Shown one piece after another: positions 1-64,000 of a stretch of DNA of 64,000 nucleotides. Position 1 is the first letter of the stretch. Each line of letters opens with the position of its first letter. Where the stretch lies: NCBI GenBank assembly GCA_963205185.1, contig CAUJHZ010000041.1, forward strand, positions 1-64,000. The letters run 5' to 3'. This DNA is from Planctomycetota bacterium (lineage in GTDB: Bacteria > Planctomycetota > Phycisphaerae > Phycisphaerales > UBA5793). The notes beneath the pieces were generated by a model. That model had not been told where the DNA came from. It saw only the letters and a program-made list of their open reading frames with translations, and made no database searches. A program made the position numbers and the translations under genes.

Positions 1-2
1 GC

Positions 3-74
3 GCCACCGAGCAGACGGCCCGCCACACCAAGCGCCTCGTCGAGGCATCTACGAAGGGACTGGCCTTCGGATGA
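3..74 (+). CDS. C-terminal end of an unidentified protein (partial)
   Basis: The third reading frame is open from the left edge and stops at TGA 72-74, giving a 23-residue tail ending in KGLAFG. The stop overlaps the ATG of the next gene as ATGA, the usual sign of translational coupling in one operon. The rest lies outside the window, so no function can be assigned. The downstream genes look phage-derived, so this may be the end of another gene of that cassette, but this is inference. Confidence 0.5.
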   Translation, partial: ATEQTARHTKRLVEASTKGLAFG

Positions 75-871
75 GCACGGAAGTTCAGGAACGCGGCATC
101 AGTCGAACGACCAGCAGCGGCCGGAGCCCATCGACCGAGCGTCTGTACTGGGTGCGCGGCACGAGTGATGATCTTGAGGCGCTCGCCGCACTCGAAGCCG
201 ACGTGCCATCGTTCTACGGCGGCCTGCCGCTCTACCAGGTGCGTGTCGAAGAGGCCGGCCCCGATCTCTACGACGGAACGGTGATCTATCAGGTCGAATC
301 ATCGACCGATTCACCTGACACCGGCGAGAGCACGTTCACCTTCGAGACCGGCGGCGGCAGCGAGCACATCACCCAGTCATCGGCCACGATCGCTTCGTAC
401 GCGCCGCCCGGAAAGACCGCGCCGGACTTCAAGGGCGCCATCGGCGTCACCGCCGACAGTGTCGAGGGTGTGGACATCGTGGTGCCGGTCTACCAGTTCA
501 CCGAGACGCACTACCTCGACGACAGTCTGGTGACGCCCGCTTATAAAGGTACGCTCTTCGCCCTCACCGGCCGGGTGAACGATGCCCCGTTCAAGGGCTT
601 CAACGCGGGTGAGTGCCTGTTCCTGGGCGTGAGCGGCTCCAAACGGGGCCAGGGCGACTGGGAACTGACGTTCCGCTTCGCCTCGCGCCCGAATCGCACC
701 GGGTTGAGCATCGGCGACATCACCGGCATCGACAAAAAGGGTTGGGAGTACCTCTGGGTCAGATATGCCGAAGCCGAGGACGCCGGCGCCGGCGCGCTGG
801 TGAAGCGGCCCGTCGCGGTCTACGTCGAGCGTGTCTACGAGAGCGGCGACTTCACGGGTCTGGGCATATGA
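71..871 (+). CDS. Hypothetical protein, phage-like cassette
   Basis: This 266-residue soluble protein has no signal peptide or membrane segment. The sequence is rich in Thr, Gly and acidic residues and looks beta-rich, with an aromatic C-terminal half (GWEYLWVRYAEAED). I do not recognise a catalytic motif. It starts with ATG inside the ATGA overlap of the preceding gene and ends 5 bases before the convergent GNAT gene. Position and coupling suggest a structural or tail-associated protein of a degenerate phage-like cassette, which I infer from layout rather than from a domain. It could equally be an unrelated conserved planctomycete protein. Confidence 0.6.
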   Translation: MSTEVQERGISRTTSSGRSPSTERLYWVRGTSDDLEALAALEADVPSFYGGLPLYQVRVEEAGPDLYDGTVIYQVESSTDSPDTGESTFTFETGGGSEHITQSSATIASYAPPGKTAPDFKGAIGVTADSVEGVDIVVPVYQFTETHYLDDSLVTPAYKGTLFALTGRVNDAPFKGFNAGECLFLGVSGSKRGQGDWELTFRFASRPNRTGLSIGDITGIDKKGWEYLWVRYAEAEDAGAGALVKRPVAVYVERVYESGDFTGLGI

Positions 872-876
872 AGCCA

Positions 877-1374
877 TCACTCGACCATGCTGAACTCGGC
901 CGCGTACTTCACGAGGCCCGCACCATGCGGCATCGACCCGGCGCGGAGTTCAAGTGCCTGGAACGCATCACCGCCCCCATACTCATCGTGCAGCCCGAAC
1001 TGAGATGCAGCCACGAACCCGAAACGGCTGTAGTACGCCGGCTCGCCCAGCACAACGGCCCATCCGGCATCCAGCGACCGGCACGCGTCGAGCCCGGCTT
1101 CGATCAGCGCCGCGCCGATCCCACGCCGCCGGTGCGATTCGAGCACGGCAACCGGAGCGAGCCCAACGCCGGCCGCGCCGGATTCAGCACGCACCGGACT
1201 GAATGCGACGTGGCCGACCACGCGATCCTCATCAATCGCCACCATCGACACAGTCAGGTGACCGCGTTGCCGCAATGCATCCACAAGCCGCGCTTCCGCG
1301 TCCGTCTGAAACGACGCGGCGAGCACTGCGTGGATGGAGTCTGCGTCTCGTGGTTCCTCAGGGCGAATCAGCAC
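877..1374 (-). CDS. GNAT-family N-acetyltransferase
   Basis: A 165-residue acetyltransferase of the GNAT fold, predicted to transfer acetyl from acetyl-CoA to an amine; the substrate is unknown. The N-terminal strand (LIRPEEPRDADSI) is typical. The acetyl-CoA pyrophosphate loop is seen as HRRRGIGAALIEAGLD near residues 80-95, matching the R/Q-x-x-G-x-G/A signature. The later GEPAYYSRFGF segment is characteristic of YhbS-like members. The start is GTG at 1374, preceded by a GGAGG box about eight bases upstream. The gene faces against both neighbours and interrupts an otherwise plus-strand cassette, so it looks like an independently acquired cargo gene. Confidence 0.88.
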   Translation of the reverse strand: MLIRPEEPRDADSIHAVLAASFQTDAEARLVDALRQRGHLTVSMVAIDEDRVVGHVAFSPVRAESGAAGVGLAPVAVLESHRRRGIGAALIEAGLDACRSLDAGWAVVLGEPAYYSRFGFVAASQFGLHDEYGGGDAFQALELRAGSMPHGAGLVKYAAEFSMVE

Positions 1375-1436
1375 CGTTCATCCTCCAGCGCGGCCCGGCC
1401 GTCGCGCGGGCTGCCGATTGTACGGGGAATGCACCC

Positions 1437-2231
1437 ATGAGTGGCGACGCCCTGCGCAAGGTGAAGTCCGGCGACCCGCTCAGAATCCCTGCCGGGGCCT
1501 ACAACGCCTTCGTCGATGCCGCCATCGATCTGCGCCACCGCCAGCATGAGGAAAGTCGCGAGCCGCAGCGCCTTCGCCGCGACAACGACATCATCCTCGT
1601 GCTCAACTCGACGGGTTCGACCGTGAACCGCTTCGGCGTGCTGGCCATCACGGACCCGATCATCGCCCCCACTGATGCTCTCGAACTTGAGCGTGTCGCG
1701 TTCACGGGCGTGGTTCCCGCCGCCGAGCATGCCGGGAAGTTCGCGATTCTCCTCGAGACCGCCGCGCCCGGCGCCATCGTCCGCGCCGCCATGGGCGGCG
1801 TGGTGCCGGTGAAGATCGGCATGGCCAGTGCTGACGATGAGTTCGCGGATGTCTCACCTGGATTCACCGACCGGCTGTTGAGCGGCGACAGTGGCGCGGC
1901 ACAGATCCTGTGGGTCGAAGAGTCGATCAGCACGACGCGACAAGCGATCGTCCGCCTGCCCGCGGGCGGCGCATCGGTTTGTCTCGCTTCGAACAGTGGC
2001 CTGGCCTTCGACGCCAACGGCTGTCTCAAGATCGACACTACCGTGAACAGCACCGTGCAGCTCACGCTCGTCACCGGCGTCACGCACGCCATCGTCGGTA
2101 ACGTGCTGCGCATCACGGCCCAGCGATCGATCATCACGCTCTCGCGCAACGTGGCCGGCGTGGTCATCGGCGTCGGCGCCACGCCCACCACGGACCAGAC
2201 CAGCGATGTCAACCTTGAAAGTTGTCCGTAA
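1437..2231 (+). CDS. Hypothetical protein, phage-like cassette
   Basis: A 264-residue protein starting at ATG 1437 (MSGDALRKVKSGDPLRIP). The frame is open further upstream, but that part lies antisense to the GNAT gene and has no protein-like character. The middle part is beta-rich and repetitive in hydrophobic/Gly pattern (GVVPVKIGMASADDEFADV), and the C-terminal third is Thr/Val-rich. There are no membrane segments and no known catalytic motif. It ends with TAATG, sharing a base with the next gene's start. Probably a virion-like or baseplate-like protein family in planctomycete genomes, but that is a guess from context. Confidence 0.6.
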   Translation: MSGDALRKVKSGDPLRIPAGAYNAFVDAAIDLRHRQHEESREPQRLRRDNDIILVLNSTGSTVNRFGVLAITDPIIAPTDALELERVAFTGVVPAAEHAGKFAILLETAAPGAIVRAAMGGVVPVKIGMASADDEFADVSPGFTDRLLSGDSGAAQILWVEESISTTRQAIVRLPAGGASVCLASNSGLAFDANGCLKIDTTVNSTVQLTLVTGVTHAIVGNVLRITAQRSIITLSRNVAGVVIGVGATPTTDQTSDVNLESCP

Positions 2232-3187
2232 TGCCTCTCATCTTCGGTCCATCCGGCAATGCGCTCCTGCTCGGTCCGACCGGCCTGCCCGCGACGAGCA
2301 CGAAGTGCTGCTGCTGCAAAGAGGGCGAAGACTGTCCGCACTGCCTGTGCTGCGAGTGCTGGGTGTGCGGCGACGGGATCAAGCACGCGCTTCCGACCGC
2401 GGGCTGCCACAACGCGAGCGGCAAGGCCTGTCTGACCGTGACGCTCAGCGGCCTGACGTTCGTGACGAACTGCCGGACATTTCGGGGGAATGACTGCGTG
2501 GCCGCGCCGGGCACGTGGGCGTCGTACAAGTACCTCTCCGCCGCGATGCCCGATCTGGTGTTGCCTTTCAATTGGAACGACGGTGCGCACACGCCCATCC
2601 GCGACCCCGACCTGCCGTGCGCTGAGATCGCGCCCGGCACGGTCTGCCGCCAGTGGCACATGTGCGTCGTGCTGCCGGATACTGGCATCGACGCCACGCA
2701 GTACGTCAACGCGAACTGCACCGGCACGAGCAACACGTTCAGCGTGCTCATCACCAGCGCCGTGCTCGACTACCAGGTCGTCGGGACGACGCGCCGCTTC
2801 ATCCTCTGGGTCACCGCCTCGCCCGCCGGCACCATCCCGATCCCCATCTTCTTCGGCGCGGCGAGTTTTGATGCCCGACAGTGCGCCAACTACTCGACCT
2901 GGCCGCTGGTCATCCCCAACGGCCTGACCAGCACCGCCTGCCTGTGCGGCGGATCAGGCACAGCGATGCATCCGGCCGCGACAGGCGGCACGGCGACATT
3001 GACAATGGCATGTGATACGGATTGCAGTGGATTCAATGGTGGCGCGGGGCTGGCATCAATCGAGGCGTCGGGCCCGCGGATCGCGCCGCACCGGTTAGTG
3101 GATGCGGCCGCAGTTGATTTGGCAGATGCGCGCGAGGAGCGGCGGCTCGGGTGTCTGAACTGCCGCAAACGGAGATCGACCGCATGA
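2231..3187 (+). CDS. Cysteine-rich hypothetical protein, phage-like cassette
   Basis: A 318-residue protein whose start codon overlaps the stop of the previous gene (TAATG). The N-terminal region carries a dense cysteine cluster around residues 22-43 (CCCCKEGEDCPHCLCCECWV), likely a metal-binding or disulphide-rich knot. More scattered cysteines (ACLCGGSG, CDTDCSGF) follow, and a short basic tail with a CxxC pair (LGCLNCRKRR). I do not recognise the family. The cluster resembles neither a classical zinc finger nor a haem motif. Coupling to the upstream gene suggests a shared role. The next 95 bases before the convergent wHTH gene hold nothing I can identify. Confidence 0.6.
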   Translation: MPLIFGPSGNALLLGPTGLPATSTKCCCCKEGEDCPHCLCCECWVCGDGIKHALPTAGCHNASGKACLTVTLSGLTFVTNCRTFRGNDCVAAPGTWASYKYLSAAMPDLVLPFNWNDGAHTPIRDPDLPCAEIAPGTVCRQWHMCVVLPDTGIDATQYVNANCTGTSNTFSVLITSAVLDYQVVGTTRRFILWVTASPAGTIPIPIFFGAASFDARQCANYSTWPLVIPNGLTSTACLCGGSGTAMHPAATGGTATLTMACDTDCSGFNGGAGLASIEASGPRIAPHRLVDAAAVDLADAREERRLGCLNCRKRRSTA

Positions 3188-3282
3188 AGCCGCAGAGAAG
3201 CCATCGACGTCGGCAGGACGATTGACGGTGCCGGCTGCCTTACGGGCCGCGGGACGACAAGCTCCCCCGCGGATCGATGGCT

Positions 3283-3708
3283 CTACTTCGCCGTATACTG
3301 GCCGCGCCCCTTCTTCTTGAAGAGGTCCTTGCGTTTGAGCAGGGTGATGTTGACCATCGTCCGGAAGTTTCCGGAGTGGGTCTTGTATCCGGCATCCTGA
3401 ACGGCTTGAGCTGCCTCCGCAACTCCCATCGTCTTGCCCGTCAATACCTCACGCAGGGCGGCGTGAAGTGGCACCTTGTTCGTCGCACGGGTGGTTGCGG
3501 CACTGGTCCGGCGACCGCGCCTGTTCTTCGCGCCGTTGGTTGTTAACGGTGCAGAGCCTTCCAGCGCCGCAATCTCGGCGTCCAACCGCTCCAGTTCTCT
3601 CGCCATCTCGATGCGCTTGACCTCGAGTGCGCTGGCGTGCGCGGCTCGGCGTTCGATCTCGCGGCGAAGATCGGTTGTGGAAATGCGGGCGAGTTTGGGT
3701 CGGGGCAT
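3283..3708 (-). CDS. Small coiled-coil plus HARE-HTH-like protein
   Basis: A 141-residue basic protein. Residues about 10-52 form a predicted coiled coil (REIERRAAHASALEVKRIE). A Thr/Arg-rich linker follows, then a winged-helix-like C-terminal domain (PLHAALREVLTGKTMGVAEA) ending in a basic KKKGRGQYTAK wing. The pattern fits the HARE-HTH group of DNA-binding modules. A GGAGAG box lies upstream of the ATG at 3708. It is transcribed in the same direction as the ATPase-ParB-recombinase group but is separated from it by about 200 bases. It could be a DNA-binding accessory of that module or an independent gene. Confidence 0.75.
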   Translation of the reverse strand: MPRPKLARISTTDLRREIERRAAHASALEVKRIEMARELERLDAEIAALEGSAPLTTNGAKNRRGRRTSAATTRATNKVPLHAALREVLTGKTMGVAEAAQAVQDAGYKTHSGNFRTMVNITLLKRKDLFKKKGRGQYTAK

Positions 3709-3907
3709 ATCGTTCTCTCCAGAACTGCGTGAATGAAGTTCACATCAACGGAACGAGGGCGATCAGCCTCGTAGCGAGACTCGTTGCTTACTCTAGTCGC
3801 GAATATAGCCCGGGGCGGCCAGCCTCTGTGCCGTCCAAGCTCCTTCCGCCCGCTCCATTCAACCTACGAAGCAGATAGTGATGACGGCGCTGCGTGTGCC
3901 CAACCTA

Positions 3908-4825
3908 TCAGGACGCGGCTTTGCAGATCGTGGTTGTCCTGAATGACGGCGACAGTCTGCGCCTGAGTCGGTAGTAGGTGGCGCGCGACCGCCCGGTCAC
4001 GCGAGCGAAGGCTTCAATCCGATCCCTCTCTGTCGAATAGGTGGGATCAAGCGCGAGTTCGGCGACGATGGCGAGATGTCGATCACTCAGCATCATCTGG
4101 AGGAGGCTGACCTTCCAGTCGCGGAATCCTGCCTCACGAAGCTTCTGAGCCTTGGCGTACCAGCGCATCGACACGGCTTGCACCGCGGACAGATGCGCCC
4201 CGATGAACTGGTGGATCTCCTCGTCCCGGCACCATTGCCGCGCCTGGGCATGGACACTGTCATTCGTGGGATCAAAGTGGATGATGATCGCCCGATCCTC
4301 GAGGGCGCGAACGTTCGCATTGAGTGAGCGCCATTCGTTGGCGATCAGAATCACGGGGCTCTTGGTTTCGAACGCGGAGGGCGGCCCCGAACCGTTCATC
4401 GTGGCGTGCGTCAGCCACGAGACGCGCTTGGTCAATCGGCTCTCACATAGGGGTTTGAGCAATCGCACGCAATCGCTGTTGGCGTAGAGCCGATCGACGT
4501 CGTCGAGCACGACCGGCTGGTCTCGGTGATCCCACAGACCCCGGTAGATGCCAAAGGGCTGCGCATGTCCCTCCACGTAGAGCGGCCCCGCCCCGGATCG
4601 AGCGCGAACCGCGAGCATCCGCCGCACTCGCTCCGACTTCCCGGTGCCATGACGACCGATGATCAAGAGCAGATCAAGCGCTCCGCTGGCCACTCGATCG
4701 ACGTAAAGGTCCAAATCCTGATAGCTCGCGACCGTAATCGCGTCTGTCGGCAAACTCGGCTGATCGCCGGCGCGGCTCATCACCGAGGGAGGGCGGAGAA
4801 TGAAAACCGTGAGATTTTGAGACAC
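3908..4825 (-). CDS. AAA-type P-loop ATPase of recombinase/ParB module
   Basis: A 305-residue predicted ATPase. Walker A is visible as IGRHGTGKS (residues ~56-64) and Walker B as PVVLDDVD (~103-110). A sensor-1-like VILIANEW follows, and an arginine-rich helix-turn-helix-like tail (VTGRSRATYYRLRRRL) that may bind DNA. The fold is reminiscent of TniB/IstB-like DNA-transposition ATPases, but I cannot place it in a named family. It is the last gene of a minus-strand series recombinase - ParB-like - RepB-like - ATPase, 19 bases after the RepB-like stop. The start is uncertain: GTG 4825 is 15 bases from the AGGAGG at 4841-4846. An ATG at 4780 is the alternative, and an out-of-frame 17-codon ORF (4833-4780) has the better-placed ribosome site. 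Confidence 0.75.
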   Translation of the reverse strand: MSQNLTVFILRPPSVMSRAGDQPSLPTDAITVASYQDLDLYVDRVASGALDLLLIIGRHGTGKSERVRRMLAVRARSGAGPLYVEGHAQPFGIYRGLWDHRDQPVVLDDVDRLYANSDCVRLLKPLCESRLTKRVSWLTHATMNGSGPPSAFETKSPVILIANEWRSLNANVRALEDRAIIIHFDPTNDSVHAQARQWCRDEEIHQFIGAHLSAVQAVSMRWYAKAQKLREAGFRDWKVSLLQMMLSDRHLAIVAELALDPTYSTERDRIEAFARVTGRSRATYYRLRRRLSPSFRTTTICKAAS

Positions 4826-4844
4826 AGCCGCATTCTCGACCCTC

Positions 4845-5741
4845 CTACCGCGTACCGAGGTCCGTGGCTTCGGCGAGCTTCTCGAACTCGCCCATGATGT
4901 CCGGGTACTCTCGCGCGAGGAACTTCACTACGGCGGTGTTCTCGAGCAGTCGCCGGATGAAGCCGACCGCCAGAACGAGGTTGAGCACGTTTCTGCCGTG
5001 CGACTCTTCGATCTGCCGAAAGTCCTGCTCGATGGTCTGCATTTCGCGCTCAATCCGCGCGATGTCGTCGGCTCGGAGCCCCTCGATCTCCTTTGGCTGC
5101 TCCGCTTCGACGAGCTGTTCCTGGGCGGTCGCGGCGACGAGGCACTTGGCATAGGAAGCGGAGAAGTTGTGCGCGGCGCCCATCAGTTCCGCCATCTCGA
5201 TCTGCCGCATCGGAAGGACTCGGCGATACTCCCGCAGCGCCCCCGGGGCAATGAGGCGCTCCTTGAGGAGTTCAACCGCTTCAGGGCAGATGCCTTCGAG
5301 CATGTCGCGCTTCTTGCGAATCGCCGTGATATCCACGTCCAGAGTCTCGGCGAGCCTCTGCTCCGAAACGCCGTTTCCGAGCGCCTTCATGATCATGAAG
5401 TGCTCCTGAATCGGGGCAATCTGGTTCACCTTGTGGTTGTAGGTGAATGTCTCGTCATCGGTGGCGATCAGGCAGAAGACCTCCGTGTGACCTGCATCCT
5501 TGAGAACGTGGTATCTCAGATGACCGTCCACGATGAGGAATCGCGCGTCCTTTCCCACTGAACCGTTCTGCGGAAAGACAACGATCGGCTCGATGATGCC
5601 AACCTGGGCGATAGACGCGGCGATGCGCCGGTACTTCCTCGAACTCTTGGTCGATTTCTGCACCGCGCGCAATGGAAGAAGGCTGTCCAGCGGAATCACC
5701 CTGCCTTGGGGCTCAAATGCCATCTTGACGCGCGCCGGCAC
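4845..5741 (-). CDS. ParB/RepB-like DNA-binding partition-type protein
   Basis: A 298-residue protein with a ParB-type N-terminal domain (IPLDSLLPLR, then IAQVGIIEPIVVFP and FLIVDGHLRYHVL). The usual arginine-rich GERR box is replaced by DGHLRY, so CTPase activity needs testing. A central helix-turn-helix region (LAETLDVDITAIRKKRDMLE) and a helical RepB-like C-terminal half follow, with a predicted coiled coil at about residues 210-245. It begins with GTG at 5741, three bases after the stop of the upstream ParB-like gene, with GGGAGG inside that gene's end as ribosome site. It probably acts with the neighbouring ParB-like protein and ATPase. There is no ParA gene here, so ordinary plasmid partition is unlikely. 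Confidence 0.82.
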   Translation of the reverse strand: MPARVKMAFEPQGRVIPLDSLLPLRAVQKSTKSSRKYRRIAASIAQVGIIEPIVVFPQNGSVGKDARFLIVDGHLRYHVLKDAGHTEVFCLIATDDETFTYNHKVNQIAPIQEHFMIMKALGNGVSEQRLAETLDVDITAIRKKRDMLEGICPEAVELLKERLIAPGALREYRRVLPMRQIEMAELMGAAHNFSASYAKCLVAATAQEQLVEAEQPKEIEGLRADDIARIEREMQTIEQDFRQIEESHGRNVLNLVLAVGFIRRLLENTAVVKFLAREYPDIMGEFEKLAEATDLGTR

Positions 5742-5744
5742 TGC

Positions 5745-6629
5745 TCAGTTCCTCCCGTTGGCAATTTGGTCGGCCAGGTACTGAGGCATCTCGTCCAGTG
5801 CTTCAGCACGCAACAGGGTGACGAAGTTCACATCGCGCAACAGCTGCCTGACGGCGGAGACGACGAACAGGAGCCGTGTTTCACACATCTTGGCCTTCTT
5901 GATGACGGTTCGCTGTCGCGTCATTTCCCGCTGGTACGCTCGCATCAAACCGTTTGAATCGACCGCCTCCCTCGGGTTACCGCGGCCGGGATGTCCTCGC
6001 CCCCGAATGCGCCGCACCTCGATGAGCTTCCTGGCGCGGAGCAGTTCCTTGCCGCGGAGGCTCTTCTTTTCATACGCATCCGCCAGCGCCTTCTGCACCT
6101 CGGCATCGTCGGCGCTGGCGATTGTGATCGCGATCGACAAGGGAATCTGACCCTTCTCGACGGCGCGAACAAGCCGCTCCTCTCCCTTGTTGAGCAGCCG
6201 GATGACGCCCTTGACGTAGCTGACATGCAAGTCGGTCTTCTTGGCAATCTGGGCGTAGCTGTTGCCGCGCTCCCTCAGGGCGGTGATCTCCTTCATCAGC
6301 TCCAGAGACGTGTGAGTGCGCCGAGCCAGGTTCTCCGCCAGGCTCATGAGCAGAAGGTCCTGCTTGGACGCTTCGATCACGAACGCAGGCACCTCGGACT
6401 GCCCAAGAAGTTGGTACGCTTCCAGGCGGCCCTGACCGCAGACGAGGTCGTACTGCGGATCGCCGCCGCGGGTCTTTCGCCGAGCGACGGTCACGGGCCG
6501 TTTCAGTCCCAGGTTCGAGATGTTCGTGACGATCTGCTTGAACTTCTCCTTGCCCCGCGAACGGGGGTTGATCACCGTGATCCGATCGATCGGGATCATC
6601 TCGATTTTCCGGCGGCGGTCATTTGTCAT
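5745..6629 (-). CDS. ParB-like protein (ParB N-terminal domain)
   Basis: A 294-residue ParB-family protein. The start is ATG 6629 (MTNDRRRKIEMIPIDRI), which overlaps the recombinase stop as ATGA; the longer open frame upstream is antiparallel background. The N-terminal domain shows the ParB layout: IPIDRITVINPRSR, then LGLKRPVTVARR, YDLVCGQGRLEAYQLLG (the GQGRLEA box) and an ENLARR motif. A helix-turn-helix follows (SYAQIAKKTDLHVSYVKGVI). The sequence keeps the Arg and acidic residues of the nucleotide-binding boxes better than its neighbour. It is co-translated with the recombinase, suggesting a role in recombination, element maintenance or target choice. Confidence 0.85.
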   Translation of the reverse strand: MTNDRRRKIEMIPIDRITVINPRSRGKEKFKQIVTNISNLGLKRPVTVARRKTRGGDPQYDLVCGQGRLEAYQLLGQSEVPAFVIEASKQDLLLMSLAENLARRTHTSLELMKEITALRERGNSYAQIAKKTDLHVSYVKGVIRLLNKGEERLVRAVEKGQIPLSIAITIASADDAEVQKALADAYEKKSLRGKELLRARKLIEVRRIRGRGHPGRGNPREAVDSNGLMRAYQREMTRQRTVIKKAKMCETRLLFVVSAVRQLLRDVNFVTLLRAEALDEMPQYLADQIANGRN

Positions 6630-8173
6630 GCGGCCTCCTCGATCCGCGCGCACTCCGCGAGGGCCAGAAAGAACTCGAGCGTGTCGAATCGATAGGTATC
6701 GATGCGGGCGCCGTTCTGCTCGTGGAGCAGCAGCTTTGGCCACTCGACATCCAGCCTCGGGATGAGGTAGTAATCCGAAGGCTGGTCGTTGGCGGGGTCC
6801 ATGCGCACCACGATCATGATGTCCGGCAGCGGCTTCTCACCGAACCGCACCAGCCACCGGTTGGCCCCGGCAGTGGTTTGGCGGCAGCGGGAGAGCACCA
6901 TCGATGCGCTGTACAGGCCGTTGATGACCAGCAGATTGGACTTCTCATCGTGCTCGATCGTCGCTCCGACCGTCTCCAGGTCCTGCACCACGTCGCCCAG
7001 CAGGTTCGGGTAGACCTGGCGCAGGCGGCGGTTGATCTCGATGTACTCGAAGTCCCGATCGGGTGTGTAGCCCGCTTGCCGGTAGGCCTGGACCAGACTC
7101 CCGAATCGCGCTCGATAGGCGGCGCTCGATGGCCCCTCACCATCGTCGATGAGTGCTCCCGAGAGGTATCCCTGTGCCGCGAGAAGCGTCTGGAGCCGCT
7201 GGATCATCTCGCCATCGGTGAATCGACGGTTCCGTTCCTGGATAATCCCGCGCGCCGTGAAGAACGCTTCCGGATCAACAATGGAGTCGAACACGGCGTC
7301 GGCGCGAACCCACGTCTCAGAAGGATTAACGATCCGCTTCTTCTTGAGTTTGAACGAAATCCGATTCCATACGTTGTTCCCGATGTACTTTTCGTTCGTG
7401 AGAATCTGGTGAATGCTGCCGCGCGACCAGGCGCGGCCCAGGTCAGTCACGACACCTTGCGCATTGAGTCGGTCGGCAATCTCCCGCTCCGTGCGGCCCT
7501 CTTCGATGAACATCCGGTAGATCGATCGCACAACCTTGACTTCATCGTCCGGCCCACGCACGAGGACGACCCGGTCAGTCTGCAGACTCTTGTGCTCGCC
7601 GCGTTTGAGCGTTCCCTTGGATTCACCACTCTGATCGATGAGCAGGCGGCGCAATCCGAAGCCCGCCGGGCCGCCCTGGCGGTATCCCATCTGAATGAGC
7701 TTGCACTGGCCCTTGAAGACCTTGGCCGAAAGCTCGCGGCTGTACTCCCCCGCCATCGCCCGTTTCACACCCTTGATGATCGTGGAGACGGGACTGCCGT
7801 CATTCTCGAACTGCTCGGCGCAGTACTCGACCTGGATGCCGGCGCGCTTGCAGATGTACTCGTAGTAGGCGCTCTCGTCGGTATCCTGGAATCTTCCCCA
7901 ACGACTGACGTCGTAGACCAGGATCGCCGCGTAATCCACGGCGCCGGATTGGACATCCTGCAGCAAGCGCTTGAGCGCGGCTCGGCCCTCGACGCGCAAT
8001 CCGCTCTTGCCTTCATCGGCGTAGGTCCGGACAATCTCGTAGCCGCGCGCCGCGGCGTATTCCCGCACCACATCACTCTGGTTCTCGGTCGAATACTGCT
8101 GGTGCTCGGTCGACATCCGGATGTACTGGGCTGCACGGATCGGCCTGGCGGGCCCAGAGGGTTCGTCTTGCAT
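6626..8173 (-). CDS. Large serine recombinase
   Basis: A 515-residue site-specific recombinase of the resolvase/invertase superfamily. The N-terminal catalytic domain contains YIRMSTEHQ, where Ser is the predicted nucleophile, plus the conserved arginine segments (VSRWGRF; GEYSRELSAKVF). It is followed by a recombinase domain (EREIADRLNAQGV; SIHQILTNEKYIGNN). The C-terminal ~180 residues lack the cysteine zinc ribbon of phage integrases and carry another uncharacterised domain. The gene heads a four-gene series and its stop overlaps the ParB-like start. No attachment repeats are obvious to me. Upstream (8174-8305) there is room for a promoter but no clear box. Confidence 0.92.
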   Translation of the reverse strand: MQDEPSGPARPIRAAQYIRMSTEHQQYSTENQSDVVREYAAARGYEIVRTYADEGKSGLRVEGRAALKRLLQDVQSGAVDYAAILVYDVSRWGRFQDTDESAYYEYICKRAGIQVEYCAEQFENDGSPVSTIIKGVKRAMAGEYSRELSAKVFKGQCKLIQMGYRQGGPAGFGLRRLLIDQSGESKGTLKRGEHKSLQTDRVVLVRGPDDEVKVVRSIYRMFIEEGRTEREIADRLNAQGVVTDLGRAWSRGSIHQILTNEKYIGNNVWNRISFKLKKKRIVNPSETWVRADAVFDSIVDPEAFFTARGIIQERNRRFTDGEMIQRLQTLLAAQGYLSGALIDDGEGPSSAAYRARFGSLVQAYRQAGYTPDRDFEYIEINRRLRQVYPNLLGDVVQDLETVGATIEHDEKSNLLVINGLYSASMVLSRCRQTTAGANRWLVRFGEKPLPDIMIVVRMDPANDQPSDYYLIPRLDVEWPKLLLHEQNGARIDTYRFDTLEFFLALAECARIEEAA

Positions 8174-8305
8174 AAGTTTGAACTGCCTTCCCCGGGGTGC
8201 GGTGAGTCATCGAGTATCGCGACCGTCTCGTAGCTGAGACGGCGAACATTGTGACGAACCGATGTCCATCGGCAGTCCAATCCGCGTCCAATTCCGATCC
8301 AATCT

Positions 8306-8746
8306 TTAGCGACGGCCATCGAGCATGAGCCCGTACCGCCCTGCGTTGCGTCCGTCGATTGCCTGCGCCAGATCGGCCATTCCCGCCGCAATCAACTGAC
8401 TGCGGAGGTTGTTGACGGCGCTGCGCAGCGCCGACGCCGATCGCGGGCCGCCCCAGATGTCGCGCAGGAGTCGTTCGTGCGGCACGTACTGATTGGGACG
8501 GCGAGCCAATCGCGCGAGCAGTCGGAATGGGATGGTGTATCCCATGTGACATCGGAGCCCGTTCCAGGTGACTGTCAGTTGCTGCTGGTCGATCGTCAGG
8601 CCGCTCGATGGCGGAAGTCGACTGTCGCGGGTGTCACCGTCCGCCAGCGCGCCAGCAACTGCTTCCATTTTGTCCGCGACGTCGCGCAGCGCCGTCGAGA
8701 GATCCGAGAGCATGTCGCCGAGATCGGGAGGGAGAGAATCGTTCAT
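8306..8746 (-). CDS. Small winged-helix (OmpR-type) DNA-binding protein
   Basis: A 146-residue protein starting at ATG 8746, chosen because an AAAGGAG box lies eight bases upstream; a longer frame exists without a ribosome site. The N-terminal half is acidic and helical (LPPDLGDMLSDLSTALRDVA). The C-terminal half looks like an OmpR/PhoB-type winged helix (FRLLARLARRPNQYVPHERL, then LRDIWGG and AVNNLRSQL). There is no receiver domain. It lies upstream of and in the same direction as the recombinase, separated by about 130 bases, so it may regulate that module. That role is inferred from position. Confidence 0.75.
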   Translation of the reverse strand: MNDSLPPDLGDMLSDLSTALRDVADKMEAVAGALADGDTRDSRLPPSSGLTIDQQQLTVTWNGLRCHMGYTIPFRLLARLARRPNQYVPHERLLRDIWGGPRSASALRSAVNNLRSQLIAAGMADLAQAIDGRNAGRYGLMLDGRR

Positions 8747-8932
8747 GCGTGCTGCTCCTTTGAAGAGCAGCATCGGCAGACCGGCGATTCAAGCATCCCA
8801 GCCCCACTTTCGAGCACGGTATTCCACATCGACCGAGGATTTCCGGAGAACCGGACGGTCCTCTGCGGGCCAGCCGTCCAGTTCGGGGGTAGACTGTGAC
8901 GGTCGATCCTGGCCGGGGGCGCGGAGCCATCG

Positions 8933-11900
8933 ATGAGCAGCCAGATTCTCGAAATCTACGCCGCTTCGCTCACGACGTACCTGCCCGCGGCCGCGAGTTT
9001 GGTGCAGGATGTGGCGCCCCGCGCGATCCAGCGCGGCGTGAACCTGGATGGCGCCTTGCGCGAAGCGCCGGGGATCGCGATCGCCCTCGCGGGCAATCCG
9101 CTTGAGGGCGAGGCAAGCGGCAACTGGAACCGCAACAACCGCATCTGCGGCGATGTCCGCCTCGATGCCGGCACGTATTCCCCGTTCGACATCGATCTCG
9201 CACTGCCCGCGCCGGGTTTCTCATGGATGATCGGGCGGACCTACAACGCGCGGCAGGATGTCGATGGCAGCCATCACGACAGCGATGGCTACCAGGGTCG
9301 GAACTGGTTCCAGACGAGCCAGCCGGAGATCCTCCTTTATGATGATCCCTCCGACGCCGCCAATGATGTCCTGTATCTGATCTACGGCGCGGACCGCTAC
9401 ATCGAGTTCAAACGCGAAGGCACAAGCAGCAATCAGTTCAAGTCGAAGAACGGTGCTGCGGGCGCGTTCGAATGGGTGGCGGCCGGAGGCGTCGGCGAAC
9501 CGGAAACCTACATCTACACCGACCAGCACGGCACCCGGGTGTACTTCTTCGGTTTCGACACCGACGCGGGCGTGGCCAAGGGGCAGATATGGAAGATCGT
9601 CGACGCTGATGGCAACACGGCGTACGTCGGGCACGAGACAACCCCGAGCACCGCGATCACCAATGGCTTCCACACCAACGGCGGCATCAAACTCGCCTTC
9701 GACAGCGCCGACCGCCGGTACACCTATTCCTACACGACACTCGACAGTATCGATCGCCTTACTCAGGTCAAAGTCGAGATCGATGTGAGCGGCTGGGTCG
9801 AGGTGAACCGCGTCGATTACGCCTATTACACTTCTGCGGACACGACCTACGGCGAAGCGGGCAACCTTCAGCTGGTGACGATCACGACGCCGCTGACGGA
9901 CACATCGAAGTCGATGATCCGCAAGAAGTACTACCGCTACCACAAGTCCGGCGACACCAACGGCACCTCCTACCAGGTCAAGCTCGTCGTCGGCTTTGAG
10001 GGGACGCGCAACTTCGACTGGACGCAGGATGGCCAGTTCGATGATGACTTCCTGACCGCGAGCCAGAGTGCGCTGCTCGATTACGCGGAGGCATACCTCG
10101 AGTATTCGAGCCGGCAGATTTCACTGGCGACCTTCAACGGCCAGCGCGCCTGTTCGGGCATCGCCACCGGCGAAGGCACCTACGAGTTCACCTACGCCAC
10201 CAACGGGAGCCATCCGGGCGGGAGCGGTTATGACGAAGAGTGGCTCTACCGCACCGTCGTCGAGTTACCCGACACGACCTACCTGACGCAGTACTTCGAT
10301 GAAGTCGGCCAGCCATTGGCTCAAGTCCGCACCAAACTCGATCCCACGCAGACGAGCGGACAATTGACCTGGGCGACGCAGGTCGTCCGCGACAGCCGCG
10401 GTGGCATCACCGACATCCACACGCCCGCCAACGTCACCGCCTACACCCACTCGACGGGCTCGTTCACGTTGAGTTCATCGGCTGGGCTGATCACCACCAT
10501 TGTGCGCCAGTCGTCGGGCGACCTGACCGGCTTCCTCACCGACCTGAAGCACAAGACGGGCACGAGCGGGTCGGCTTACCTCGATCTGACGCTGACCTAT
10601 ACGACCACGAGCAAGACGATCGGGGACTCGACGGTGGTGCGGCCTCTGGTGGCGAGCCGGCGCATCTACGAGGATGAGATCACCTCGGGCACGACCAACT
10701 CGCATCTCACCAGTCTGAGCTACACCTTCTATACCGGCGACGCCGTGCTCATGCCCAAGGAAGTGACGACGACCCTGCCCGCCGTCACCACGGGCAAGAA
10801 CGGTTCAGGGACGGCGAATACCTCCAAACAGTTCTTTCTCGAGGATGGCACGCTCCAGTTCGAGAAGAACGCCGAGGATCGCATCGACTACAGCGAGTTC
10901 TCCGGCGGCCAGCTCGTGAAGCGGATCATCGACGCCGACACGACCAGCGGCGACTTCAGCGGCATCACCATCCCGACAGGATTCTCGAGCACCGGCTCGC
11001 CCCTGCACCGCAAGACGACCTACACCTACGACCGCCAGGGGCGGCTGGATGTGATGAACGCGACCGCGGCGGGCGGACTGGTCAAGAAGACCAACCACTC
11101 GATGCTGGCCAGTCGCCTCGCGGTGACACTCGCCTACTCCAATTACGACAATGTGGCCGACCCCGACGTCTTCTACGGCCCCGTCCAGTACGTGATCACC
11201 AATCATGCCGGCCGCCAGGTCTACCAGTGCGTCATCGAACTGACGGACAACGAATCGACCACGGCCATCAACAGCCAGGTGGACACGACCGAGAGCGATG
11301 TGATCGACGCGGTGGCCAACCTGGGCAACTGCCACATCCTCACCAAGACGATCTTCAACGCGACGGGCGTGCGCGCTACGGCCCAGTGGCAGTACCACCT
11401 CCGCCCGCCGATTCCTGTGAGCGGCTCGACGGGTGAGGGTTCGCAGGGCACGAACTACGACGTGACGACCTTCACCCACGATGCGATGGGCCGCCTGATC
11501 CGCACCAAGACTCCGGCAGGCACGATCAGCCGCAACGAGTTCGACACGCTGGGCCGGGCGGTGAGCCAGGAGATCGGCACCAACGACAATGGCGACCCGG
11601 GCGGCGACACTTCGGGCACCAACAACATGGTCGTCGTCTCGGAGACCGAGTACGACGGCGGCAGTGATGGCGGCAACTCCTACATCACCAGTCAGACCGC
11701 CTACATCCGCGACAACTCGACGGGAAGTCGGGAGACTACTTTCGAACACGACGTGCGCGGCCGGGTGCTGCTCCAGACCAATCCCACCGAGCCCAAGTTC
11801 ATCCTCAACAAGTTCGACAACCTCGGCCGTCTCGTCGCCTCGGGCCAGTACAAAGATGGGAATGTCAGCGCCTCGGACAATCCCGTCACACGCTCGACGG

Positions 11901-14900
11901 ATCGCCTGAGCCTGGCGCAGTCCTTCTTCGATGAACTCGGCCGCACCTGGAAGACGACGCGCCACAAGATCAACCAGTCCACCGGCGCCGATGACGATTC
12001 GCTCGCGTTCCTGACGTGGTATGACAAGGTCGGGCGGGTCATGAAGAGCCAGGGCGAAGAGCTCACCAAGACCTATCACGACCGGCTCGACCGGGTGACG
12101 CACCGCTTCACCCTCGCGAGCACTGACGATTCGAGTTACGCCGACGCCCAGACCGTCACCGGCGACATCGTCCTCGAAGAGAACCAGACCGTCTACGACC
12201 CTGATGGCGATGAGGTCCTGATGCAGGTGCTCATCCAGCGCAAGCATGAGGATGCCGGCACGGGCCAGACGACCGGACCGCTGGACACCAACGCCGACAA
12301 CGACCCGATGAAGATCACTGCGTCGGATGTCAAGGGCCGGGCCCAGATCACCGCCCTGTGGTACGACGATCTCCACCGCCTCACCGACACCGTGATGTAC
12401 GGCACCAACGGCGGCAGCACCTTCGATCGAACGAATCTCAGCATCCCCGCGCGCTCGGACACCGCCCTGCGCACCACGACGACCTACGACCTCATGAGTC
12501 GCGCCGAGACGATCGAAGATCCGATGGGCCGCGTGAGCAAGTTCGAGTACGACGACGCCAGCCGCCAGACAAAGGTGATCCGCAACTACGACCCGAACAC
12601 CAACAGTGGCGAGCCCTCAGGCACGGACATCAACCAGACCGTCGAGTACGTCTACACCAACGGCCTCCAAACCTCGATCACCCAGCGGATGACGGGCAGC
12701 GGCAACGACGAAACCACCAACTACACCTACGGCACGACCAAGGGCACCAGCGCCGGGGATTCCAGGATCGCCACCGGCCACCTGCTCCAGAAGGTGCAGT
12801 ATCCCGACTCGCTCACCGCGGCTGATGTCGTGACCTTCGCCTACAACGCGCAGGCGGAGACGATCTGGACCAAGGATCAGGTCGGCCGGGTGATGGAATA
12901 TGACTTCGATGATTCCGGCCGCAGGACTCACGAGCGCGTCACCACCTCGGGCGGCTTCGACACCGCCATCCTGCGCCTCTCGACCACCTATGACAACCAC
13001 GGCCGCGTGAACCTCGTCTCCTCCTACGACAACGCGACGGTGGGCAGCGGCACTGTCCAGAACCAGGTGCAGTACGCCTACGACGACTGGGGCAACCTCG
13101 CATCCTTTACCCAGAACCGCAGCGGCGCGATCTCGACGGGCACGAGCAGCGACGAGTACGCGATCGCGTATGCCTGGGAGAAGAAGGAGCCGACCAGCGC
13201 CCGGCGGACATTGCGCCGAACGCAGATGACCCTGCCCAACAGCGGTGTCCTGTCGTATCTCTACGAATCGACCGACGGCCTGCACGATGACAACGCCAGC
13301 CGTGTGACGCGGATCGCCGAGGGCTCGGGCGGCGGGGCGACCAATCGCGTCCGCTACGCCTACCTCGGCGTCGGCAGTCTCGTCGGCACCGTCTACAACC
13401 AACCCAGCCCGGTCGTCACGTCGCTGCTGTTCAACAGCAGCGACGCCTACGACGCGATGGATCGGTTCAACCGCATCACCGAGTCGCGCTGGAAGCAAAG
13501 CACGACCGACCTCTACAAGGTCGCGCTGGGCTACGACCGCAATTCGAACCTGCTCACCGCCGACGATTCGGTGCAGACCGGCTTCGACTGGAAATACACC
13601 AACGACATGCTCGAGCGCCTGACTCAGGCACAGGCGGGCACGCTCAGCGGCGGCAGCATCACCAGCGAGACCCGCAAGCAGGTCTTCGATCTCGACCAGG
13701 TCGGCAACTGGACGCACACCGACCTCGTCACCGGCGGCTCCACCACCGAGTTCGACTGGGACTTCACCCACAACAAGGTCAACGAGATCACCGGCTGGGA
13801 CAACCAGACGAATAATGTGACGCCGACCTACGACGCCGCTGGCAACCTGACCGATGACAAGCGCGACTGGAAGTACGAGTACGATGCGTGGTATCGGCTC
13901 GTCAGGATCAAGGACCAGTCGAACAATGTCAAGGCGGAGTTCGTCTACAACGCGCTGGGATTCCGGCTCAGCGCCCGCTACGACGAGACGGCTCCGTGGT
14001 ATCACTTCGCATACGACGAGCGCTGGCGGATTGTGGCGATGTACGAGGATGATGCCGACGCCTCCGAGCCGACGGAGCAGTTCTGGTATCACAATGCCGG
14101 GGCTTCGGGCCTGGGCGGATCGTCGTACATCGACGATGTGGTCCTGCGCGACCGCGACACCGACGCTAATGGCGCGATCGATGAACGTCGCTACTACCTC
14201 CAGAACCAGCACCACGATGTAGTCGCCCTGATCAACACCTCCGGATCGATCAGCGAACGCGTCAACTACGACCCCTACGGCTCGCCGGTCGGCACCTTCA
14301 CCTCGATCGCCAACCGCAAGGGCTACGCCGGCTATGAATACGACGCTGAATTGGGCGACACGTACCACGTCCGCCACCGCGTCTACCGCAGCGATCTCGG
14401 CGTGTGGACGCGGCGCGATCCGCTCGGGTATGTCGATGGATTGAGCCTGTACGAGTACGTGCGTTCACGCCCCCTGATGCTGGCCGATCCATTCGGCGCA
14501 GTAGGGCGGTTCAGCGGAACTGATATCGGGGAACAATGCGATCCTCTTTTGCCGTGTGAGAATCCAGCGGCGTGCGATGAGTGCCGTGGTGGGCCCGGTG
14601 TAACGCCCAATGGTCCGCCTGATGAGAAGGATCCACCCGCTCCCGGTATGGACAGGGCAGAAATGCGGTGCAGAGGCATCTTGCTTCCGGTGCCTGCACC
14701 GGTTCACTGCTTTATCCGATGTTGTCCGAGTGATGGATCGAAGTGCAGGACTTATAGTCTGAACAAGGATGGAGACTGCGCCCGAATTCGCATTGATGAC
14801 CCAAGCGACCGGGATAAGGCGAATGGCCGACCTCGAGGTGCCCGCTACAGGACGGTGCGTGGCGCGAACCTTTGCAAGTGTCTGAAAGCAGGGCTTGACG

Positions 14901-15145
14901 ACATCACCAAAGGCGGTGACTGCCCCTACAACTATAAGTTCAATAGCTGCAATTCGAACTGGTTCGCCAACGCTATGTGGCGATGTTGTACTGGGCAGTA
15001 CCCGGGCGCACCTATCACTGCTCCGTTCGGAATGCACTGGGACTGCTGTAGGCAGAATCACTGCGGCGATAACTGTTATTTCAAGTGTAATTATGAAGGC
15101 GCTCCCGGCCAAGGGCTAAACTACTGCTGCGCATGTGCCCGGTAG
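8933..15145 (+). CDS. RHS-repeat protein with cysteine-rich C-terminal tip
   Basis: A 2070-residue RHS/YD-repeat protein, a family that forms a hollow beta cocoon and often carries toxin tips. The N-terminal part (GDVRLDAGTYSPFDIDLALP) resembles the DUF6531-type entry region. Dozens of YD-type repeats follow (YDRQGRLDV, FDTLGRAVSQ, YDDASRQTK). The RHS core-associated segment lies at about residues 1775-1860, from YDPYGSP through YVRSRPLMLADPFG. The ~210-residue tip after it has 24 cysteines and is more A+T-rich, typical of a swapped variable domain. A stretch NSNWFANAMWRCC hints at a papain-like/NlpC-type motif, but weakly. No PAAR domain or signal peptide is seen. The downstream lipoprotein could be a partner. 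Confidence 0.93.
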   Translation: MSSQILEIYAASLTTYLPAAASLVQDVAPRAIQRGVNLDGALREAPGIAIALAGNPLEGEASGNWNRNNRICGDVRLDAGTYSPFDIDLALPAPGFSWMIGRTYNARQDVDGSHHDSDGYQGRNWFQTSQPEILLYDDPSDAANDVLYLIYGADRYIEFKREGTSSNQFKSKNGAAGAFEWVAAGGVGEPETYIYTDQHGTRVYFFGFDTDAGVAKGQIWKIVDADGNTAYVGHETTPSTAITNGFHTNGGIKLAFDSADRRYTYSYTTLDSIDRLTQVKVEIDVSGWVEVNRVDYAYYTSADTTYGEAGNLQLVTITTPLTDTSKSMIRKKYYRYHKSGDTNGTSYQVKLVVGFEGTRNFDWTQDGQFDDDFLTASQSALLDYAEAYLEYSSRQISLATFNGQRACSGIATGEGTYEFTYATNGSHPGGSGYDEEWLYRTVVELPDTTYLTQYFDEVGQPLAQVRTKLDPTQTSGQLTWATQVVRDSRGGITDIHTPANVTAYTHSTGSFTLSSSAGLITTIVRQSSGDLTGFLTDLKHKTGTSGSAYLDLTLTYTTTSKTIGDSTVVRPLVASRRIYEDEITSGTTNSHLTSLSYTFYTGDAVLMPKEVTTTLPAVTTGKNGSGTANTSKQFFLEDGTLQFEKNAEDRIDYSEFSGGQLVKRIIDADTTSGDFSGITIPTGFSSTGSPLHRKTTYTYDRQGRLDVMNATAAGGLVKKTNHSMLASRLAVTLAYSNYDNVADPDVFYGPVQYVITNHAGRQVYQCVIELTDNESTTAINSQVDTTESDVIDAVANLGNCHILTKTIFNATGVRATAQWQYHLRPPIPVSGSTGEGSQGTNYDVTTFTHDAMGRLIRTKTPAGTISRNEFDTLGRAVSQEIGTNDNGDPGGDTSGTNNMVVVSETEYDGGSDGGNSYITSQTAYIRDNSTGSRETTFEHDVRGRVLLQTNPTEPKFILNKFDNLGRLVASGQYKDGNVSASDNPVTRSTDRLSLAQSFFDELGRTWKTTRHKINQSTGADDDSLAFLTWYDKVGRVMKSQGEELTKTYHDRLDRVTHRFTLASTDDSSYADAQTVTGDIVLEENQTVYDPDGDEVLMQVLIQRKHEDAGTGQTTGPLDTNADNDPMKITASDVKGRAQITALWYDDLHRLTDTVMYGTNGGSTFDRTNLSIPARSDTALRTTTTYDLMSRAETIEDPMGRVSKFEYDDASRQTKVIRNYDPNTNSGEPSGTDINQTVEYVYTNGLQTSITQRMTGSGNDETTNYTYGTTKGTSAGDSRIATGHLLQKVQYPDSLTAADVVTFAYNAQAETIWTKDQVGRVMEYDFDDSGRRTHERVTTSGGFDTAILRLSTTYDNHGRVNLVSSYDNATVGSGTVQNQVQYAYDDWGNLASFTQNRSGAISTGTSSDEYAIAYAWEKKEPTSARRTLRRTQMTLPNSGVLSYLYESTDGLHDDNASRVTRIAEGSGGGATNRVRYAYLGVGSLVGTVYNQPSPVVTSLLFNSSDAYDAMDRFNRITESRWKQSTTDLYKVALGYDRNSNLLTADDSVQTGFDWKYTNDMLERLTQAQAGTLSGGSITSETRKQVFDLDQVGNWTHTDLVTGGSTTEFDWDFTHNKVNEITGWDNQTNNVTPTYDAAGNLTDDKRDWKYEYDAWYRLVRIKDQSNNVKAEFVYNALGFRLSARYDETAPWYHFAYDERWRIVAMYEDDADASEPTEQFWYHNAGASGLGGSSYIDDVVLRDRDTDANGAIDERRYYLQNQHHDVVALINTSGSISERVNYDPYGSPVGTFTSIANRKGYAGYEYDAELGDTYHVRHRVYRSDLGVWTRRDPLGYVDGLSLYEYVRSRPLMLADPFGAVGRFSGTDIGEQCDPLLPCENPAACDECRGGPGVTPNGPPDEKDPPAPGMDRAEMRCRGILLPVPAPVHCFIRCCPSDGSKCRTYSLNKDGDCARIRIDDPSDRDKANGRPRGARYRTVRGANLCKCLKAGLDDITKGGDCPYNYKFNSCNSNWFANAMWRCCTGQYPGAPITAPFGMHWDCCRQNHCGDNCYFKCNYEGAPGQGLNYCCACAR

Positions 15146-15168
15146 GCCGGTGGGAGAGAGTATTTCCA

Positions 15169-15801
15169 ATGCAAACACAAACCACAGTCGTTCTGGCCGT
15201 GTTGGTGCTCTGTGTCACTCTGTTCGCCGGATGCTATAGCCCCATGCGGTTCCAGAGCGACTCTGCCGATTTGCTTGTTCAGGACTTCTGGTCCTCGCCC
15301 CGGTACCGCGTCGTCTTTGACGGCATCAGCGTAGCGAAGTCGGCAGACAGGCAGTACTCGTTTCGCGATCCGCCCTCGCGGAAGGACACGATTATCGCAT
15401 TTAATCTGACTAGCTTCGACGATCTGGAGGTATTGGCTCGCCACCGGGCGAGGGCACAGGTCATCATCGAGGAAGAGTCGGAAGGCGTTGTATTTGATGA
15501 GACGATCGAGTTTGAGGTACCTGAGACTGGACGATCGCCTGTCGGCTTCACGGCCGTTCAACCTCCTTCGAACTGGGGTACAAGGCCGAAGGGAGAAGTC
15601 ATCGTTGGCGAGATCGCGAATGAGCGGCGGGATTCTGACGCTTGGACATTCTCTGGCTCGGGTCATGTCATCGAGGTTGGCACCACGACACTTGGGCCGC
15701 ATCGCTATACCCTCAGAATCCGAATACACGTCGACAGAGAATTCACTCCTCCCGTCCTTGTTTATCCCATCATTGCTGCCGAGTTCAAGTCTGTGCTGTG
15801 A
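15169..15801 (+). CDS. Predicted lipoprotein downstream of RHS protein
   Basis: A 210-residue protein with a signal peptide and lipobox (LCVTLFAGC, cysteine at about residue 21). It is therefore predicted to be lipid-anchored. The start is ATG 15169, preceded by GGGAGAG; an upstream in-frame ATG overlaps the RHS stop region and would spoil the signal peptide. The mature part is beta-rich, with paired strands and charged loops, and I do not recognise it. It follows the RHS gene by 23 bases in a similarly A+T-richer stretch, so it may have been acquired with the RHS tip. An immunity role would be speculative. Confidence 0.65.
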   Translation: MQTQTTVVLAVLVLCVTLFAGCYSPMRFQSDSADLLVQDFWSSPRYRVVFDGISVAKSADRQYSFRDPPSRKDTIIAFNLTSFDDLEVLARHRARAQVIIEEESEGVVFDETIEFEVPETGRSPVGFTAVQPPSNWGTRPKGEVIVGEIANERRDSDAWTFSGSGHVIEVGTTTLGPHRYTLRIRIHVDREFTPPVLVYPIIAAEFKSVL

Positions 15802-15953
15802 CCGTGCGTTGATGGGTTCATGAGTTCGCGCCATCCCTGCTAGTCTCCCGGGGCCGACGAGAGCATGCTACATGCTTGTTTTGCAATTCACGGTTTGTCC
15901 TCGGCCGGGAAAGGTCTCTCTTTGCGACCGCCACGAGTTCGAACACCGTTGCG

Positions 15954-16045
15954 CCCGCTCTATTGCCGGGCCGGTTGCAAACGCAGCCGGCCCTGTGGTT
16001 TAACGAACGCGCCGCCGAGAGACCTCGGCGGCGGTTGCGTTTGCA
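15954..16045 (+). repeat. Two-hairpin intergenic repeat, copy 1
   Basis: About 90 bases nearly identical to 30453-30540 in the same orientation. Hairpin A has an 11-pair stem (15968-15978 with 15983-15993, one G-T pair) and an AAAC loop. Hairpin B has a perfect 10-pair stem (16010-16019 with 16024-16033) and an AGAC loop. They are joined by a conserved segment containing GTGGTTTAACGA and followed by a T-rich TTGCGTTTG. It lies in the ~530-base gap between the lipoprotein (15801) and the GrpE-like gene, which otherwise holds no gene I can support. It may be a terminator, an RNA structure or a mobile palindromic element. Confidence 0.8.
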
Positions 16046-16225
16046 GGCCACTGTTGTGCAAGGACTTGGCGAAGGGCCCGATGTCGGGCGGTGTCTCTGC
16101 CCGCGCGGAGGTCATAACCAATGGGCGCGGCCCGGGTCGGCAAAAGCGCCGGTTTGGACCAAAAGTCTCTCCGAGTCTCTGTTTCGCAGGGTCCTGGGTT
16201 ATGAGGGGGTTGTCTCCCCAGTAGG

Positions 16226-16250
16226 GAGCGCAACCCCCACTGTTGCGCTC
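16226..16250 (+). other. Perfect 9-bp inverted repeat upstream of the GrpE operon
   Basis: GAGCGCAAC (16226-16234) pairs exactly with GTTGCGCTC (16242-16250) around a seven-base loop. It ends about 47 bases before the TATAAT box of the chaperone operon. It could be an operator for a repressor of that operon or a weak terminator for upstream transcription; there is no T-tract. It is not a CIRCE element, whose sequence is different. Confidence 0.4.
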
Positions 16251-16273
16251 GGGGAGCGGGCGCGACAGTGTTC

Positions 16274-16302
16274 CGGTGGCGGTGGCCTACTTGGGGTATA
16301 AT
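16274..16302 (+). promoter_or_regulatory. Putative sigma-70-type promoter of chaperone operon
   Basis: A perfect TATAAT is at 16297-16302. A TTGACA-like box at the correct distance is poor (the bases near 16271-16276 read TTCCGG), so activation or another sigma factor may be needed. Transcription would begin near 16309. A GGGAGGG ribosome site (16316-16322) and a TTG start at 16331 follow, which makes this promoter and start pair self-consistent. It would make the in-frame ATG at 16301 untranscribed. Confidence 0.45.
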
Positions 16303-16330
16303 GCCCGAACCGGCGGGAGGGACCAGCCCT

Positions 16331-17014
16331 TTGAGCGACGAGCCAGCGACTCCGGACACCGGCGACGACCCGGTTGAATCGAGATTCCGACCTGCCGCCG
16401 AGGTTGTGCGGATCGCCGGTGAATCACCACCCGCAACAGTCCGATTCGATCGTGAGGTAGAGGCCAACGATGCGGCGTCTGTGGAATCCGACATCGTAGA
16501 GCAAGGCACCGACGATGCTGCGGTATCGGTAGCGCCGAAGCGATCACCGGCTGAGGCCTTTGCCGCGCTCGGCGATGCAGTCGATGGCATGCGCCTCGAT
16601 CTGAATGATGTATCCGCATTCGTGCGGATATGTCGAGAGCGGCTCCTTCGACAAGCGGATGAGTACCGGGTCGAGGGGCTGAGGGATGCGCTTTGCTCGC
16701 TCATGCGGATTCACGACCTTGTATGGCGTCAAATCACGAGCATGGAAGCGGGCAACGTCAGACCGGACGGCTTTATCCTGACGCTTTTCGAGACTATCGA
16801 GTCCGAGCTCAAGACGCACGGAGTCGAAGTCATCAGGCCGCAGCCCGGTGACGACATCGATCTGGAGATAATGACCACCATCGGAGCGGCCAAGTGCCCA
16901 TTCTGGAGGAAGCCCGATCGCGTCGCGCAGGTGCATCGTTGCGGCTTCGTCCGGAAGAGTGAAGCGGGCCGACAGATTCTTCAGAGGGCGGAGATCACAG
17001 TGTCGCGTCGCTGA
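16331..17014 (+). CDS. GrpE-like nucleotide exchange factor
   Basis: A 227-residue protein whose C-terminal half looks like GrpE, the factor that releases ADP from Hsp70. It has a long helical region (LCSLMRIHDLVWRQI; FETIESELKTHGVEVIRP), then a beta domain (VHRCGFVRKSEAGRQILQRA) ending in ITVSRR, like the GrpE PARVVV end. The first ~90 residues are acidic and probably disordered. The start is taken as TTG 16331 because GGGAGGG precedes it and the TATAAT box lies between it and the upstream ATG 16301. It is followed after 11 bases by an Hsp70 gene with its own AAGGAGG site, so the two almost certainly work together. Confidence 0.75.
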   Translation: MSDEPATPDTGDDPVESRFRPAAEVVRIAGESPPATVRFDREVEANDAASVESDIVEQGTDDAAVSVAPKRSPAEAFAALGDAVDGMRLDLNDVSAFVRICRERLLRQADEYRVEGLRDALCSLMRIHDLVWRQITSMEAGNVRPDGFILTLFETIESELKTHGVEVIRPQPGDDIDLEIMTTIGAAKCPFWRKPDRVAQVHRCGFVRKSEAGRQILQRAEITVSRR

Positions 17015-17025
17015 AGGAGGCGAGC

Positions 17026-18575
17026 ATGCCGCAGCCAGCTGTAGGAATCGACCTCGGCACGACGTATTCGGCGTTGGCGGCGATCAACCCAGCCGGCAAA
17101 CCAGAGATCGTTCCAAACAAGGAAGGCGAGAGGATCACAGCCTCGCGGTGTACTTTCAGCCCGATGGCACGGTTGTGGTGGGTCAAACTGCTGTCAATGC
17201 GGCGCAAGGCTTTCCCGATCGAGTGGTGCGGTGGGTCAAGCGACACATGGGCAACCCTTCATGGCACACGAACATCAATGGTCGGGACTACTCGCCCGTC
17301 GACATCAGCGCCATGATCCTCAAGAAGGTGAAGCAGGACGCGGAATCCATCCTCGGGCCGTTGAAGTCTGCCGTGGTTACTGTGCCAGCGTACTTTGATG
17401 AGGTCCGCAGAAAAGCGACGATGGACGCCGCTGCACAAGCTGGTCTTGAAGTGCTCCGGATCATCAACGAACCGACTGCCGCCGCGCTCGCGTACGCGAC
17501 CGGAATACAGATGAAGGGTCGAATACTAATTTATGACTTCGGCGGCGGTACCTTTGATGTTTCAATCGTTGAAATCGAATCTGCAGAGGATGTTCGTGTC
17601 ATCGCCTCGGAAGGCGACCACCAGCTCGGAGGCTTTGACCTCGATAAAGTCCTGGCAATGCACTTCAACGAAGTCTTTCATACGAGCCACGGTGTCCAAC
17701 TCTTCGCCAGCTTCGACGATCCAGCCGCCCACGATCCACTTGTCAAGGCGGAGTCCACCAAGAGACAACTGTCCCGCCTACCGGCACATTCTGTGCCGCT
17801 CAACTGGGGCGGCCACTCGATGCTCGCCTCCGTGGCACGATCAGCCTTCGAGACACTCATTCGCGATCACATCGTTCGAACCGAAATGCTCATTGAGAAC
17901 GCACTGGACGCGGCCGGGATCGCCGCGAGCGCCATTGATGAGGTCGTCCTGGTTGGAGGCTCCACTCGGATTCCCGCGGTCCAGGAGATGCTGCGCCGGA
18001 AGTTCAATCGCGCACCCGTCTGCCGGGTTAATCCGGATGAGGCAGTCGCGCTTGGCGCAGCCTTACAGGCCGGCATGCTCATGGTCGAACGGGGACTGAT
18101 TGACCTCCCCACCGATGCAAAGCAGTCCCTCGAGCGCACCCGTCTGCGGGATGTGGCGCCTCACAGTTATGGTACGATCTATGTTGGCGACGCACATGGA
18201 CGGCTGGGGCTTCGCAATGAGATTCTGATTCCAAAGAACACGCCTCTCCCCTGCTCTAAGACCAAGCCGTTCTACACGGTCGTCGCCGATCAGCAGTCCG
18301 TCCAATGTCGAATCACGCAGGGCGAGGACGAGGATCCGGAATTTGCCAACACAATCGCAGAGGGTGTTCTCGAATTGCCGCCCGGCCGCCCTGCGGAATG
18401 CGAAGTTCGGGTCACCTATTCCTACGACGCCAATGGTCGAATGTCATGTGAGTTTCTCGATGTGGAATCTGGCCATGTGAAGCGCTTCGACCTGGACATC
18501 GCGGCCAAAATCCGCCCGTCCGTTGCGGTTCCTTCGCTTGACCAAGTGTGCTTTGAAGACCTCGTTATTGAGTGA
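17026..18575 (+). pseudogene. Hsp70/DnaK-like chaperone, interrupted by a frameshift
   Basis: Hsp70 ATPase chaperone. The N-terminus (GIDLGTTYSALAAINPAG) is read from ATG 17026. Between 17141 and 17149 the homology jumps to another frame, which continues VYFQPDGTVVVGQTAVNA to the end at 18575. Adding one base there restores a 516-residue protein. All diagnostic motifs are present: NEPTAAALAYATG, IYDFGGGTFDVSIVE and VVLVGGSTRIPAVQ. The protein is shorter than DnaK (~640): the beta substrate-binding domain is present but the helical lid is missing. It may be a true pseudogene, a programmed shift or a sequencing error. Intact neighbours and otherwise clean coding argue for an error or a very recent mutation. 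Confidence 0.85.
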
Positions 18576-19797
18576 GCCCCAATTGGAAGATTTCGCCGGC
18601 TGCTTTCTCCTAGTGTTGGTGTTCATCATCGTGCCGGCGCTGCTTCGCGCGCTCATACGGGGCTTTCAGACGGATCCGGACGGGATCAATGCACGTAACA
18701 GCGCAATCCTGCGTCATGTTCAGGACGCACAGCGCAAGGGCCTGACGGTCAAGTGCGTCGATGATCAGATCCCGACAAAGGATGGCTCTTCTCTCCCCAT
18801 CAAGAAGATTGTCGTCTCCGGTTCTCTGATCACGCCCATGGAGAATCAACCGGCGATCGTTCGCGTTGTACTCTTGGACATCACTGACGCTCCTGAGGAT
18901 CCGGCTCCCATCTTCTGCCTCCTTCCCGATCTCTGCGATGAGGACGGCGTCTTCCAGGTGGCGCAACCCACCACCATACCATACCAATTCTCAGAAGTAA
19001 GTGAAATGGTGATTGGCGCGGTTCCACTCTTCGCACTGGTGAGTGCAAGGAAAGGGCCGCGCAAGATACGACTCCTCGTCTTCTTTGCTGATCCAGACGA
19101 CGCCATGCGCGTATTCGCACAGGGTATGGCTACATTCGCGTACAAACAGGAGATCCCCGGCTACATCGAGATTGGCGAGCGGACGAAGGCGCACGAACGA
19201 CAAATCGCCTGCCTGGCTCTCGCGATCTCGGCGGCGGACGGACACATCGACGAAAGGGAACACACAATAATCCGACGATTCTTCAGCGAAAGATTCGCCG
19301 ATCTTGACGACGCCGCCGAACGCCGCAAGAAGGTGACCGAAGCATTGCAGGAGACGTTGACGGTTCTCCAGGCGCGTCGCTTGGACGCAAAGACCCTCAT
19401 TGGCAAACTGTGCCACGAGCTCCAGTCGGGCGGAGAGACGAATGTCGCGCAAGCCGCATATGAACTCTGTGTGCAGGTCGTCGCGGCCGATGAAGCTGTC
19501 GATCCGCGTGAACAGGAGGCTCTCGATTTCATCGCAAAATCGCTTGCACTGCCGCCACGATTCGTGCGAGAGATACATGACCGTAACCTACGTCTGTCCA
19601 TGTACGATGACGCTGAAGATGAGGCTCTCGTTGGGATGCCTGCAGGGCTGCCGCTCGACAAGAAGATCCAATTCCTGAACGAGGAATTCCGAAAATGGAG
19701 GTCGCGGGCGACAAACAAGGATCCTCAGATTGCCGCAGAAGCGACCTTGCGACTCGAGCGCATCGCGAAACTACGGAGACAGCTGAGCGATGCCTGA
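18568..19797 (+). CDS. Membrane-anchored TerB-like domain protein
   Basis: About 409 residues. A single N-terminal hydrophobic segment (CFLLVLVFIIVPALLRALI) predicts a membrane anchor, followed by a beta-rich region (residues ~50-210). After it comes a TerB/DjlA-N-like helical region with acidic metal-binding signatures: ALAISAADGHIDEREH and CVQVVAADEAVDPREQEAL. TerB-type domains occur in stress and tellurite-resistance modules. The start is uncertain; TTG 18568 overlaps the Hsp70 stop by eight bases, but no strong ribosome site is seen, and later TTG/GTG codons are possible. The stop overlaps the start of the next gene by eight bases, so the four genes form one operon. Confidence 0.72.
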   Translation: MSEPQLEDFAGCFLLVLVFIIVPALLRALIRGFQTDPDGINARNSAILRHVQDAQRKGLTVKCVDDQIPTKDGSSLPIKKIVVSGSLITPMENQPAIVRVVLLDITDAPEDPAPIFCLLPDLCDEDGVFQVAQPTTIPYQFSEVSEMVIGAVPLFALVSARKGPRKIRLLVFFADPDDAMRVFAQGMATFAYKQEIPGYIEIGERTKAHERQIACLALAISAADGHIDEREHTIIRRFFSERFADLDDAAERRKKVTEALQETLTVLQARRLDAKTLIGKLCHELQSGGETNVAQAAYELCVQVVAADEAVDPREQEALDFIAKSLALPPRFVREIHDRNLRLSMYDDAEDEALVGMPAGLPLDKKIQFLNEEFRKWRSRATNKDPQIAAEATLRLERIAKLRRQLSDA

Positions 19798-20917
19798 GTA
19801 CTCGGAGTTCGAGCGACTGTGCCATCGATTGCGGTTTGCGCTCGACGTGCCCACCGGGCACGAAGTGGAAGATTCGCACTACCTTCCGGAGTTCGTCGCT
19901 CGCGTACGGTCCGCCGGACTTCAGGTGACTCCGACCACCGTACCCGGGGTTGCGCAGGCCGTGAGCGCAGTGGCAAACGGGCTCCATTTGGCGCGCGAGC
20001 CGGAGGTCTACATCGTCGCCGACTCGGAACCCAACGCGTTCGTTCCGCCTCTGTCTATCGATCGTCGCCCAATTGTGGTGCTGAACAGCGGACTGGTCTC
20101 GCTGCTGAGCCAGAACGAGTTGATGTTTGCCGTCGCCCACGAACTCGCTCATCTCGGCTTGCGGCACACCTCTCGCACGCCTGCTCCAAGGCAGACAAGC
20201 GAGTTTCAGGCCCTTCAGAACCGCTCGATTCAGCGATATGCGGAGATTTCTGCCGATCGTGTCGCTCTGACATGCACCCGGAGCGTCTTCGTGGCAGCAC
20301 GAGTCATGCTTCAACTTGCGAGTGGCCTACCTTCCGAGCACTTAGGACTCGACATCGAATCCTTTATCCGACAAATCGATCGGGAGCCTGGCGAAATCAG
20401 TCGTGAGTGGGAACTCGCCCTATCTCATCCGTCAACGCCGTTTCGATTGTGGGCGTTGCTTCGATTCAGTCACTCCGACACATACACCACGCTGACGAAC
20501 CAAGGCGGTTGCGGTGCTCCCATTGGAGAGATCGACCAGCAGATTGCGCTGCGCTTCGCGGAGATGGGCGATGGCCGCCTAACTGAGATGGAGGCGTGCC
20601 TCTACAGGAGCAGCCTAGTTTGGGCTGGCGCAGCAATGGTCATGGACGACGACATCATTGAGGACGGAGAAGTTGCCGCCCTTGAACATCTTGTCGGCGA
20701 GGAGCTCGCAGGCAAGGCGATAACGTTCGCAAGGTCGAATGGTCGTGACGCCGTCCTGACAAAGCTGTCCGAGTCGTTGGCCCGAGCGAATGCCGCAAGC
20801 CTGGCGACCCGTCGCAGACTTGATCAGGCGGTTCAGGCATTCGCGATGTCACTCGATCTGGATTTATCAGGCACGGGGGCAGGACGTGTGCTTCAACAGT
20901 GCCTAAGTCTTCGATAG
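19790..20917 (+). CDS. M48-like metallopeptidase with TerB-like tail
   Basis: A 375-residue zinc metallopeptidase. The active-site helix is AVAHELAHLGLRH (HELAH = HExxH, residues ~118-122). The third zinc ligand is probably the Glu of YAEISADRVAL, the usual ExxxD of M48 enzymes. The upstream NAFVPP...IVVLNSGLVSLL is also M48-like. The segment GAAMVMDDDIIEDGEVAALE near residue 285 repeats the acidic pattern of TerB domains and echoes the neighbouring gene. No transmembrane segments are evident, unlike HtpX. Overlap with the TerB-like gene implies coupled translation. A chaperone-linked protease handling misfolded proteins is the natural inference. Confidence 0.82.
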   Translation: MPEYSEFERLCHRLRFALDVPTGHEVEDSHYLPEFVARVRSAGLQVTPTTVPGVAQAVSAVANGLHLAREPEVYIVADSEPNAFVPPLSIDRRPIVVLNSGLVSLLSQNELMFAVAHELAHLGLRHTSRTPAPRQTSEFQALQNRSIQRYAEISADRVALTCTRSVFVAARVMLQLASGLPSEHLGLDIESFIRQIDREPGEISREWELALSHPSTPFRLWALLRFSHSDTYTTLTNQGGCGAPIGEIDQQIALRFAEMGDGRLTEMEACLYRSSLVWAGAAMVMDDDIIEDGEVAALEHLVGEELAGKAITFARSNGRDAVLTKLSESLARANAASLATRRRLDQAVQAFAMSLDLDLSGTGAGRVLQQCLSLR

Positions 20918-21017
20918 CACGGGCGTGGCAAGAGCGCGCATGGCGCCGCCCCACGGCATAGGTAACCCATGACGGCGCTCTTCGCGCGCCGCTTCATGTT
21001 CTGTGCCGGAGTCTGCC

Positions 21018-21419
21018 GTGCCTGCAAGTACCGATCCCGCCACCATGTCCGCCGCCGAGCGTCGCGTCGAGGTCGCCCGCATCCTCGCGGCGGCCTTGTT
21101 CGGTACGTCCGGGCCGCCCGGGCGCAAGCATCTTTGCCTCCCGCGGATTCCACAGATTCCGGCAACATCGCACTTGAACTCGGCGAGCCTTCGCGCGATC
21201 CTCGAACGGAACTCGATCGGGCTGCTGAGCACGGCGGGCACAGCCGCGGACTCCGCCGATCCGTCTTCCGCGGCATGGCTGGGGCGTTACGCGAGTCACG
21301 ACGCCGTGCGAGGCTCCTCTCTCTGGAACGTGCGAGAGACCGCTGGAGGATACGACAAGAGATTTCTCGATCTCTTGGAAACATGCGCTGGTAGAACGCG
21401 ACCGTTGGAGAAGTCGTAG
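21018..21419 (+). pseudogene. Chimeric remnant: small hypothetical fused to GIY-YIG-nuclease tail
   Basis: An open frame that appears to join two broken genes. The first part (DPATMSAAERRVEVARILAA) resembles the start of a small protein commonly found beside recombinases. From about residue 45 the sequence instead resembles the C-terminal half of GIY-YIG-type nucleases (SLRAILERNSIGLLS, then DPSSAAWLGRYASHDAV and SSLWNVRETAGGYD). The catalytic GIY-YIG strand is absent. Start codons are weak (GTG at 21018, another at 21003). I read this as recombination debris at the edge of two operons. The assignment is from memory of family patterns. Confidence 0.45.
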
Positions 21420-21620
21420 ATGCCGACGATAGCCTTATCGGTTGCGCGAAGCAGAAGCGATCGGTCGCATGCGCCGCTCAGGACTTGTACGGCTCGCCGC
21501 TGCTCCTGAAGGCCCAGCGCGCCCAAGTGTACCATGAGTCCGGCGGGTTTGTCCGGACCGCTGAATTGGTGGCCACATCATCACGTCGCAAGGATCATTC
21601 GCGCCACTATCCGGCGCGGG

Positions 21621-22121
21621 TCATTTCAGGGCGATGCTTCGCCGATGGCGCGTTCCGTCGGGGAGTTCAATCTCGATCCACAAACTCTTTGAGCCCTCCA
21701 ACGCACCTGGAAGAGCGGCCTCTCCGTGGTAGTGGTCATCATGGGATTCAGCCTTGACTTTGACGATTCCCGTGGCTGCTTCGTCACCAATCCAGAACCG
21801 CAGCGCTGCCGGCGCCGGACCGGAGACGCGCCGAATCTCCACCGGTGCTTCGCCACCGGGCACGAGTTCGCTCGCCAGCGAAGCTTCCAGCGTCACTCCG
21901 GAGATTTCGATCTGACCGAGTGGTCGCATCTCCAATTCGTCGTGATCGTCGGCCTCCCCCGCCGCGCCGCCCGTGCCATGGTCATGCCCGTCATGATCAT
22001 CGTGCGCCGACGACGGCGAGTGTGAGTCTTTGGGCTCGCTCTTCTTACAGGCCGTCAAGCCCGCGACACCAATCAACCCCAACGCGGCCAAGAGCACGAC
22101 ATGATTCCGAAAATGCAACAT
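21621..22121 (-). CDS. Histidine-rich lipoprotein of the metal-efflux operon
   Basis: A 166-residue predicted lipoprotein: signal peptide MLHFRNHVVLLAALGLIGVA with lipobox LTAC. The mature N-terminus is rich in His and Asp (HDDHDGHDHGTGG), likely to bind divalent metal. The rest is a small beta domain (PVEIRRVSGPAPAALRFWIG). The start is ATG 22121 with an AAAGGAG box; the frame extends a few codons upstream without such support. It lies 17 bases downstream of the RND pump gene and is probably the last gene of that operon, acting as a periplasmic metal-binding partner. About 200 bases beyond its stop hold no convincing gene. Confidence 0.78.
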   Translation of the reverse strand: MLHFRNHVVLLAALGLIGVAGLTACKKSEPKDSHSPSSAHDDHDGHDHGTGGAAGEADDHDELEMRPLGQIEISGVTLEASLASELVPGGEAPVEIRRVSGPAPAALRFWIGDEAATGIVKVKAESHDDHYHGEAALPGALEGSKSLWIEIELPDGTRHRRSIALK

Positions 22122-22138
22122 TGCTGGTTCTCCTTTGG

Positions 22139-25100
22139 TCAAGGGTGGTTGCCTGTGAGTGACATGTGCCGATTACTCGTGGAAGTCGTCGTTGCCCGCC
22201 GGAGGAAGGTGCGCCCGAAGATCAGTGAATAGCCGGCCGGTACGACAAAGAGATTCAGGAACGTGGAGGTCAGCAGTCCGCCGAGCGTCACGATCGCCAA
22301 CGGAGCCAGGAGCTCGCTTCCCGGCTTGCCGGCGGCCAGTGCCAACGGGAGCAACCCGAGTGCCGCCGCCAGCGCGGTCATGAGAATCGGCACGAGGCGC
22401 TCCATCGAGCCCTGCAGGATGGCTCGATCGAGGGGCACGCCCTCTTCCTGCATCAGGTGATTGTAGTGGTTGATGAGCAGAATCCCGTTGCGAACCGCTA
22501 TGCCGAACAGCGTGATGAACCCGACCATGCTGGCGATCGAGATCACCGGCGGGACGTACGTGCTGCCGATCCCGGCCAGCGCCAGTACATTCGCGAGCGG
22601 GGCGCTCTCTGTCAGGAAGATCGCCGCGATGCCCCCGATAAGCGCCAGCGGCATGTTCAGCATGACCAGGAGAGCTGCCCGCAAAGATCGCGTCGAAATC
22701 TGCAGCAGCATGAGCATGACAACCGCAATCGCCAAGCCAGCGATCAGGATAGTTCGCGAAGCTGATTGCTGAGCCTCGAACTGCCCGCCGTAATGAACCG
22801 TCAGCCCGGCTCTCTGAACGATGGGGTTCACGCGCTCCTGGACGGCCTGCACGAGATCGCCCAGATTTGATCCTTCAGCCACGTTGAGCGAGACGACCGC
22901 TTTGCGTTGAGCATTCTCGCGGCTGATCATGCTGCTGGATCGCTGCGGACCGATGTCTGCCACATCGCGCAAGCGAACCGTCGCACCGCCACGTCCCCGC
23001 AGTAGCAGGTCACGCACCTGCTCGAATGACTCGCGCTGGGTGGGGTCAAGGCGGACCACGAGGTCGTACTGGCGGATGCCCTGATTCACCGTGTCCACGA
23101 CCTCGCCGTAGATTGCTTCCCGAACCTGCTCCGCGGCATCGGCGGGACTCAGTCCAAATGCAGCGAGTTCTGCGTGCCTGTATCGCACGGGCAGCGAGGT
23201 GATCATCACTTCGCGACTCGCGTTGACATCGCGCGCACCGGCGATCGACTGAAGCTCGACCTGGACTTGCTTGGCCGTGTCGCGCAGTGCATTGAGATCA
23301 TCACCAAAGATGCTGATCGCAATGGCGGCGGGTGTGCCGGAGAGAACATGACTGAGTCGATGTTCGATGGGCTGTCCAACCATGGTCGTGATGCCTGGAA
23401 TGGACCCGAGAATCTGGTCGAGTTGTCGGCGCACCGCCTCGGGCTCGGCGCCGTCTTCGATTGTGACCTCGATCTCGGAGTTGCTCACCGGTTCCGCATG
23501 CTCGTCACGCTCAGCGCGGCCAGTGCGGCGTGACACCGACCGAACGCCCTCGATCGCCGCAAGTTGTCTCTCGACCTGAGTGGCGAGGCGATCGCTCTCG
23601 TCCAGAGACGTGCCGGGCGGAGCCAGCAAGAACACCGTGAAGGTGCCTTCATTGAAGGAAGGCAGAAACGAACTCCCAAAGGTGCTCGCGAGCCAGAGCG
23701 CGGCCGCAGTCGCCAGGCCCGCGGCACTGAGCACGACACCTCGATATTGCACCGCCGCTGCCAGCGACGGCCCGTAGGCTCGCTTCAGCAGCCGAACGAG
23801 CCACGCATCCTGCATGTGCTCGTCATGGCCTCGGCCGAGTCGACCGCGCAGCAACACGCGGCACAGCGCAGGCGTCACGGTCAACGCCACGATCAGGGAA
23901 GCGAGAATCGAGATCATGTAGGTCAGCGCCAACGGCTGGAAGAATCGGCCTTCGAGACCCTCGAGAAAGAGCAGAGGAACGAAGACCATGACGATGATCA
24001 CGGTGGCAAAGACCATGGCCGGCCGAATCTCGTTACTGGCATCAAACACGACCTCGGCGATGGGGCGACGCTGGTCTTCCGCCTTGGCTGCATTCTGCTT
24101 GAGCCTTCGGAACACGTTCTCGACGTCGATGATCGCATCGTCAACCAACACACCGATCGCGACCGTCAGCCCGCCGAGGGTCATCACATTCAGTCCGAGT
24201 CCCAGGGCATCCATGATCAGGAGACCCACGGCAAGAGAGATTGGAAGGGCTGTCAGCGTGATCAGTGTTGTACGAAGATTCATCAGGAACAGAATGAGCA
24301 CAATCGCGACGATCACTACGGCTTCAGTCAACACCTTGGTGACGTTGTGGACCGATCGATTGATGAAATGCGACTGCCGCACCACATCCCGATTCAGCAC
24401 CATCCCTTCGCGCAGTGTCGGTTCGATCTGGTCGAGCAGCGCGTCGATCTGATCGGTAAGCGCCAGCGTGTTGGTTCCGGGCGACTTTTGAATTGACACG
24501 ATGACGGCGCGCGATCCACTCTCCGAACCCTCGCCTCTCTTGAGGGCGGCGCCGAGTTGGACTTCCGCTACCTGTCCAATGGTAACCGGAACGCCGTCAT
24601 GAAACGCGATGATGGTCTCGCCGATGTCGCGCGGCTTGGAGACCCGGCTCAACTGCCGGATTGGAATCTCGAAGTTCCCAACGTTGGTGAGGTAGCCGGC
24701 GCTGGCGGTGCTGTGAGCGCCACCTGCCGCCTCGACAACGTCGGAAATCGTCAGGCCGTAGAGCCGAAGTCGTTCCTGATCGACATTCACCTGATACTCG
24801 GGCAACTCCCCTCCGATGGCCACCACCTGTGCCACACCGGGCACGGAGAGGAGCTTGTTGCGCAGCTCGAACTCGGCATACGAGCGCAATTCCATCGGTG
24901 AGACGCTTCCGTCCGGAGACGACAGCGAGACCAGCATGATCTCGCCCGCGATCGACGTGATGGGAGTGATAAACGGCTCAACATCCTCCGGCAGGTTCTC
25001 ACGTACAGCGGCGAGGCGCTCCGCGACGAGTTGACGCGCGTCGTAGAGATTGGCGCCCCAATTCAGATCGACGTACACGATGGATAGTCCGATGGCGCTG

Positions 25101-25354
25101 GTGCTTCGCACACGCCGCACTCCCGTCATTCCGTTGACGGCAGCCTCGATGGGGAAACTGATGTACTGCTCAACTTCATCTGCGGCAAGCCCACCCGCCT
25201 CGGCCATGATCGTGACTGTCGGTGCGTTGAGTTCCGGAAACACATCCACGCTCATTCGAGGCAGACGGTAACCCGCATACCCGACCAGCAGGACGGCGGC
25301 CATCAGCACCAGTGAGGAGTACTGAAGTGAAAACCGAATCAGCGCTTTGAGCAT
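22139..25354 (-). CDS. czcA: Heavy-metal RND efflux pump, inner-membrane transporter (CzcA/CusA family)
   Basis: A 1071-residue proton-driven RND transporter, full family length. It begins with a membrane helix (LIRFSLQYSSLVLMAAVLLV), followed by the porter domain (VDVFPELNAPTVTIMAEAGG) typical of the heavy-metal group. The transmembrane helix-4 signature reads VAIGVLVDDAIIDVEN, with two Asp for proton relay. A second porter half (FNEGTFTVFLLAPPGTSLDE) and the C-terminal membrane half follow. It starts four bases after the adaptor stop. The metal cannot be fixed from sequence; the His-rich neighbours favour divalent cations such as Co, Zn, Cd, or Cu. Confidence 0.93.
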   Translation of the reverse strand: MLKALIRFSLQYSSLVLMAAVLLVGYAGYRLPRMSVDVFPELNAPTVTIMAEAGGLAADEVEQYISFPIEAAVNGMTGVRRVRSTSAIGLSIVYVDLNWGANLYDARQLVAERLAAVRENLPEDVEPFITPITSIAGEIMLVSLSSPDGSVSPMELRSYAEFELRNKLLSVPGVAQVVAIGGELPEYQVNVDQERLRLYGLTISDVVEAAGGAHSTASAGYLTNVGNFEIPIRQLSRVSKPRDIGETIIAFHDGVPVTIGQVAEVQLGAALKRGEGSESGSRAVIVSIQKSPGTNTLALTDQIDALLDQIEPTLREGMVLNRDVVRQSHFINRSVHNVTKVLTEAVVIVAIVLILFLMNLRTTLITLTALPISLAVGLLIMDALGLGLNVMTLGGLTVAIGVLVDDAIIDVENVFRRLKQNAAKAEDQRRPIAEVVFDASNEIRPAMVFATVIIVMVFVPLLFLEGLEGRFFQPLALTYMISILASLIVALTVTPALCRVLLRGRLGRGHDEHMQDAWLVRLLKRAYGPSLAAAVQYRGVVLSAAGLATAAALWLASTFGSSFLPSFNEGTFTVFLLAPPGTSLDESDRLATQVERQLAAIEGVRSVSRRTGRAERDEHAEPVSNSEIEVTIEDGAEPEAVRRQLDQILGSIPGITTMVGQPIEHRLSHVLSGTPAAIAISIFGDDLNALRDTAKQVQVELQSIAGARDVNASREVMITSLPVRYRHAELAAFGLSPADAAEQVREAIYGEVVDTVNQGIRQYDLVVRLDPTQRESFEQVRDLLLRGRGGATVRLRDVADIGPQRSSSMISRENAQRKAVVSLNVAEGSNLGDLVQAVQERVNPIVQRAGLTVHYGGQFEAQQSASRTILIAGLAIAVVMLMLLQISTRSLRAALLVMLNMPLALIGGIAAIFLTESAPLANVLALAGIGSTYVPPVISIASMVGFITLFGIAVRNGILLINHYNHLMQEEGVPLDRAILQGSMERLVPILMTALAAALGLLPLALAAGKPGSELLAPLAIVTLGGLLTSTFLNLFVVPAGYSLIFGRTFLRRATTTSTSNRHMSLTGNHP

Positions 25355-25357
25355 GGC

Positions 25358-26812
25358 TTACTCGTCCTCTCCCTCGTGGAACGTTCCATCCGGATGGAAG
25401 TGCCCCCCCTTCTGAATGGTCCCGCTCGTGGCGAGCATCAACTGGAACGCACCGTCAAGGACGACTTCATCGCCATCGCGCACTCCGCTCAGCAGTGCGA
25501 CCCATCGCCCGTCATCCATGCCCAGATCCGCTTCGATGCGAATCGCTTCGTCCGGATTGTCGGGATTGCGCCGAAAGATCACCGGATGCAGTCCATCTCG
25601 CTGGACCGCGGCGAGCGGGACGGCAAGTTCGGCCTGCGCGGCTTCGTCAGTGACGATTTCAAGTTGTGCCGTCACGCCGGGCCTGGCCCAGGACTTCAAT
25701 TCCGTCGGCACAACAAACAGCTCGAGCGTTCGGTCATTCGGATCACCTGCCAATCCGATCGCGAGCCGTCCTGACATGGTCTCCTGCAATCTGACCGCGC
25801 GACCGGTGGCCGTCGGTGTCGGCGGCACGATGTGGGCCGGCAGGCCATCGCTCAATGCCCCCAGATCACTCTGCAGGGCGGATGCCCGAAAGCGCAACTG
25901 GTCCGGTCGTACGATGGACAGGACCGTGGACTTCTCGTCCGCCCAGGATCCGTTGGTCAGACCCAACGATTCCACAACGCCTGCCTCGGCCGCGTAAATC
26001 TCGATGGTGTTGATCGCCATCCAGCGCGGCTCCTCACCGTGATCTGTCCGTACGATTTCGATCAGTGAGTCGTGCTGCAGTCCGACGATCGCGGCAGCGG
26101 AATCAAGCAGAAAGTTCTTTCGCGAGTTGGCTGCATCGAGTTCAGCAATGGTCTGGGCGCGCTCCGCTTCGAGCGTGGCCTTCTTTTCCTGTACGTTGGC
26201 CAGTTCGGCGCGCGTCGTGGCAAGCGAGGAGCGCGCCTCGGCCATTTCGTTGATCCGGCCCCCGCCGGCCTCGCGCAGGGACTGGAGCTGCTCAACTCGC
26301 TCCTCCCACACTCGGACGGTTTCGTGCAGGCTGGTTTCATGCCGCTCATGCGCGGCCCAGAGCGGGTCGAACGTGGCGTGCTTCGCCTCGAGGCGGCGCA
26401 GCGTGGCTTCGGCCTCCACAATGTCCTGCTGCACGTCGCGCCATGCGGGAGAATCGATGCGATACAGCGAGGTTCCCGCTTCGACTCGATCAAACTGCTG
26501 GACAAGCAGCTCCACCCGACCGGGAACCGGGGTGCGGTACTCGCGCCGTGCCGTGGGGAGATACTCAAACCGTCCCGGTGCTCGAAGCGTCTGCTCGATC
26601 TGTCTCCGCTCGACGGTCACAAACGAAATGCCGAGATTCGCTCGCACCGAGTGAGGAATGGCAATTCGGTTCGAGTCTCCAGGAACCGGTGCATCATGCG
26701 CTCCGGACTCGGACCCGGAGGTGCCATCGGATCCTCTGTCGCGATCACAGGAAGTGAGCATGATCGGTACGAGTAGCACCATGCACGTACCGAGCTTCAA
26801 GATGTGATTCAT
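25358..26812 (-). CDS. czcB: RND efflux periplasmic adaptor (CzcB/CusB family)
   Basis: A 484-residue membrane-fusion protein. A lipoprotein signal (MNHILKLGTCMVLLVPIMLTSC) anchors it in the inner membrane. The lipoyl-like half motif (TPVPGRVELLVQQFDRVEAG) is followed by a long coiled-coil hairpin (~150-260) and the second half (EIYAAEAGVVESLGLTNGSW). The barrel and membrane-proximal domains come last. The C-terminus ends in GGHFHPDGTFHEGEDE, a His/Glu-rich tail likely to bind metal. It bridges the pump and the outer-membrane factor. Its ATG overlaps the outer-membrane-factor stop as ATGA. Confidence 0.92.
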   Translation of the reverse strand: MNHILKLGTCMVLLVPIMLTSCDRDRGSDGTSGSESGAHDAPVPGDSNRIAIPHSVRANLGISFVTVERRQIEQTLRAPGRFEYLPTARREYRTPVPGRVELLVQQFDRVEAGTSLYRIDSPAWRDVQQDIVEAEATLRRLEAKHATFDPLWAAHERHETSLHETVRVWEERVEQLQSLREAGGGRINEMAEARSSLATTRAELANVQEKKATLEAERAQTIAELDAANSRKNFLLDSAAAIVGLQHDSLIEIVRTDHGEEPRWMAINTIEIYAAEAGVVESLGLTNGSWADEKSTVLSIVRPDQLRFRASALQSDLGALSDGLPAHIVPPTPTATGRAVRLQETMSGRLAIGLAGDPNDRTLELFVVPTELKSWARPGVTAQLEIVTDEAAQAELAVPLAAVQRDGLHPVIFRRNPDNPDEAIRIEADLGMDDGRWVALLSGVRDGDEVVLDGAFQLMLATSGTIQKGGHFHPDGTFHEGEDE

Positions 26813-28272
26813 TTGACACCTCCGGCGGAGTTTCCCGCCGATTGAGATTCAGGATTTGGCAAAGGAGAGTCCGGCTGCTGCACGGGTGCGGGTCCCGTGC
26901 CCGCGTTCGGACCGATCAGACGGACGATGTCAAGACTTGCAGCCACCTCTGCGAGCCTCACTTCCAGGAGCTGACTCTTGGCGGCAACCCGGCGGGAGAT
27001 CGTCTCAAGAAGAACCAATGTATCGACTTCGCCCAGATCGGCGAGTTGCTCCACCTCCGCCGACTGCTGGTCGAGCATGGGAACAAGTTCCGATTCCAGA
27101 GTGGCGCGCTGCCTTTGCGCCGCCGTCAGCGCGATCTGCGCCGAAGACAGTTCGCTGACAATTCGTTCATAGGTGGTCTCCGCGACCGCACGGGCATGCG
27201 TCCGCTTGGCGCAAGCCTCGGCGATGCCAGCACGGTTGCCGTTGAAGATGGGCACCGGAACAGGAATACCCAGCAAGAGTCGATCGTCGCGATCCTCGCT
27301 GCCGTAGCCGCCACCAATCGTGAGGTCCGGGTATTGCCTGCGGATCTCCAGGCGGAGCGACTCCTCTGCGGTTTGGTATTCGTTGCGCGCAACCGCAAGG
27401 GTCGGGTTTTGACGAACGAGTCGCTCCAAGTCTTCTGCAAGGTCCGCGCCTTCTGCCGGCTGAAGAGCCGGATGCAACACAACGTTCTGCTTCGGCGAGA
27501 CCCCCAGCAGACCCAGTAACACCATCCGGGCCCGACCCTCCTTGGCTTCCGCGGCGACAAGCTCCGTGCGCAGCTGGATCAACTCGGCCCGAATCAACCT
27601 TGCGTCAACACGCGTTAGTTCTCCTGCCGACTCCAGCTGATCCGTAATGGACGTGATGCGTTCAATCTGACCGATCGAGTCGCGCAGCAGGTTCAGTTGC
27701 GCGGCGGCGACGCTCCACTCCGCCCACGCGAGCCTGACCCCGGTGCGTGTGTTCCATTCGGCATCGACAATGCGGAGCAACTCAGTCGAATAGGCGCTCG
27801 CGGCGACATCGCGCTCGACATCCAACCGCCCAGAGATCGGAATCGTCAGGCTCAGCGTCACGCCGAACTCGAACGGACCACTCGGGGAGAGCAGTTCAGC
27901 GCCATCGAACCCGAATTCCGGATCCTCCCAAAGACCCGCTGTCTCGTAGGTCGCCAAGGCAATACCAGCCTGGGCCCGAGCCAGACGCAGATCGGCGTTG
28001 TAGAACAGAGCGATGACCTCTCCTTCCGGCTCCGATATTCCGTCGGACAGATCGAGGCGCTCCGGTGTCGGCATCTCCGTTTGAGAGAGGCGGTCGACGA
28101 ACGCAGAGAGTGGCTCAATCTCGATCAGACGTTTATCGAACGCTTCACCGTGACGTTCCATGTCCAAGGGTGCCGGTTCGTAGGATTGGCATCCCGCGAC
28201 GAACACCACGACCATTCCGATCAGCGCAGACCACAAGAGGTGATTCTGTGCTGCAACTCTCCGAACCGTCAT
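26809..28272 (-). CDS. czcC: Outer-membrane efflux factor (CzcC/TolC family lipoprotein)
   Basis: About 487 residues from ATG 28272, where a lipoprotein signal (LIGMVVVFVAGC) and an AGGAG box fit; an upstream in-frame start would bury the signal. The mature protein has two outer-membrane-efflux repeats with long helices and beta segments (FEFGVTLSLTIPISGRLDV; LLLGIPVPVPIFNGNRAGIA). Family members form the trimeric outer-membrane tunnel of tripartite pumps. The tail is Pro/Gln/Ser-rich. It is the first of three tightly packed pump genes in the order C-B-A. Confidence 0.92.
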   Translation of the reverse strand: MTVRRVAAQNHLLWSALIGMVVVFVAGCQSYEPAPLDMERHGEAFDKRLIEIEPLSAFVDRLSQTEMPTPERLDLSDGISEPEGEVIALFYNADLRLARAQAGIALATYETAGLWEDPEFGFDGAELLSPSGPFEFGVTLSLTIPISGRLDVERDVAASAYSTELLRIVDAEWNTRTGVRLAWAEWSVAAAQLNLLRDSIGQIERITSITDQLESAGELTRVDARLIRAELIQLRTELVAAEAKEGRARMVLLGLLGVSPKQNVVLHPALQPAEGADLAEDLERLVRQNPTLAVARNEYQTAEESLRLEIRRQYPDLTIGGGYGSEDRDDRLLLGIPVPVPIFNGNRAGIAEACAKRTHARAVAETTYERIVSELSSAQIALTAAQRQRATLESELVPMLDQQSAEVEQLADLGEVDTLVLLETISRRVAAKSQLLEVRLAEVAASLDIVRLIGPNAGTGPAPVQQPDSPLPNPESQSAGNSAGGVK

Positions 28273-28356
28273 GTCAGCAAAACTCCTGTCCAATCCCGAG
28301 CGTGAAGCGCGCAGCGAACAAGCCGCCGTCGGCATACGAACGAAGATCAGACAGAA

Positions 28357-28773
28357 TCAGATGGTGAGTCGCGCGCAGTCCACGACCGTCAATTGGCGCT
28401 CGAGTCGAGGGTCGAACCAGGGTGGTTCGGGCCGAATCCACGAAGCGAGGCTTGACGCAGGAGCCAGGACCGAAAGCGAGTCCAGGGGCGTTGGGAGAGC
28501 CACCAAGGCAACCGAGGTGTTCTGGGAGAGCGTCGACTGCAGTTCAGCCACGTTGAGCTCAACGTCATTGCAGTCACACTCATGAGGTTGCTCGGAAGAC
28601 GGGCAAACGGGGACAAATCTCGCGTGCTCGCACGCCGTGCCGAGATGGGACTGCGTCGCGTCTGTCGGGAAATCACCGCCGCCCCCAAGACATACCACGC
28701 GCGGCCCGGTGCCCAACCAAAGCTGAAGGGCCAGCGCCATCGAGAGGAAGATGGTGAATAGACGCTGAGTCAC
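28357..28773 (-). CDS. Small secreted cysteine-containing protein, efflux operon
   Basis: A 138-residue protein with a signal-peptide-like start (QRLFTIFLSMALALQLWLG) and a short segment with His/Cys pairs (CPSSEQPHECDCNDVELNV), which may bind metal. I do not recognise the family. The start is taken as GTG 28773, which overlaps the stop of the truncated ATPase as GTGA; there is no convincing ribosome site, and ATG 28740 is an alternative that shortens the signal. It precedes the outer-membrane factor by about 85 bases, so it probably belongs to the pump operon as a periplasmic accessory. Confidence 0.62.
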   Translation of the reverse strand: MTQRLFTIFLSMALALQLWLGTGPRVVCLGGGGDFPTDATQSHLGTACEHARFVPVCPSSEQPHECDCNDVELNVAELQSTLSQNTSVALVALPTPLDSLSVLAPASSLASWIRPEPPWFDPRLERQLTVVDCARLTI

Positions 28774-30290
28774 GACCGGATAGTAGGCTGATCGAGCGGC
28801 ACGGACTTGCCGTTGAGACTCATCGCCGAGTCGCACATGCCCAGTACGCGCTCCACGGAGCCCTTGACGTAGATGACCGGGGCGAGTGTGTGACCCAGCG
28901 CTTCGGTACCGCGCTCGTGCAGCGTCGCCATGAACTGCTGGTCGGATTCAAATGGAATGACGTCCAGCCGCGGAAATCGCGCCGTCAGCTCGGCGCTGTT
29001 GAGACCATCTGACGCGAGTTTTTGAGAGGCGACGACCAGCGCCGCTTCCGTGGGGTCTCCCTGCGCCTGCCACGCTCCTCCACGCGCCGTGATACTGGCA
29101 TCATTGCAGAGCGCACCGCACATGAGCATTTCGCGCAGCGCGGCGTGTTCGTCTGCTCGGACAGGCTCGGTCTGTCCCGCGACTCGAACCTCTCCCTCCG
29201 GAGAGTAGCCTGAGCCGGTGAATTCGTACTCTGCTCCGACACACCACGCGGCACACACGGTCATCTGGTTCTGTGTCAGTGTGCCGGTCTTGTCCGAGCA
29301 GATGACGGTGGTCGAACCCAGTGCTTCAACTGCTGGAAGTCTGCGAATGATCGCCTTCTTGCGAGCCATTCGGGACACGCCTATCGCCAGCATGATCGTG
29401 ATGGCCGCGGGCAAACCTTCGGGGATCGCGCCGACCGCGAGCGCCACAGCCGCCATGAACACGTCGCTCGCCGGATTGCCGCGGGCGATGCCGACTGCAA
29501 ATGCGATGGCGGCCACGCCGATGATGAGCCAGAGCAGCAGGTTGCTGAATGAGGCGATCCGTTTGGTCAGCGGGGTGGCGACACCCGTCGCCGATGCGAT
29601 CATCTCGCTGATACGGCCGACCTCGGTCAGGTCGGCAACGGCGACGACCAGACCTTCGGCGGCGCCGCGCGTCACGAGCGTCGAGGCGAACGCCATGTTC
29701 CGCCGATCCGCGAGAACGGTTTCAGGCGGCAGACAGCCCGAGTGCTTGGAAACAGGTTTGCTCTCACCGGTGAGCGTGGATTCGTCAACGTGAAGGTCCT
29801 TCACTTTGCCATCGATGAGGCGCAAGTCGGCTGGAACCTTGTCGCCCGGTTCCAGGAGCACAACATCTCCCGAGACCAGAACTGCGGCATCGACACGATG
29901 GCGCACTCCGTCGCGCCGCACGGTCGCCTCGATCCGCATGGAGCGAGCCAGGGCATCAATGGCGGTCACGGCCTTCTGCTCCTGCACAAAGCCGATGACC
30001 GCGTTGGCGATCAAGACGCCAATGATGACCGCGCTGTCCGCGTATTCACCGATCCACCAAGTGACCAAGCCTGCCACGAGCAGAATGTAAAGCAGCGGCG
30101 CGTGAAACTGGAGCAGGAATCGCACCCACCACGGCCGCCCGCGCCTGGTGGTAATGACGTTCGGGCCATCTCGCGCCAGTCGGGTCGCAGCTTCTGCGGC
30201 ATCAAGTCCTGTGCGCGGATCGCTCGACACCGCGTGCGCGATGTCCCCCGCAGGCATGGCGTGCCACGAGATGGCTGATTGCGTGCTCAT
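28770..30290 (-). pseudogene. Truncated P-type cation ATPase (C-terminal half missing)
   Basis: A 506-residue N-terminal part of a type II P-type ATPase; family members have ~850-950 residues. Present are the cation-ATPase N domain, four membrane helices (WVRFLLQFHAPLLYILLVAG), the actuator loop TLTGESKPVSK, the phosphorylation site CSDKTGTLTQNQMTV and GDPTEAALVV of the nucleotide domain. Homology ends near VPLDQ, followed by a five-codon tail and TGA. The hinge motif TGDGVND and helices 5-10 are absent, so it cannot pump ions. The break abuts the efflux operon, suggesting a deletion or insertion joined them. ATG 30290 has AAGGAG directly against it, which is unusually close. Confidence 0.85.
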
Positions 30291-30452
30291 CTCCTTAACC
30301 GTATGGAGTTGACGTGGAGACTTGAGTCAGGGGCGATTGCGGGGAAATGAGCGATCGGGGGCTCGCACTGTGCCGCTATCGGGTAGCGATTCACCATTCG
30401 CCTCCCCGGTCGGGCCGCACTCATCATCCGGAGGTCGAGGTTCAAACCCTAT

Positions 30453-30540
30453 TCCCGCTATTGCCGGGCCGGTTGCAAACGCAGCCGGCCCTGTGGTTTA
30501 ACGAGAGCGCCGCCGAGAGACTTCGGCGGCGTTTGTGTTT
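30453..30540 (+). repeat. Two-hairpin intergenic repeat, copy 2
   Basis: Second copy of the repeat at 15954-16045, same orientation, with identical hairpin A (30466-30476 with 30481-30491) and hairpin B changed by one G-T pair (30508-30517 with 30522-30531). It is followed by TTTGTGTTT. It lies in the ~300-base space between the 5' end of the truncated ATPase (30290) and the 3' end of the multihaem cytochrome gene (30593); nothing else recognisable is there. The sequence identity outside the stems argues that the element itself, not just its fold, has been duplicated. Confidence 0.8.
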
Positions 30541-30592
30541 GGGGACCTCTGGCACGCGGGATATGGAGACACAGGCTTCTCGCGCCGAGCCC

Positions 30593-31723
30593 CTACCGCG
30601 CGCCTGGCGCATTCTGTGGATAGTGCTTGTCGGCGTGGCAGCCGTTGCAGGTGGCGGGGCTGTCGGCCCGGCTGCCCGTGTGGCAGCGCGAGCATTCGAG
30701 CAGTGCGTGGCTGCCCAGCAGCGGCACGCCGGTGATGCGATGGTCGAAATTCGCCGGGCTGAGATCGCCGTGGCAGGCGCGGCAGCTGGTCGATGGCGTC
30801 AGGAATGCCTCGACGCGACCGTGGCACGACACGCACGCAACGCGCGCGTGCTGCGGCTCGAGACTCCAGCCGGTGGAGGCGGAGTGCTCGAACGCGGGCC
30901 GCGCGTGGTCCGCGTGGCAGAAGTTGCAGTTGTTGGTCGCGTGGCACGCCTGGCATGAAGGCATCCCGCCGGCCGCGTGGCGCACCGGCGCCGATCCATC
31001 GTGGCAACCGGAGCACGACCCGCCCTGGTGGCAGTCTACGCACTTGAGGCCGTAGGCCTGCGCATGGCCGTCGTGGGAGAAGCTGACCAGCGAACCAGAC
31101 GGACTGTTTGTCTGGTAGATGTATGAACCGCTGGGCTGCACGCGCGGGTGCGGCGTCATGATGATGTCGCTCGGGTCGATGACATGTGCGACGTCGGTGC
31201 GCGGCGACTGCTCGCGATGGCAGTAGCCGCAGCCGTTCTCATGGCTCCAATCGCGGTGGCAGCCGAGGCACTGCCGGTGGTACGCGCCCTTCAGGCTTGG
31301 CTGGGTGAGCGTGCCGCCATCGCGCAGCGGCGAATGGCACTCGCGACACGCGGCAACCTGGGCGCCCGCAACGGAGTTGTGATGGCAATTCGTGCATCCG
31401 CCGCTCAACTGCGACATGTCGGCGTGGATGCGGTGGTCGAACATGACCGGGCTGTAGTGTTCGGCGAGTTGCGCGATGACGACCACGTCGGGAACGCCGT
31501 CGCGAACCGACGTGGCCGGTGGTGCTGCAGAGTCATGCGCGAACGCGACAGGCTGGTGCACGTTGGTCGGCGGCCGGCCGGTTTCGTCGTGGCAGTCGCG
31601 GCAGCCGGCCAGCGGCGCTTCCTGCCAGTGGTGCATCGACGGAGCGATCCGGTCGGCGCCCAGCAGCAGCGCGGCTGCGGCCAGGCCACTTGCCGTAAAC
31701 ATGCTTGCGAGTGTGGCTTTCAT
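30593..31723 (-). CDS. Periplasmic 13-haem cytochrome c
   Basis: A 376-residue secreted protein with signal peptide (MKATLASMFTASGLAAAALL). I count thirteen CXXCH haem-binding motifs, for example CRDCH, CTNCH, CLGCH, CSGCH, CNFCH, CVSCH and CNGCH. Many distal His residues allow bis-His ligation. The motifs are spread along the whole length, as in cytochrome c3/NrfH-HmcA-like electron carriers. It is the last gene of a minus-strand group and its ATG overlaps the NrfD-like stop (ATGA). It most likely accepts electrons from the quinone-linked membrane/FeS subunits, or delivers to them; the terminal partner is unknown. Confidence 0.9.
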   Translation of the reverse strand: MKATLASMFTASGLAAAALLLGADRIAPSMHHWQEAPLAGCRDCHDETGRPPTNVHQPVAFAHDSAAPPATSVRDGVPDVVVIAQLAEHYSPVMFDHRIHADMSQLSGGCTNCHHNSVAGAQVAACRECHSPLRDGGTLTQPSLKGAYHRQCLGCHRDWSHENGCGYCHREQSPRTDVAHVIDPSDIIMTPHPRVQPSGSYIYQTNSPSGSLVSFSHDGHAQAYGLKCVDCHQGGSCSGCHDGSAPVRHAAGGMPSCQACHATNNCNFCHADHARPAFEHSASTGWSLEPQHARVACVSCHGRVEAFLTPSTSCRACHGDLSPANFDHRITGVPLLGSHALLECSRCHTGSRADSPATCNGCHADKHYPQNAPGAR

Positions 31724-32934
31724 GCCCGCACCTCCTCGAGGCGCTCGATGACGGGGAAATTCAGCACGATGAAGCGGTAGATGAGCACGATCATGGCGAT
31801 GAAGCCGGCCGTGACGGCGAACTCCGCGGGAGTCGGGAAGTACGGCCGGATCTCGATCGCCGGGGTGTACGCCAGCAGGAAGACGTCGAGCCGGTTCATG
31901 ACCACCCCCGCGATGACCAGCGACGCCGCGGTAAACAGGCCGCGCGCCGAGTGTCGCCAGCGATCAACCATCAGAATGATGAACGGCGCAACAACGCCCA
32001 GGCTGAACTCGAAGATGAACAGCATGTTCGCGCGCGAACCGTCGAAGAGATGGACGAACGCGCCGCGATTGAGCAGGTCGATTGCCTTGGCGATGGTGTA
32101 GATCCCCAGGAGCACGGGGATAAACCGCGCCAGCCGCGCCAGCAGATCCGTCTCCGGTTCGATGCCCAGCGACTTTGACGCAAGAAGCGACTCGAAGATG
32201 ACCATCGCAAAGCCGACGGCAAAGGCCGAGAGCAGGAAGAACAGCGGCAGCATGGGCGTCTGCCAGAGCGGGTGCAGTTTGGCGCCGGAGATGACCATCA
32301 GCGTGCCCAGCGACGACTGATGCATGCATGACAGCACGACGCCGAGGATGATGAACACCGTCATGACGCGGCCCAGCGCGGCGTCGAGCAGGCGAAGCAG
32401 CCGATCGACCGGCGCATTGAGCACGCGCAGCACGCCCGGCAGTCGCACCCGGCCGATGAAGCGCTCGCAGACGATGGGCAAGAACTCGATGTAGAGCACT
32501 GTGACATAGGTCATGACGCAGATGGCCACTTCAAAGAGCACCGAGTTGCCCTGCCACATCCAGGGCAGCATGACGTGCCACATGGCCCAGAAGCGGCCAA
32601 GGTCGGTCATGACGCCCAGGGCCACGAACGTGTAGCCGATCATGGCTGTAAGCAGCGCCGGGCGCACAAGAGGATGGAACTCCTCCCGGTTGGTCAGATG
32701 CGCGACAAACGCGGTGGTGAATCCGCCCGCGGCCAGCGCGACGCCGCACGCAACGTCGATGGCGATCCAGATGCCCCACGGATAGCCGTTGTCGAGGTTC
32801 GTGACGCGGCCCAGGCCAAAGACAAACCGGGCGAGCAGTGCGGCGGCGCCGATCATCGCTACGGCAACAACCACCCACACGCCGGGCGTGAAGAATCGCG
32901 GGCGGGAAGTCTCGATGGAGTGCTCAAGAGTCAT
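31720..32934 (-). CDS. NrfD/HybB-type integral membrane quinone-interacting subunit
   Basis: A 404-residue protein with about nine to ten hydrophobic helices (WVVVAVAMIGAAALLARFVF; GFAMVIFESLLASK). Sequences such as NGYPWGIWIAIDVACGVALAAG are typical of HybB/NrfD membrane subunits that exchange electrons with the quinone pool without haem. It overlaps the ferredoxin gene upstream and the cytochrome gene downstream as ATGA, so the three form a single translational unit: FeS protein - membrane subunit - multihaem cytochrome. This order recalls the Hmc and HybAB types of transmembrane redox complex. Confidence 0.9.
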   Translation of the reverse strand: MTLEHSIETSRPRFFTPGVWVVVAVAMIGAAALLARFVFGLGRVTNLDNGYPWGIWIAIDVACGVALAAGGFTTAFVAHLTNREEFHPLVRPALLTAMIGYTFVALGVMTDLGRFWAMWHVMLPWMWQGNSVLFEVAICVMTYVTVLYIEFLPIVCERFIGRVRLPGVLRVLNAPVDRLLRLLDAALGRVMTVFIILGVVLSCMHQSSLGTLMVISGAKLHPLWQTPMLPLFFLLSAFAVGFAMVIFESLLASKSLGIEPETDLLARLARFIPVLLGIYTIAKAIDLLNRGAFVHLFDGSRANMLFIFEFSLGVVAPFIILMVDRWRHSARGLFTAASLVIAGVVMNRLDVFLLAYTPAIEIRPYFPTPAEFAVTAGFIAMIVLIYRFIVLNFPVIERLEEVRA

Positions 32935-33884
32935 GGCGTCACCTTTTCGGTGTGCTCCGCATGTGTGTGTGCGGTGCTGGCGTGCGACAGTTTGCCGATC
33001 GCTCCGAGCAGGCCAAAGAGCATGACCGGCGCGGCAAAGCCTTTGAAGATGCCATGCTGAATGGTCTCGGTGAGTTCCGCGGGGCTATCGGGTCCGAGCG
33101 CGGGGAAGCCGAGTTCGGTAAACGGCCGATCCGCGAGATAGAGCCACGAGGTTCCACCGCCTTCGTGCTCGCCGTAGACGTGGTTGACGTAACGATCGGG
33201 GTTGCAGTCGATGCGCTCGTGGGCGAGTTTGAGGAGTTCATCGCGCCTGCCGTACGTCAATGCTTCGACGGGGCACATGGCTACGCACGCCGGCAGTTCG
33301 CCGCGGCTGGTGCGCGACTGGCAGAGTTGGCACTTCTTCACCTGCGGGGTGAGCGCGTTCTCGTATTCGTACGCTGCGAACTGGTACGGGCACGCGACCA
33401 TGCAGTAGCGGCACCCGATGCACCGGCTCGCGTCGTAGATCACCGGCCCGTCTGCGGTCTTGCGCATCGCGCCAACCAGGCACGCCGACACGCACGCCGG
33501 GTGCTCGCAGTGCATGCATTGCGTCTTGACGAAAATCGGCTTCGATCCGTCACTTCCAGCCATGCGATTGACGACGGTCAGATGAACCGAAGTTGGACGC
33601 CGCCGCGACTTGAAGATGCTCTGGTCATCGCAATCGCTCAGGTCGCCGTTCGGCAGATCGTTGGCGTTGTTGCACGCCCATTCGCAGCGGCGGCAGCCGA
33701 CGCAGACGGTCAGATCAACGAGCACGCCGCGGCGATCGGGATCGAGCGCCCGCTTCTCCGAGGCGCGGGCAGCGCCGGCCGTGGCGAGGCCGGCAGCACA
33801 CACGCCGGAGATCTTCACAAAGTCGCGCCGGCTCAGCGCCTCGCGGGCGCTGCGACTGGGGATGTTGGCCGGGAACGCGAACAT
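32931..33884 (-). CDS. Tat-exported HybA-like ferredoxin with four [4Fe-4S] sites
   Basis: A 317-residue protein. The Tat signal is clear (LSRRDFVKISGVCAAGLA). Four cysteine groups follow: CVGCRRCEWAC, CMHCEHPACVSAC, CIGCRYCMVACPY and a C-terminal CQLCQ...CVAMCP, enough for four cubane clusters. Near the C-terminus a hydrophobic helix (IFKGFAAPVMLFGLLGAIG) can anchor it to the membrane, as in HybA. The tail is His-rich. It is predicted to relay electrons between the NrfD-like membrane subunit and the multihaem cytochrome in the periplasm. It follows the membrane GcvH-like gene by about 50 bases. Confidence 0.9.
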   Translation of the reverse strand: MFAFPANIPSRSAREALSRRDFVKISGVCAAGLATAGAARASEKRALDPDRRGVLVDLTVCVGCRRCEWACNNANDLPNGDLSDCDDQSIFKSRRRPTSVHLTVVNRMAGSDGSKPIFVKTQCMHCEHPACVSACLVGAMRKTADGPVIYDASRCIGCRYCMVACPYQFAAYEYENALTPQVKKCQLCQSRTSRGELPACVAMCPVEALTYGRRDELLKLAHERIDCNPDRYVNHVYGEHEGGGTSWLYLADRPFTELGFPALGPDSPAELTETIQHGIFKGFAAPVMLFGLLGAIGKLSHASTAHTHAEHTEKVTP

Positions 33885-33935
33885 GGAACCTGCCTCCTTT
33901 GCGTGCGGCGCGCGCCGCTCGATGACAATGCATCA

Positions 33936-34703
33936 TCAGTTGACCGCTTGTCCGGTGGGGAGCGCGGTCGCATCGCGCTGCTTGAACATGGGCGCGAGTT
34001 GCTTCCAGGCTGCGGCATCGACGCTGCCTTGCAGTCTCGCCTCAGGGGGCGACGGTGAGCGTGCCGACTCGTACGCTCGATCGACCTCGCTGCGGAACCA
34101 GGCGCAGGTTCGCGGCGGGCGCATGAGCAGGCCGCGATCATGGTCCGCGTCATCGGCTTTCATGCGCACCGCCCAGCCTTCGCTGAAGGGAAGTTCGTTC
34201 ATGAGTTCCGGATAAAGCGTGAGCACCTGGTTGGACTCACAGACGGAGCCCGACAGCGGCGACAGAACATCCACATTGCGCTCGCCCCGGCTGATCCGAA
34301 ACAGCGGCTGGCCCCGCTCGACGTGGGTGCCGGCCGCGGGAAGATCGACTGCCTCCACCGGCCCGATGGCAGAAAGAAGCAGGTCATCAGCGCCGACGGT
34401 TACCGCTTTTCTGCCCCACCGCGCCCAACTGTGCGCGGGGTAGAGCAGCACGTCGCGGGCAAGTCTGACGCCGCGATGGCGGTATTCGATCTGGGCTTCG
34501 ACCTTGAACCATTCCCTGAAGCGCGCGCTGAGCGGATAGAGCAGGATGCACAGAGCCACCGCGATGATGATGGCAAGCAGCACTGCTCCGCGCAGTGCGA
34601 TGCCCAGCAGGGCGAGAATCGGCAACGCCGCCACCGCCAGCAGGCACAGCCCTCCGTCCAGGGCGATCTCCTTGAGTACTGATCTGTTCATGATGGTTTC
34701 CAT
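33936..34703 (-). CDS. Membrane-anchored GcvH-like protein without lipoyl lysine
   Basis: A 255-residue protein. Two hydrophobic N-terminal helices (LCLLAVAALPILALLGIALR and AVLLAIIIAVALCILLY) are followed by a GcvH/lipoyl-like beta domain: GTHVERGQPLFRISRGERNV, then VLSPLSGSVCESNQVL and PFSEGWAVRMKADD. The Lys that carries lipoate in true GcvH is not found at the equivalent place (Glu there), so it is unlikely to be lipoylated. The ATG at 34703 has a strong AGGAGG site. It is the first gene of the group leading to the ferredoxin, and a sigma-54-type element lies about 50 bases upstream. Role unknown; perhaps an assembly or scaffold factor of the redox complex. Confidence 0.72.
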   Translation of the reverse strand: METIMNRSVLKEIALDGGLCLLAVAALPILALLGIALRGAVLLAIIIAVALCILLYPLSARFREWFKVEAQIEYRHRGVRLARDVLLYPAHSWARWGRKAVTVGADDLLLSAIGPVEAVDLPAAGTHVERGQPLFRISRGERNVDVLSPLSGSVCESNQVLTLYPELMNELPFSEGWAVRMKADDADHDRGLLMRPPRTCAWFRSEVDRAYESARSPSPPEARLQGSVDAAAWKQLAPMFKQRDATALPTGQAVN

Positions 34704-34752
34704 GGCGACCTCCTATCGAGGAGCCGGCGGTCGGCTGCCCGCCGGTCTCTAT

Positions 34753-34767
34753 GCAACGGGCGAGCCA
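34753..34767 (-). promoter_or_regulatory. Sigma-54 (-24/-12) promoter element upstream of membrane GcvH-like gene
   Basis: Read on the minus strand the sequence is TGGCTCGCCCGTTGC followed by A. It matches the TGGCAC-N5-TTGC consensus in nine of ten positions with exact spacing. The predicted transcription start near 34741 leaves a ~38-base leader to the ATG at 34703. The neighbouring NtrC-type activator at 37676 makes this placement meaningful. No activator-binding palindrome was identified. Confidence 0.62.
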
Positions 34768-34903
34768 CGCCGCCGGGAATCTCGTGCTTCACGCAAGGGC
34801 TTGGTTTCGGGCCCGTTATGGCTGCTTGCCAGGACTTCGCGGCGATGGCGCCGCCGCAGCACTGATGAATTCTGCAACACCGGTCTTGAGTAATTCAGCG
34901 CGC

Positions 34904-35635
34904 TCAATGGATGAACTCCATCAGCAGGTTCATGAACCGGTCGCGGTCGATGAGCGAGCGCAAATCGGTTGCGGCACAACCGTTTGCGCCCAGCGCGGCG
35001 GGCGGGATCGATTCCAGAAGCAGTTCCTGGCCCACGCGGCGCACGAAGCGCCGCAGATCGAGCCTTGCCCGCTGCTCCGCGTCGTCCGTCGCCTCCGGCT
35101 GGGGCACGTCGCCGTCATCCAGCGGCCAGAGTTCGGCGATCCAGCCGTCGTCGTAGGGATCGGAAACAAGCAGAGACGGGTCGGCGGCCAGCACTTCGTT
35201 CCAGCGCTCGACGCGCGCCGCAAGCGGACTGGCGAGAACCACGCAGCCGCTCTTGGTGATGATCTCGCAGACCGGCTGGCCATGACGGATGAAGCGAGGC
35301 GGCGCGAGCCGCCGCACGCCGGTGGGCGTCGGCAGGAGCCAGGCGGCGAAGCGGTCAACGCCGAAGCGGACGAGCCCGTCCCGGTCCAGACGCCACAGCC
35401 AGGTGTGGCCTGGGCAGTGGATTCGATCGCGCGCCATGCCGACGTGGCGCGATGCAGTGCGGGGGATCGCGCCCCGTTCGAGCGTAGCGGCAACCGGAGC
35501 GCCATGCAGCGCGGCGTCGAGCGGGCAGTGTTCGCAGTCGAAGTTGCGATCGCAGAGCTTGTAGGTCAGCACGCCGGCATCCATCCACACGCAAGTCGGT
35601 GCACAGGCGCGACCTTCGATGAGTTGCGTGAGCAT
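34904..35635 (-). CDS. Soluble GcvH-like protein with N-terminal cysteine motif
   Basis: A 243-residue protein starting at ATG 35635 (MLTQLIEGRACAPTCVWMDA), supported by an AGGGAG box nine bases upstream; the frame runs further upstream but without coding character. The N-terminal part contains CAPTC and CDRNFDCEHCPLD, together a possible FeS or zinc site. The C-terminal half is GcvH-like (CEIITKSGCVVLASPLA then SDPYDDGWIAELWPLD). Whether the Lys two residues before Gly-Cys equals the lipoyl Lys is unclear because the spacing to the conserved Pro is off by one. A sigma-54-like element lies ~100 bases upstream in the 330-base divergent gap. Probably part of the redox operon below. Confidence 0.72.
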   Translation of the reverse strand: MLTQLIEGRACAPTCVWMDAGVLTYKLCDRNFDCEHCPLDAALHGAPVAATLERGAIPRTASRHVGMARDRIHCPGHTWLWRLDRDGLVRFGVDRFAAWLLPTPTGVRRLAPPRFIRHGQPVCEIITKSGCVVLASPLAARVERWNEVLAADPSLLVSDPYDDGWIAELWPLDDGDVPQPEATDDAEQRARLDLRRFVRRVGQELLLESIPPAALGANGCAATDLRSLIDRDRFMNLLMEFIH

Positions 35636-35736
35636 GGGGCGATCTCCCTGCGTCATCTCCGGATCGGTTTGCGCCGCAAAACGGGTTGCTTTCCCCGCCG
35701 GCGCGGCGGCGCGGAGTCGAGTCCGCCGGGCCACGT

Positions 35737-35751
35737 GCAGATTCGGTGCCA
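35737..35751 (-). promoter_or_regulatory. Sigma-54 (-24/-12) promoter element upstream of soluble GcvH-like gene
   Basis: On the minus strand the bases read TGGCACCGAATCTGC followed by A, a complete TGGCAC box, correct five-base spacer and CTGC for TTGC. It sits in the divergent region 35636-35966 between this gene and the sensor-kinase gene. No other strong promoter was seen on either strand there, although a TTGACT occurs near 35910 facing the kinase without a matching -10 box. Confidence 0.62.
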
Positions 35752-35966
35752 GAGCAGCCGGCGGGCGGCGCTTTGGGCCAAAAGCCTCTCCGCCCCGTCG
35801 AAAGCGCGACGCCGGGGCTAGCGGAATCACCTCATTCCACCTGCGGGCGCTGAGAATCTCAACGCATTGTGGCGTTCCTGAGCGCGCCTTTTGGTGATTT
35901 GAACTTGACTTTCAGTTAGAGTTTGCTTCCGGACCGCTGTGCCTGTTTGCGCGGAGGGTCGTCGGG

Positions 35967-37646
35967 ATGAAGAGGCGCATCTCTGTTCTGCTCGGGTCGC
36001 TGGAGATCAGGCTGTTGGCGCCGTTGTCGATCGCCGTCGGCCTCATTCTCGCCCTGCACGCGGTTTTGAGTTTCCAGGCGACTAAGGATCACTTTCTCAA
36101 CCTCATGCACGACGAGGTTGTCCGGTCGAGCGATCTCATCAAGCGCGCCACGCACGACGGCATGCTGCTTAACCGCCTCGACCAGGTGCAGGCCAACATC
36201 GAGCGGCTGGCACAGGCGCCGGAAGTGGCCGCCATCCGCGTCTACGACAAGGCGGGTGTCATTGTGCTCTCGGCCCGGCCCGCCGAATCCGGCCAGGCGA
36301 TTGCGCTCGACTCGGACACCTGCCAGAGTTGCCACGGCAACGGCGTGACGCGCGATGACGCCGTGCTGGCGCGGAGCAGCCTGGAGCAGGCCCCAGGCGG
36401 GCCCGAGGTGCTGCGGCACCTGATTGTCATTGAAAATGAACCGGCTTGCGCTGCAGCTGAGTGCCACTTTCATCCGCCCGACCGACGCGTGCTGGGGGTG
36501 CTTGATGTCGAGATGTCCATGGCGCCGATTGAAGCGGCCATCCGGACATCGAGGCGGCAGTTGCTGACGACCACCATCGGGCTGATTCTCATCAGCGGCC
36601 TGGTCGCGGCGCTGTTCGTGCGCCGAGTCATTCATCGACCGACGCAGCAGCTGTACGAAGGCACACGGCGCATCGCCGCAGGCGATCTCGAAACGCACAT
36701 TGATATTGCCGGCGAACACGAACTGGCTCGCCTGGCGGAAGCGTTCAACCGCATGGTGGCGGAACTGCGCCATGCCAGACAGCAGGTAACCGAATGGTCT
36801 GAAACGCTCGAACAGCGCGTGCAGGAAAAGACCGCAGAGCTTAGTCGGGCCCAGCGGCAGGTGCTGCACATGGAAAAAATGGCCTCGCTGGGCAAACTCT
36901 CGGCGACGGTCGCGCACGAGTTGAACAACCCCCTGGGCGGGATCCTGACCTACGCGCGGCTGATCAAACGCGAACTGGCGGACCAGCCGATCGACGCCGC
37001 GATGCGCGCTGAACTCGATCGCTACCTGAGCGTCGTAGACAAGGAGTGCAGCCGCTGCGGCGCCATCGTGCACAACCTGCTCACGTTCGCCAGGCGAACC
37101 GGCGCGGAGATGGCGCGCATCAACATTAACGAGGTGGTCGAGCGCAGCCTGATGCTCATTCGACACCACCTCGAAATCCGCAACGTGAAGTTGACCAGTG
37201 CACTGCTCACAGGCGATGCAATGATGGTGGCTGACCCAGGGCAGATCGAACAGGCGCTCGTCGCGCTGCTCGTCAACGCGGTCGAGGCGATGCAGGACCG
37301 GACCTCGGATCACAATCTGCTCAGCGTGCAGTTGAGCGGTGATGCGGAATCAATCGAGATTCACATTCGCGACACGGGCACCGGGATTCCGCCGGAGGTT
37401 CTTCCTCACATCTTTGAGCCGTTCTTTTCGACAAAGGGCACCGCGGAGGGCGGCGTGGGTCTCGGCCTGGCCGTGGTCTACGGCATTGTCAACCGCCACG
37501 GCGGACAGATCGACGTCTCTTCGGTGCCGGGCGAGGGCACGGTGTTTCGCATCCGACTGCCCCGCGCGCCCGCCGAACCGCCGTCGGACGCCCGGACCGC
37601 GCGCGAGTGCAACGAGGCGACCGGTTCAATGTCCTTCAGAAGGTAG
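35967..37646 (+). CDS. Sensor histidine kinase with periplasmic c-type haem motif
   Basis: A 559-residue membrane kinase. The first helix is at ~13-36, the second at ~196-216, and the periplasmic sensor lies between. The sensor carries CQSCH (residues 119-123), a c-haem attachment motif, and CAAAECH (161-167), a CX4CH variant. After HAMP (~216-265) comes a coiled coil, then HisKA with VAHELNNPLGGIL and an HATPase domain (DTGTGIPPE; GGVGLGLAVVYG). Ribosome site GGAGGG precedes ATG 35967. It is followed by the NtrC-type regulator with a 29-base gap. It likely senses redox state or a haem ligand such as O2 or NO and controls the divergent cytochrome complex. Confidence 0.9.
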   Translation: MKRRISVLLGSLEIRLLAPLSIAVGLILALHAVLSFQATKDHFLNLMHDEVVRSSDLIKRATHDGMLLNRLDQVQANIERLAQAPEVAAIRVYDKAGVIVLSARPAESGQAIALDSDTCQSCHGNGVTRDDAVLARSSLEQAPGGPEVLRHLIVIENEPACAAAECHFHPPDRRVLGVLDVEMSMAPIEAAIRTSRRQLLTTTIGLILISGLVAALFVRRVIHRPTQQLYEGTRRIAAGDLETHIDIAGEHELARLAEAFNRMVAELRHARQQVTEWSETLEQRVQEKTAELSRAQRQVLHMEKMASLGKLSATVAHELNNPLGGILTYARLIKRELADQPIDAAMRAELDRYLSVVDKECSRCGAIVHNLLTFARRTGAEMARININEVVERSLMLIRHHLEIRNVKLTSALLTGDAMMVADPGQIEQALVALLVNAVEAMQDRTSDHNLLSVQLSGDAESIEIHIRDTGTGIPPEVLPHIFEPFFSTKGTAEGGVGLGLAVVYGIVNRHGGQIDVSSVPGEGTVFRIRLPRAPAEPPSDARTARECNEATGSMSFRR

Positions 37647-37675
37647 GCTCGCCACCAGGAGAGGACGCATCACTC

Positions 37676-39034
37676 ATGTCAAACGAAACGCAGAAGATCC
37701 TCGTGGTGGACGACGAGTTTTCGATTCGTGACTCGCTGCAAAGCTGGTTCCGCAAGGATGGCTACGAGGTTCGGGCCGTCGAGAGCGCCGCCCTGGCCCT
37801 CGATGCGCTGCGTGATGAGCCGGTGGACGTGGCGGTCGTGGACATCAAGATGCCCGGCATGGACGGCATGGAGCTGCAGCGCCACATTCACGAGAGCAGC
37901 CCGAAGACCGCGGTGATCATGATCACGGCTTTCGCGACCGTGGAGACCGCGGTTCAGGCGCTCAAGCAGGGCGCGTTCGACTATGTGACCAAGCCAATCG
38001 ACCCGGATGAACTGAGCCATCTCGTCCGCCGCGCCATCGAGCAGCGCCGTCTCGAAGAGGAGAACCTGCACTTGCGCGAGACGATTGACGAACTCGTGGC
38101 GGTGGACACGATCGTCGGCGGAAGCCCCGCCATTCGCCGGGTGATGGAACTCGTGCAGCACGTGGCGCCGACGGACGTCACGGTGCTCATCCAGGGCGAG
38201 AGCGGCACGGGCAAGGAACTCATCGCCCGCGCCATCCACGCCAACAGCCGGCGCCGCTACCTGCCGATCGTTCCCGTCAATTGCGGCGCCATCGCCGAGA
38301 ATCTGCTTGAGAGCGAACTCTTCGGCCACGAGAAGGGGGCCTTTACCGGCGCCGACCGCAAGCGGCGAGGGAAGATCGAGATGGCGCACGGGGGCACGCT
38401 GTTTCTCGACGAGGTTGGCGCGATCAGCCCCAAGATGCAGGTCGAACTGCTCCGCGCCCTCGAGACGAAAGAGTTCCACCGCGTCGGCGGCACGGAATCG
38501 ATCAAGGTGGACTTCCGCGTCATCTGCGCCACGAACGAAGATCTCGAACAGGAGGTGCGCGAAGGGCGCTTCCGGGAGGACTTCTTCTACCGCATCAACG
38601 TCTTCTCGATCGAAGCGCCACCGCTGCGCGCACGAACCTCGGATATTCCCCTGCTGGCGAATCACTTCCTGCACCGATACGCGCAGCAGATGGACAAGCG
38701 CATCACGGAGATCAGTCCGGAGGCGATGAAACTGCTCATGGAATACGACTGGCCCGGCAACGTGCGCGAACTGTCCAACGCCATCGAGCGGGCCATGGTG
38801 GTGGGCAGGCCGCCGGCGATCCGCGCGGAGGACTTTCCTCTGCGAACTGGGCGAGGAATCGGAATCGCCGGAAACGGTGCGGCGGCACTCGAAGAGGTCG
38901 AGCGCCGCCACATCGCCGAAGTCCTCAAGCGCACCGACTGGAACATCACCCAGGCGGCGCGGGTTCTCGCCATCGATCGCGTCACCGTCTACAACAAGAT
39001 CAAGAAGTACGGCCTGCGACCACTATCTGTCTGA
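37676..39034 (+). CDS. NtrC-family sigma-54-dependent response regulator
   Basis: A 452-residue activator beginning at ATG 37676 (MSNETQKILVVDDEFSI). The receiver domain has the phosphorylation Asp in VVDIKMPGMDG. The AAA+ core shows Walker A GESGTGKELIARAIH, an intact GAFTGA loop for sigma-54 contact, and GGTLFLDEVG. The C-terminal Fis-type helix-turn-helix reads WNITQAARVLAIDRVTVYNK. It is paired with the haem-motif kinase just upstream. Two sigma-54 promoter elements lie to the left, in front of the divergent GcvH-like genes, and are its most likely targets. Confidence 0.94.
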   Translation: MSNETQKILVVDDEFSIRDSLQSWFRKDGYEVRAVESAALALDALRDEPVDVAVVDIKMPGMDGMELQRHIHESSPKTAVIMITAFATVETAVQALKQGAFDYVTKPIDPDELSHLVRRAIEQRRLEEENLHLRETIDELVAVDTIVGGSPAIRRVMELVQHVAPTDVTVLIQGESGTGKELIARAIHANSRRRYLPIVPVNCGAIAENLLESELFGHEKGAFTGADRKRRGKIEMAHGGTLFLDEVGAISPKMQVELLRALETKEFHRVGGTESIKVDFRVICATNEDLEQEVREGRFREDFFYRINVFSIEAPPLRARTSDIPLLANHFLHRYAQQMDKRITEISPEAMKLLMEYDWPGNVRELSNAIERAMVVGRPPAIRAEDFPLRTGRGIGIAGNGAAALEEVERRHIAEVLKRTDWNITQAARVLAIDRVTVYNKIKKYGLRPLSV

Positions 39035-39051
39035 TCACTGCTGGCCGCGCC

Positions 39052-39774
39052 TCAGCGGCTGGCTTCGAGTTCGATCGCCTTGGGGAAGAGGATGTTGTTC
39101 TCCTTGTGCACGTGCTGGTGCATGTCGCGCTCCAGTTGGGCCAGGCCGTCGAGCATGGCGCGGTAGGTGTTGCAGGCCCACTCGGGCGGCTGGTAGCCGT
39201 CGGTCGCTTCGCGCATGATCGCCAGAGCATCTCCCGCATGCTGATGCTCGGCTTCCATCTGGCGAATCGGATTCGCGACTGAGCCGCAGTGAAACTCGCG
39301 CTGGCCCTGCGGTTGCTCGAGCTGACGGATGATCGGAAAGAGAATGCGCTCTTCCTTCATCATGTGCTGCGTGAGTTCGGCATTGAGCGCGGCGAAGGCG
39401 CGGCGAACATCGGCCAGGCGCGGCTCATGCTCGCCATGCACGCGAAACACCTTTTCGGTCATCTGATCGAGCCGGGGCAGTTCGACGCGCAGATAGGCGT
39501 GGTGGGTCTGCTCGATGTGATCGGCCAGTTCGCCCAGGGCCATGGCGTCAGGATTCACCACCACGCGGTCGTGCTCGGCGGCCCGGGCGTCGGCGGAAGC
39601 GAGCAGCACGGCGACGGTGTGCGCATCAAGGCCCTTTTTGGCGCATGCCTCTTCGAGCGTCAGTTTCCCGCCGCAGCAGTAGTCGATGCCAAGGCTTTCA
39701 AAGAGGCGGGAACGGGCGGGCCGTTGCGTAACCAGTTGCCCGACCGAGGCTTGGGTGTCAATTTGGGTGGTCAT
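39052..39774 (-). CDS. ric: Iron-sulfur cluster repair di-iron protein (RIC/YtfE/ScdA)
   Basis: A 240-residue cytosolic hemerythrin-like di-iron protein that repairs FeS clusters damaged by nitric oxide or oxidants. The N-terminal ScdA domain has LFESLGIDYCCGGKLTLEEAC. The C-terminal helical bundle carries the metal-ligand histidines/glutamates (HIEQTHHAYLRVELPRL; HMMKEERILFPII; EHQHAGDALAIM; HQHVHKENNILFPKA). AAGGAG precedes ATG 39774. It converges with the regulator gene and diverges from the Rrf2 gene, with an inverted repeat in between. Its position next to an NXR/Nar-like locus fits defence against reactive nitrogen species. Confidence 0.92.
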   Translation of the reverse strand: MTTQIDTQASVGQLVTQRPARSRLFESLGIDYCCGGKLTLEEACAKKGLDAHTVAVLLASADARAAEHDRVVVNPDAMALGELADHIEQTHHAYLRVELPRLDQMTEKVFRVHGEHEPRLADVRRAFAALNAELTQHMMKEERILFPIIRQLEQPQGQREFHCGSVANPIRQMEAEHQHAGDALAIMREATDGYQPPEWACNTYRAMLDGLAQLERDMHQHVHKENNILFPKAIELEASR

Positions 39775-39840
39775 TTGTCGTTCTCCTTGGGGATTGAGGT
39801 TGAGCTGGACCGGCTTTGGGCCGAAGATTGAGATAATTCG

Positions 39841-39852
39841 TGCATCAATGCA
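39841..39852. promoter_or_regulatory. Inverted repeat, possible Rrf2 operator
   Basis: TGCAT-CA-ATGCA is a short exact inverted repeat in the 157-base divergent space between the RIC gene and the Rrf2-type regulator. The half site resembles the ATGCAT core seen in some NsrR-type sites, but it is short and could be chance. A second weak repeat (TTGA-CT-TCAA) follows about five bases later. If real, it would let the Rrf2 protein control both divergent genes. Confidence 0.3.
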
Positions 39853-39931
39853 TTCTTGACTTCAATTCGTTCGTAGTCTACTCTTGGTTGACGGGAAATC
39901 GCCCGCAGCCCGTCAAATGTGGAGGATTGGA

Positions 39932-40396
39932 GTGAAACTACTATCCGACGCTGCTGAGTATGGCTTGCGGGCTGCGGTCTGGCTGGGGCGGCAGCGCGGG
40001 CAGACGCGCAAGGTCCGGGAAATCGCCGAGGGCACCAAGGCCCCGCCGGGATACCTCATTAAAGTGCTTCAGAGCCTGGCGAAAGCGGGCATTCTCTCGG
40101 CCCAGCGCGGCACGCTCGGCGGCTTCACCCTTGAGCGCGATCCGGCGCAACTCACCGTCCTCGAAGTGATCAACGCCATCGATCCGGTGGAGCGCATTTC
40201 CACCTGCCCGCTCGAATCGCACGGCGCCGACCTGTGCCCGATGCATCGACAAATCGATGAAGCCATGGCGCGCATCGAAGAGTCATTCGCTTCCGTGACC
40301 GTTGCCGACCTGCTCACTCCGCCCGGCGGATCTTCATCGACGTGCTTGGCGCTCAGCGGCGCCGGTCGCGTCGATTTGCGAATCGAGAAGAACTGA
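39932..40396 (+). CDS. Rrf2-family transcriptional regulator
   Basis: A 154-residue winged-helix regulator. GTG 39932 (read as MKLLSDAAEYGLRAAVWLG) has GGAGG six bases upstream. The wHTH is typical (VREIAEGTKAPPGYLIKVLQ then LSAQRGTLGGFTLERDP). Two cysteines occur in STCPLESHGADLCPMH, in the loop that carries a FeS cluster in IscR/NsrR; the third cysteine of the classical motif is not evident, so cluster binding is uncertain. It lies 35 bases upstream of the cytochrome gene of the NXR-like cluster and divergent from RIC, so it probably responds to NO or redox and controls both. Confidence 0.9.
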   Translation: MKLLSDAAEYGLRAAVWLGRQRGQTRKVREIAEGTKAPPGYLIKVLQSLAKAGILSAQRGTLGGFTLERDPAQLTVLEVINAIDPVERISTCPLESHGADLCPMHRQIDEAMARIEESFASVTVADLLTPPGGSSSTCLALSGAGRVDLRIEKN

Positions 40397-40431
40397 CCAC
40401 TCACGCCCCCTCCCTCTCAACAGGTGTTGCC

Positions 40432-42147
40432 ATGAATGATCCAACCAAGCGAGACGACGGCGGCCACCAGATAAATCGGATATCGGCATCCGTATGGCCA
40501 CCGCGATGGACATGGCCAGCCGCATGGCTCGCCGTACTCGGCGTCGGCGCGGCTTCGGCCGGGCTGAACGGCGGTGAGCCCGATCCCATCACGTCCCCCG
40601 CGCCCCTCGCGCCCGAGACACCAGCCGGACAGCAGCCAGCGCAACCTCCGGCAGCGGATGTGCAGCAGATCTTCCTGGCCAACTGCGCAACGTGCCATGG
40701 TCCGGGCGGCCAGGGCGACGGTCCTGCTTCGTATCTGCTCTTCCCCAAGCCGCGCGATTTCACCGCCGGACTCTACCGCTTCAAATCGACCTTCAACGAT
40801 GCGCCGCCGACCAACGCGGATCTCGAGCGCAGCATCCGCAACGGCATCGCTCGCACCGCCATGCCGGCGTTTGGCAGCGTGCTCAGCGATGCGCAGATCG
40901 CATCGCTGGTCGATTACGTCCTCTCGCTCAACACCGCTCCCTGGCCCTCGGATCCGGTCGAGCCGGTGACGATTCCGCCGAGACCGGAGTTCACTGCGGA
41001 CCTGATCTCGCAGGGCCACAACGTGTTCGTCACCATGGGCTGCGCGCCTTGCCACGGCGAGACCGGGCGAGGCGACGGCCCGTCGGCCCAAGGGCTCATC
41101 GACTCCAACGGCTATCCCCTGCCGCCCGCGGACTTCACCACCGGCGTGTTCAAGGCCGGCCGCACGAGCGAAGACCTGTATCGCACAATACTTGTCGGCG
41201 TTCCGGGCACGCCGATGCCGAGCTTCGAGGCGGCGATGAACGCGGGCATCAAGGTCGAGGGGCTTGATCCATCAACGGACATGGTCTGGGCGATGGTGGC
41301 GTACCTTGAGAGTCTGATCGAGCCGCGCGAACAGGCGGGCGTGCCATCGGGCGCCGCCATCGCACCGGATGCGACCGCGTCGACCGCCATGATGGCTGAT
41401 CCGTTCGACTCCGGGTGGAGCGCCGTCGAGCCGGTCACGGTTTCGCTGCAGCCGCTCTGGCAGCGCCGGCACGCCACGCGCTCGATTTCGGTGCGCACCG
41501 CGATGACGGATCATCGCATCGCCTTCTGCCTTGAGTGGGCCGACGCAACCGTGGACGGCCCCGAGTCGCTCGACAGCGCGACGGATGCAGTAGGCATTAT
41601 GTTCAGCCTCACGCCTGAAGTGCCCATGCTCACGATGGGCCAGCAGGATGGCCAGACGCAGACGCTGGTCAACATCTGGCAGTGGAAGGCGAGCCGGCAG
41701 ATGGATGCGGATGCGAATCAGCGGCGCGACATCGCGCTGAGCGAGATGGGCGATCCCGTGGACATGTATCCATTCAAGGCGGGCGATCCGGTCGTCGGGC
41801 CGCTCACAGAACACGACCCGACGTACATCACCGCTTGGGGCGCGGGCAATCCTCAGTCGGATCCGGCCCTCCTGTCGCGCCCCGTGCTGTGCATGAATGC
41901 GGCAGGTTTCGGCACGTCAACGATCGCCGAGGCAGCCGAGCAGAATGTCGACGGCGTCGGACGCTGGCGCGACGGGATGTGGCGCGTCGTGCTGGTGCGC
42001 GAACTGCCGGCGCACCATGAAGGTGACGTGGACTTCGCGCCCGCGGCGCGATTGCCCATCGCGTTCGCGGCGTGGGACGGCGCCGCGCTCGATCGAAACG
42101 GCACCAAACTGATTTCGGGATGGCACTGGCTGGAGATGCCGCGCTGA
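40432..42147 (+). CDS. Dihaem cytochrome c fused to EB_dh-type haem domain (gamma subunit)
   Basis: A 571-residue protein. From ATG 40432 there is an N-terminal hydrophobic export segment (TWPAAWLAVLGVGAASAGL), then two class I cytochrome c domains with CATCHGPGGQGDG and CAPCHGETGRGDG. The C-terminal ~230 residues (VTVSLQPLWQRRHATRSISV; FCLEWADAT) resemble the haem-b domain of ethylbenzene dehydrogenase/DMSO-reductase type II gamma subunits. Fusion of these parts gives a one-polypeptide electron relay between the periplasmic molybdoenzyme and soluble cytochromes. It precedes the catalytic gene by 55 bases. The domain assignment of the tail is from pattern memory. Confidence 0.85.
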   Translation: MNDPTKRDDGGHQINRISASVWPPRWTWPAAWLAVLGVGAASAGLNGGEPDPITSPAPLAPETPAGQQPAQPPAADVQQIFLANCATCHGPGGQGDGPASYLLFPKPRDFTAGLYRFKSTFNDAPPTNADLERSIRNGIARTAMPAFGSVLSDAQIASLVDYVLSLNTAPWPSDPVEPVTIPPRPEFTADLISQGHNVFVTMGCAPCHGETGRGDGPSAQGLIDSNGYPLPPADFTTGVFKAGRTSEDLYRTILVGVPGTPMPSFEAAMNAGIKVEGLDPSTDMVWAMVAYLESLIEPREQAGVPSGAAIAPDATASTAMMADPFDSGWSAVEPVTVSLQPLWQRRHATRSISVRTAMTDHRIAFCLEWADATVDGPESLDSATDAVGIMFSLTPEVPMLTMGQQDGQTQTLVNIWQWKASRQMDADANQRRDIALSEMGDPVDMYPFKAGDPVVGPLTEHDPTYITAWGAGNPQSDPALLSRPVLCMNAAGFGTSTIAEAAEQNVDGVGRWRDGMWRVVLVRELPAHHEGDVDFAPAARLPIAFAAWDGAALDRNGTKLISGWHWLEMPR

Positions 42148-42202
42148 AGGGCAGAATGTCGGCGGCACTGTGACGCACTTTCAAACTGCGGAAGGTCTGA
42201 CC

Positions 42203-45200
42203 ATGAGCAGCGAGAATTTTGAATCAAACGAAGGCGGGCGGCAGGAACTGAATGGCGGGCACGGCGGCAAGGATCTCTCCCGTCGCAAATTCATCGGCCT
42301 CTTCGGCGCCTCGTCGCTGGCAGCGTTTGCCTGGCCCAGCGCCCTGGGCAGCCTCATCCCCATCGTCGGCGTCGAGAACCCGCTGCTGTTCTACCCGCAG
42401 CGCGGCTGGGAGCGAATGTATCGCGACCAGTACGGCTACGACCGCACCTTTAACTGGGTCTGCGCGCCCAACGACACGCACATGTGCCGCATGAAAGCGT
42501 TCGTTCGCAACGGCGTTCTCATCCGCTCGGAGCAGAACTACGACGTAGATCGCTACGGCGACTGCTACGGCAACAAGACGAGCCCCGCGTGGCACCCGCG
42601 CGGCTGCCCGAAGGGATTCACCTTCCAGCGCCGCGTCTACGGACCGTATCGCGCCAAGGGACCGGCCATCCGCAAGGGCTGGAAACAGTGGGCCGACGAC
42701 GGCTTCCCAAGCCTCTCCGATAAGCCCGCGCTGCGGACGAAATACAAGTTTGACGATCGCGGCAACGACGACTTCGTGCGCCTGTCCTGGGATGACGCCG
42801 CGCGGTACTGCGCCCTGGGTCTCCGCGCCGTCGCCCAGACGTACAGCGGCGATGCCGGCCGGCAGCGACTGCTCGCCGACGGCTACGACGAAGACCTCCT
42901 GCACCACTGGCACGGCGCCGGAACAACGACCATCAAGATGGGTTCGAACTTGCCGATCCACGGCTTGATCGGCAAGTTCGGCATTTACCGCTTCGGCAAC
43001 ATGCTCGGCCTGCTCGACCATCACGTGCGCGGCGTCAATCCGGAAGAAGCGCTGGGCGCCCGCGCGTGGAACGAGTACACCTGGCGCGGCGACCAGGCGC
43101 CAGGCACGCCGTTCGCCACGGGGCTGCAGACGTCGGACATGGATTTCAGCGACCTGCGCTTTTCCAAGATGATTCTGATGATCGGCAAGAACCTTGTTGA
43201 GAACAAGATGGCCGAGTCGCACTGGTTCATCGAAGCGATGGAGCGCGGCGCCAGGATTGTCAACGTTTCGCCCGACTACGCGGCGCCCAGCGCCAAGAGC
43301 GACTATTGGATCGGCGTGCGCCCGGGCCTGAGTGATCTGGCGCTGGTGCTCGGGCTTCTCCGCATCATCATCGACAACGACTGGTACGACGCCGACTTCA
43401 CCCGGCACTTCACCGACATGCCACTGCTCGTGCGGACTGACACCCTCAAGCGGCTGCGGCCGCAGGAGGCGCTCGCGGGCTACGTCAACAAGGACATCAG
43501 CAGCGGCCCGTCGTTCCGCCTGCACGGGCTGACGGCCGAGCAGCGCGAGCAGATCGGCGACTTCTGCATGTGGGACTCTGCGACGGACAAGATGGTCCCC
43601 GTCTCGCGCGATGAAGTCGGCGACAACCTCGCCTTCAAGCCGGCGCTTCGCGGCACGTTCCACGTGAAGCTGGTCAGCGGCGAGACCGTTGAGGTCATGC
43701 CGATCTTCGAGATGTACCGCCGGCACCTGAAAGACTACGACGTGCAGACGGTGGCGGAGATCACCGGGGCGGACGCCGCGCTCATCGAGCGGCTTGCCAG
43801 AGACCTGGCGACAATCAAGCCCGCCGCAATCCACTTCGGCGAGGGCATCAATCACTACTTCCACGCGACGCTGCACAATCGCGCCTGCTTCGTGCTCATG
43901 GCCATCACCGGCAACATCGGCATGCATGGCGCGGGCGTGTTCGCGTGGGCGGGCAACTACAAAGGCGCGCTGCTCCAGGGAGGCCGCGGCAAGCCCGGCG
44001 TGGGCGTGTACACCTATGAAGACCCGTTCAAACCCGTGCTCGACGAGGCGGCCACGCTCGGCGGCCAGAACCTGCGGCACTGCATGCACCACGAAGAGCC
44101 GTCCTACTGGGCGTGCGGCGAAGAGATTCTCAAAGTAAAGACGCCGCAGGGCGAGAAGCGCTTTACCGGCGACACTCACCTGCCCACACCGACCAAGGCG
44201 TTCTGGTACAACAACGCCAACTTCCTCAACCAGGCCAAGTGGATCTACGACATCATCGTTAACACGCTGCCCAAGGTGGACCTCATCATCGACCAGCAGA
44301 TCGAGTGGACCGGCTCGGCGGAGTATTCCGACATCGTCTTTCCCGTCAATTCATGGGCGGAGTTCGAAGACCTCGAACTGGGCGGCTCGTGTTCGAACCC
44401 GTTCATCCAGGTCTGGGGCGGCGATGGAATCAAACCGGTGCACGACAGTCGCGATGACGCCGTCGTCTTCGCGCTTGTCGCTGAATCACTGGGTCGGCTG
44501 ACCGGCGACCGGCGTTTCGGCGACATGTGGAAGTACGTGCTCGAAAAGAAGAACCGCGTGTACATCCAGCGCGTGCTCGACTCGTGCATCACCACCGTTG
44601 CGAAAGACGGGCCGTATCAACTGGACCGCATCCTGCGCGGCGACTACGGCGGCGAGCCGGGCGTGGCGATGTTCCTGTTCCGCACCTATCCGCGCGTCGC
44701 CTTCTACGAGCAGGTGCACGACAGCCTGCCCTTCTACACCGACTGCGGTCGCGTCGCGGCGTACTGCGATCTCGACGAAGCGATCGCGTGCGGCGAGAAC
44801 CTGCTCGTGCATCGCGAATCGGTTGAAGCCACGCCGTACCTGCCCAACGTGATCGTCTCGACGAGCCCGTACATTCGCCCGCTCGACTACGGCATTCCCA
44901 TCGACGCGATGGACGCCGACCTGCGGCAGGTGCGCAACGTGATGATGCCCTGGTCGAAGGTGAAGCAGACGGTCAACCCGCTCTGGAGCGGCGGGTTCCA
45001 TTTCTTCTGCTCGACACCCAAGAGCCGGCACTCGACGCACTCATCGTGGTCCACCGTAGACTGGAACTGGATCTGGTCCACGAGCTTCTCCGACCCGTAC
45101 CGGCGCGACAAGCGGGCGCCGGGCGTGGGCGACCGGCAGATCCAGATGAATCCGCAGGCGGGCCAGGACCTCGGCCTCAGCGACGGCGACTACGTCTACG

Positions 45201-45748
45201 TTGATGCCAATCCCGCCGACCGCCCCTACCGCGGCTGGCAGGAAGACTCGGGCTCGTTCCGGCACCGAGCGTACCGGTGCATGGTGCGCGTGAAGTTCAA
45301 TCCCGCGCTGCCTTATCACTTCACCATCATGAAACACACAGGCTGGATCGCCTCCGAACGCACCGTCCGCGCGCACGAGAGCCGCAGCGACGGCCGGGCG
45401 CTGGCGGAAGGCACGGGCTACCAGTCGTCGTATCGCTATGGCTCGCATCAGTCGATCACGCGCGGCTGGCTGCCGCCCATGCACCAGACCGACACGCTGT
45501 TCCACAAGAAGACGGGCGGCATGGGATTCGTCTTCGGCGCCGACGTCGATAACCACGCCGTCAACACCGTGCCCAAGGAAACGCTCATTCGCATCACCAA
45601 AGCCGAGGCCGGCGGGCTCAACGGCCAGGGCGTCTGGACCAACGCGCAGAGCGGCTTCGGTCCGCTCGGGCAAAGCGAGGCCAATCTCGCCTATCTCGCC
45701 GGCGAACTGACCGGCATCGGAGCACCGGAGGACGGCTATGGATATTGA
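42203..45748 (+). CDS. nxrA: Molybdopterin oxidoreductase, NxrA/NarG-like catalytic subunit
   Basis: An 1181-residue bis-MGD enzyme of the type II DMSO-reductase group. ATG 42203 has an adjacent GAAGG. A Tat signal (LSRRKFIGLFGASSLAAFAW) sends it to the periplasm. The FeS-site region reads VCAPNDTHMCRMKAFVRNG, with Asp where NarG has one cysteine, as in NxrA-type sequences. The expected Mo-ligand Asp lies in NEYTWRGDQAPGTP, equivalent to the WHTD box of NxrA. Overall resemblance is to nitrite oxidoreductases of Nitrospira/anammox type. It would interconvert nitrite and nitrate; direction cannot be decided. Tat export and the cytochrome gamma subunit argue against membrane-bound cytoplasmic NarGHI, and there is no narI here. 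Confidence 0.88.
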   Translation: MSSENFESNEGGRQELNGGHGGKDLSRRKFIGLFGASSLAAFAWPSALGSLIPIVGVENPLLFYPQRGWERMYRDQYGYDRTFNWVCAPNDTHMCRMKAFVRNGVLIRSEQNYDVDRYGDCYGNKTSPAWHPRGCPKGFTFQRRVYGPYRAKGPAIRKGWKQWADDGFPSLSDKPALRTKYKFDDRGNDDFVRLSWDDAARYCALGLRAVAQTYSGDAGRQRLLADGYDEDLLHHWHGAGTTTIKMGSNLPIHGLIGKFGIYRFGNMLGLLDHHVRGVNPEEALGARAWNEYTWRGDQAPGTPFATGLQTSDMDFSDLRFSKMILMIGKNLVENKMAESHWFIEAMERGARIVNVSPDYAAPSAKSDYWIGVRPGLSDLALVLGLLRIIIDNDWYDADFTRHFTDMPLLVRTDTLKRLRPQEALAGYVNKDISSGPSFRLHGLTAEQREQIGDFCMWDSATDKMVPVSRDEVGDNLAFKPALRGTFHVKLVSGETVEVMPIFEMYRRHLKDYDVQTVAEITGADAALIERLARDLATIKPAAIHFGEGINHYFHATLHNRACFVLMAITGNIGMHGAGVFAWAGNYKGALLQGGRGKPGVGVYTYEDPFKPVLDEAATLGGQNLRHCMHHEEPSYWACGEEILKVKTPQGEKRFTGDTHLPTPTKAFWYNNANFLNQAKWIYDIIVNTLPKVDLIIDQQIEWTGSAEYSDIVFPVNSWAEFEDLELGGSCSNPFIQVWGGDGIKPVHDSRDDAVVFALVAESLGRLTGDRRFGDMWKYVLEKKNRVYIQRVLDSCITTVAKDGPYQLDRILRGDYGGEPGVAMFLFRTYPRVAFYEQVHDSLPFYTDCGRVAAYCDLDEAIACGENLLVHRESVEATPYLPNVIVSTSPYIRPLDYGIPIDAMDADLRQVRNVMMPWSKVKQTVNPLWSGGFHFFCSTPKSRHSTHSSWSTVDWNWIWSTSFSDPYRRDKRAPGVGDRQIQMNPQAGQDLGLSDGDYVYVDANPADRPYRGWQEDSGSFRHRAYRCMVRVKFNPALPYHFTIMKHTGWIASERTVRAHESRSDGRALAEGTGYQSSYRYGSHQSITRGWLPPMHQTDTLFHKKTGGMGFVFGADVDNHAVNTVPKETLIRITKAEAGGLNGQGVWTNAQSGFGPLGQSEANLAYLAGELTGIGAPEDGYGY

Positions 45749-46088
45749 AAGCGCCTGCGAATCGTCGCATCCTGCCGACCGGCCCATCGAGCCGGATCAC
45801 CCCATGATCCTCGACGGATCGATGGCGCCCGGCGACGTGGAGTTCATGGCGGTGTGCCTCTTCGAGGAGTTGCTCATGGTCGGCACGCCGCTGGAGATAC
45901 TCCGCGCCATGACCGCCGACCCGGAATACCAGGCGCTCTACGGAATGCGCCTCACACTGGGAAGCCGGCTCGACGCCATCCTCGATCGGATCCATGCGCG
46001 CGTCGGCTCGCACCGGCACGCGACCCGGGAATCGAACAATGACGTCCGGCCGGCAACCTTGACGGTCACCGCCTCGCGTCATCACTGA
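45738..46088 (+). CDS. Small unknown protein between the catalytic and FeS subunit genes
   Basis: A 116-residue protein overlapping the end of the molybdoenzyme gene by 11 bases, with GGAGG before its ATG, so it is surely translated. A helical core (DVEFMAVCLFEELLMVGTP then ILRAMTADPEYQALY) is followed by a His-containing disordered tail. I do not recognise it. It has no cofactor motif and no signal peptide. Conserved placement inside the operon would suggest an assembly factor or a regulatory clamp. It is too short for a full TorD chaperone, which is encoded separately at 47425. Confidence 0.68.
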   Translation: MDIESACESSHPADRPIEPDHPMILDGSMAPGDVEFMAVCLFEELLMVGTPLEILRAMTADPEYQALYGMRLTLGSRLDAILDRIHARVGSHRHATRESNNDVRPATLTVTASRHH

Positions 46089-46111
46089 ACGACCTGCATC
46101 AGGAGCACATC

Positions 46112-47413
<1,302 letters not shown>

Positions 47414-47424
47414 AAGGAGTCGGC

Positions 47425-48315
47425 ATGACCGCCGCCATCCAAAGCCTGACGACAGATGACCTCGCCGCCCGCGCGATGTTCGGCGTGGCGATCTCCCATG
47501 CCTGGCGCGATCCGATGGCTCGATCGCAGGAGGGACCGATCGCGTCGCCAGAGGAACTCGAGGCTCTGCGCGACGCTTGGCTCGCGATCGTCAGGAGTTC
47601 GGCCGAGCTGGACATGGCGGAACTCAGCCTGGGCGAACTCACGCCGCAGCTCGCTTCGATCGAGCCGCTTGTCGACTGGCTGGGCGCACCGAAGTCCCAG
47701 CGGGCCGAGGTGTTTGACAGCGTGTTCGGGCTGGTGGTATCGAAGGATTGCCCCCCTTACGAGACGGACTACTGCCACTGGGAAGACCCCACGTATCGCG
47801 CCAGCCAGATGGCTGATGTCGGCGGGTTCTACCAGGCGTTTGGCGTACAGCCCGGAGGGGATCGCCCGGAACGGCCGGATCACGTCGCGATTGAACTCGA
47901 ATTCATCGCGCTGCTGCACGAGAAGATGCGCATCGCGCTTGCGGCAGGTGAAGCGGAGCACGTGCAGATCTGCCGCGAGGCGCTCGATTCGTTCGTGCGC
48001 GATCACGCCGGCTGGTGGATGCCGACGTTCGCGCGCTGCGTGCAGCGCCGCATCGAACGGCACAGCGATGCGCAGACTTCGACCCCGCCGCACGATCTTG
48101 TCACGGCCCTGGTCGGGATCGGCGATTTGCTTCGCGCGTGGGCGGCCGTCCTGCGCACCGATGCCGGCGTCCCCGCCTCGCGCGAAATCATCGCTCCCAA
48201 TCCGCCGTCATACCGCCCGGAGGAAGAGGACGACGCGTGCTCATCCTGCGGCCTGCATCCGGCAGAAGCGCGGACGTGCGGGCAACCTGCAACTGCAACT
48301 CCGAAAGGAGATTGA
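47425..48315 (+). CDS. TorD/NarJ-like molybdoenzyme chaperone
   Basis: A 296-residue all-helical protein with the family signature SKDCPPYETDYCHW and later MADVGGFYQAFGVQPGGDRP plus ERPDHVAIELEFIALL. Such chaperones hold the Tat-tagged catalytic subunit until the molybdenum cofactor and FeS clusters are inserted. The start ATG 47425 has AAAGGAG. The last ~35 residues carry CSSCGLHPAEARTC, cysteines not usual in the family, perhaps a metal site. It is the natural partner of the NxrA-like subunit. Confidence 0.85.
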   Translation: MTAAIQSLTTDDLAARAMFGVAISHAWRDPMARSQEGPIASPEELEALRDAWLAIVRSSAELDMAELSLGELTPQLASIEPLVDWLGAPKSQRAEVFDSVFGLVVSKDCPPYETDYCHWEDPTYRASQMADVGGFYQAFGVQPGGDRPERPDHVAIELEFIALLHEKMRIALAAGEAEHVQICREALDSFVRDHAGWWMPTFARCVQRRIERHSDAQTSTPPHDLVTALVGIGDLLRAWAAVLRTDAGVPASREIIAPNPPSYRPEEEDDACSSCGLHPAEARTCGQPATATPKGD

Positions 48316-48316
48316 A

Positions 48317-49633
48317 ATGAGCGAGCTTCTTGAACACCCTGCCGATCGGGTCGATCGCCTCAAAGCCGCATTGCGGCGCGTGACCGAGAGCGGCGGCTCG
48401 CCACACTCGCGCCAGCGCCTGGCTCACCTGCTCACCGGCTGCGATGCATGTCAGGTGGCCCAGGCAGAGGACGAACTGGTGCGCGAAGGCGTGCCGGTCG
48501 AAAAACTCGTCGCGACCTGTGACGACCATGCCGCGGCGGTGCGCCAGTCGATGCCGTCGACGGCGACGCCCGCGTTTGCACCCGGTCATCCCGTGGAGAC
48601 ATTCCAGAGCGAGAACGCAGCACTTGAGTCGCACTGCGCTTCTCTGCAGGCGCGCTTGTCGGAACTGTTCAATGGCAGCAGCGCTCCGCCCGAGCAGGAC
48701 GTGCTCCAGATGCGCTCGATGCTCAACCAGATCCTCGATGTCGACAAGCATTACCTGCGCAAGGAGCAGCTGCTGTTCACCTGTCTCGAGCGGCACGGCA
48801 TTTCCGGCCCGTCGAAAGTCATGTGGGCCAAGGACGATGAGATCCGGGCGCTGCTGCGCGACCTCGATGTCGCGCTTGCCGCGCCGCTGGATGATGCAAC
48901 CGCCTGGCGCCGGGCCGTCGGCGCCGCGGCCGATCGGGCGTTGCCGGCGGTAATCGACATGGTCTTCAAGGAGAATCACATCCTGCTGCCCATGGCGATC
49001 AAGATGCTCGAGGAATCGGAGTGGGTGGAGATCTGGGCCCAGTCGCCGCAGTTCGGCTGGTGCATCGTCGATCCCGGGCGGGAATATTGCCCTTCGGCCT
49101 CGGCTCTGCTTGCCGCAACCAAGCCGCGCTTAAAAGCAAGCACGGCGGGCAATGAGCGAGCCGGCGACGCCGGCTTGTCGCTGCCGCTCACCCCGGCTGC
49201 CGCGCCTGCGCCGCCGCCACAAGCGGCCGTCATGTTTCCCACGGGCGCACTCACGGCCGAGCAGCTCATTGGCATCTTCAACAGCATGCCAGTCGATCTC
49301 ACGTTCGTGGATGCCGACGATCGCGTGCGGTTCTTCAGCGAGGGCGCCGGCAGGATCTTCGTGCGGGCCAAGGCGGTGATCGGCCGCCGCGTGCAGCAGT
49401 GCCATCCGCCCAAAAGCGTGCACCTCGTCGAGCAGATTCTGCAGGATTTCAAGGTCGGTCGGCAAAACGTCGCGGAGTTCTGGATCAACCTGCGCGGCCG
49501 CTTCATCCACATCCGCTACTTCGCAGTGCGCGGCGAGGCCGGCGAGTACCTCGGTACGCTCGAAGTCACTCAGGATCTCACCCGGGAACGTCAACTCCAG
49601 GGCGAGCAGCGGCTGGTCGTGTACGAGAACTGA
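48317..49633 (+). CDS. DUF438 / hemerythrin / PAS protein
   Basis: A 438-residue cytosolic protein, ATG 48317 with AAAGGAG, adjoining the chaperone gene. The N-terminal third is DUF438-like (LAHLLTGCDACQVAQAEDEL). The centre is a hemerythrin-type helical bundle (NQILDVDKHYLRKEQLLFTC; DMVFKENHILLPMAIKML) with HxxxE motifs that could bind a di-iron centre. The C-terminal part is a PAS domain (LIGIFNSMPVDLTFVDADD). An oxygen- or NO-sensing or detoxifying function is suggested by the di-iron bundle and by RIC and Rrf2 nearby. Its exact role in NXR-like clusters is unknown. Confidence 0.85.
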   Translation: MSELLEHPADRVDRLKAALRRVTESGGSPHSRQRLAHLLTGCDACQVAQAEDELVREGVPVEKLVATCDDHAAAVRQSMPSTATPAFAPGHPVETFQSENAALESHCASLQARLSELFNGSSAPPEQDVLQMRSMLNQILDVDKHYLRKEQLLFTCLERHGISGPSKVMWAKDDEIRALLRDLDVALAAPLDDATAWRRAVGAAADRALPAVIDMVFKENHILLPMAIKMLEESEWVEIWAQSPQFGWCIVDPGREYCPSASALLAATKPRLKASTAGNERAGDAGLSLPLTPAAAPAPPPQAAVMFPTGALTAEQLIGIFNSMPVDLTFVDADDRVRFFSEGAGRIFVRAKAVIGRRVQQCHPPKSVHLVEQILQDFKVGRQNVAEFWINLRGRFIHIRYFAVRGEAGEYLGTLEVTQDLTRERQLQGEQRLVVYEN

Positions 49634-49669
49634 GTCTCCGGCGGCGGGATGGATTGGTATGATTGCAAC

Positions 49670-49692
49670 GGGCCGGCCGGTGTGGCCGGCCC
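49670..49692 (+). terminator. Strong GC hairpin after NXR-like operon
   Basis: A perfect nine-pair stem (GGGCCGGCC with GGCCGGCCC, five-base loop) lies 37 bases after the DUF438 gene. It is followed by CCTGTCGCTTG with no T-tract, so it is a hairpin of the intrinsic type only in part. It shares the GGCCGGCCCTGT trait with hairpin A of the repeat family at 15954 and 30453. It may end the operon or be a relative of that family. Confidence 0.45.
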
Positions 49693-49776
49693 TGTCGCTT
49701 GCGCTGGTGACGACAGGCAAGCAGCCACGGTCAGCGCCTCTCTCCCCGCCGGGAACGGAGGTCCATCGAGGACGGC

Positions 49777-51144
49777 ATGAATCATCGCGACGAACCAGCG
49801 GCCTGGACGCTTCGCCTCGCCTGGACTCTTGGCCTGGCAATGGCGTTTCTGGTCATCTACTCAAGCACGAACTGGTACACGTCCACGCGAGTAGACGTCG
49901 GCATTCTGCGCTTCGCGTGGGAGCAGCGCCTGCCGTTCATCCAGCCGCTCATCGTGCCCTACATGTCGATTGATGTCCTGTTCCTGCTCGCACCGTTCAC
50001 TTGTCGAACAAAGCGGGATTTGAGAATCCACGGCGCTCGCATTCTGGCGACCACGACGATCGCCGGTGCTTGCTTCCTGCTCTTTCCGCTGCAGTTGGCC
50101 GAGGCGCGGCCCGATCTGACGGGCATCACGGGGTGGTCGTTCGAGCTGCTCAAGTCGTTCGACCGGCCCTTCAACATGTGTCCGTCACTGCACGTCGCCT
50201 ACGCGATCCTGCTGTGGGAGTTGTACCGTCGGCGCACCCGCGGTTGGCGCGCCGTCGCCGTCAAGTCGTGGTTTGCCCTCATCGTGGTTTCAGTGCTTTT
50301 TGTGAGACAGCACTATCTCATTGACGCGATTGTGGGAGCAGCGCTGGCCGTTGCCACGCTCTACGCCACACCCTCTGCCGAGATTGCGGATTCGCTGCCC
50401 GGCGCCGGCGAGGTCCGACCCAACCGGAGGATTGCCGGCTGGTACGCGGCAGGCGCCGTCGGCATGATGGCGGCGGCGGCGCTGCTGAGCCCCATCGGAC
50501 TCGTGCTCGCCTGGCCGAGCGTTTCGATGGCCATCGTCGCGGCGGGGTATCTGGGTCTGGGGCCGAGGATCTTCCGCAAGGTTCGCGGTCGACTCCGGCT
50601 CGAAGCGCGCGTCATGCTGGCGCCTTACCTGGCGGGCCTCTGGGTTTCGCGCGTGATCTTTTCAGCGCAAGAATCGCAGCGGAGTGGGACTGTGCTGGCG
50701 CCTGGGCTGGTCATCGGCGGCCGCTGCTCCAATCGGGCAGCCGAGGCCATGGCGCGGCGCGACATCACCGCCGTGCTCGATCTCACCGCAGAGCATTCAG
50801 CGCCACCGGCTTTCCGGCGCCTCGAGTACTTCAACATCCAGATTCTCGACCTGACACTGCCCACGCAGCAGCAGTTGCGGCAGGCCGTGGCCGTTGCGCG
50901 CAAGTTCGCAGCGAACGGAACGCTCTACATTCACTGCGGCCTGGGGTATTCCCGAAGCGCGACGGTTGCGGCGGCGATTCTGCTTGATCGGGAGTGCGCC
51001 TGCAGTGCGCAGGAGTCGATCGACCTCATCGCCGCCTCGCGCCCCAACGTCGAATTCAATAAACAGGCGCAGCGGCTGCTTGATCTGACGGCCCGCTCAC
51101 TGGCGCGTTCGCAGCGGCTTGACGCCGCGCCAGCGATACCGTAA
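49777..51144 (+). CDS. PAP2-type membrane domain fused to dual-specificity phosphatase
   Basis: A 455-residue protein. The N-terminal ~200 residues have several membrane helices (LGLAMAFLVIYSS; ARILATTTIAGACFLLF) with PAP2-family phosphatase motifs NMCPSLHVAYA and VRQHYLIDAIVG. Further helices (AAGAVGMMAAAALLSPIGLV) follow, and a cytosolic dual-specificity phosphatase whose CX5R loop is seen in IHCGLGYSRS (~residue 387). Both parts therefore look catalytically intact. It could act on phospholipid head groups or phosphorylated proteins. Its 3' end overlaps an antisense methyltransferase remnant. Confidence 0.88.
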   Translation: MNHRDEPAAWTLRLAWTLGLAMAFLVIYSSTNWYTSTRVDVGILRFAWEQRLPFIQPLIVPYMSIDVLFLLAPFTCRTKRDLRIHGARILATTTIAGACFLLFPLQLAEARPDLTGITGWSFELLKSFDRPFNMCPSLHVAYAILLWELYRRRTRGWRAVAVKSWFALIVVSVLFVRQHYLIDAIVGAALAVATLYATPSAEIADSLPGAGEVRPNRRIAGWYAAGAVGMMAAAALLSPIGLVLAWPSVSMAIVAAGYLGLGPRIFRKVRGRLRLEARVMLAPYLAGLWVSRVIFSAQESQRSGTVLAPGLVIGGRCSNRAAEAMARRDITAVLDLTAEHSAPPAFRRLEYFNIQILDLTLPTQQQLRQAVAVARKFAANGTLYIHCGLGYSRSATVAAAILLDRECACSAQESIDLIAASRPNVEFNKQAQRLLDLTARSLARSQRLDAAPAIP

Positions 51145-51317
51145 AGATCCCGTCTTCGTCGATCTCCATGGCGATCTTGCTAAAGCCCGCCTCTGCCGCG
51201 AGTCGGTCCATTTCCGCCTGGCTCCGACACCGCATGACCCATGGCTTACCCTCGCGGTTCGTCAGAACGTGCGCGATGAACTCCAGTTGAGGGCTGGGTT
51301 CGAACTCAATCGGCGAG
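51056..51317 (-). pseudogene. C-terminal remnant of a methyltransferase-like gene
   Basis: Minus-strand open frame ending in TGA (51056-51058). It reads PSPQLEFIAHVLTNREGKPW, then MRCRSQAEMDRLAAEAGF and EIDEDGIFTVSLARRQ. This is like the end of class I SAM-dependent methyltransferases beside such phosphatase genes. It is closed upstream by a TGA at 51318-51320, and the N-terminal SAM-binding portion is absent. It overlaps the end of the phosphatase gene by about 90 bases. The remaining gap up to 51485 holds no other gene I recognise. Confidence 0.55.
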
Positions 51318-51485
51318 CCTCAGGCGTTTTCGTCGATGCCGAATGACCGGGCAGGCTGGCAGCAGATCGCAATGCAGATGCACGCAGTCATCGCTTCGAT
51401 GCGGGCGCCACAGCCATCACTTTCCTGCCGACAGCCGAGTATGATCTGGCGGTCCTGGGACGGTGGGCCCAGCGGAGGTTGTGGC

Positions 51486-51872
51486 ATGGAGGAGCGTGTG
51501 CGCGTGGTGCTGGTGGATGATGAGCCGCGCCTGCGCTCGACGTGGGAGATGCTGATCAACCAGCAGCCCGACATGGCCGTGGTCGAATCGCTCGACAGTG
51601 CCGATGAGCTGCTCGCCCGGGCGCCCAATGGGGCTTCGGTGATGCTCGTCGATCTTTCGATGCCCGGTCGCGATCCGCTCGAGGCCGTGGCGGAACTGAG
51701 CCGGCGCAAACCCGACTGCCGGGTGATCATCCACTCGGCATACCACGACGCGCAAACGGCGCAGGCGGCGATGGAAAGCGGAGCGTGGGGTCTGGTGGAC
51801 AAACTGGGTTCGCCCGACGCCGTACTGGCCGCGATTCGCAAGGTTTCGGCAGGCGAAGCGGCGTTCGCTTAA
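51486..51872 (+). CDS. Single-domain response regulator
   Basis: A 128-residue receiver domain with no output module. VVLVDDEPRLRSTWEMLI gives the acidic pocket, VMLVDLSMPGRDPLEA the phosphorylated Asp, HSAYHDA the Ser switch and DKLGSPD the invariant Lys. ATG 51486 is chosen over the upstream in-frame methionines, which lie before the coding character begins. It lies just before a second receiver and the giant kinase, so it may be a phosphate carrier for them. Confidence 0.85.
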   Translation: MEERVRVVLVDDEPRLRSTWEMLINQQPDMAVVESLDSADELLARAPNGASVMLVDLSMPGRDPLEAVAELSRRKPDCRVIIHSAYHDAQTAQAAMESGAWGLVDKLGSPDAVLAAIRKVSAGEAAFA

Positions 51873-51920
51873 GGTTTTTCCCTACTGCTGATCCGGGGAA
51901 ATCGCGTAGACTGCTGCGCG

Positions 51921-52457
51921 ATGAGCGCATCCTCACTCGTGCGAGTTTTGTGCGTCGATGACAATGCCCTCGTGGCGGAAGCCATCATTGCCAAGCTTCG
52001 CTCCTCAGGCGGGTTTGAATGGATCGGCAACATCGACACCACCGACGATCTCGTCGCGACGGCGCTGCGAGCGCATCCTGACATCATTCTGCTCGATCTC
52101 GATTTGCCCGGCGGCGATCCGCTCGACGCGGCCGCTGCGCTGAGCCGCGCCGGCTGCGCGGCGCGCATCATCGTCTTCAGTGGGCACGTAAGTCCGGAAC
52201 TGTTCGAGCGCAGCATTCGCGCCGGCGCCTGGGGCTACATCTCCAAAAGCGACGGCGAAGAGGCGCTGGTCGAGGGCATCCGCTCCGTCGCCGACGGCGC
52301 CTTTGCGCTCTCGCCGGAGGTTGAGGCGATCTGCCAGCGGCACGATCGATTCGGCGAAGAGCCCGAAGACCTGTTCATGCACCTGCTTACTCCGCCCGCC
52401 GGCGCATCGCCTTGTGGCGACGACGCCCCGGCCGGCGACATCTCGGGACCACCTTGA
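51921..52457 (+). CDS. Response regulator (receiver domain, short tail)
   Basis: A 178-residue protein with an intact receiver: [18 protein letters not shown], the Asp in [23 protein letters not shown] and ISKSDGEE. The last ~50 residues ([17 protein letters not shown] and a Pro/Gly-rich tail) form no recognisable DNA-binding domain; the NarL-type helix-turn-helix is missing. It lies 48 bases after the first receiver and 11 bases before the hybrid kinase, so the three are probably co-transcribed. Confidence 0.85.
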
Positions 52458-52468
52458 CGAGATCACCC

Positions 52469-57902
<5,434 letters not shown>

Positions 57903-57910
<8 letters not shown>

Positions 57911-59459
57911 GGGCAACGGCAAGTTGGTCTCAAGTGCTCCGCCGAGCCCGGAGGCTGCGCCTCCGAAGCAGGCGGTGGACATTCTCGTCGTGGATGACAA
58001 TCCCGGCAAATTGCTGGCGCTCGACGCCGCGCTGTCGCCGCTGGGCGAGAACGTGGTGGCCGCCTCGTCGGGACGCGAAGCACTGCGCCAACTGCTTTCG
58101 CGCGACTTCGCGACCGTGATCCTCGACGTCAACATGCCCGACATGGACGGCTTTGAAACGGCGCGCATGATCCGCTCGCGGGTGCGCTCGGCAACGACGC
58201 CGATCATTTTCGTCTCGGCCGTCAACATGAACGAAATCGACGCGCTCCGGGGCTATTCACTCGGCGCTGTCGATTACATCTTCGCGCCGGTCATCCCCGA
58301 AGTGCTCCGGGCCAAGGTGTCCGTCTTCGTGGAACTGCATCGCAAATCCGAGGAAGCGCGCATCCACGCCGAGCGCCTCGCCGAGCGCACGCGCGAACTC
58401 GAGCGGAGCCAGCGCGAACTTCGGCTCTCGGAGCGCATGGCGTCGATCGGCACGCTGTGCGCCGGGCTCGGGCACGACATGGGCAATCTCCTCCTGCCTT
58501 TGAGCGTGTGGACGAACTCCATTAAGGCCGCCGACCTGCCGCCGGAACTCGAGGACGGCGTGCGCCACCTGACGATGTGCGTGCAATACCTGCGGCGGCT
58601 GGCCAGCGGGCTGCGTCTGGTGTCGCTGGATCCTTCGCGAAGCAGCGGTGACGAACTGGTGAAGTTGCCCGCGTGGCTTGAGGAAATCGAGCCCATCCTG
58701 CGCAATTCGTTGCCGCGCGGCGTGAACCTCAAGACCGACATTCCAGCAGACCTACCCGCCGTTCGAATTGCGCCGCACCGGCTCGCGCAAGTGGCGTTCA
58801 ACCTCATCCAGAACGCGGGCGAAGTGCTGCGCGGGCGCGATGACGGGCTGGTGCGTCTGTGGGCCGAAGCCGACGAGTCCGGCGAGGGTGTGCGCGTGGG
58901 CTTAAGCGACAACGGGCCCGGCATGCCGCCGGACGTGCTCAAGCGTTGCCTCGATCCCTACTTCACCACCAAGACGCGCGGCATCTCCACCGGACTTGGC
59001 CTCTCGCTCGTGCACGGCATCATCCGCTCGGCCGGGTCACAGCTGGCCATTACATCGGCACTGGGCCGGGGAACGACGTTCTCGTTCGTGCTGCGGCCGG
59101 TCTCCGTTTCTCCGCCGGTGGATGCGGTGGCGGTGCTCGATTTGGCCGATGCGCGGTTGCGGGGGCTGGCGATGTCTTTCGCCAAATCAGCCGGCTGCAC
59201 GCCCGTGGCATCTCTCCCCGAAGACTGCCAGCGGGCCGCGGTCTGGATCACCGATGGAGCTGACGATCTCGCGGCGAGGGTGGAGGCATTCGTAGCCGAG
59301 CGCGGCGATCGCCGCGTCTTTCTCTTGGCCGATGACGATCCGGGCGTCGAGGGCGTGTGTGCGTGCAAACTGACCGGGCCGCGCGGGCTGGCAATCCAGA
59401 TTCGGCGCTTCATGTCCGAACTGGGCGCCGCCCCGGGCGTGTTCGCACCTTCGGCGTAG
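57903..59459 (+). CDS. Receiver-histidine kinase hybrid
   Basis: A 518-residue protein beginning with GTG 57903, overlapping the preceding kinase's stop by eight bases. Order: N-terminal receiver (DILVVDDNPGKLLALDAAL; Asp in VILDVNMPDMDGFE), coiled linker, a His-box region with GLGHDMGNLLLPLSV (His replaced within an H-D-M-G-N motif, as in kinases of the HWE/NtrB-like kind), then an ATPase domain (SDNGPGMPPDVL; GLGLSLVHGI). The last ~110 residues form an extra degenerate receiver-like fold (VFLLADDDPGVEG). It probably passes phosphate with the multi-HAMP kinase. Confidence 0.87.
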
Positions 59460-59469
59460 CCCGGCGCCG

Positions 59470-60597
59470 TCACTGCGACCTCGCGTCGGATCCCCCATGA
59501 TCCGGATGGTGGTCCGTCATCTGAACCCTCGTCTGGGGAAGCGCCTGCGGGTGCTCGCGCTGGAGATACTCAATCAGCTTTTCCCGCACATCCACGCGCA
59601 GGTCCCAGGCCCTCGAGGCGCTCGAAGCGCTGACGAGTGCCCGCATCTGCACCGCTGATTCGGTGGCGTCGGTCACCTGCAGCAGGCAGACGCGCTTGTC
59701 CCACTTGGGGTGCTGCTCCACGATCCGCTGCAGTTCCTCACGCACGGCGGCGAAGGGCACGCTGTAATCGGCGTAGATGAACACGGTGCCGAGAATATCC
59801 GCCGTGCGGCGGGTCCAGTTCTGGAACGACTCCGAGATAAACTTCGTAAACGGGCAGATGAGCCGGCGATCGTCCCAGATGCGCACGACCACGTAGGTGG
59901 TGGTGATCTCCTCGATGCGCCCCCACTCTCCGTCCACGATGACCACGTCATCGATGTTGATGGGTTGGGTGAGGGCGAGTTGTACGCCCGCGATGATGTT
60001 CTCCAGCACGGGCCGGGCCGCGAATCCGACGATGATCCCGGCGATGCCCGCCGACGCCAGCAGGCTCGTGCCCAGTTCGCGCACGCGCGGGAAGGTCATC
60101 AGCGCCAGTCCGATCCCGATGATGACGATGAGCACCACCAGCACGCGCGAGATAACGTTGATCTGCGTGTGCATGCGCCGCGCGGTGTAGTTATCCGGAA
60201 CGGTCGTGTCGTAGTGGCTGTTGATCAGATCCGCCGAGGCGCGCACGAGAGCGATGACCAGCCACGCCATGCTCAGAATGAGCAGCAGGCTGACGATGTG
60301 TCGCAGCATCGCGCTTTCGGACAGCACGACGACGCCGGGCAGCACGAACAGCACCGCCAGCAGCGGAAGCAGCACGCGCGACGGCCGACTCAGCCGCCGC
60401 ACAAAAGACTGATCCACCGGCGTCTCCGTGCGCCGGGCGAACCGGCGCAGAATCCAGAAAACCACAAGGTGGATCGCCAGGCCGACGGCGATGGCGATGC
60501 CGACCTTGAGCCACTCCTGCCACGGCACATCTTCGAGCCGGTCAAGAAAGTGCGCGAAGGTCTCCGCCTTCACCGTGCCGGTCGCTTTGCCGATCAC
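59470..60597 (-). CDS. Mechanosensitive channel of the MscS family
   Basis: A 375-residue membrane protein. Four hydrophobic helices precede the pore helix (LLASAGIAGIIVGFAARPVL), followed by the beta domain (NIDDVVIVDGEWGRIEEITT) and the FTKF/ENW-type loop, then a soluble C-terminal domain. MscS channels release solutes at high membrane tension, protecting the cell in hypo-osmotic shock. The start is GTG 60597 with AGGAGG seven bases upstream. It lies 30 bases after the end of the trehalose gene on the same strand. That fits a shared osmotic-stress response. Confidence 0.92.
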   Translation of the reverse strand: MIGKATGTVKAETFAHFLDRLEDVPWQEWLKVGIAIAVGLAIHLVVFWILRRFARRTETPVDQSFVRRLSRPSRVLLPLLAVLFVLPGVVVLSESAMLRHIVSLLLILSMAWLVIALVRASADLINSHYDTTVPDNYTARRMHTQINVISRVLVVLIVIIGIGLALMTFPRVRELGTSLLASAGIAGIIVGFAARPVLENIIAGVQLALTQPINIDDVVIVDGEWGRIEEITTTYVVVRIWDDRRLICPFTKFISESFQNWTRRTADILGTVFIYADYSVPFAAVREELQRIVEQHPKWDKRVCLLQVTDATESAVQMRALVSASSASRAWDLRVDVREKLIEYLQREHPQALPQTRVQMTDHHPDHGGSDARSQ

Positions 60598-60627
60598 CTC
60601 CGGTCCTCCTGCGGTCTGTCTGCACGG

Positions 60628-63159
60628 CTACCACTTCTGACTGAGATCCAGCGCCGTGTTGATGAGCGCCAGATGCGAGTAGGCCTGCGGCGTGTTGCCC
60701 AGCGCGCGGCCGCTGCGCGGATCGTACTGCTCGCTGAGCATGCCTGTCGGGCCGGCCAGCTCGCATAGCTCGTCGAACAGCCTCTCCGCTTCATCGCGGC
60801 GCCCCACGCGAATGAGCGACTGGATGAACCACGCCAGGCAGATGTGAAACCCGCCTTCGGACCCGGGCAGGGCGTCATCAGCCCGGTAGCGATAGATCGT
60901 CGGGCCATCCTTGAGGCCCGAGCCGATCGCGTCGATCGTCGAGAGAAACCGTTCATCGCCCGGCGCGAGCAGGCCCGTGAGGCCGACGAACAGCGCGGCT
61001 GCATCAAGATCGCAATCATCGTACGCGGCGGTGAACGCCTTGACGGACGGCTTGTAGCCGTGTTCGAGCACGTCGGTGGCGATCCAGTCCCGCAACTGCC
61101 TCCACTCGGGCATGTCGCGCTCGAGCAACTGGTCGGCGATGGCGATGGCGCGATCGACCGTCAGCCAGCACATCACTTTTGAGTGCACGTGGTGTCGCCG
61201 CGGACGGCGGATCTCCCAGATGCCGTGATCCGGCGCATCCCAGCGGCGCTGCACCGCCGTAACCATCGCTTCGACCAGCCGCCAGTGCTCGGTGGAAAGC
61301 GGCGCCTCGGCTTCCATGAGCAGGGCGACCAATTCGACGATCGGACCGAATACGTCCAGCTGCACTTGGCGCGAAGCGGCGTTTCCCACGCGCACCGGCC
61401 GGCTGCCCAAGTATCCTGAAAGTTCGGCGATCTCGGCTTCGGCGCCGAGTTCCTGGCCGTTGAGCGTGTACAACGGCTGCAAGCGCTCGGGCGATTCACG
61501 CTCGTGCACCACCCCGCACATCCAGTTGAGGAATCCCATCGCCTCATCGAGGCTGCCCAGTCGCACCAGCGCGGCTGCGGACATTGCTGCATCGCGGATC
61601 CAGCAGTAGCGATAGTCCCAATTGCGCACTCCGCCGATGTGCTCGGGCAGGCTCGTGGTGGCGGCGGCGAGAATGGCGCCGGTCGGACCGTGATACAGTG
61701 CTTTGAGCACCAGCGCGCTGCGCTGCACCAACTCGGTTCGCACCGGCGGAAGGCGCAGCCGATCCGCCCATGCCGACCAGAAGCGGTGCGTGAGCTGCAG
61801 CCGATCGGTCACCTGGATGCGATCGTCGCGCAGGCGCCCCGAGCCATGCCGCAATTCGAGAACGAACGGCTCGCCGGCGACGAGCGCCACGCGGGCCGTG
61901 GCAGTCTGGTGAATGCCCTCGCGCTCGATCTGCCACTGAATGTTGGGAGAGCGGAGCACAATGGGATCGAGCGTACCTTCGACCTCGAGTCCGCCGTCGC
62001 GCCGGCGCAGTTGCGTTCCGATGCGGCCGAAGTCGAGCCGCGGCGAAAAGGTAATGACCGCTTCTCCCTCGCCTTCGAGGATGCGAACGAGATCGGCGCG
62101 GCCAGGCCGCTGGTTGGGCCGGCCCGCAGAACAGTCAAACCAGTCGGTGACCTGCATGTCTTTCCAGCGGGTCTGGAGAATCATCGATGCGCCGTCGTAT
62201 TCCTGCCTGCGGGGCGCGCTTCCATCGGCCGGTTCGACCGTGAAGTGGCCCGCCGCCGGTCCACCGAGCAGTTCGGCGAAAATTGGCGATGCATCGGCCC
62301 GGGGGGCGCAAAGCCAGGTGATGCGGGCCCCGCTGGTGACCAGCGCGATGGCACGCTGATCGGAAAGCAGGGAGTGCTCTTCGATGGGCGCTGCCTGCGC
62401 GCCTTCGAGCCACTTGGCTCGCAACTCGCCGAGATGCGCCAGCACGCGCGCGACCTCTTCAGGTCCCTGCACGCGAAACGGCGCGATGGAGTCGCCGGAT
62501 CCCACCTTGATCGCCAGGTCCGGACCGCGCAGGCGCGAGAAGGCGTCCTCGTCCGTCAGATCATCACCGAAAAAGACCGTCGCCGAAGCGCCGCAGCGGT
62601 GCCGCACGACATCGAGCGCATCGCCCTTGTTCGTCGTCACCACGCTCAACTCCACGACTTTCTTGCCGTGCCGCGTCACGACTCCCTCGATCGCGCCGGG
62701 CCCGGATCGCACAGCCGATAGGGCGCGATCGGCATCTTCAGCGGCAGCCTGGCGGTAGTGCAGGGCCACGCCGGCGGGCTTCTGTTCGATCATGAGCCCG
62801 CTGGCCGAACCGGCGATGTCCGCCAGCTCGCGCGCGATCCGATCGCGCAGGGCTATCGCTTCGCCAGGCAGCGCGGTGGCGTAATTGAGATCGAACTCGC
62901 TGCCGTGGCTGCCGACGAGATGAACATCTTCCGGCGGTCCGGTGAGCGAGGCCAGATCGGCCAGCGCGCGGCCGGAGATCACGGCCACATGCGTCTGCGC
63001 CAGGCCCGAGAGCAGTCGCAGCGCGACAATCGCTTCGCGATAAGGCCGGGCCTGTCCGGGATCATCGACGATCGGTGCGATCGTGCCATCGTAGTCACTG
63101 GCCACGAGGAGAATCGGCACCGTGGCGATCTCGGCGAGTCGATCGTCAAGTGTCGTCAT
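60628..63159 (-). CDS. Trehalose-6-phosphate phosphatase fused to GH15 glycoside hydrolase
   Basis: An 843-residue fusion. The N-terminal ~260 residues are HAD-type OtsB: ASDYDGTIAPI gives the DxDGT nucleophile motif and FFGDDLTDEDAF the Mg-binding end motif. The C-terminal ~580 residues are a GH15 (alpha,alpha-barrel) hydrolase: ITWLCAPRADASPIFAELLG, and RNWDYRYCWIRDAAMSA as the family hallmark. GH15 enzymes include trehalases and glucoamylases, so the fusion could both make and degrade trehalose. Its ATG overlaps the OtsA stop as ATGA, so the two are made together. Confidence 0.92.
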   Translation of the reverse strand: MTTLDDRLAEIATVPILLVASDYDGTIAPIVDDPGQARPYREAIVALRLLSGLAQTHVAVISGRALADLASLTGPPEDVHLVGSHGSEFDLNYATALPGEAIALRDRIARELADIAGSASGLMIEQKPAGVALHYRQAAAEDADRALSAVRSGPGAIEGVVTRHGKKVVELSVVTTNKGDALDVVRHRCGASATVFFGDDLTDEDAFSRLRGPDLAIKVGSGDSIAPFRVQGPEEVARVLAHLGELRAKWLEGAQAAPIEEHSLLSDQRAIALVTSGARITWLCAPRADASPIFAELLGGPAAGHFTVEPADGSAPRRQEYDGASMILQTRWKDMQVTDWFDCSAGRPNQRPGRADLVRILEGEGEAVITFSPRLDFGRIGTQLRRRDGGLEVEGTLDPIVLRSPNIQWQIEREGIHQTATARVALVAGEPFVLELRHGSGRLRDDRIQVTDRLQLTHRFWSAWADRLRLPPVRTELVQRSALVLKALYHGPTGAILAAATTSLPEHIGGVRNWDYRYCWIRDAAMSAAALVRLGSLDEAMGFLNWMCGVVHERESPERLQPLYTLNGQELGAEAEIAELSGYLGSRPVRVGNAASRQVQLDVFGPIVELVALLMEAEAPLSTEHWRLVEAMVTAVQRRWDAPDHGIWEIRRPRRHHVHSKVMCWLTVDRAIAIADQLLERDMPEWRQLRDWIATDVLEHGYKPSVKAFTAAYDDCDLDAAALFVGLTGLLAPGDERFLSTIDAIGSGLKDGPTIYRYRADDALPGSEGGFHICLAWFIQSLIRVGRRDEAERLFDELCELAGPTGMLSEQYDPRSGRALGNTPQAYSHLALINTALDLSQKW

Positions 63160-64000
63160 ACGGTCAGCGCCTCGAAGAACTCCCGGGCCCAGGCATAGAC
63201 GTCGTGCCGCCGGACGGTGCGCCGCAGCGCCCGGATGCGCTGCCGCTGCCTGGCGGGCGGCATGTTCAGTGCGGTTTCGAACGCCAGCTGCATTCCGACG
63301 TCGTCATGCGGATTGACCAGCACCGCGGACTGCAGTTCGCGCGCTGCCCCGGTGAATTCGCTGAGCAGCAGCACACCCGTGTCGTCGATGCGCGTGGCGA
63401 TGTATTCCTTGGCCACGAGGTTCATTCCGTCGCGCAGCGGCGTGACCACCATCACGTCGGCGGCGACGTAGAGCGAGGCCAATTCCTCAACCGGCAGACT
63501 CCGGTACAGATAGTGGACCGGCGTCAGGCCGAGTTCGCCGAACTCGCCGTTGATCTGGCCGATGACTTCCTCGATGCGGGCCCGGATGTCCCGGTAGGCC
63601 GCCACGCGTTCGCGGCTCGGCACGCCAACCTGGACGAAAACACATTGGGCTGGGTCGGCTCGCTTGGACCGCAGCAGTTCCTGGAAAGCGCGCAAGCGCA
63701 GCTCGATGCCCTTGGTGTAATCCATGCGATCGACGCCGAGGATGATGCGCCGCGCGCCGCCCAGTTTGGCGCGAAACTGGCTCGCCCGGTCCTGCACGGC
63801 CGGCTCCCGAGCCAGCGATTCGAAGCGCTTGAAATCGATTGAAATCGGAAAGGCCCGCGCTCGGATGAGCCGGCCCTCGAACTGCAGATCGGTGCCGCGG
63901 CCGGTCGCGGGCGTGAAGCGCCGGCAGAGGCGGCAGAAGTTCTGCGCGCCAGTCGTCGTCTGAAAGCCGACGACGTCGGCGCCGAGCAGTCCGCGGAGCA
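63156..64000 (-). CDS. otsA: Trehalose-6-phosphate synthase (partial, 5' end outside window)
   Basis: About 280 codons of GT20 OtsA, which joins UDP- (or ADP-) glucose with glucose-6-phosphate. The frame is open to the right edge and starts in the conserved [19 protein letters not shown], followed by [31 protein letters not shown] and [20 protein letters not shown]. The stop is TGA at 63156, coupled to the phosphatase/GH15 gene. The C-terminal region is complete. An ATG at 63797 is internal and not the start. Together these genes supply trehalose as compatible solute or storage sugar. Confidence 0.93.

Follow-up and report, generated by a model that had tools for sequence, protein, structure and literature searches.

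Conserved linkage of a zinc-ribbon-free large serine recombinase to two ParB-family genes suggests ParB-assisted recombination

Serine integrases are in wide use as genome tools; the factors that set their directionality come in diverse forms and are not easily recognised. For phiC31, passages of a published study describe synapsis as mediated by the coiled coils of the integrase and the directionality factor gp3 as binding the zinc domain close to the coiled coil (PMC5814800). Serine recombinases also occur in the integration modules of alphaproteobacterial prophages: passages on the Paracoccus virome report prophages that carry them, the largest cluster, of 11 recombinases, having no identified integration site (PMC6536676). 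Here we describe a module that has serine recombinases in common with these prophages and in which the recombinase gene, REC, is followed by two ParB-family genes, ParB1 and RepB2. The described passages on the Paracoccus modules place no ParB or RepB gene behind the recombinase, and the Paracoccus ParB-Tls locus that they mention adjoins terminase genes, an arrangement distinct from REC-ParB1-RepB2 (PMC6536676). It is possible that the Paracoccus recombinases are linked to the REC clade. Titles, abstracts and a few passages of the open-access literature gave no description of this gene set, the novelty of which is provisional.

The locus lies in the window, by which we mean the whole 64,000-nucleotide stretch of planctomycete DNA that was analysed. 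Five intact open reading frames run along the minus strand from 3908 to 8773: a winged-helix gene (wHTH155, 8306-8773), REC (6626-8173, 515 aa), ParB1 (5745-6629, 294 aa), RepB2 (4845-5741, 298 aa) and a gene for an AAA ATPase (3908-4825, 305 aa). The stop codon of REC and the start codon of ParB1 form an ATGA overlap, and gaps of 3 bp and 19 bp separate ParB1 from RepB2 and RepB2 from the AAA gene, respectively. An earlier note on this DNA had described the last four genes as tightly packed, which their coordinates, strand and spacing confirm; the start of the operon, however, had been missed and comes one gene earlier, with wHTH155. The two ParB-family proteins, which had been called unequal, proved to be nearly equal in length, and a 332-aa open reading frame arises from a GTG start upstream of the overlapping ATG. 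The host assembly (4.55 Mb, 76 contigs) holds a single copy of the module, which is absent from four relatives in the host's genus.

REC consists of a catalytic domain (PF00239, E 6e-23), a recombinase domain (PF07508, E 9e-22) and a C-terminal region, and shares its N-terminal resolvase and recombinase domains with the large serine integrases (phiC31, SPbeta SprA/YokA, TP901-1, Bxb1 and Listeria LI/A118). The catalytic serine S21 is invariant in 36 sequences, as is R19. We found that REC matches the phrog_95 family, labelled "integrase", with E 9e-57, and that the best PDB matches of both its profile and its AlphaFold2 model, which is of moderate quality (pLDDT 65), are to serine integrases, over the catalytic and the recombinase domain, the model matching the enzymes of SPbeta, phiC31 and Bxb1. 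The zinc-ribbon family PF13408 was not matched in REC, and just two cysteines lie beyond residue 320, in agreement with the proposal that this recombinase lacks the zinc ribbon. The C-terminal region instead carries a weak, sub-threshold HNH_repeat-like helical motif (E 0.03) and a beta-rich part, and was modelled with low to moderate confidence as short helices and strands. Unlike the large serine integrases, REC has neither a zinc ribbon nor an evident coiled coil, and two ParB-family genes come after it by coupled translation. With at least the zinc ribbon missing from REC, another factor must replace the work of the zinc domain, and we infer that ParB1 and RepB2, made beside REC, are the natural candidates.

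Both proteins share the ParB_N and RepB domains and the helix-turn-helix of the RepABC and ParABS systems (RepB, ParB/Spo0J, Noc, KorB). ParB1 (PF02195, E 3e-9; PF07506) matched the structures of Spo0J, Noc, ParB and KorB in a PDB search, and keeps the nucleotide-site motifs GxGR and ENxxR of these systems, present in the window as GQGR and ENLAR. Across 31 sequences residues E99, N100, A102 and R103 are invariant, and GxGR and ENxAR are kept, which makes CTP use by ParB1 plausible. RepB2 (PF07506, E 1e-39; weak PF02195) is nearer to the RepB family and matched Noc and ParB structures weakly. Its putative CTP-site motif is divergent in the alignment, with DGHxR, and with YNxxV where ENxxR would be expected. 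Because the ENxxR position holds YN and then a variable stretch, it is doubtful that RepB2 acts as a switching CTP clamp. No known directionality factor was found among the PDB set matched by ParB1, and we rejected the idea that ParB1 is one of them. A defence-system reading was likewise set aside, since no PADLOC model names the module genes and the matches were all weak, the best of them (E 6e-4) reaching a methyltransferase by way of ParB_N.

Both ParB1 and RepB2 come from partition families, and we therefore considered whether the module serves maintenance, with REC resolving multimers and the ParB pair stabilising a replicon, possibly via a borrowed host ParA. Many copies of the module are on plasmids, and the host genome does have ParA-type genes elsewhere, the PF13614 matches falling on other contigs only. 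The module differs from RepABC and ParABS, however, in that no RepA or ParA gene is adjacent, no parS was found and the genes sit behind a recombinase. No PF13614 match was detected on the window's contig, which bears out the earlier statement that these are ParB genes without ParA, and the AAA gene matches AAA_16 and not ParA. Neither Spo0J-type nor RepABC-type parS was found near the module genes. Two GTTNNNNGCNNNNAAC matches, at 17 and 24 kb, are at chance level, and a Spo0J-type parS was rejected. Palindromes in the intergenic DNA of the module numbered 2 against 5.5 expected, without enrichment, and the parS-like palindromes for which a search around 3.2-8.8 kb had been suggested were not found. 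Furthermore, chromosomes and provirus contigs commonly carry the module. The self-maintenance half of the earlier note's proposal of "ParB-assisted recombination or self-maintenance" is weakened by the absent ParA, by the lack of a parS-like palindrome and by a distribution that is not confined to plasmids; we regard a maintenance module as unlikely and favour ParB-assisted recombination.

The linkage of the three genes is conserved well beyond the host. A scan of genome contigs gave 26 related loci, and these, together with further ones from plasmids and whole genomes, make up 50 tabulated loci. Of the 50, 47 have all three of REC, ParB1 and RepB2; the genes are contiguous in 45, the two remaining loci having a split REC (L016) or a shortened ParB1 (L140). 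The spacing between REC and ParB1 is -4, the ATGA overlap, at 39 of 49 junctions and -1 at 8 of them, consistent with the earlier claim that the ParB genes are co-translated with the recombinase. Order and spacing are kept in Planctomycetota, Myxococcota, Verrucomicrobiota and proteobacterial plasmids; the gene order, whose restriction to this genome had been named as a point against the original reading, is thus found in several phyla. The module was carried by 13 of 397 sampled genomes of the class (~3%), and is therefore patchy, as mobile DNA would be. ParB1 homologs (E<=1e-20) occur on 49 plasmid records, nearly all of which hold REC. The module copy of Pseudomonas had no match in E. coli genomes. 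Rhodopirellula europaea 6C, a cultured planctomycete, holds two copies (L022 and L025).

We see further evidence of this linkage in viral and provirus sequences. A scan of IMG/VR found a REC relative on 115 contigs, and the full triad is present in 58 of the 66 loci with enough downstream room. The loci without it are L193, which is partial, and the distant RECs L223-L230, eight recombinases at 42-46% identity that lack the ParB genes. A tree of 56 RECs accounts for the triad label with 2 changes, compared to 7.6 after shuffling, and plasmid copies are scattered among viral ones. REC of the window groups, at 75% identity, with that of L151, a viral contig on which all five genes are present. 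In addition, in 26 of 55 viral contigs the start of REC is no more than 3.5 kb from the contig end that lies on its 5' side, against 7.8 expected and no more than 18 in any of 5000 simulations, a terminal position that is partly circular if IMG/VR provirus ends are drawn in part at integrase genes. Behind RepB2, L158 has a peptidase M15 gene (lysis) and a DUF2793 tail-type gene. Two terminase families gave few matches above the cut-off (2 of 42 and 3 of 42 contigs), so the viral label is unproven for most of the IMG/VR contigs, many of which may be fragments; among 50,697 sequenced phage records, the module was found on one 7.5-kb metagenomic scaffold only.

The product of wHTH155 is an OmpR/PhoB-type C-terminal winged helix (PF00486, E 3e-7) with no receiver domain. 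In 30 loci of planctomycetes a homolog precedes REC, and in alphaproteobacterial copies a divergent small gene, DeoR-like in several, replaces it. In the gap between this gene and REC, 7-mers are repeated at a distance of 11 bp: 31 planctomycete loci gave 243 such repeats against 8.7 in shuffled sequence, and 97 against 7.6 at the harmonic of 22 bp. The next highest period, 23 bp, gave 32 against 7.9, and nothing comparable was seen elsewhere. The letters of the repeat vary by lineage (TCAAACG, CCCACAG, GCCACAG, TTCAACAG). The window has ATTGGA, and we read from its sequence a candidate operator array of four 11-bp units with the core ATTGGA/GATGGA on the minus strand at 8261-8304. Such 11-bp repeats are the layout of OmpR/PhoB-type operators, and we propose wHTH155 as an autoregulator that probably represses the operon.

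The operator array implies that regulation matters in this operon, and the structures matched by ParB1 in the PDB include KorB. ParB1 and RepB2 could thus act chiefly on transcription, as regulators or as KorB-like silencers of mobile elements, with REC acting alone. Two co-translated ParB genes that stand right behind REC and are missing behind the distant RECs, however, better fit a stoichiometric partner, and the winged-helix protein already supplies a regulator; we consider a mainly regulatory role improbable.

We compared the flanks of module copies. The Agrobacterium plasmids pAtC58 and pAt1D1460 share a 3904-bp unit (96.9% identity) that contains the divergent gene, REC, ParB1 and RepB2 within unrelated flanks, and similarity drops to background within ~20 bp on either side. 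Both edges of the unit fall in a polar ~21-bp site, CGCCTTGAnnGGAnTnGAACC, in direct orientation at each end. The left and right copies differ at two n positions just after CCTTGA, so that the crossover, if one made them, would lie within CCTTGA. Candidate att sites, which the earlier note proposed to find by aligning flanks, could be seen for the Agrobacterium copies and not for the window copy, where no att repeats above shuffles were found at the edges; repeats at the flanks of planctomycete copies, direct or inverted, also did not exceed the shuffled background. Positions 8817-14461 of the window match another contig of the same genome (G000:C58) at 91%, a paralogue of the RHS-type unit next to the module, and this match ends at 8811-8830 (no strand), the probable upstream limit of the module. 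An empty site in the window's genus was discarded as a guide, since the flanks are multicopy repeats and just this upstream limit could be set. In other pairs of loci the shared DNA often begins shortly before the first gene and gives way to unlike sequence at the stop codon of RepB2, and the shared DNA reaches further than the module in L006/L007, L129/L130 and the Sphingobium plasmids.

The polar site is not peculiar to REC. A neighbouring fic unit, common to plasmids of Shinella, Rhizobium and A. vitis, ends at the same type of site, and plasmids carry 1-24 sites each in strand-biased blocks. Because plasmids free of REC also carry it, the site is older or wider than REC, and REC as the sole maker of the sites was rejected on the strength of four such plasmids. 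A tRNA origin was also dismissed, as T-stem pairing is absent (5 and 8 of 30) and neither Rfam nor ARAGORN gave a match. REC may target the polar site, or another enzyme may have moved the Agrobacterium unit. In a passenger reading, the Agrobacterium module would be cargo of another enzyme that acts on the polar site and the window module an immobile remnant, which would fit a window copy without att repeats, the sites on REC-free plasmids and at the end of fic units, and the broken copies L131, L139 and L140. The five open reading frames of the window are intact, though, with key residues conserved, and the module has been exchanged across many unrelated contexts; a passenger role seems to us rather unlikely, and REC itself probably makes the edges of the Agrobacterium unit.

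The recombination half of the earlier proposal gains from these unit edges, from the near-terminal position, from the lysis and tail neighbours and from co-translation. Our preferred reading, which we hold at slightly better than even chances, is of an integrase-type module in which the two ParB-family proteins are accessory factors of the recombinase, for synapsis or directionality. It would be a portable cassette for site-specific recombination, serving proviruses and chromosomal elements as well as units borne on plasmids. wHTH155 would bind the 11-bp repeat operator and restrain the operon, on expression of which REC, ParB1 and RepB2 would be made from one message by coupled translation. 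REC would perform cutting and rotation. In classical integrases the zinc domain positions the site-pairing coiled coils, which a directionality factor switches; in REC, without that domain, ParB1 and RepB2 would most likely assume its task and act on REC, loading on DNA at the att sites or close to them and so governing synapsis or direction. A bolder version, which we put forward tentatively and think less likely than not, is that a zinc-ribbon-free clade of large serine recombinases has recruited ParB-family clamps to serve as its machinery for synapsis and directionality, with ParB1 as a nucleotide-gated sliding clamp and RepB2 as a partner with an altered nucleotide site, both spreading from att and choosing which sites are paired.

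This arrangement suggests that ParB-like segregation proteins have been co-opted as controllers of mobile DNA insertion, and if true, ParB proteins would gain a role outside partition. As the likely controllers in the REC clade are the next two genes, members of a well-studied family, directionality would be readily testable. The Paracoccus prophages described without a recognised integration site might also be concerned, if their recombinases belong to the same clade (PMC6536676, in the passages cited above).

The AAA gene (PF13191, E 5e-5; phrog_1250, E 9e-17) had been counted as a fourth member of the core, and turned out to be an optional accessory of a minority of copies, missing from most other loci. 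The DNA-binding-like tail ascribed to its product is present as a helix-turn-helix-like stretch that does not reach significance (PF20432, E 0.086), and its structure model (pLDDT 51) is too poor for structural comparison. The protein has the Walker A motif GRHGTGKS and the Walker B motif VVLDDVD. Besides the window, the gene occurs in L021/L138, L129, L130 (truncated) and the viral contig L151, and in L021, L129 and L151 it has the same position as in the window.

At both edges of the 3904-bp module unit on two Agrobacterium plasmids (pAtC58 and pAt1D1460) lies a polar motif of ~29 bp, CGCCTTGAnnGGAnTYGAACCnnCGACCC, located at positions 9057 and 12939 of locus L031 and 11494 and 15376 of L052. 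Six rhizobial plasmids carried 58 such sites in total (1-24 copies per plasmid), and their orientation was strongly strand-biased, in blocks: pAtC58 had 0 sites on one strand vs 12 on the other, and a reversed control gave about 0. A reading of the motif as a backwards-read tRNA T-arm was rejected: the resemblance is present but the stem pairing is absent. The motif frequently marked the boundary of an operon-size or toxin-type unit. In addition, a DUF3800-VI RNA (above gathering score) and an abiF RNA (sub-threshold) were seen close to polar sites (L105 2051-2102; L085 1150-1201).

The recombinase gene also occurs in other arrangements. On Agrobacterium plasmids (L144-L147), a second REC lineage adjoins TniA-TniB-TniQ transposition genes, for which it might act as a resolvase. 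On Mesorhizobium pMLb (L053 7953-10342), a variant has a REC of about 47% and, behind it, just one gene with a RepB domain; a ParB N-terminal domain was not detected in that gene.

In the window, the region at 1-3708 contains multicopy-family sequences (1-871, 1436-2231 and 2222-3187), whose families gave 8-19 matches in each of five genomes of the genus; a PHROG match was absent. It also encodes a 141-aa protein (3283-3708) with no significant family match; the segment that recurs in sister genomes, 3283-3439, is its C-terminal coding part. Upstream of the module lies a 2070-aa RHS-repeat-type ORF (8933-15145) with a 91% copy at another place in the same genome (G000:C58:15739-21380), fused there to the window's initial 228 bp. 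The C-terminal ends of the two diverge past window ~14461, and polymorphic toxins likewise differ at this end.

Fic-family genes were recurrent neighbours of the module or polar site (L052 9873-11483; L056-L059; L129 13169-14302; L170 5231-6382). The planctomycete gene (L129) is of the DUF4172-Fic form, and sequence similar to this form adjoins REC on a viral contig (L170). tRNA gene arrays lay near the module in Rhodopirellula maiorica (23 genes; L026 538-3352) and at L023 (5 genes; 11328-14652). Further recurrent neighbours were HipA, AbiEii and VapBC genes.
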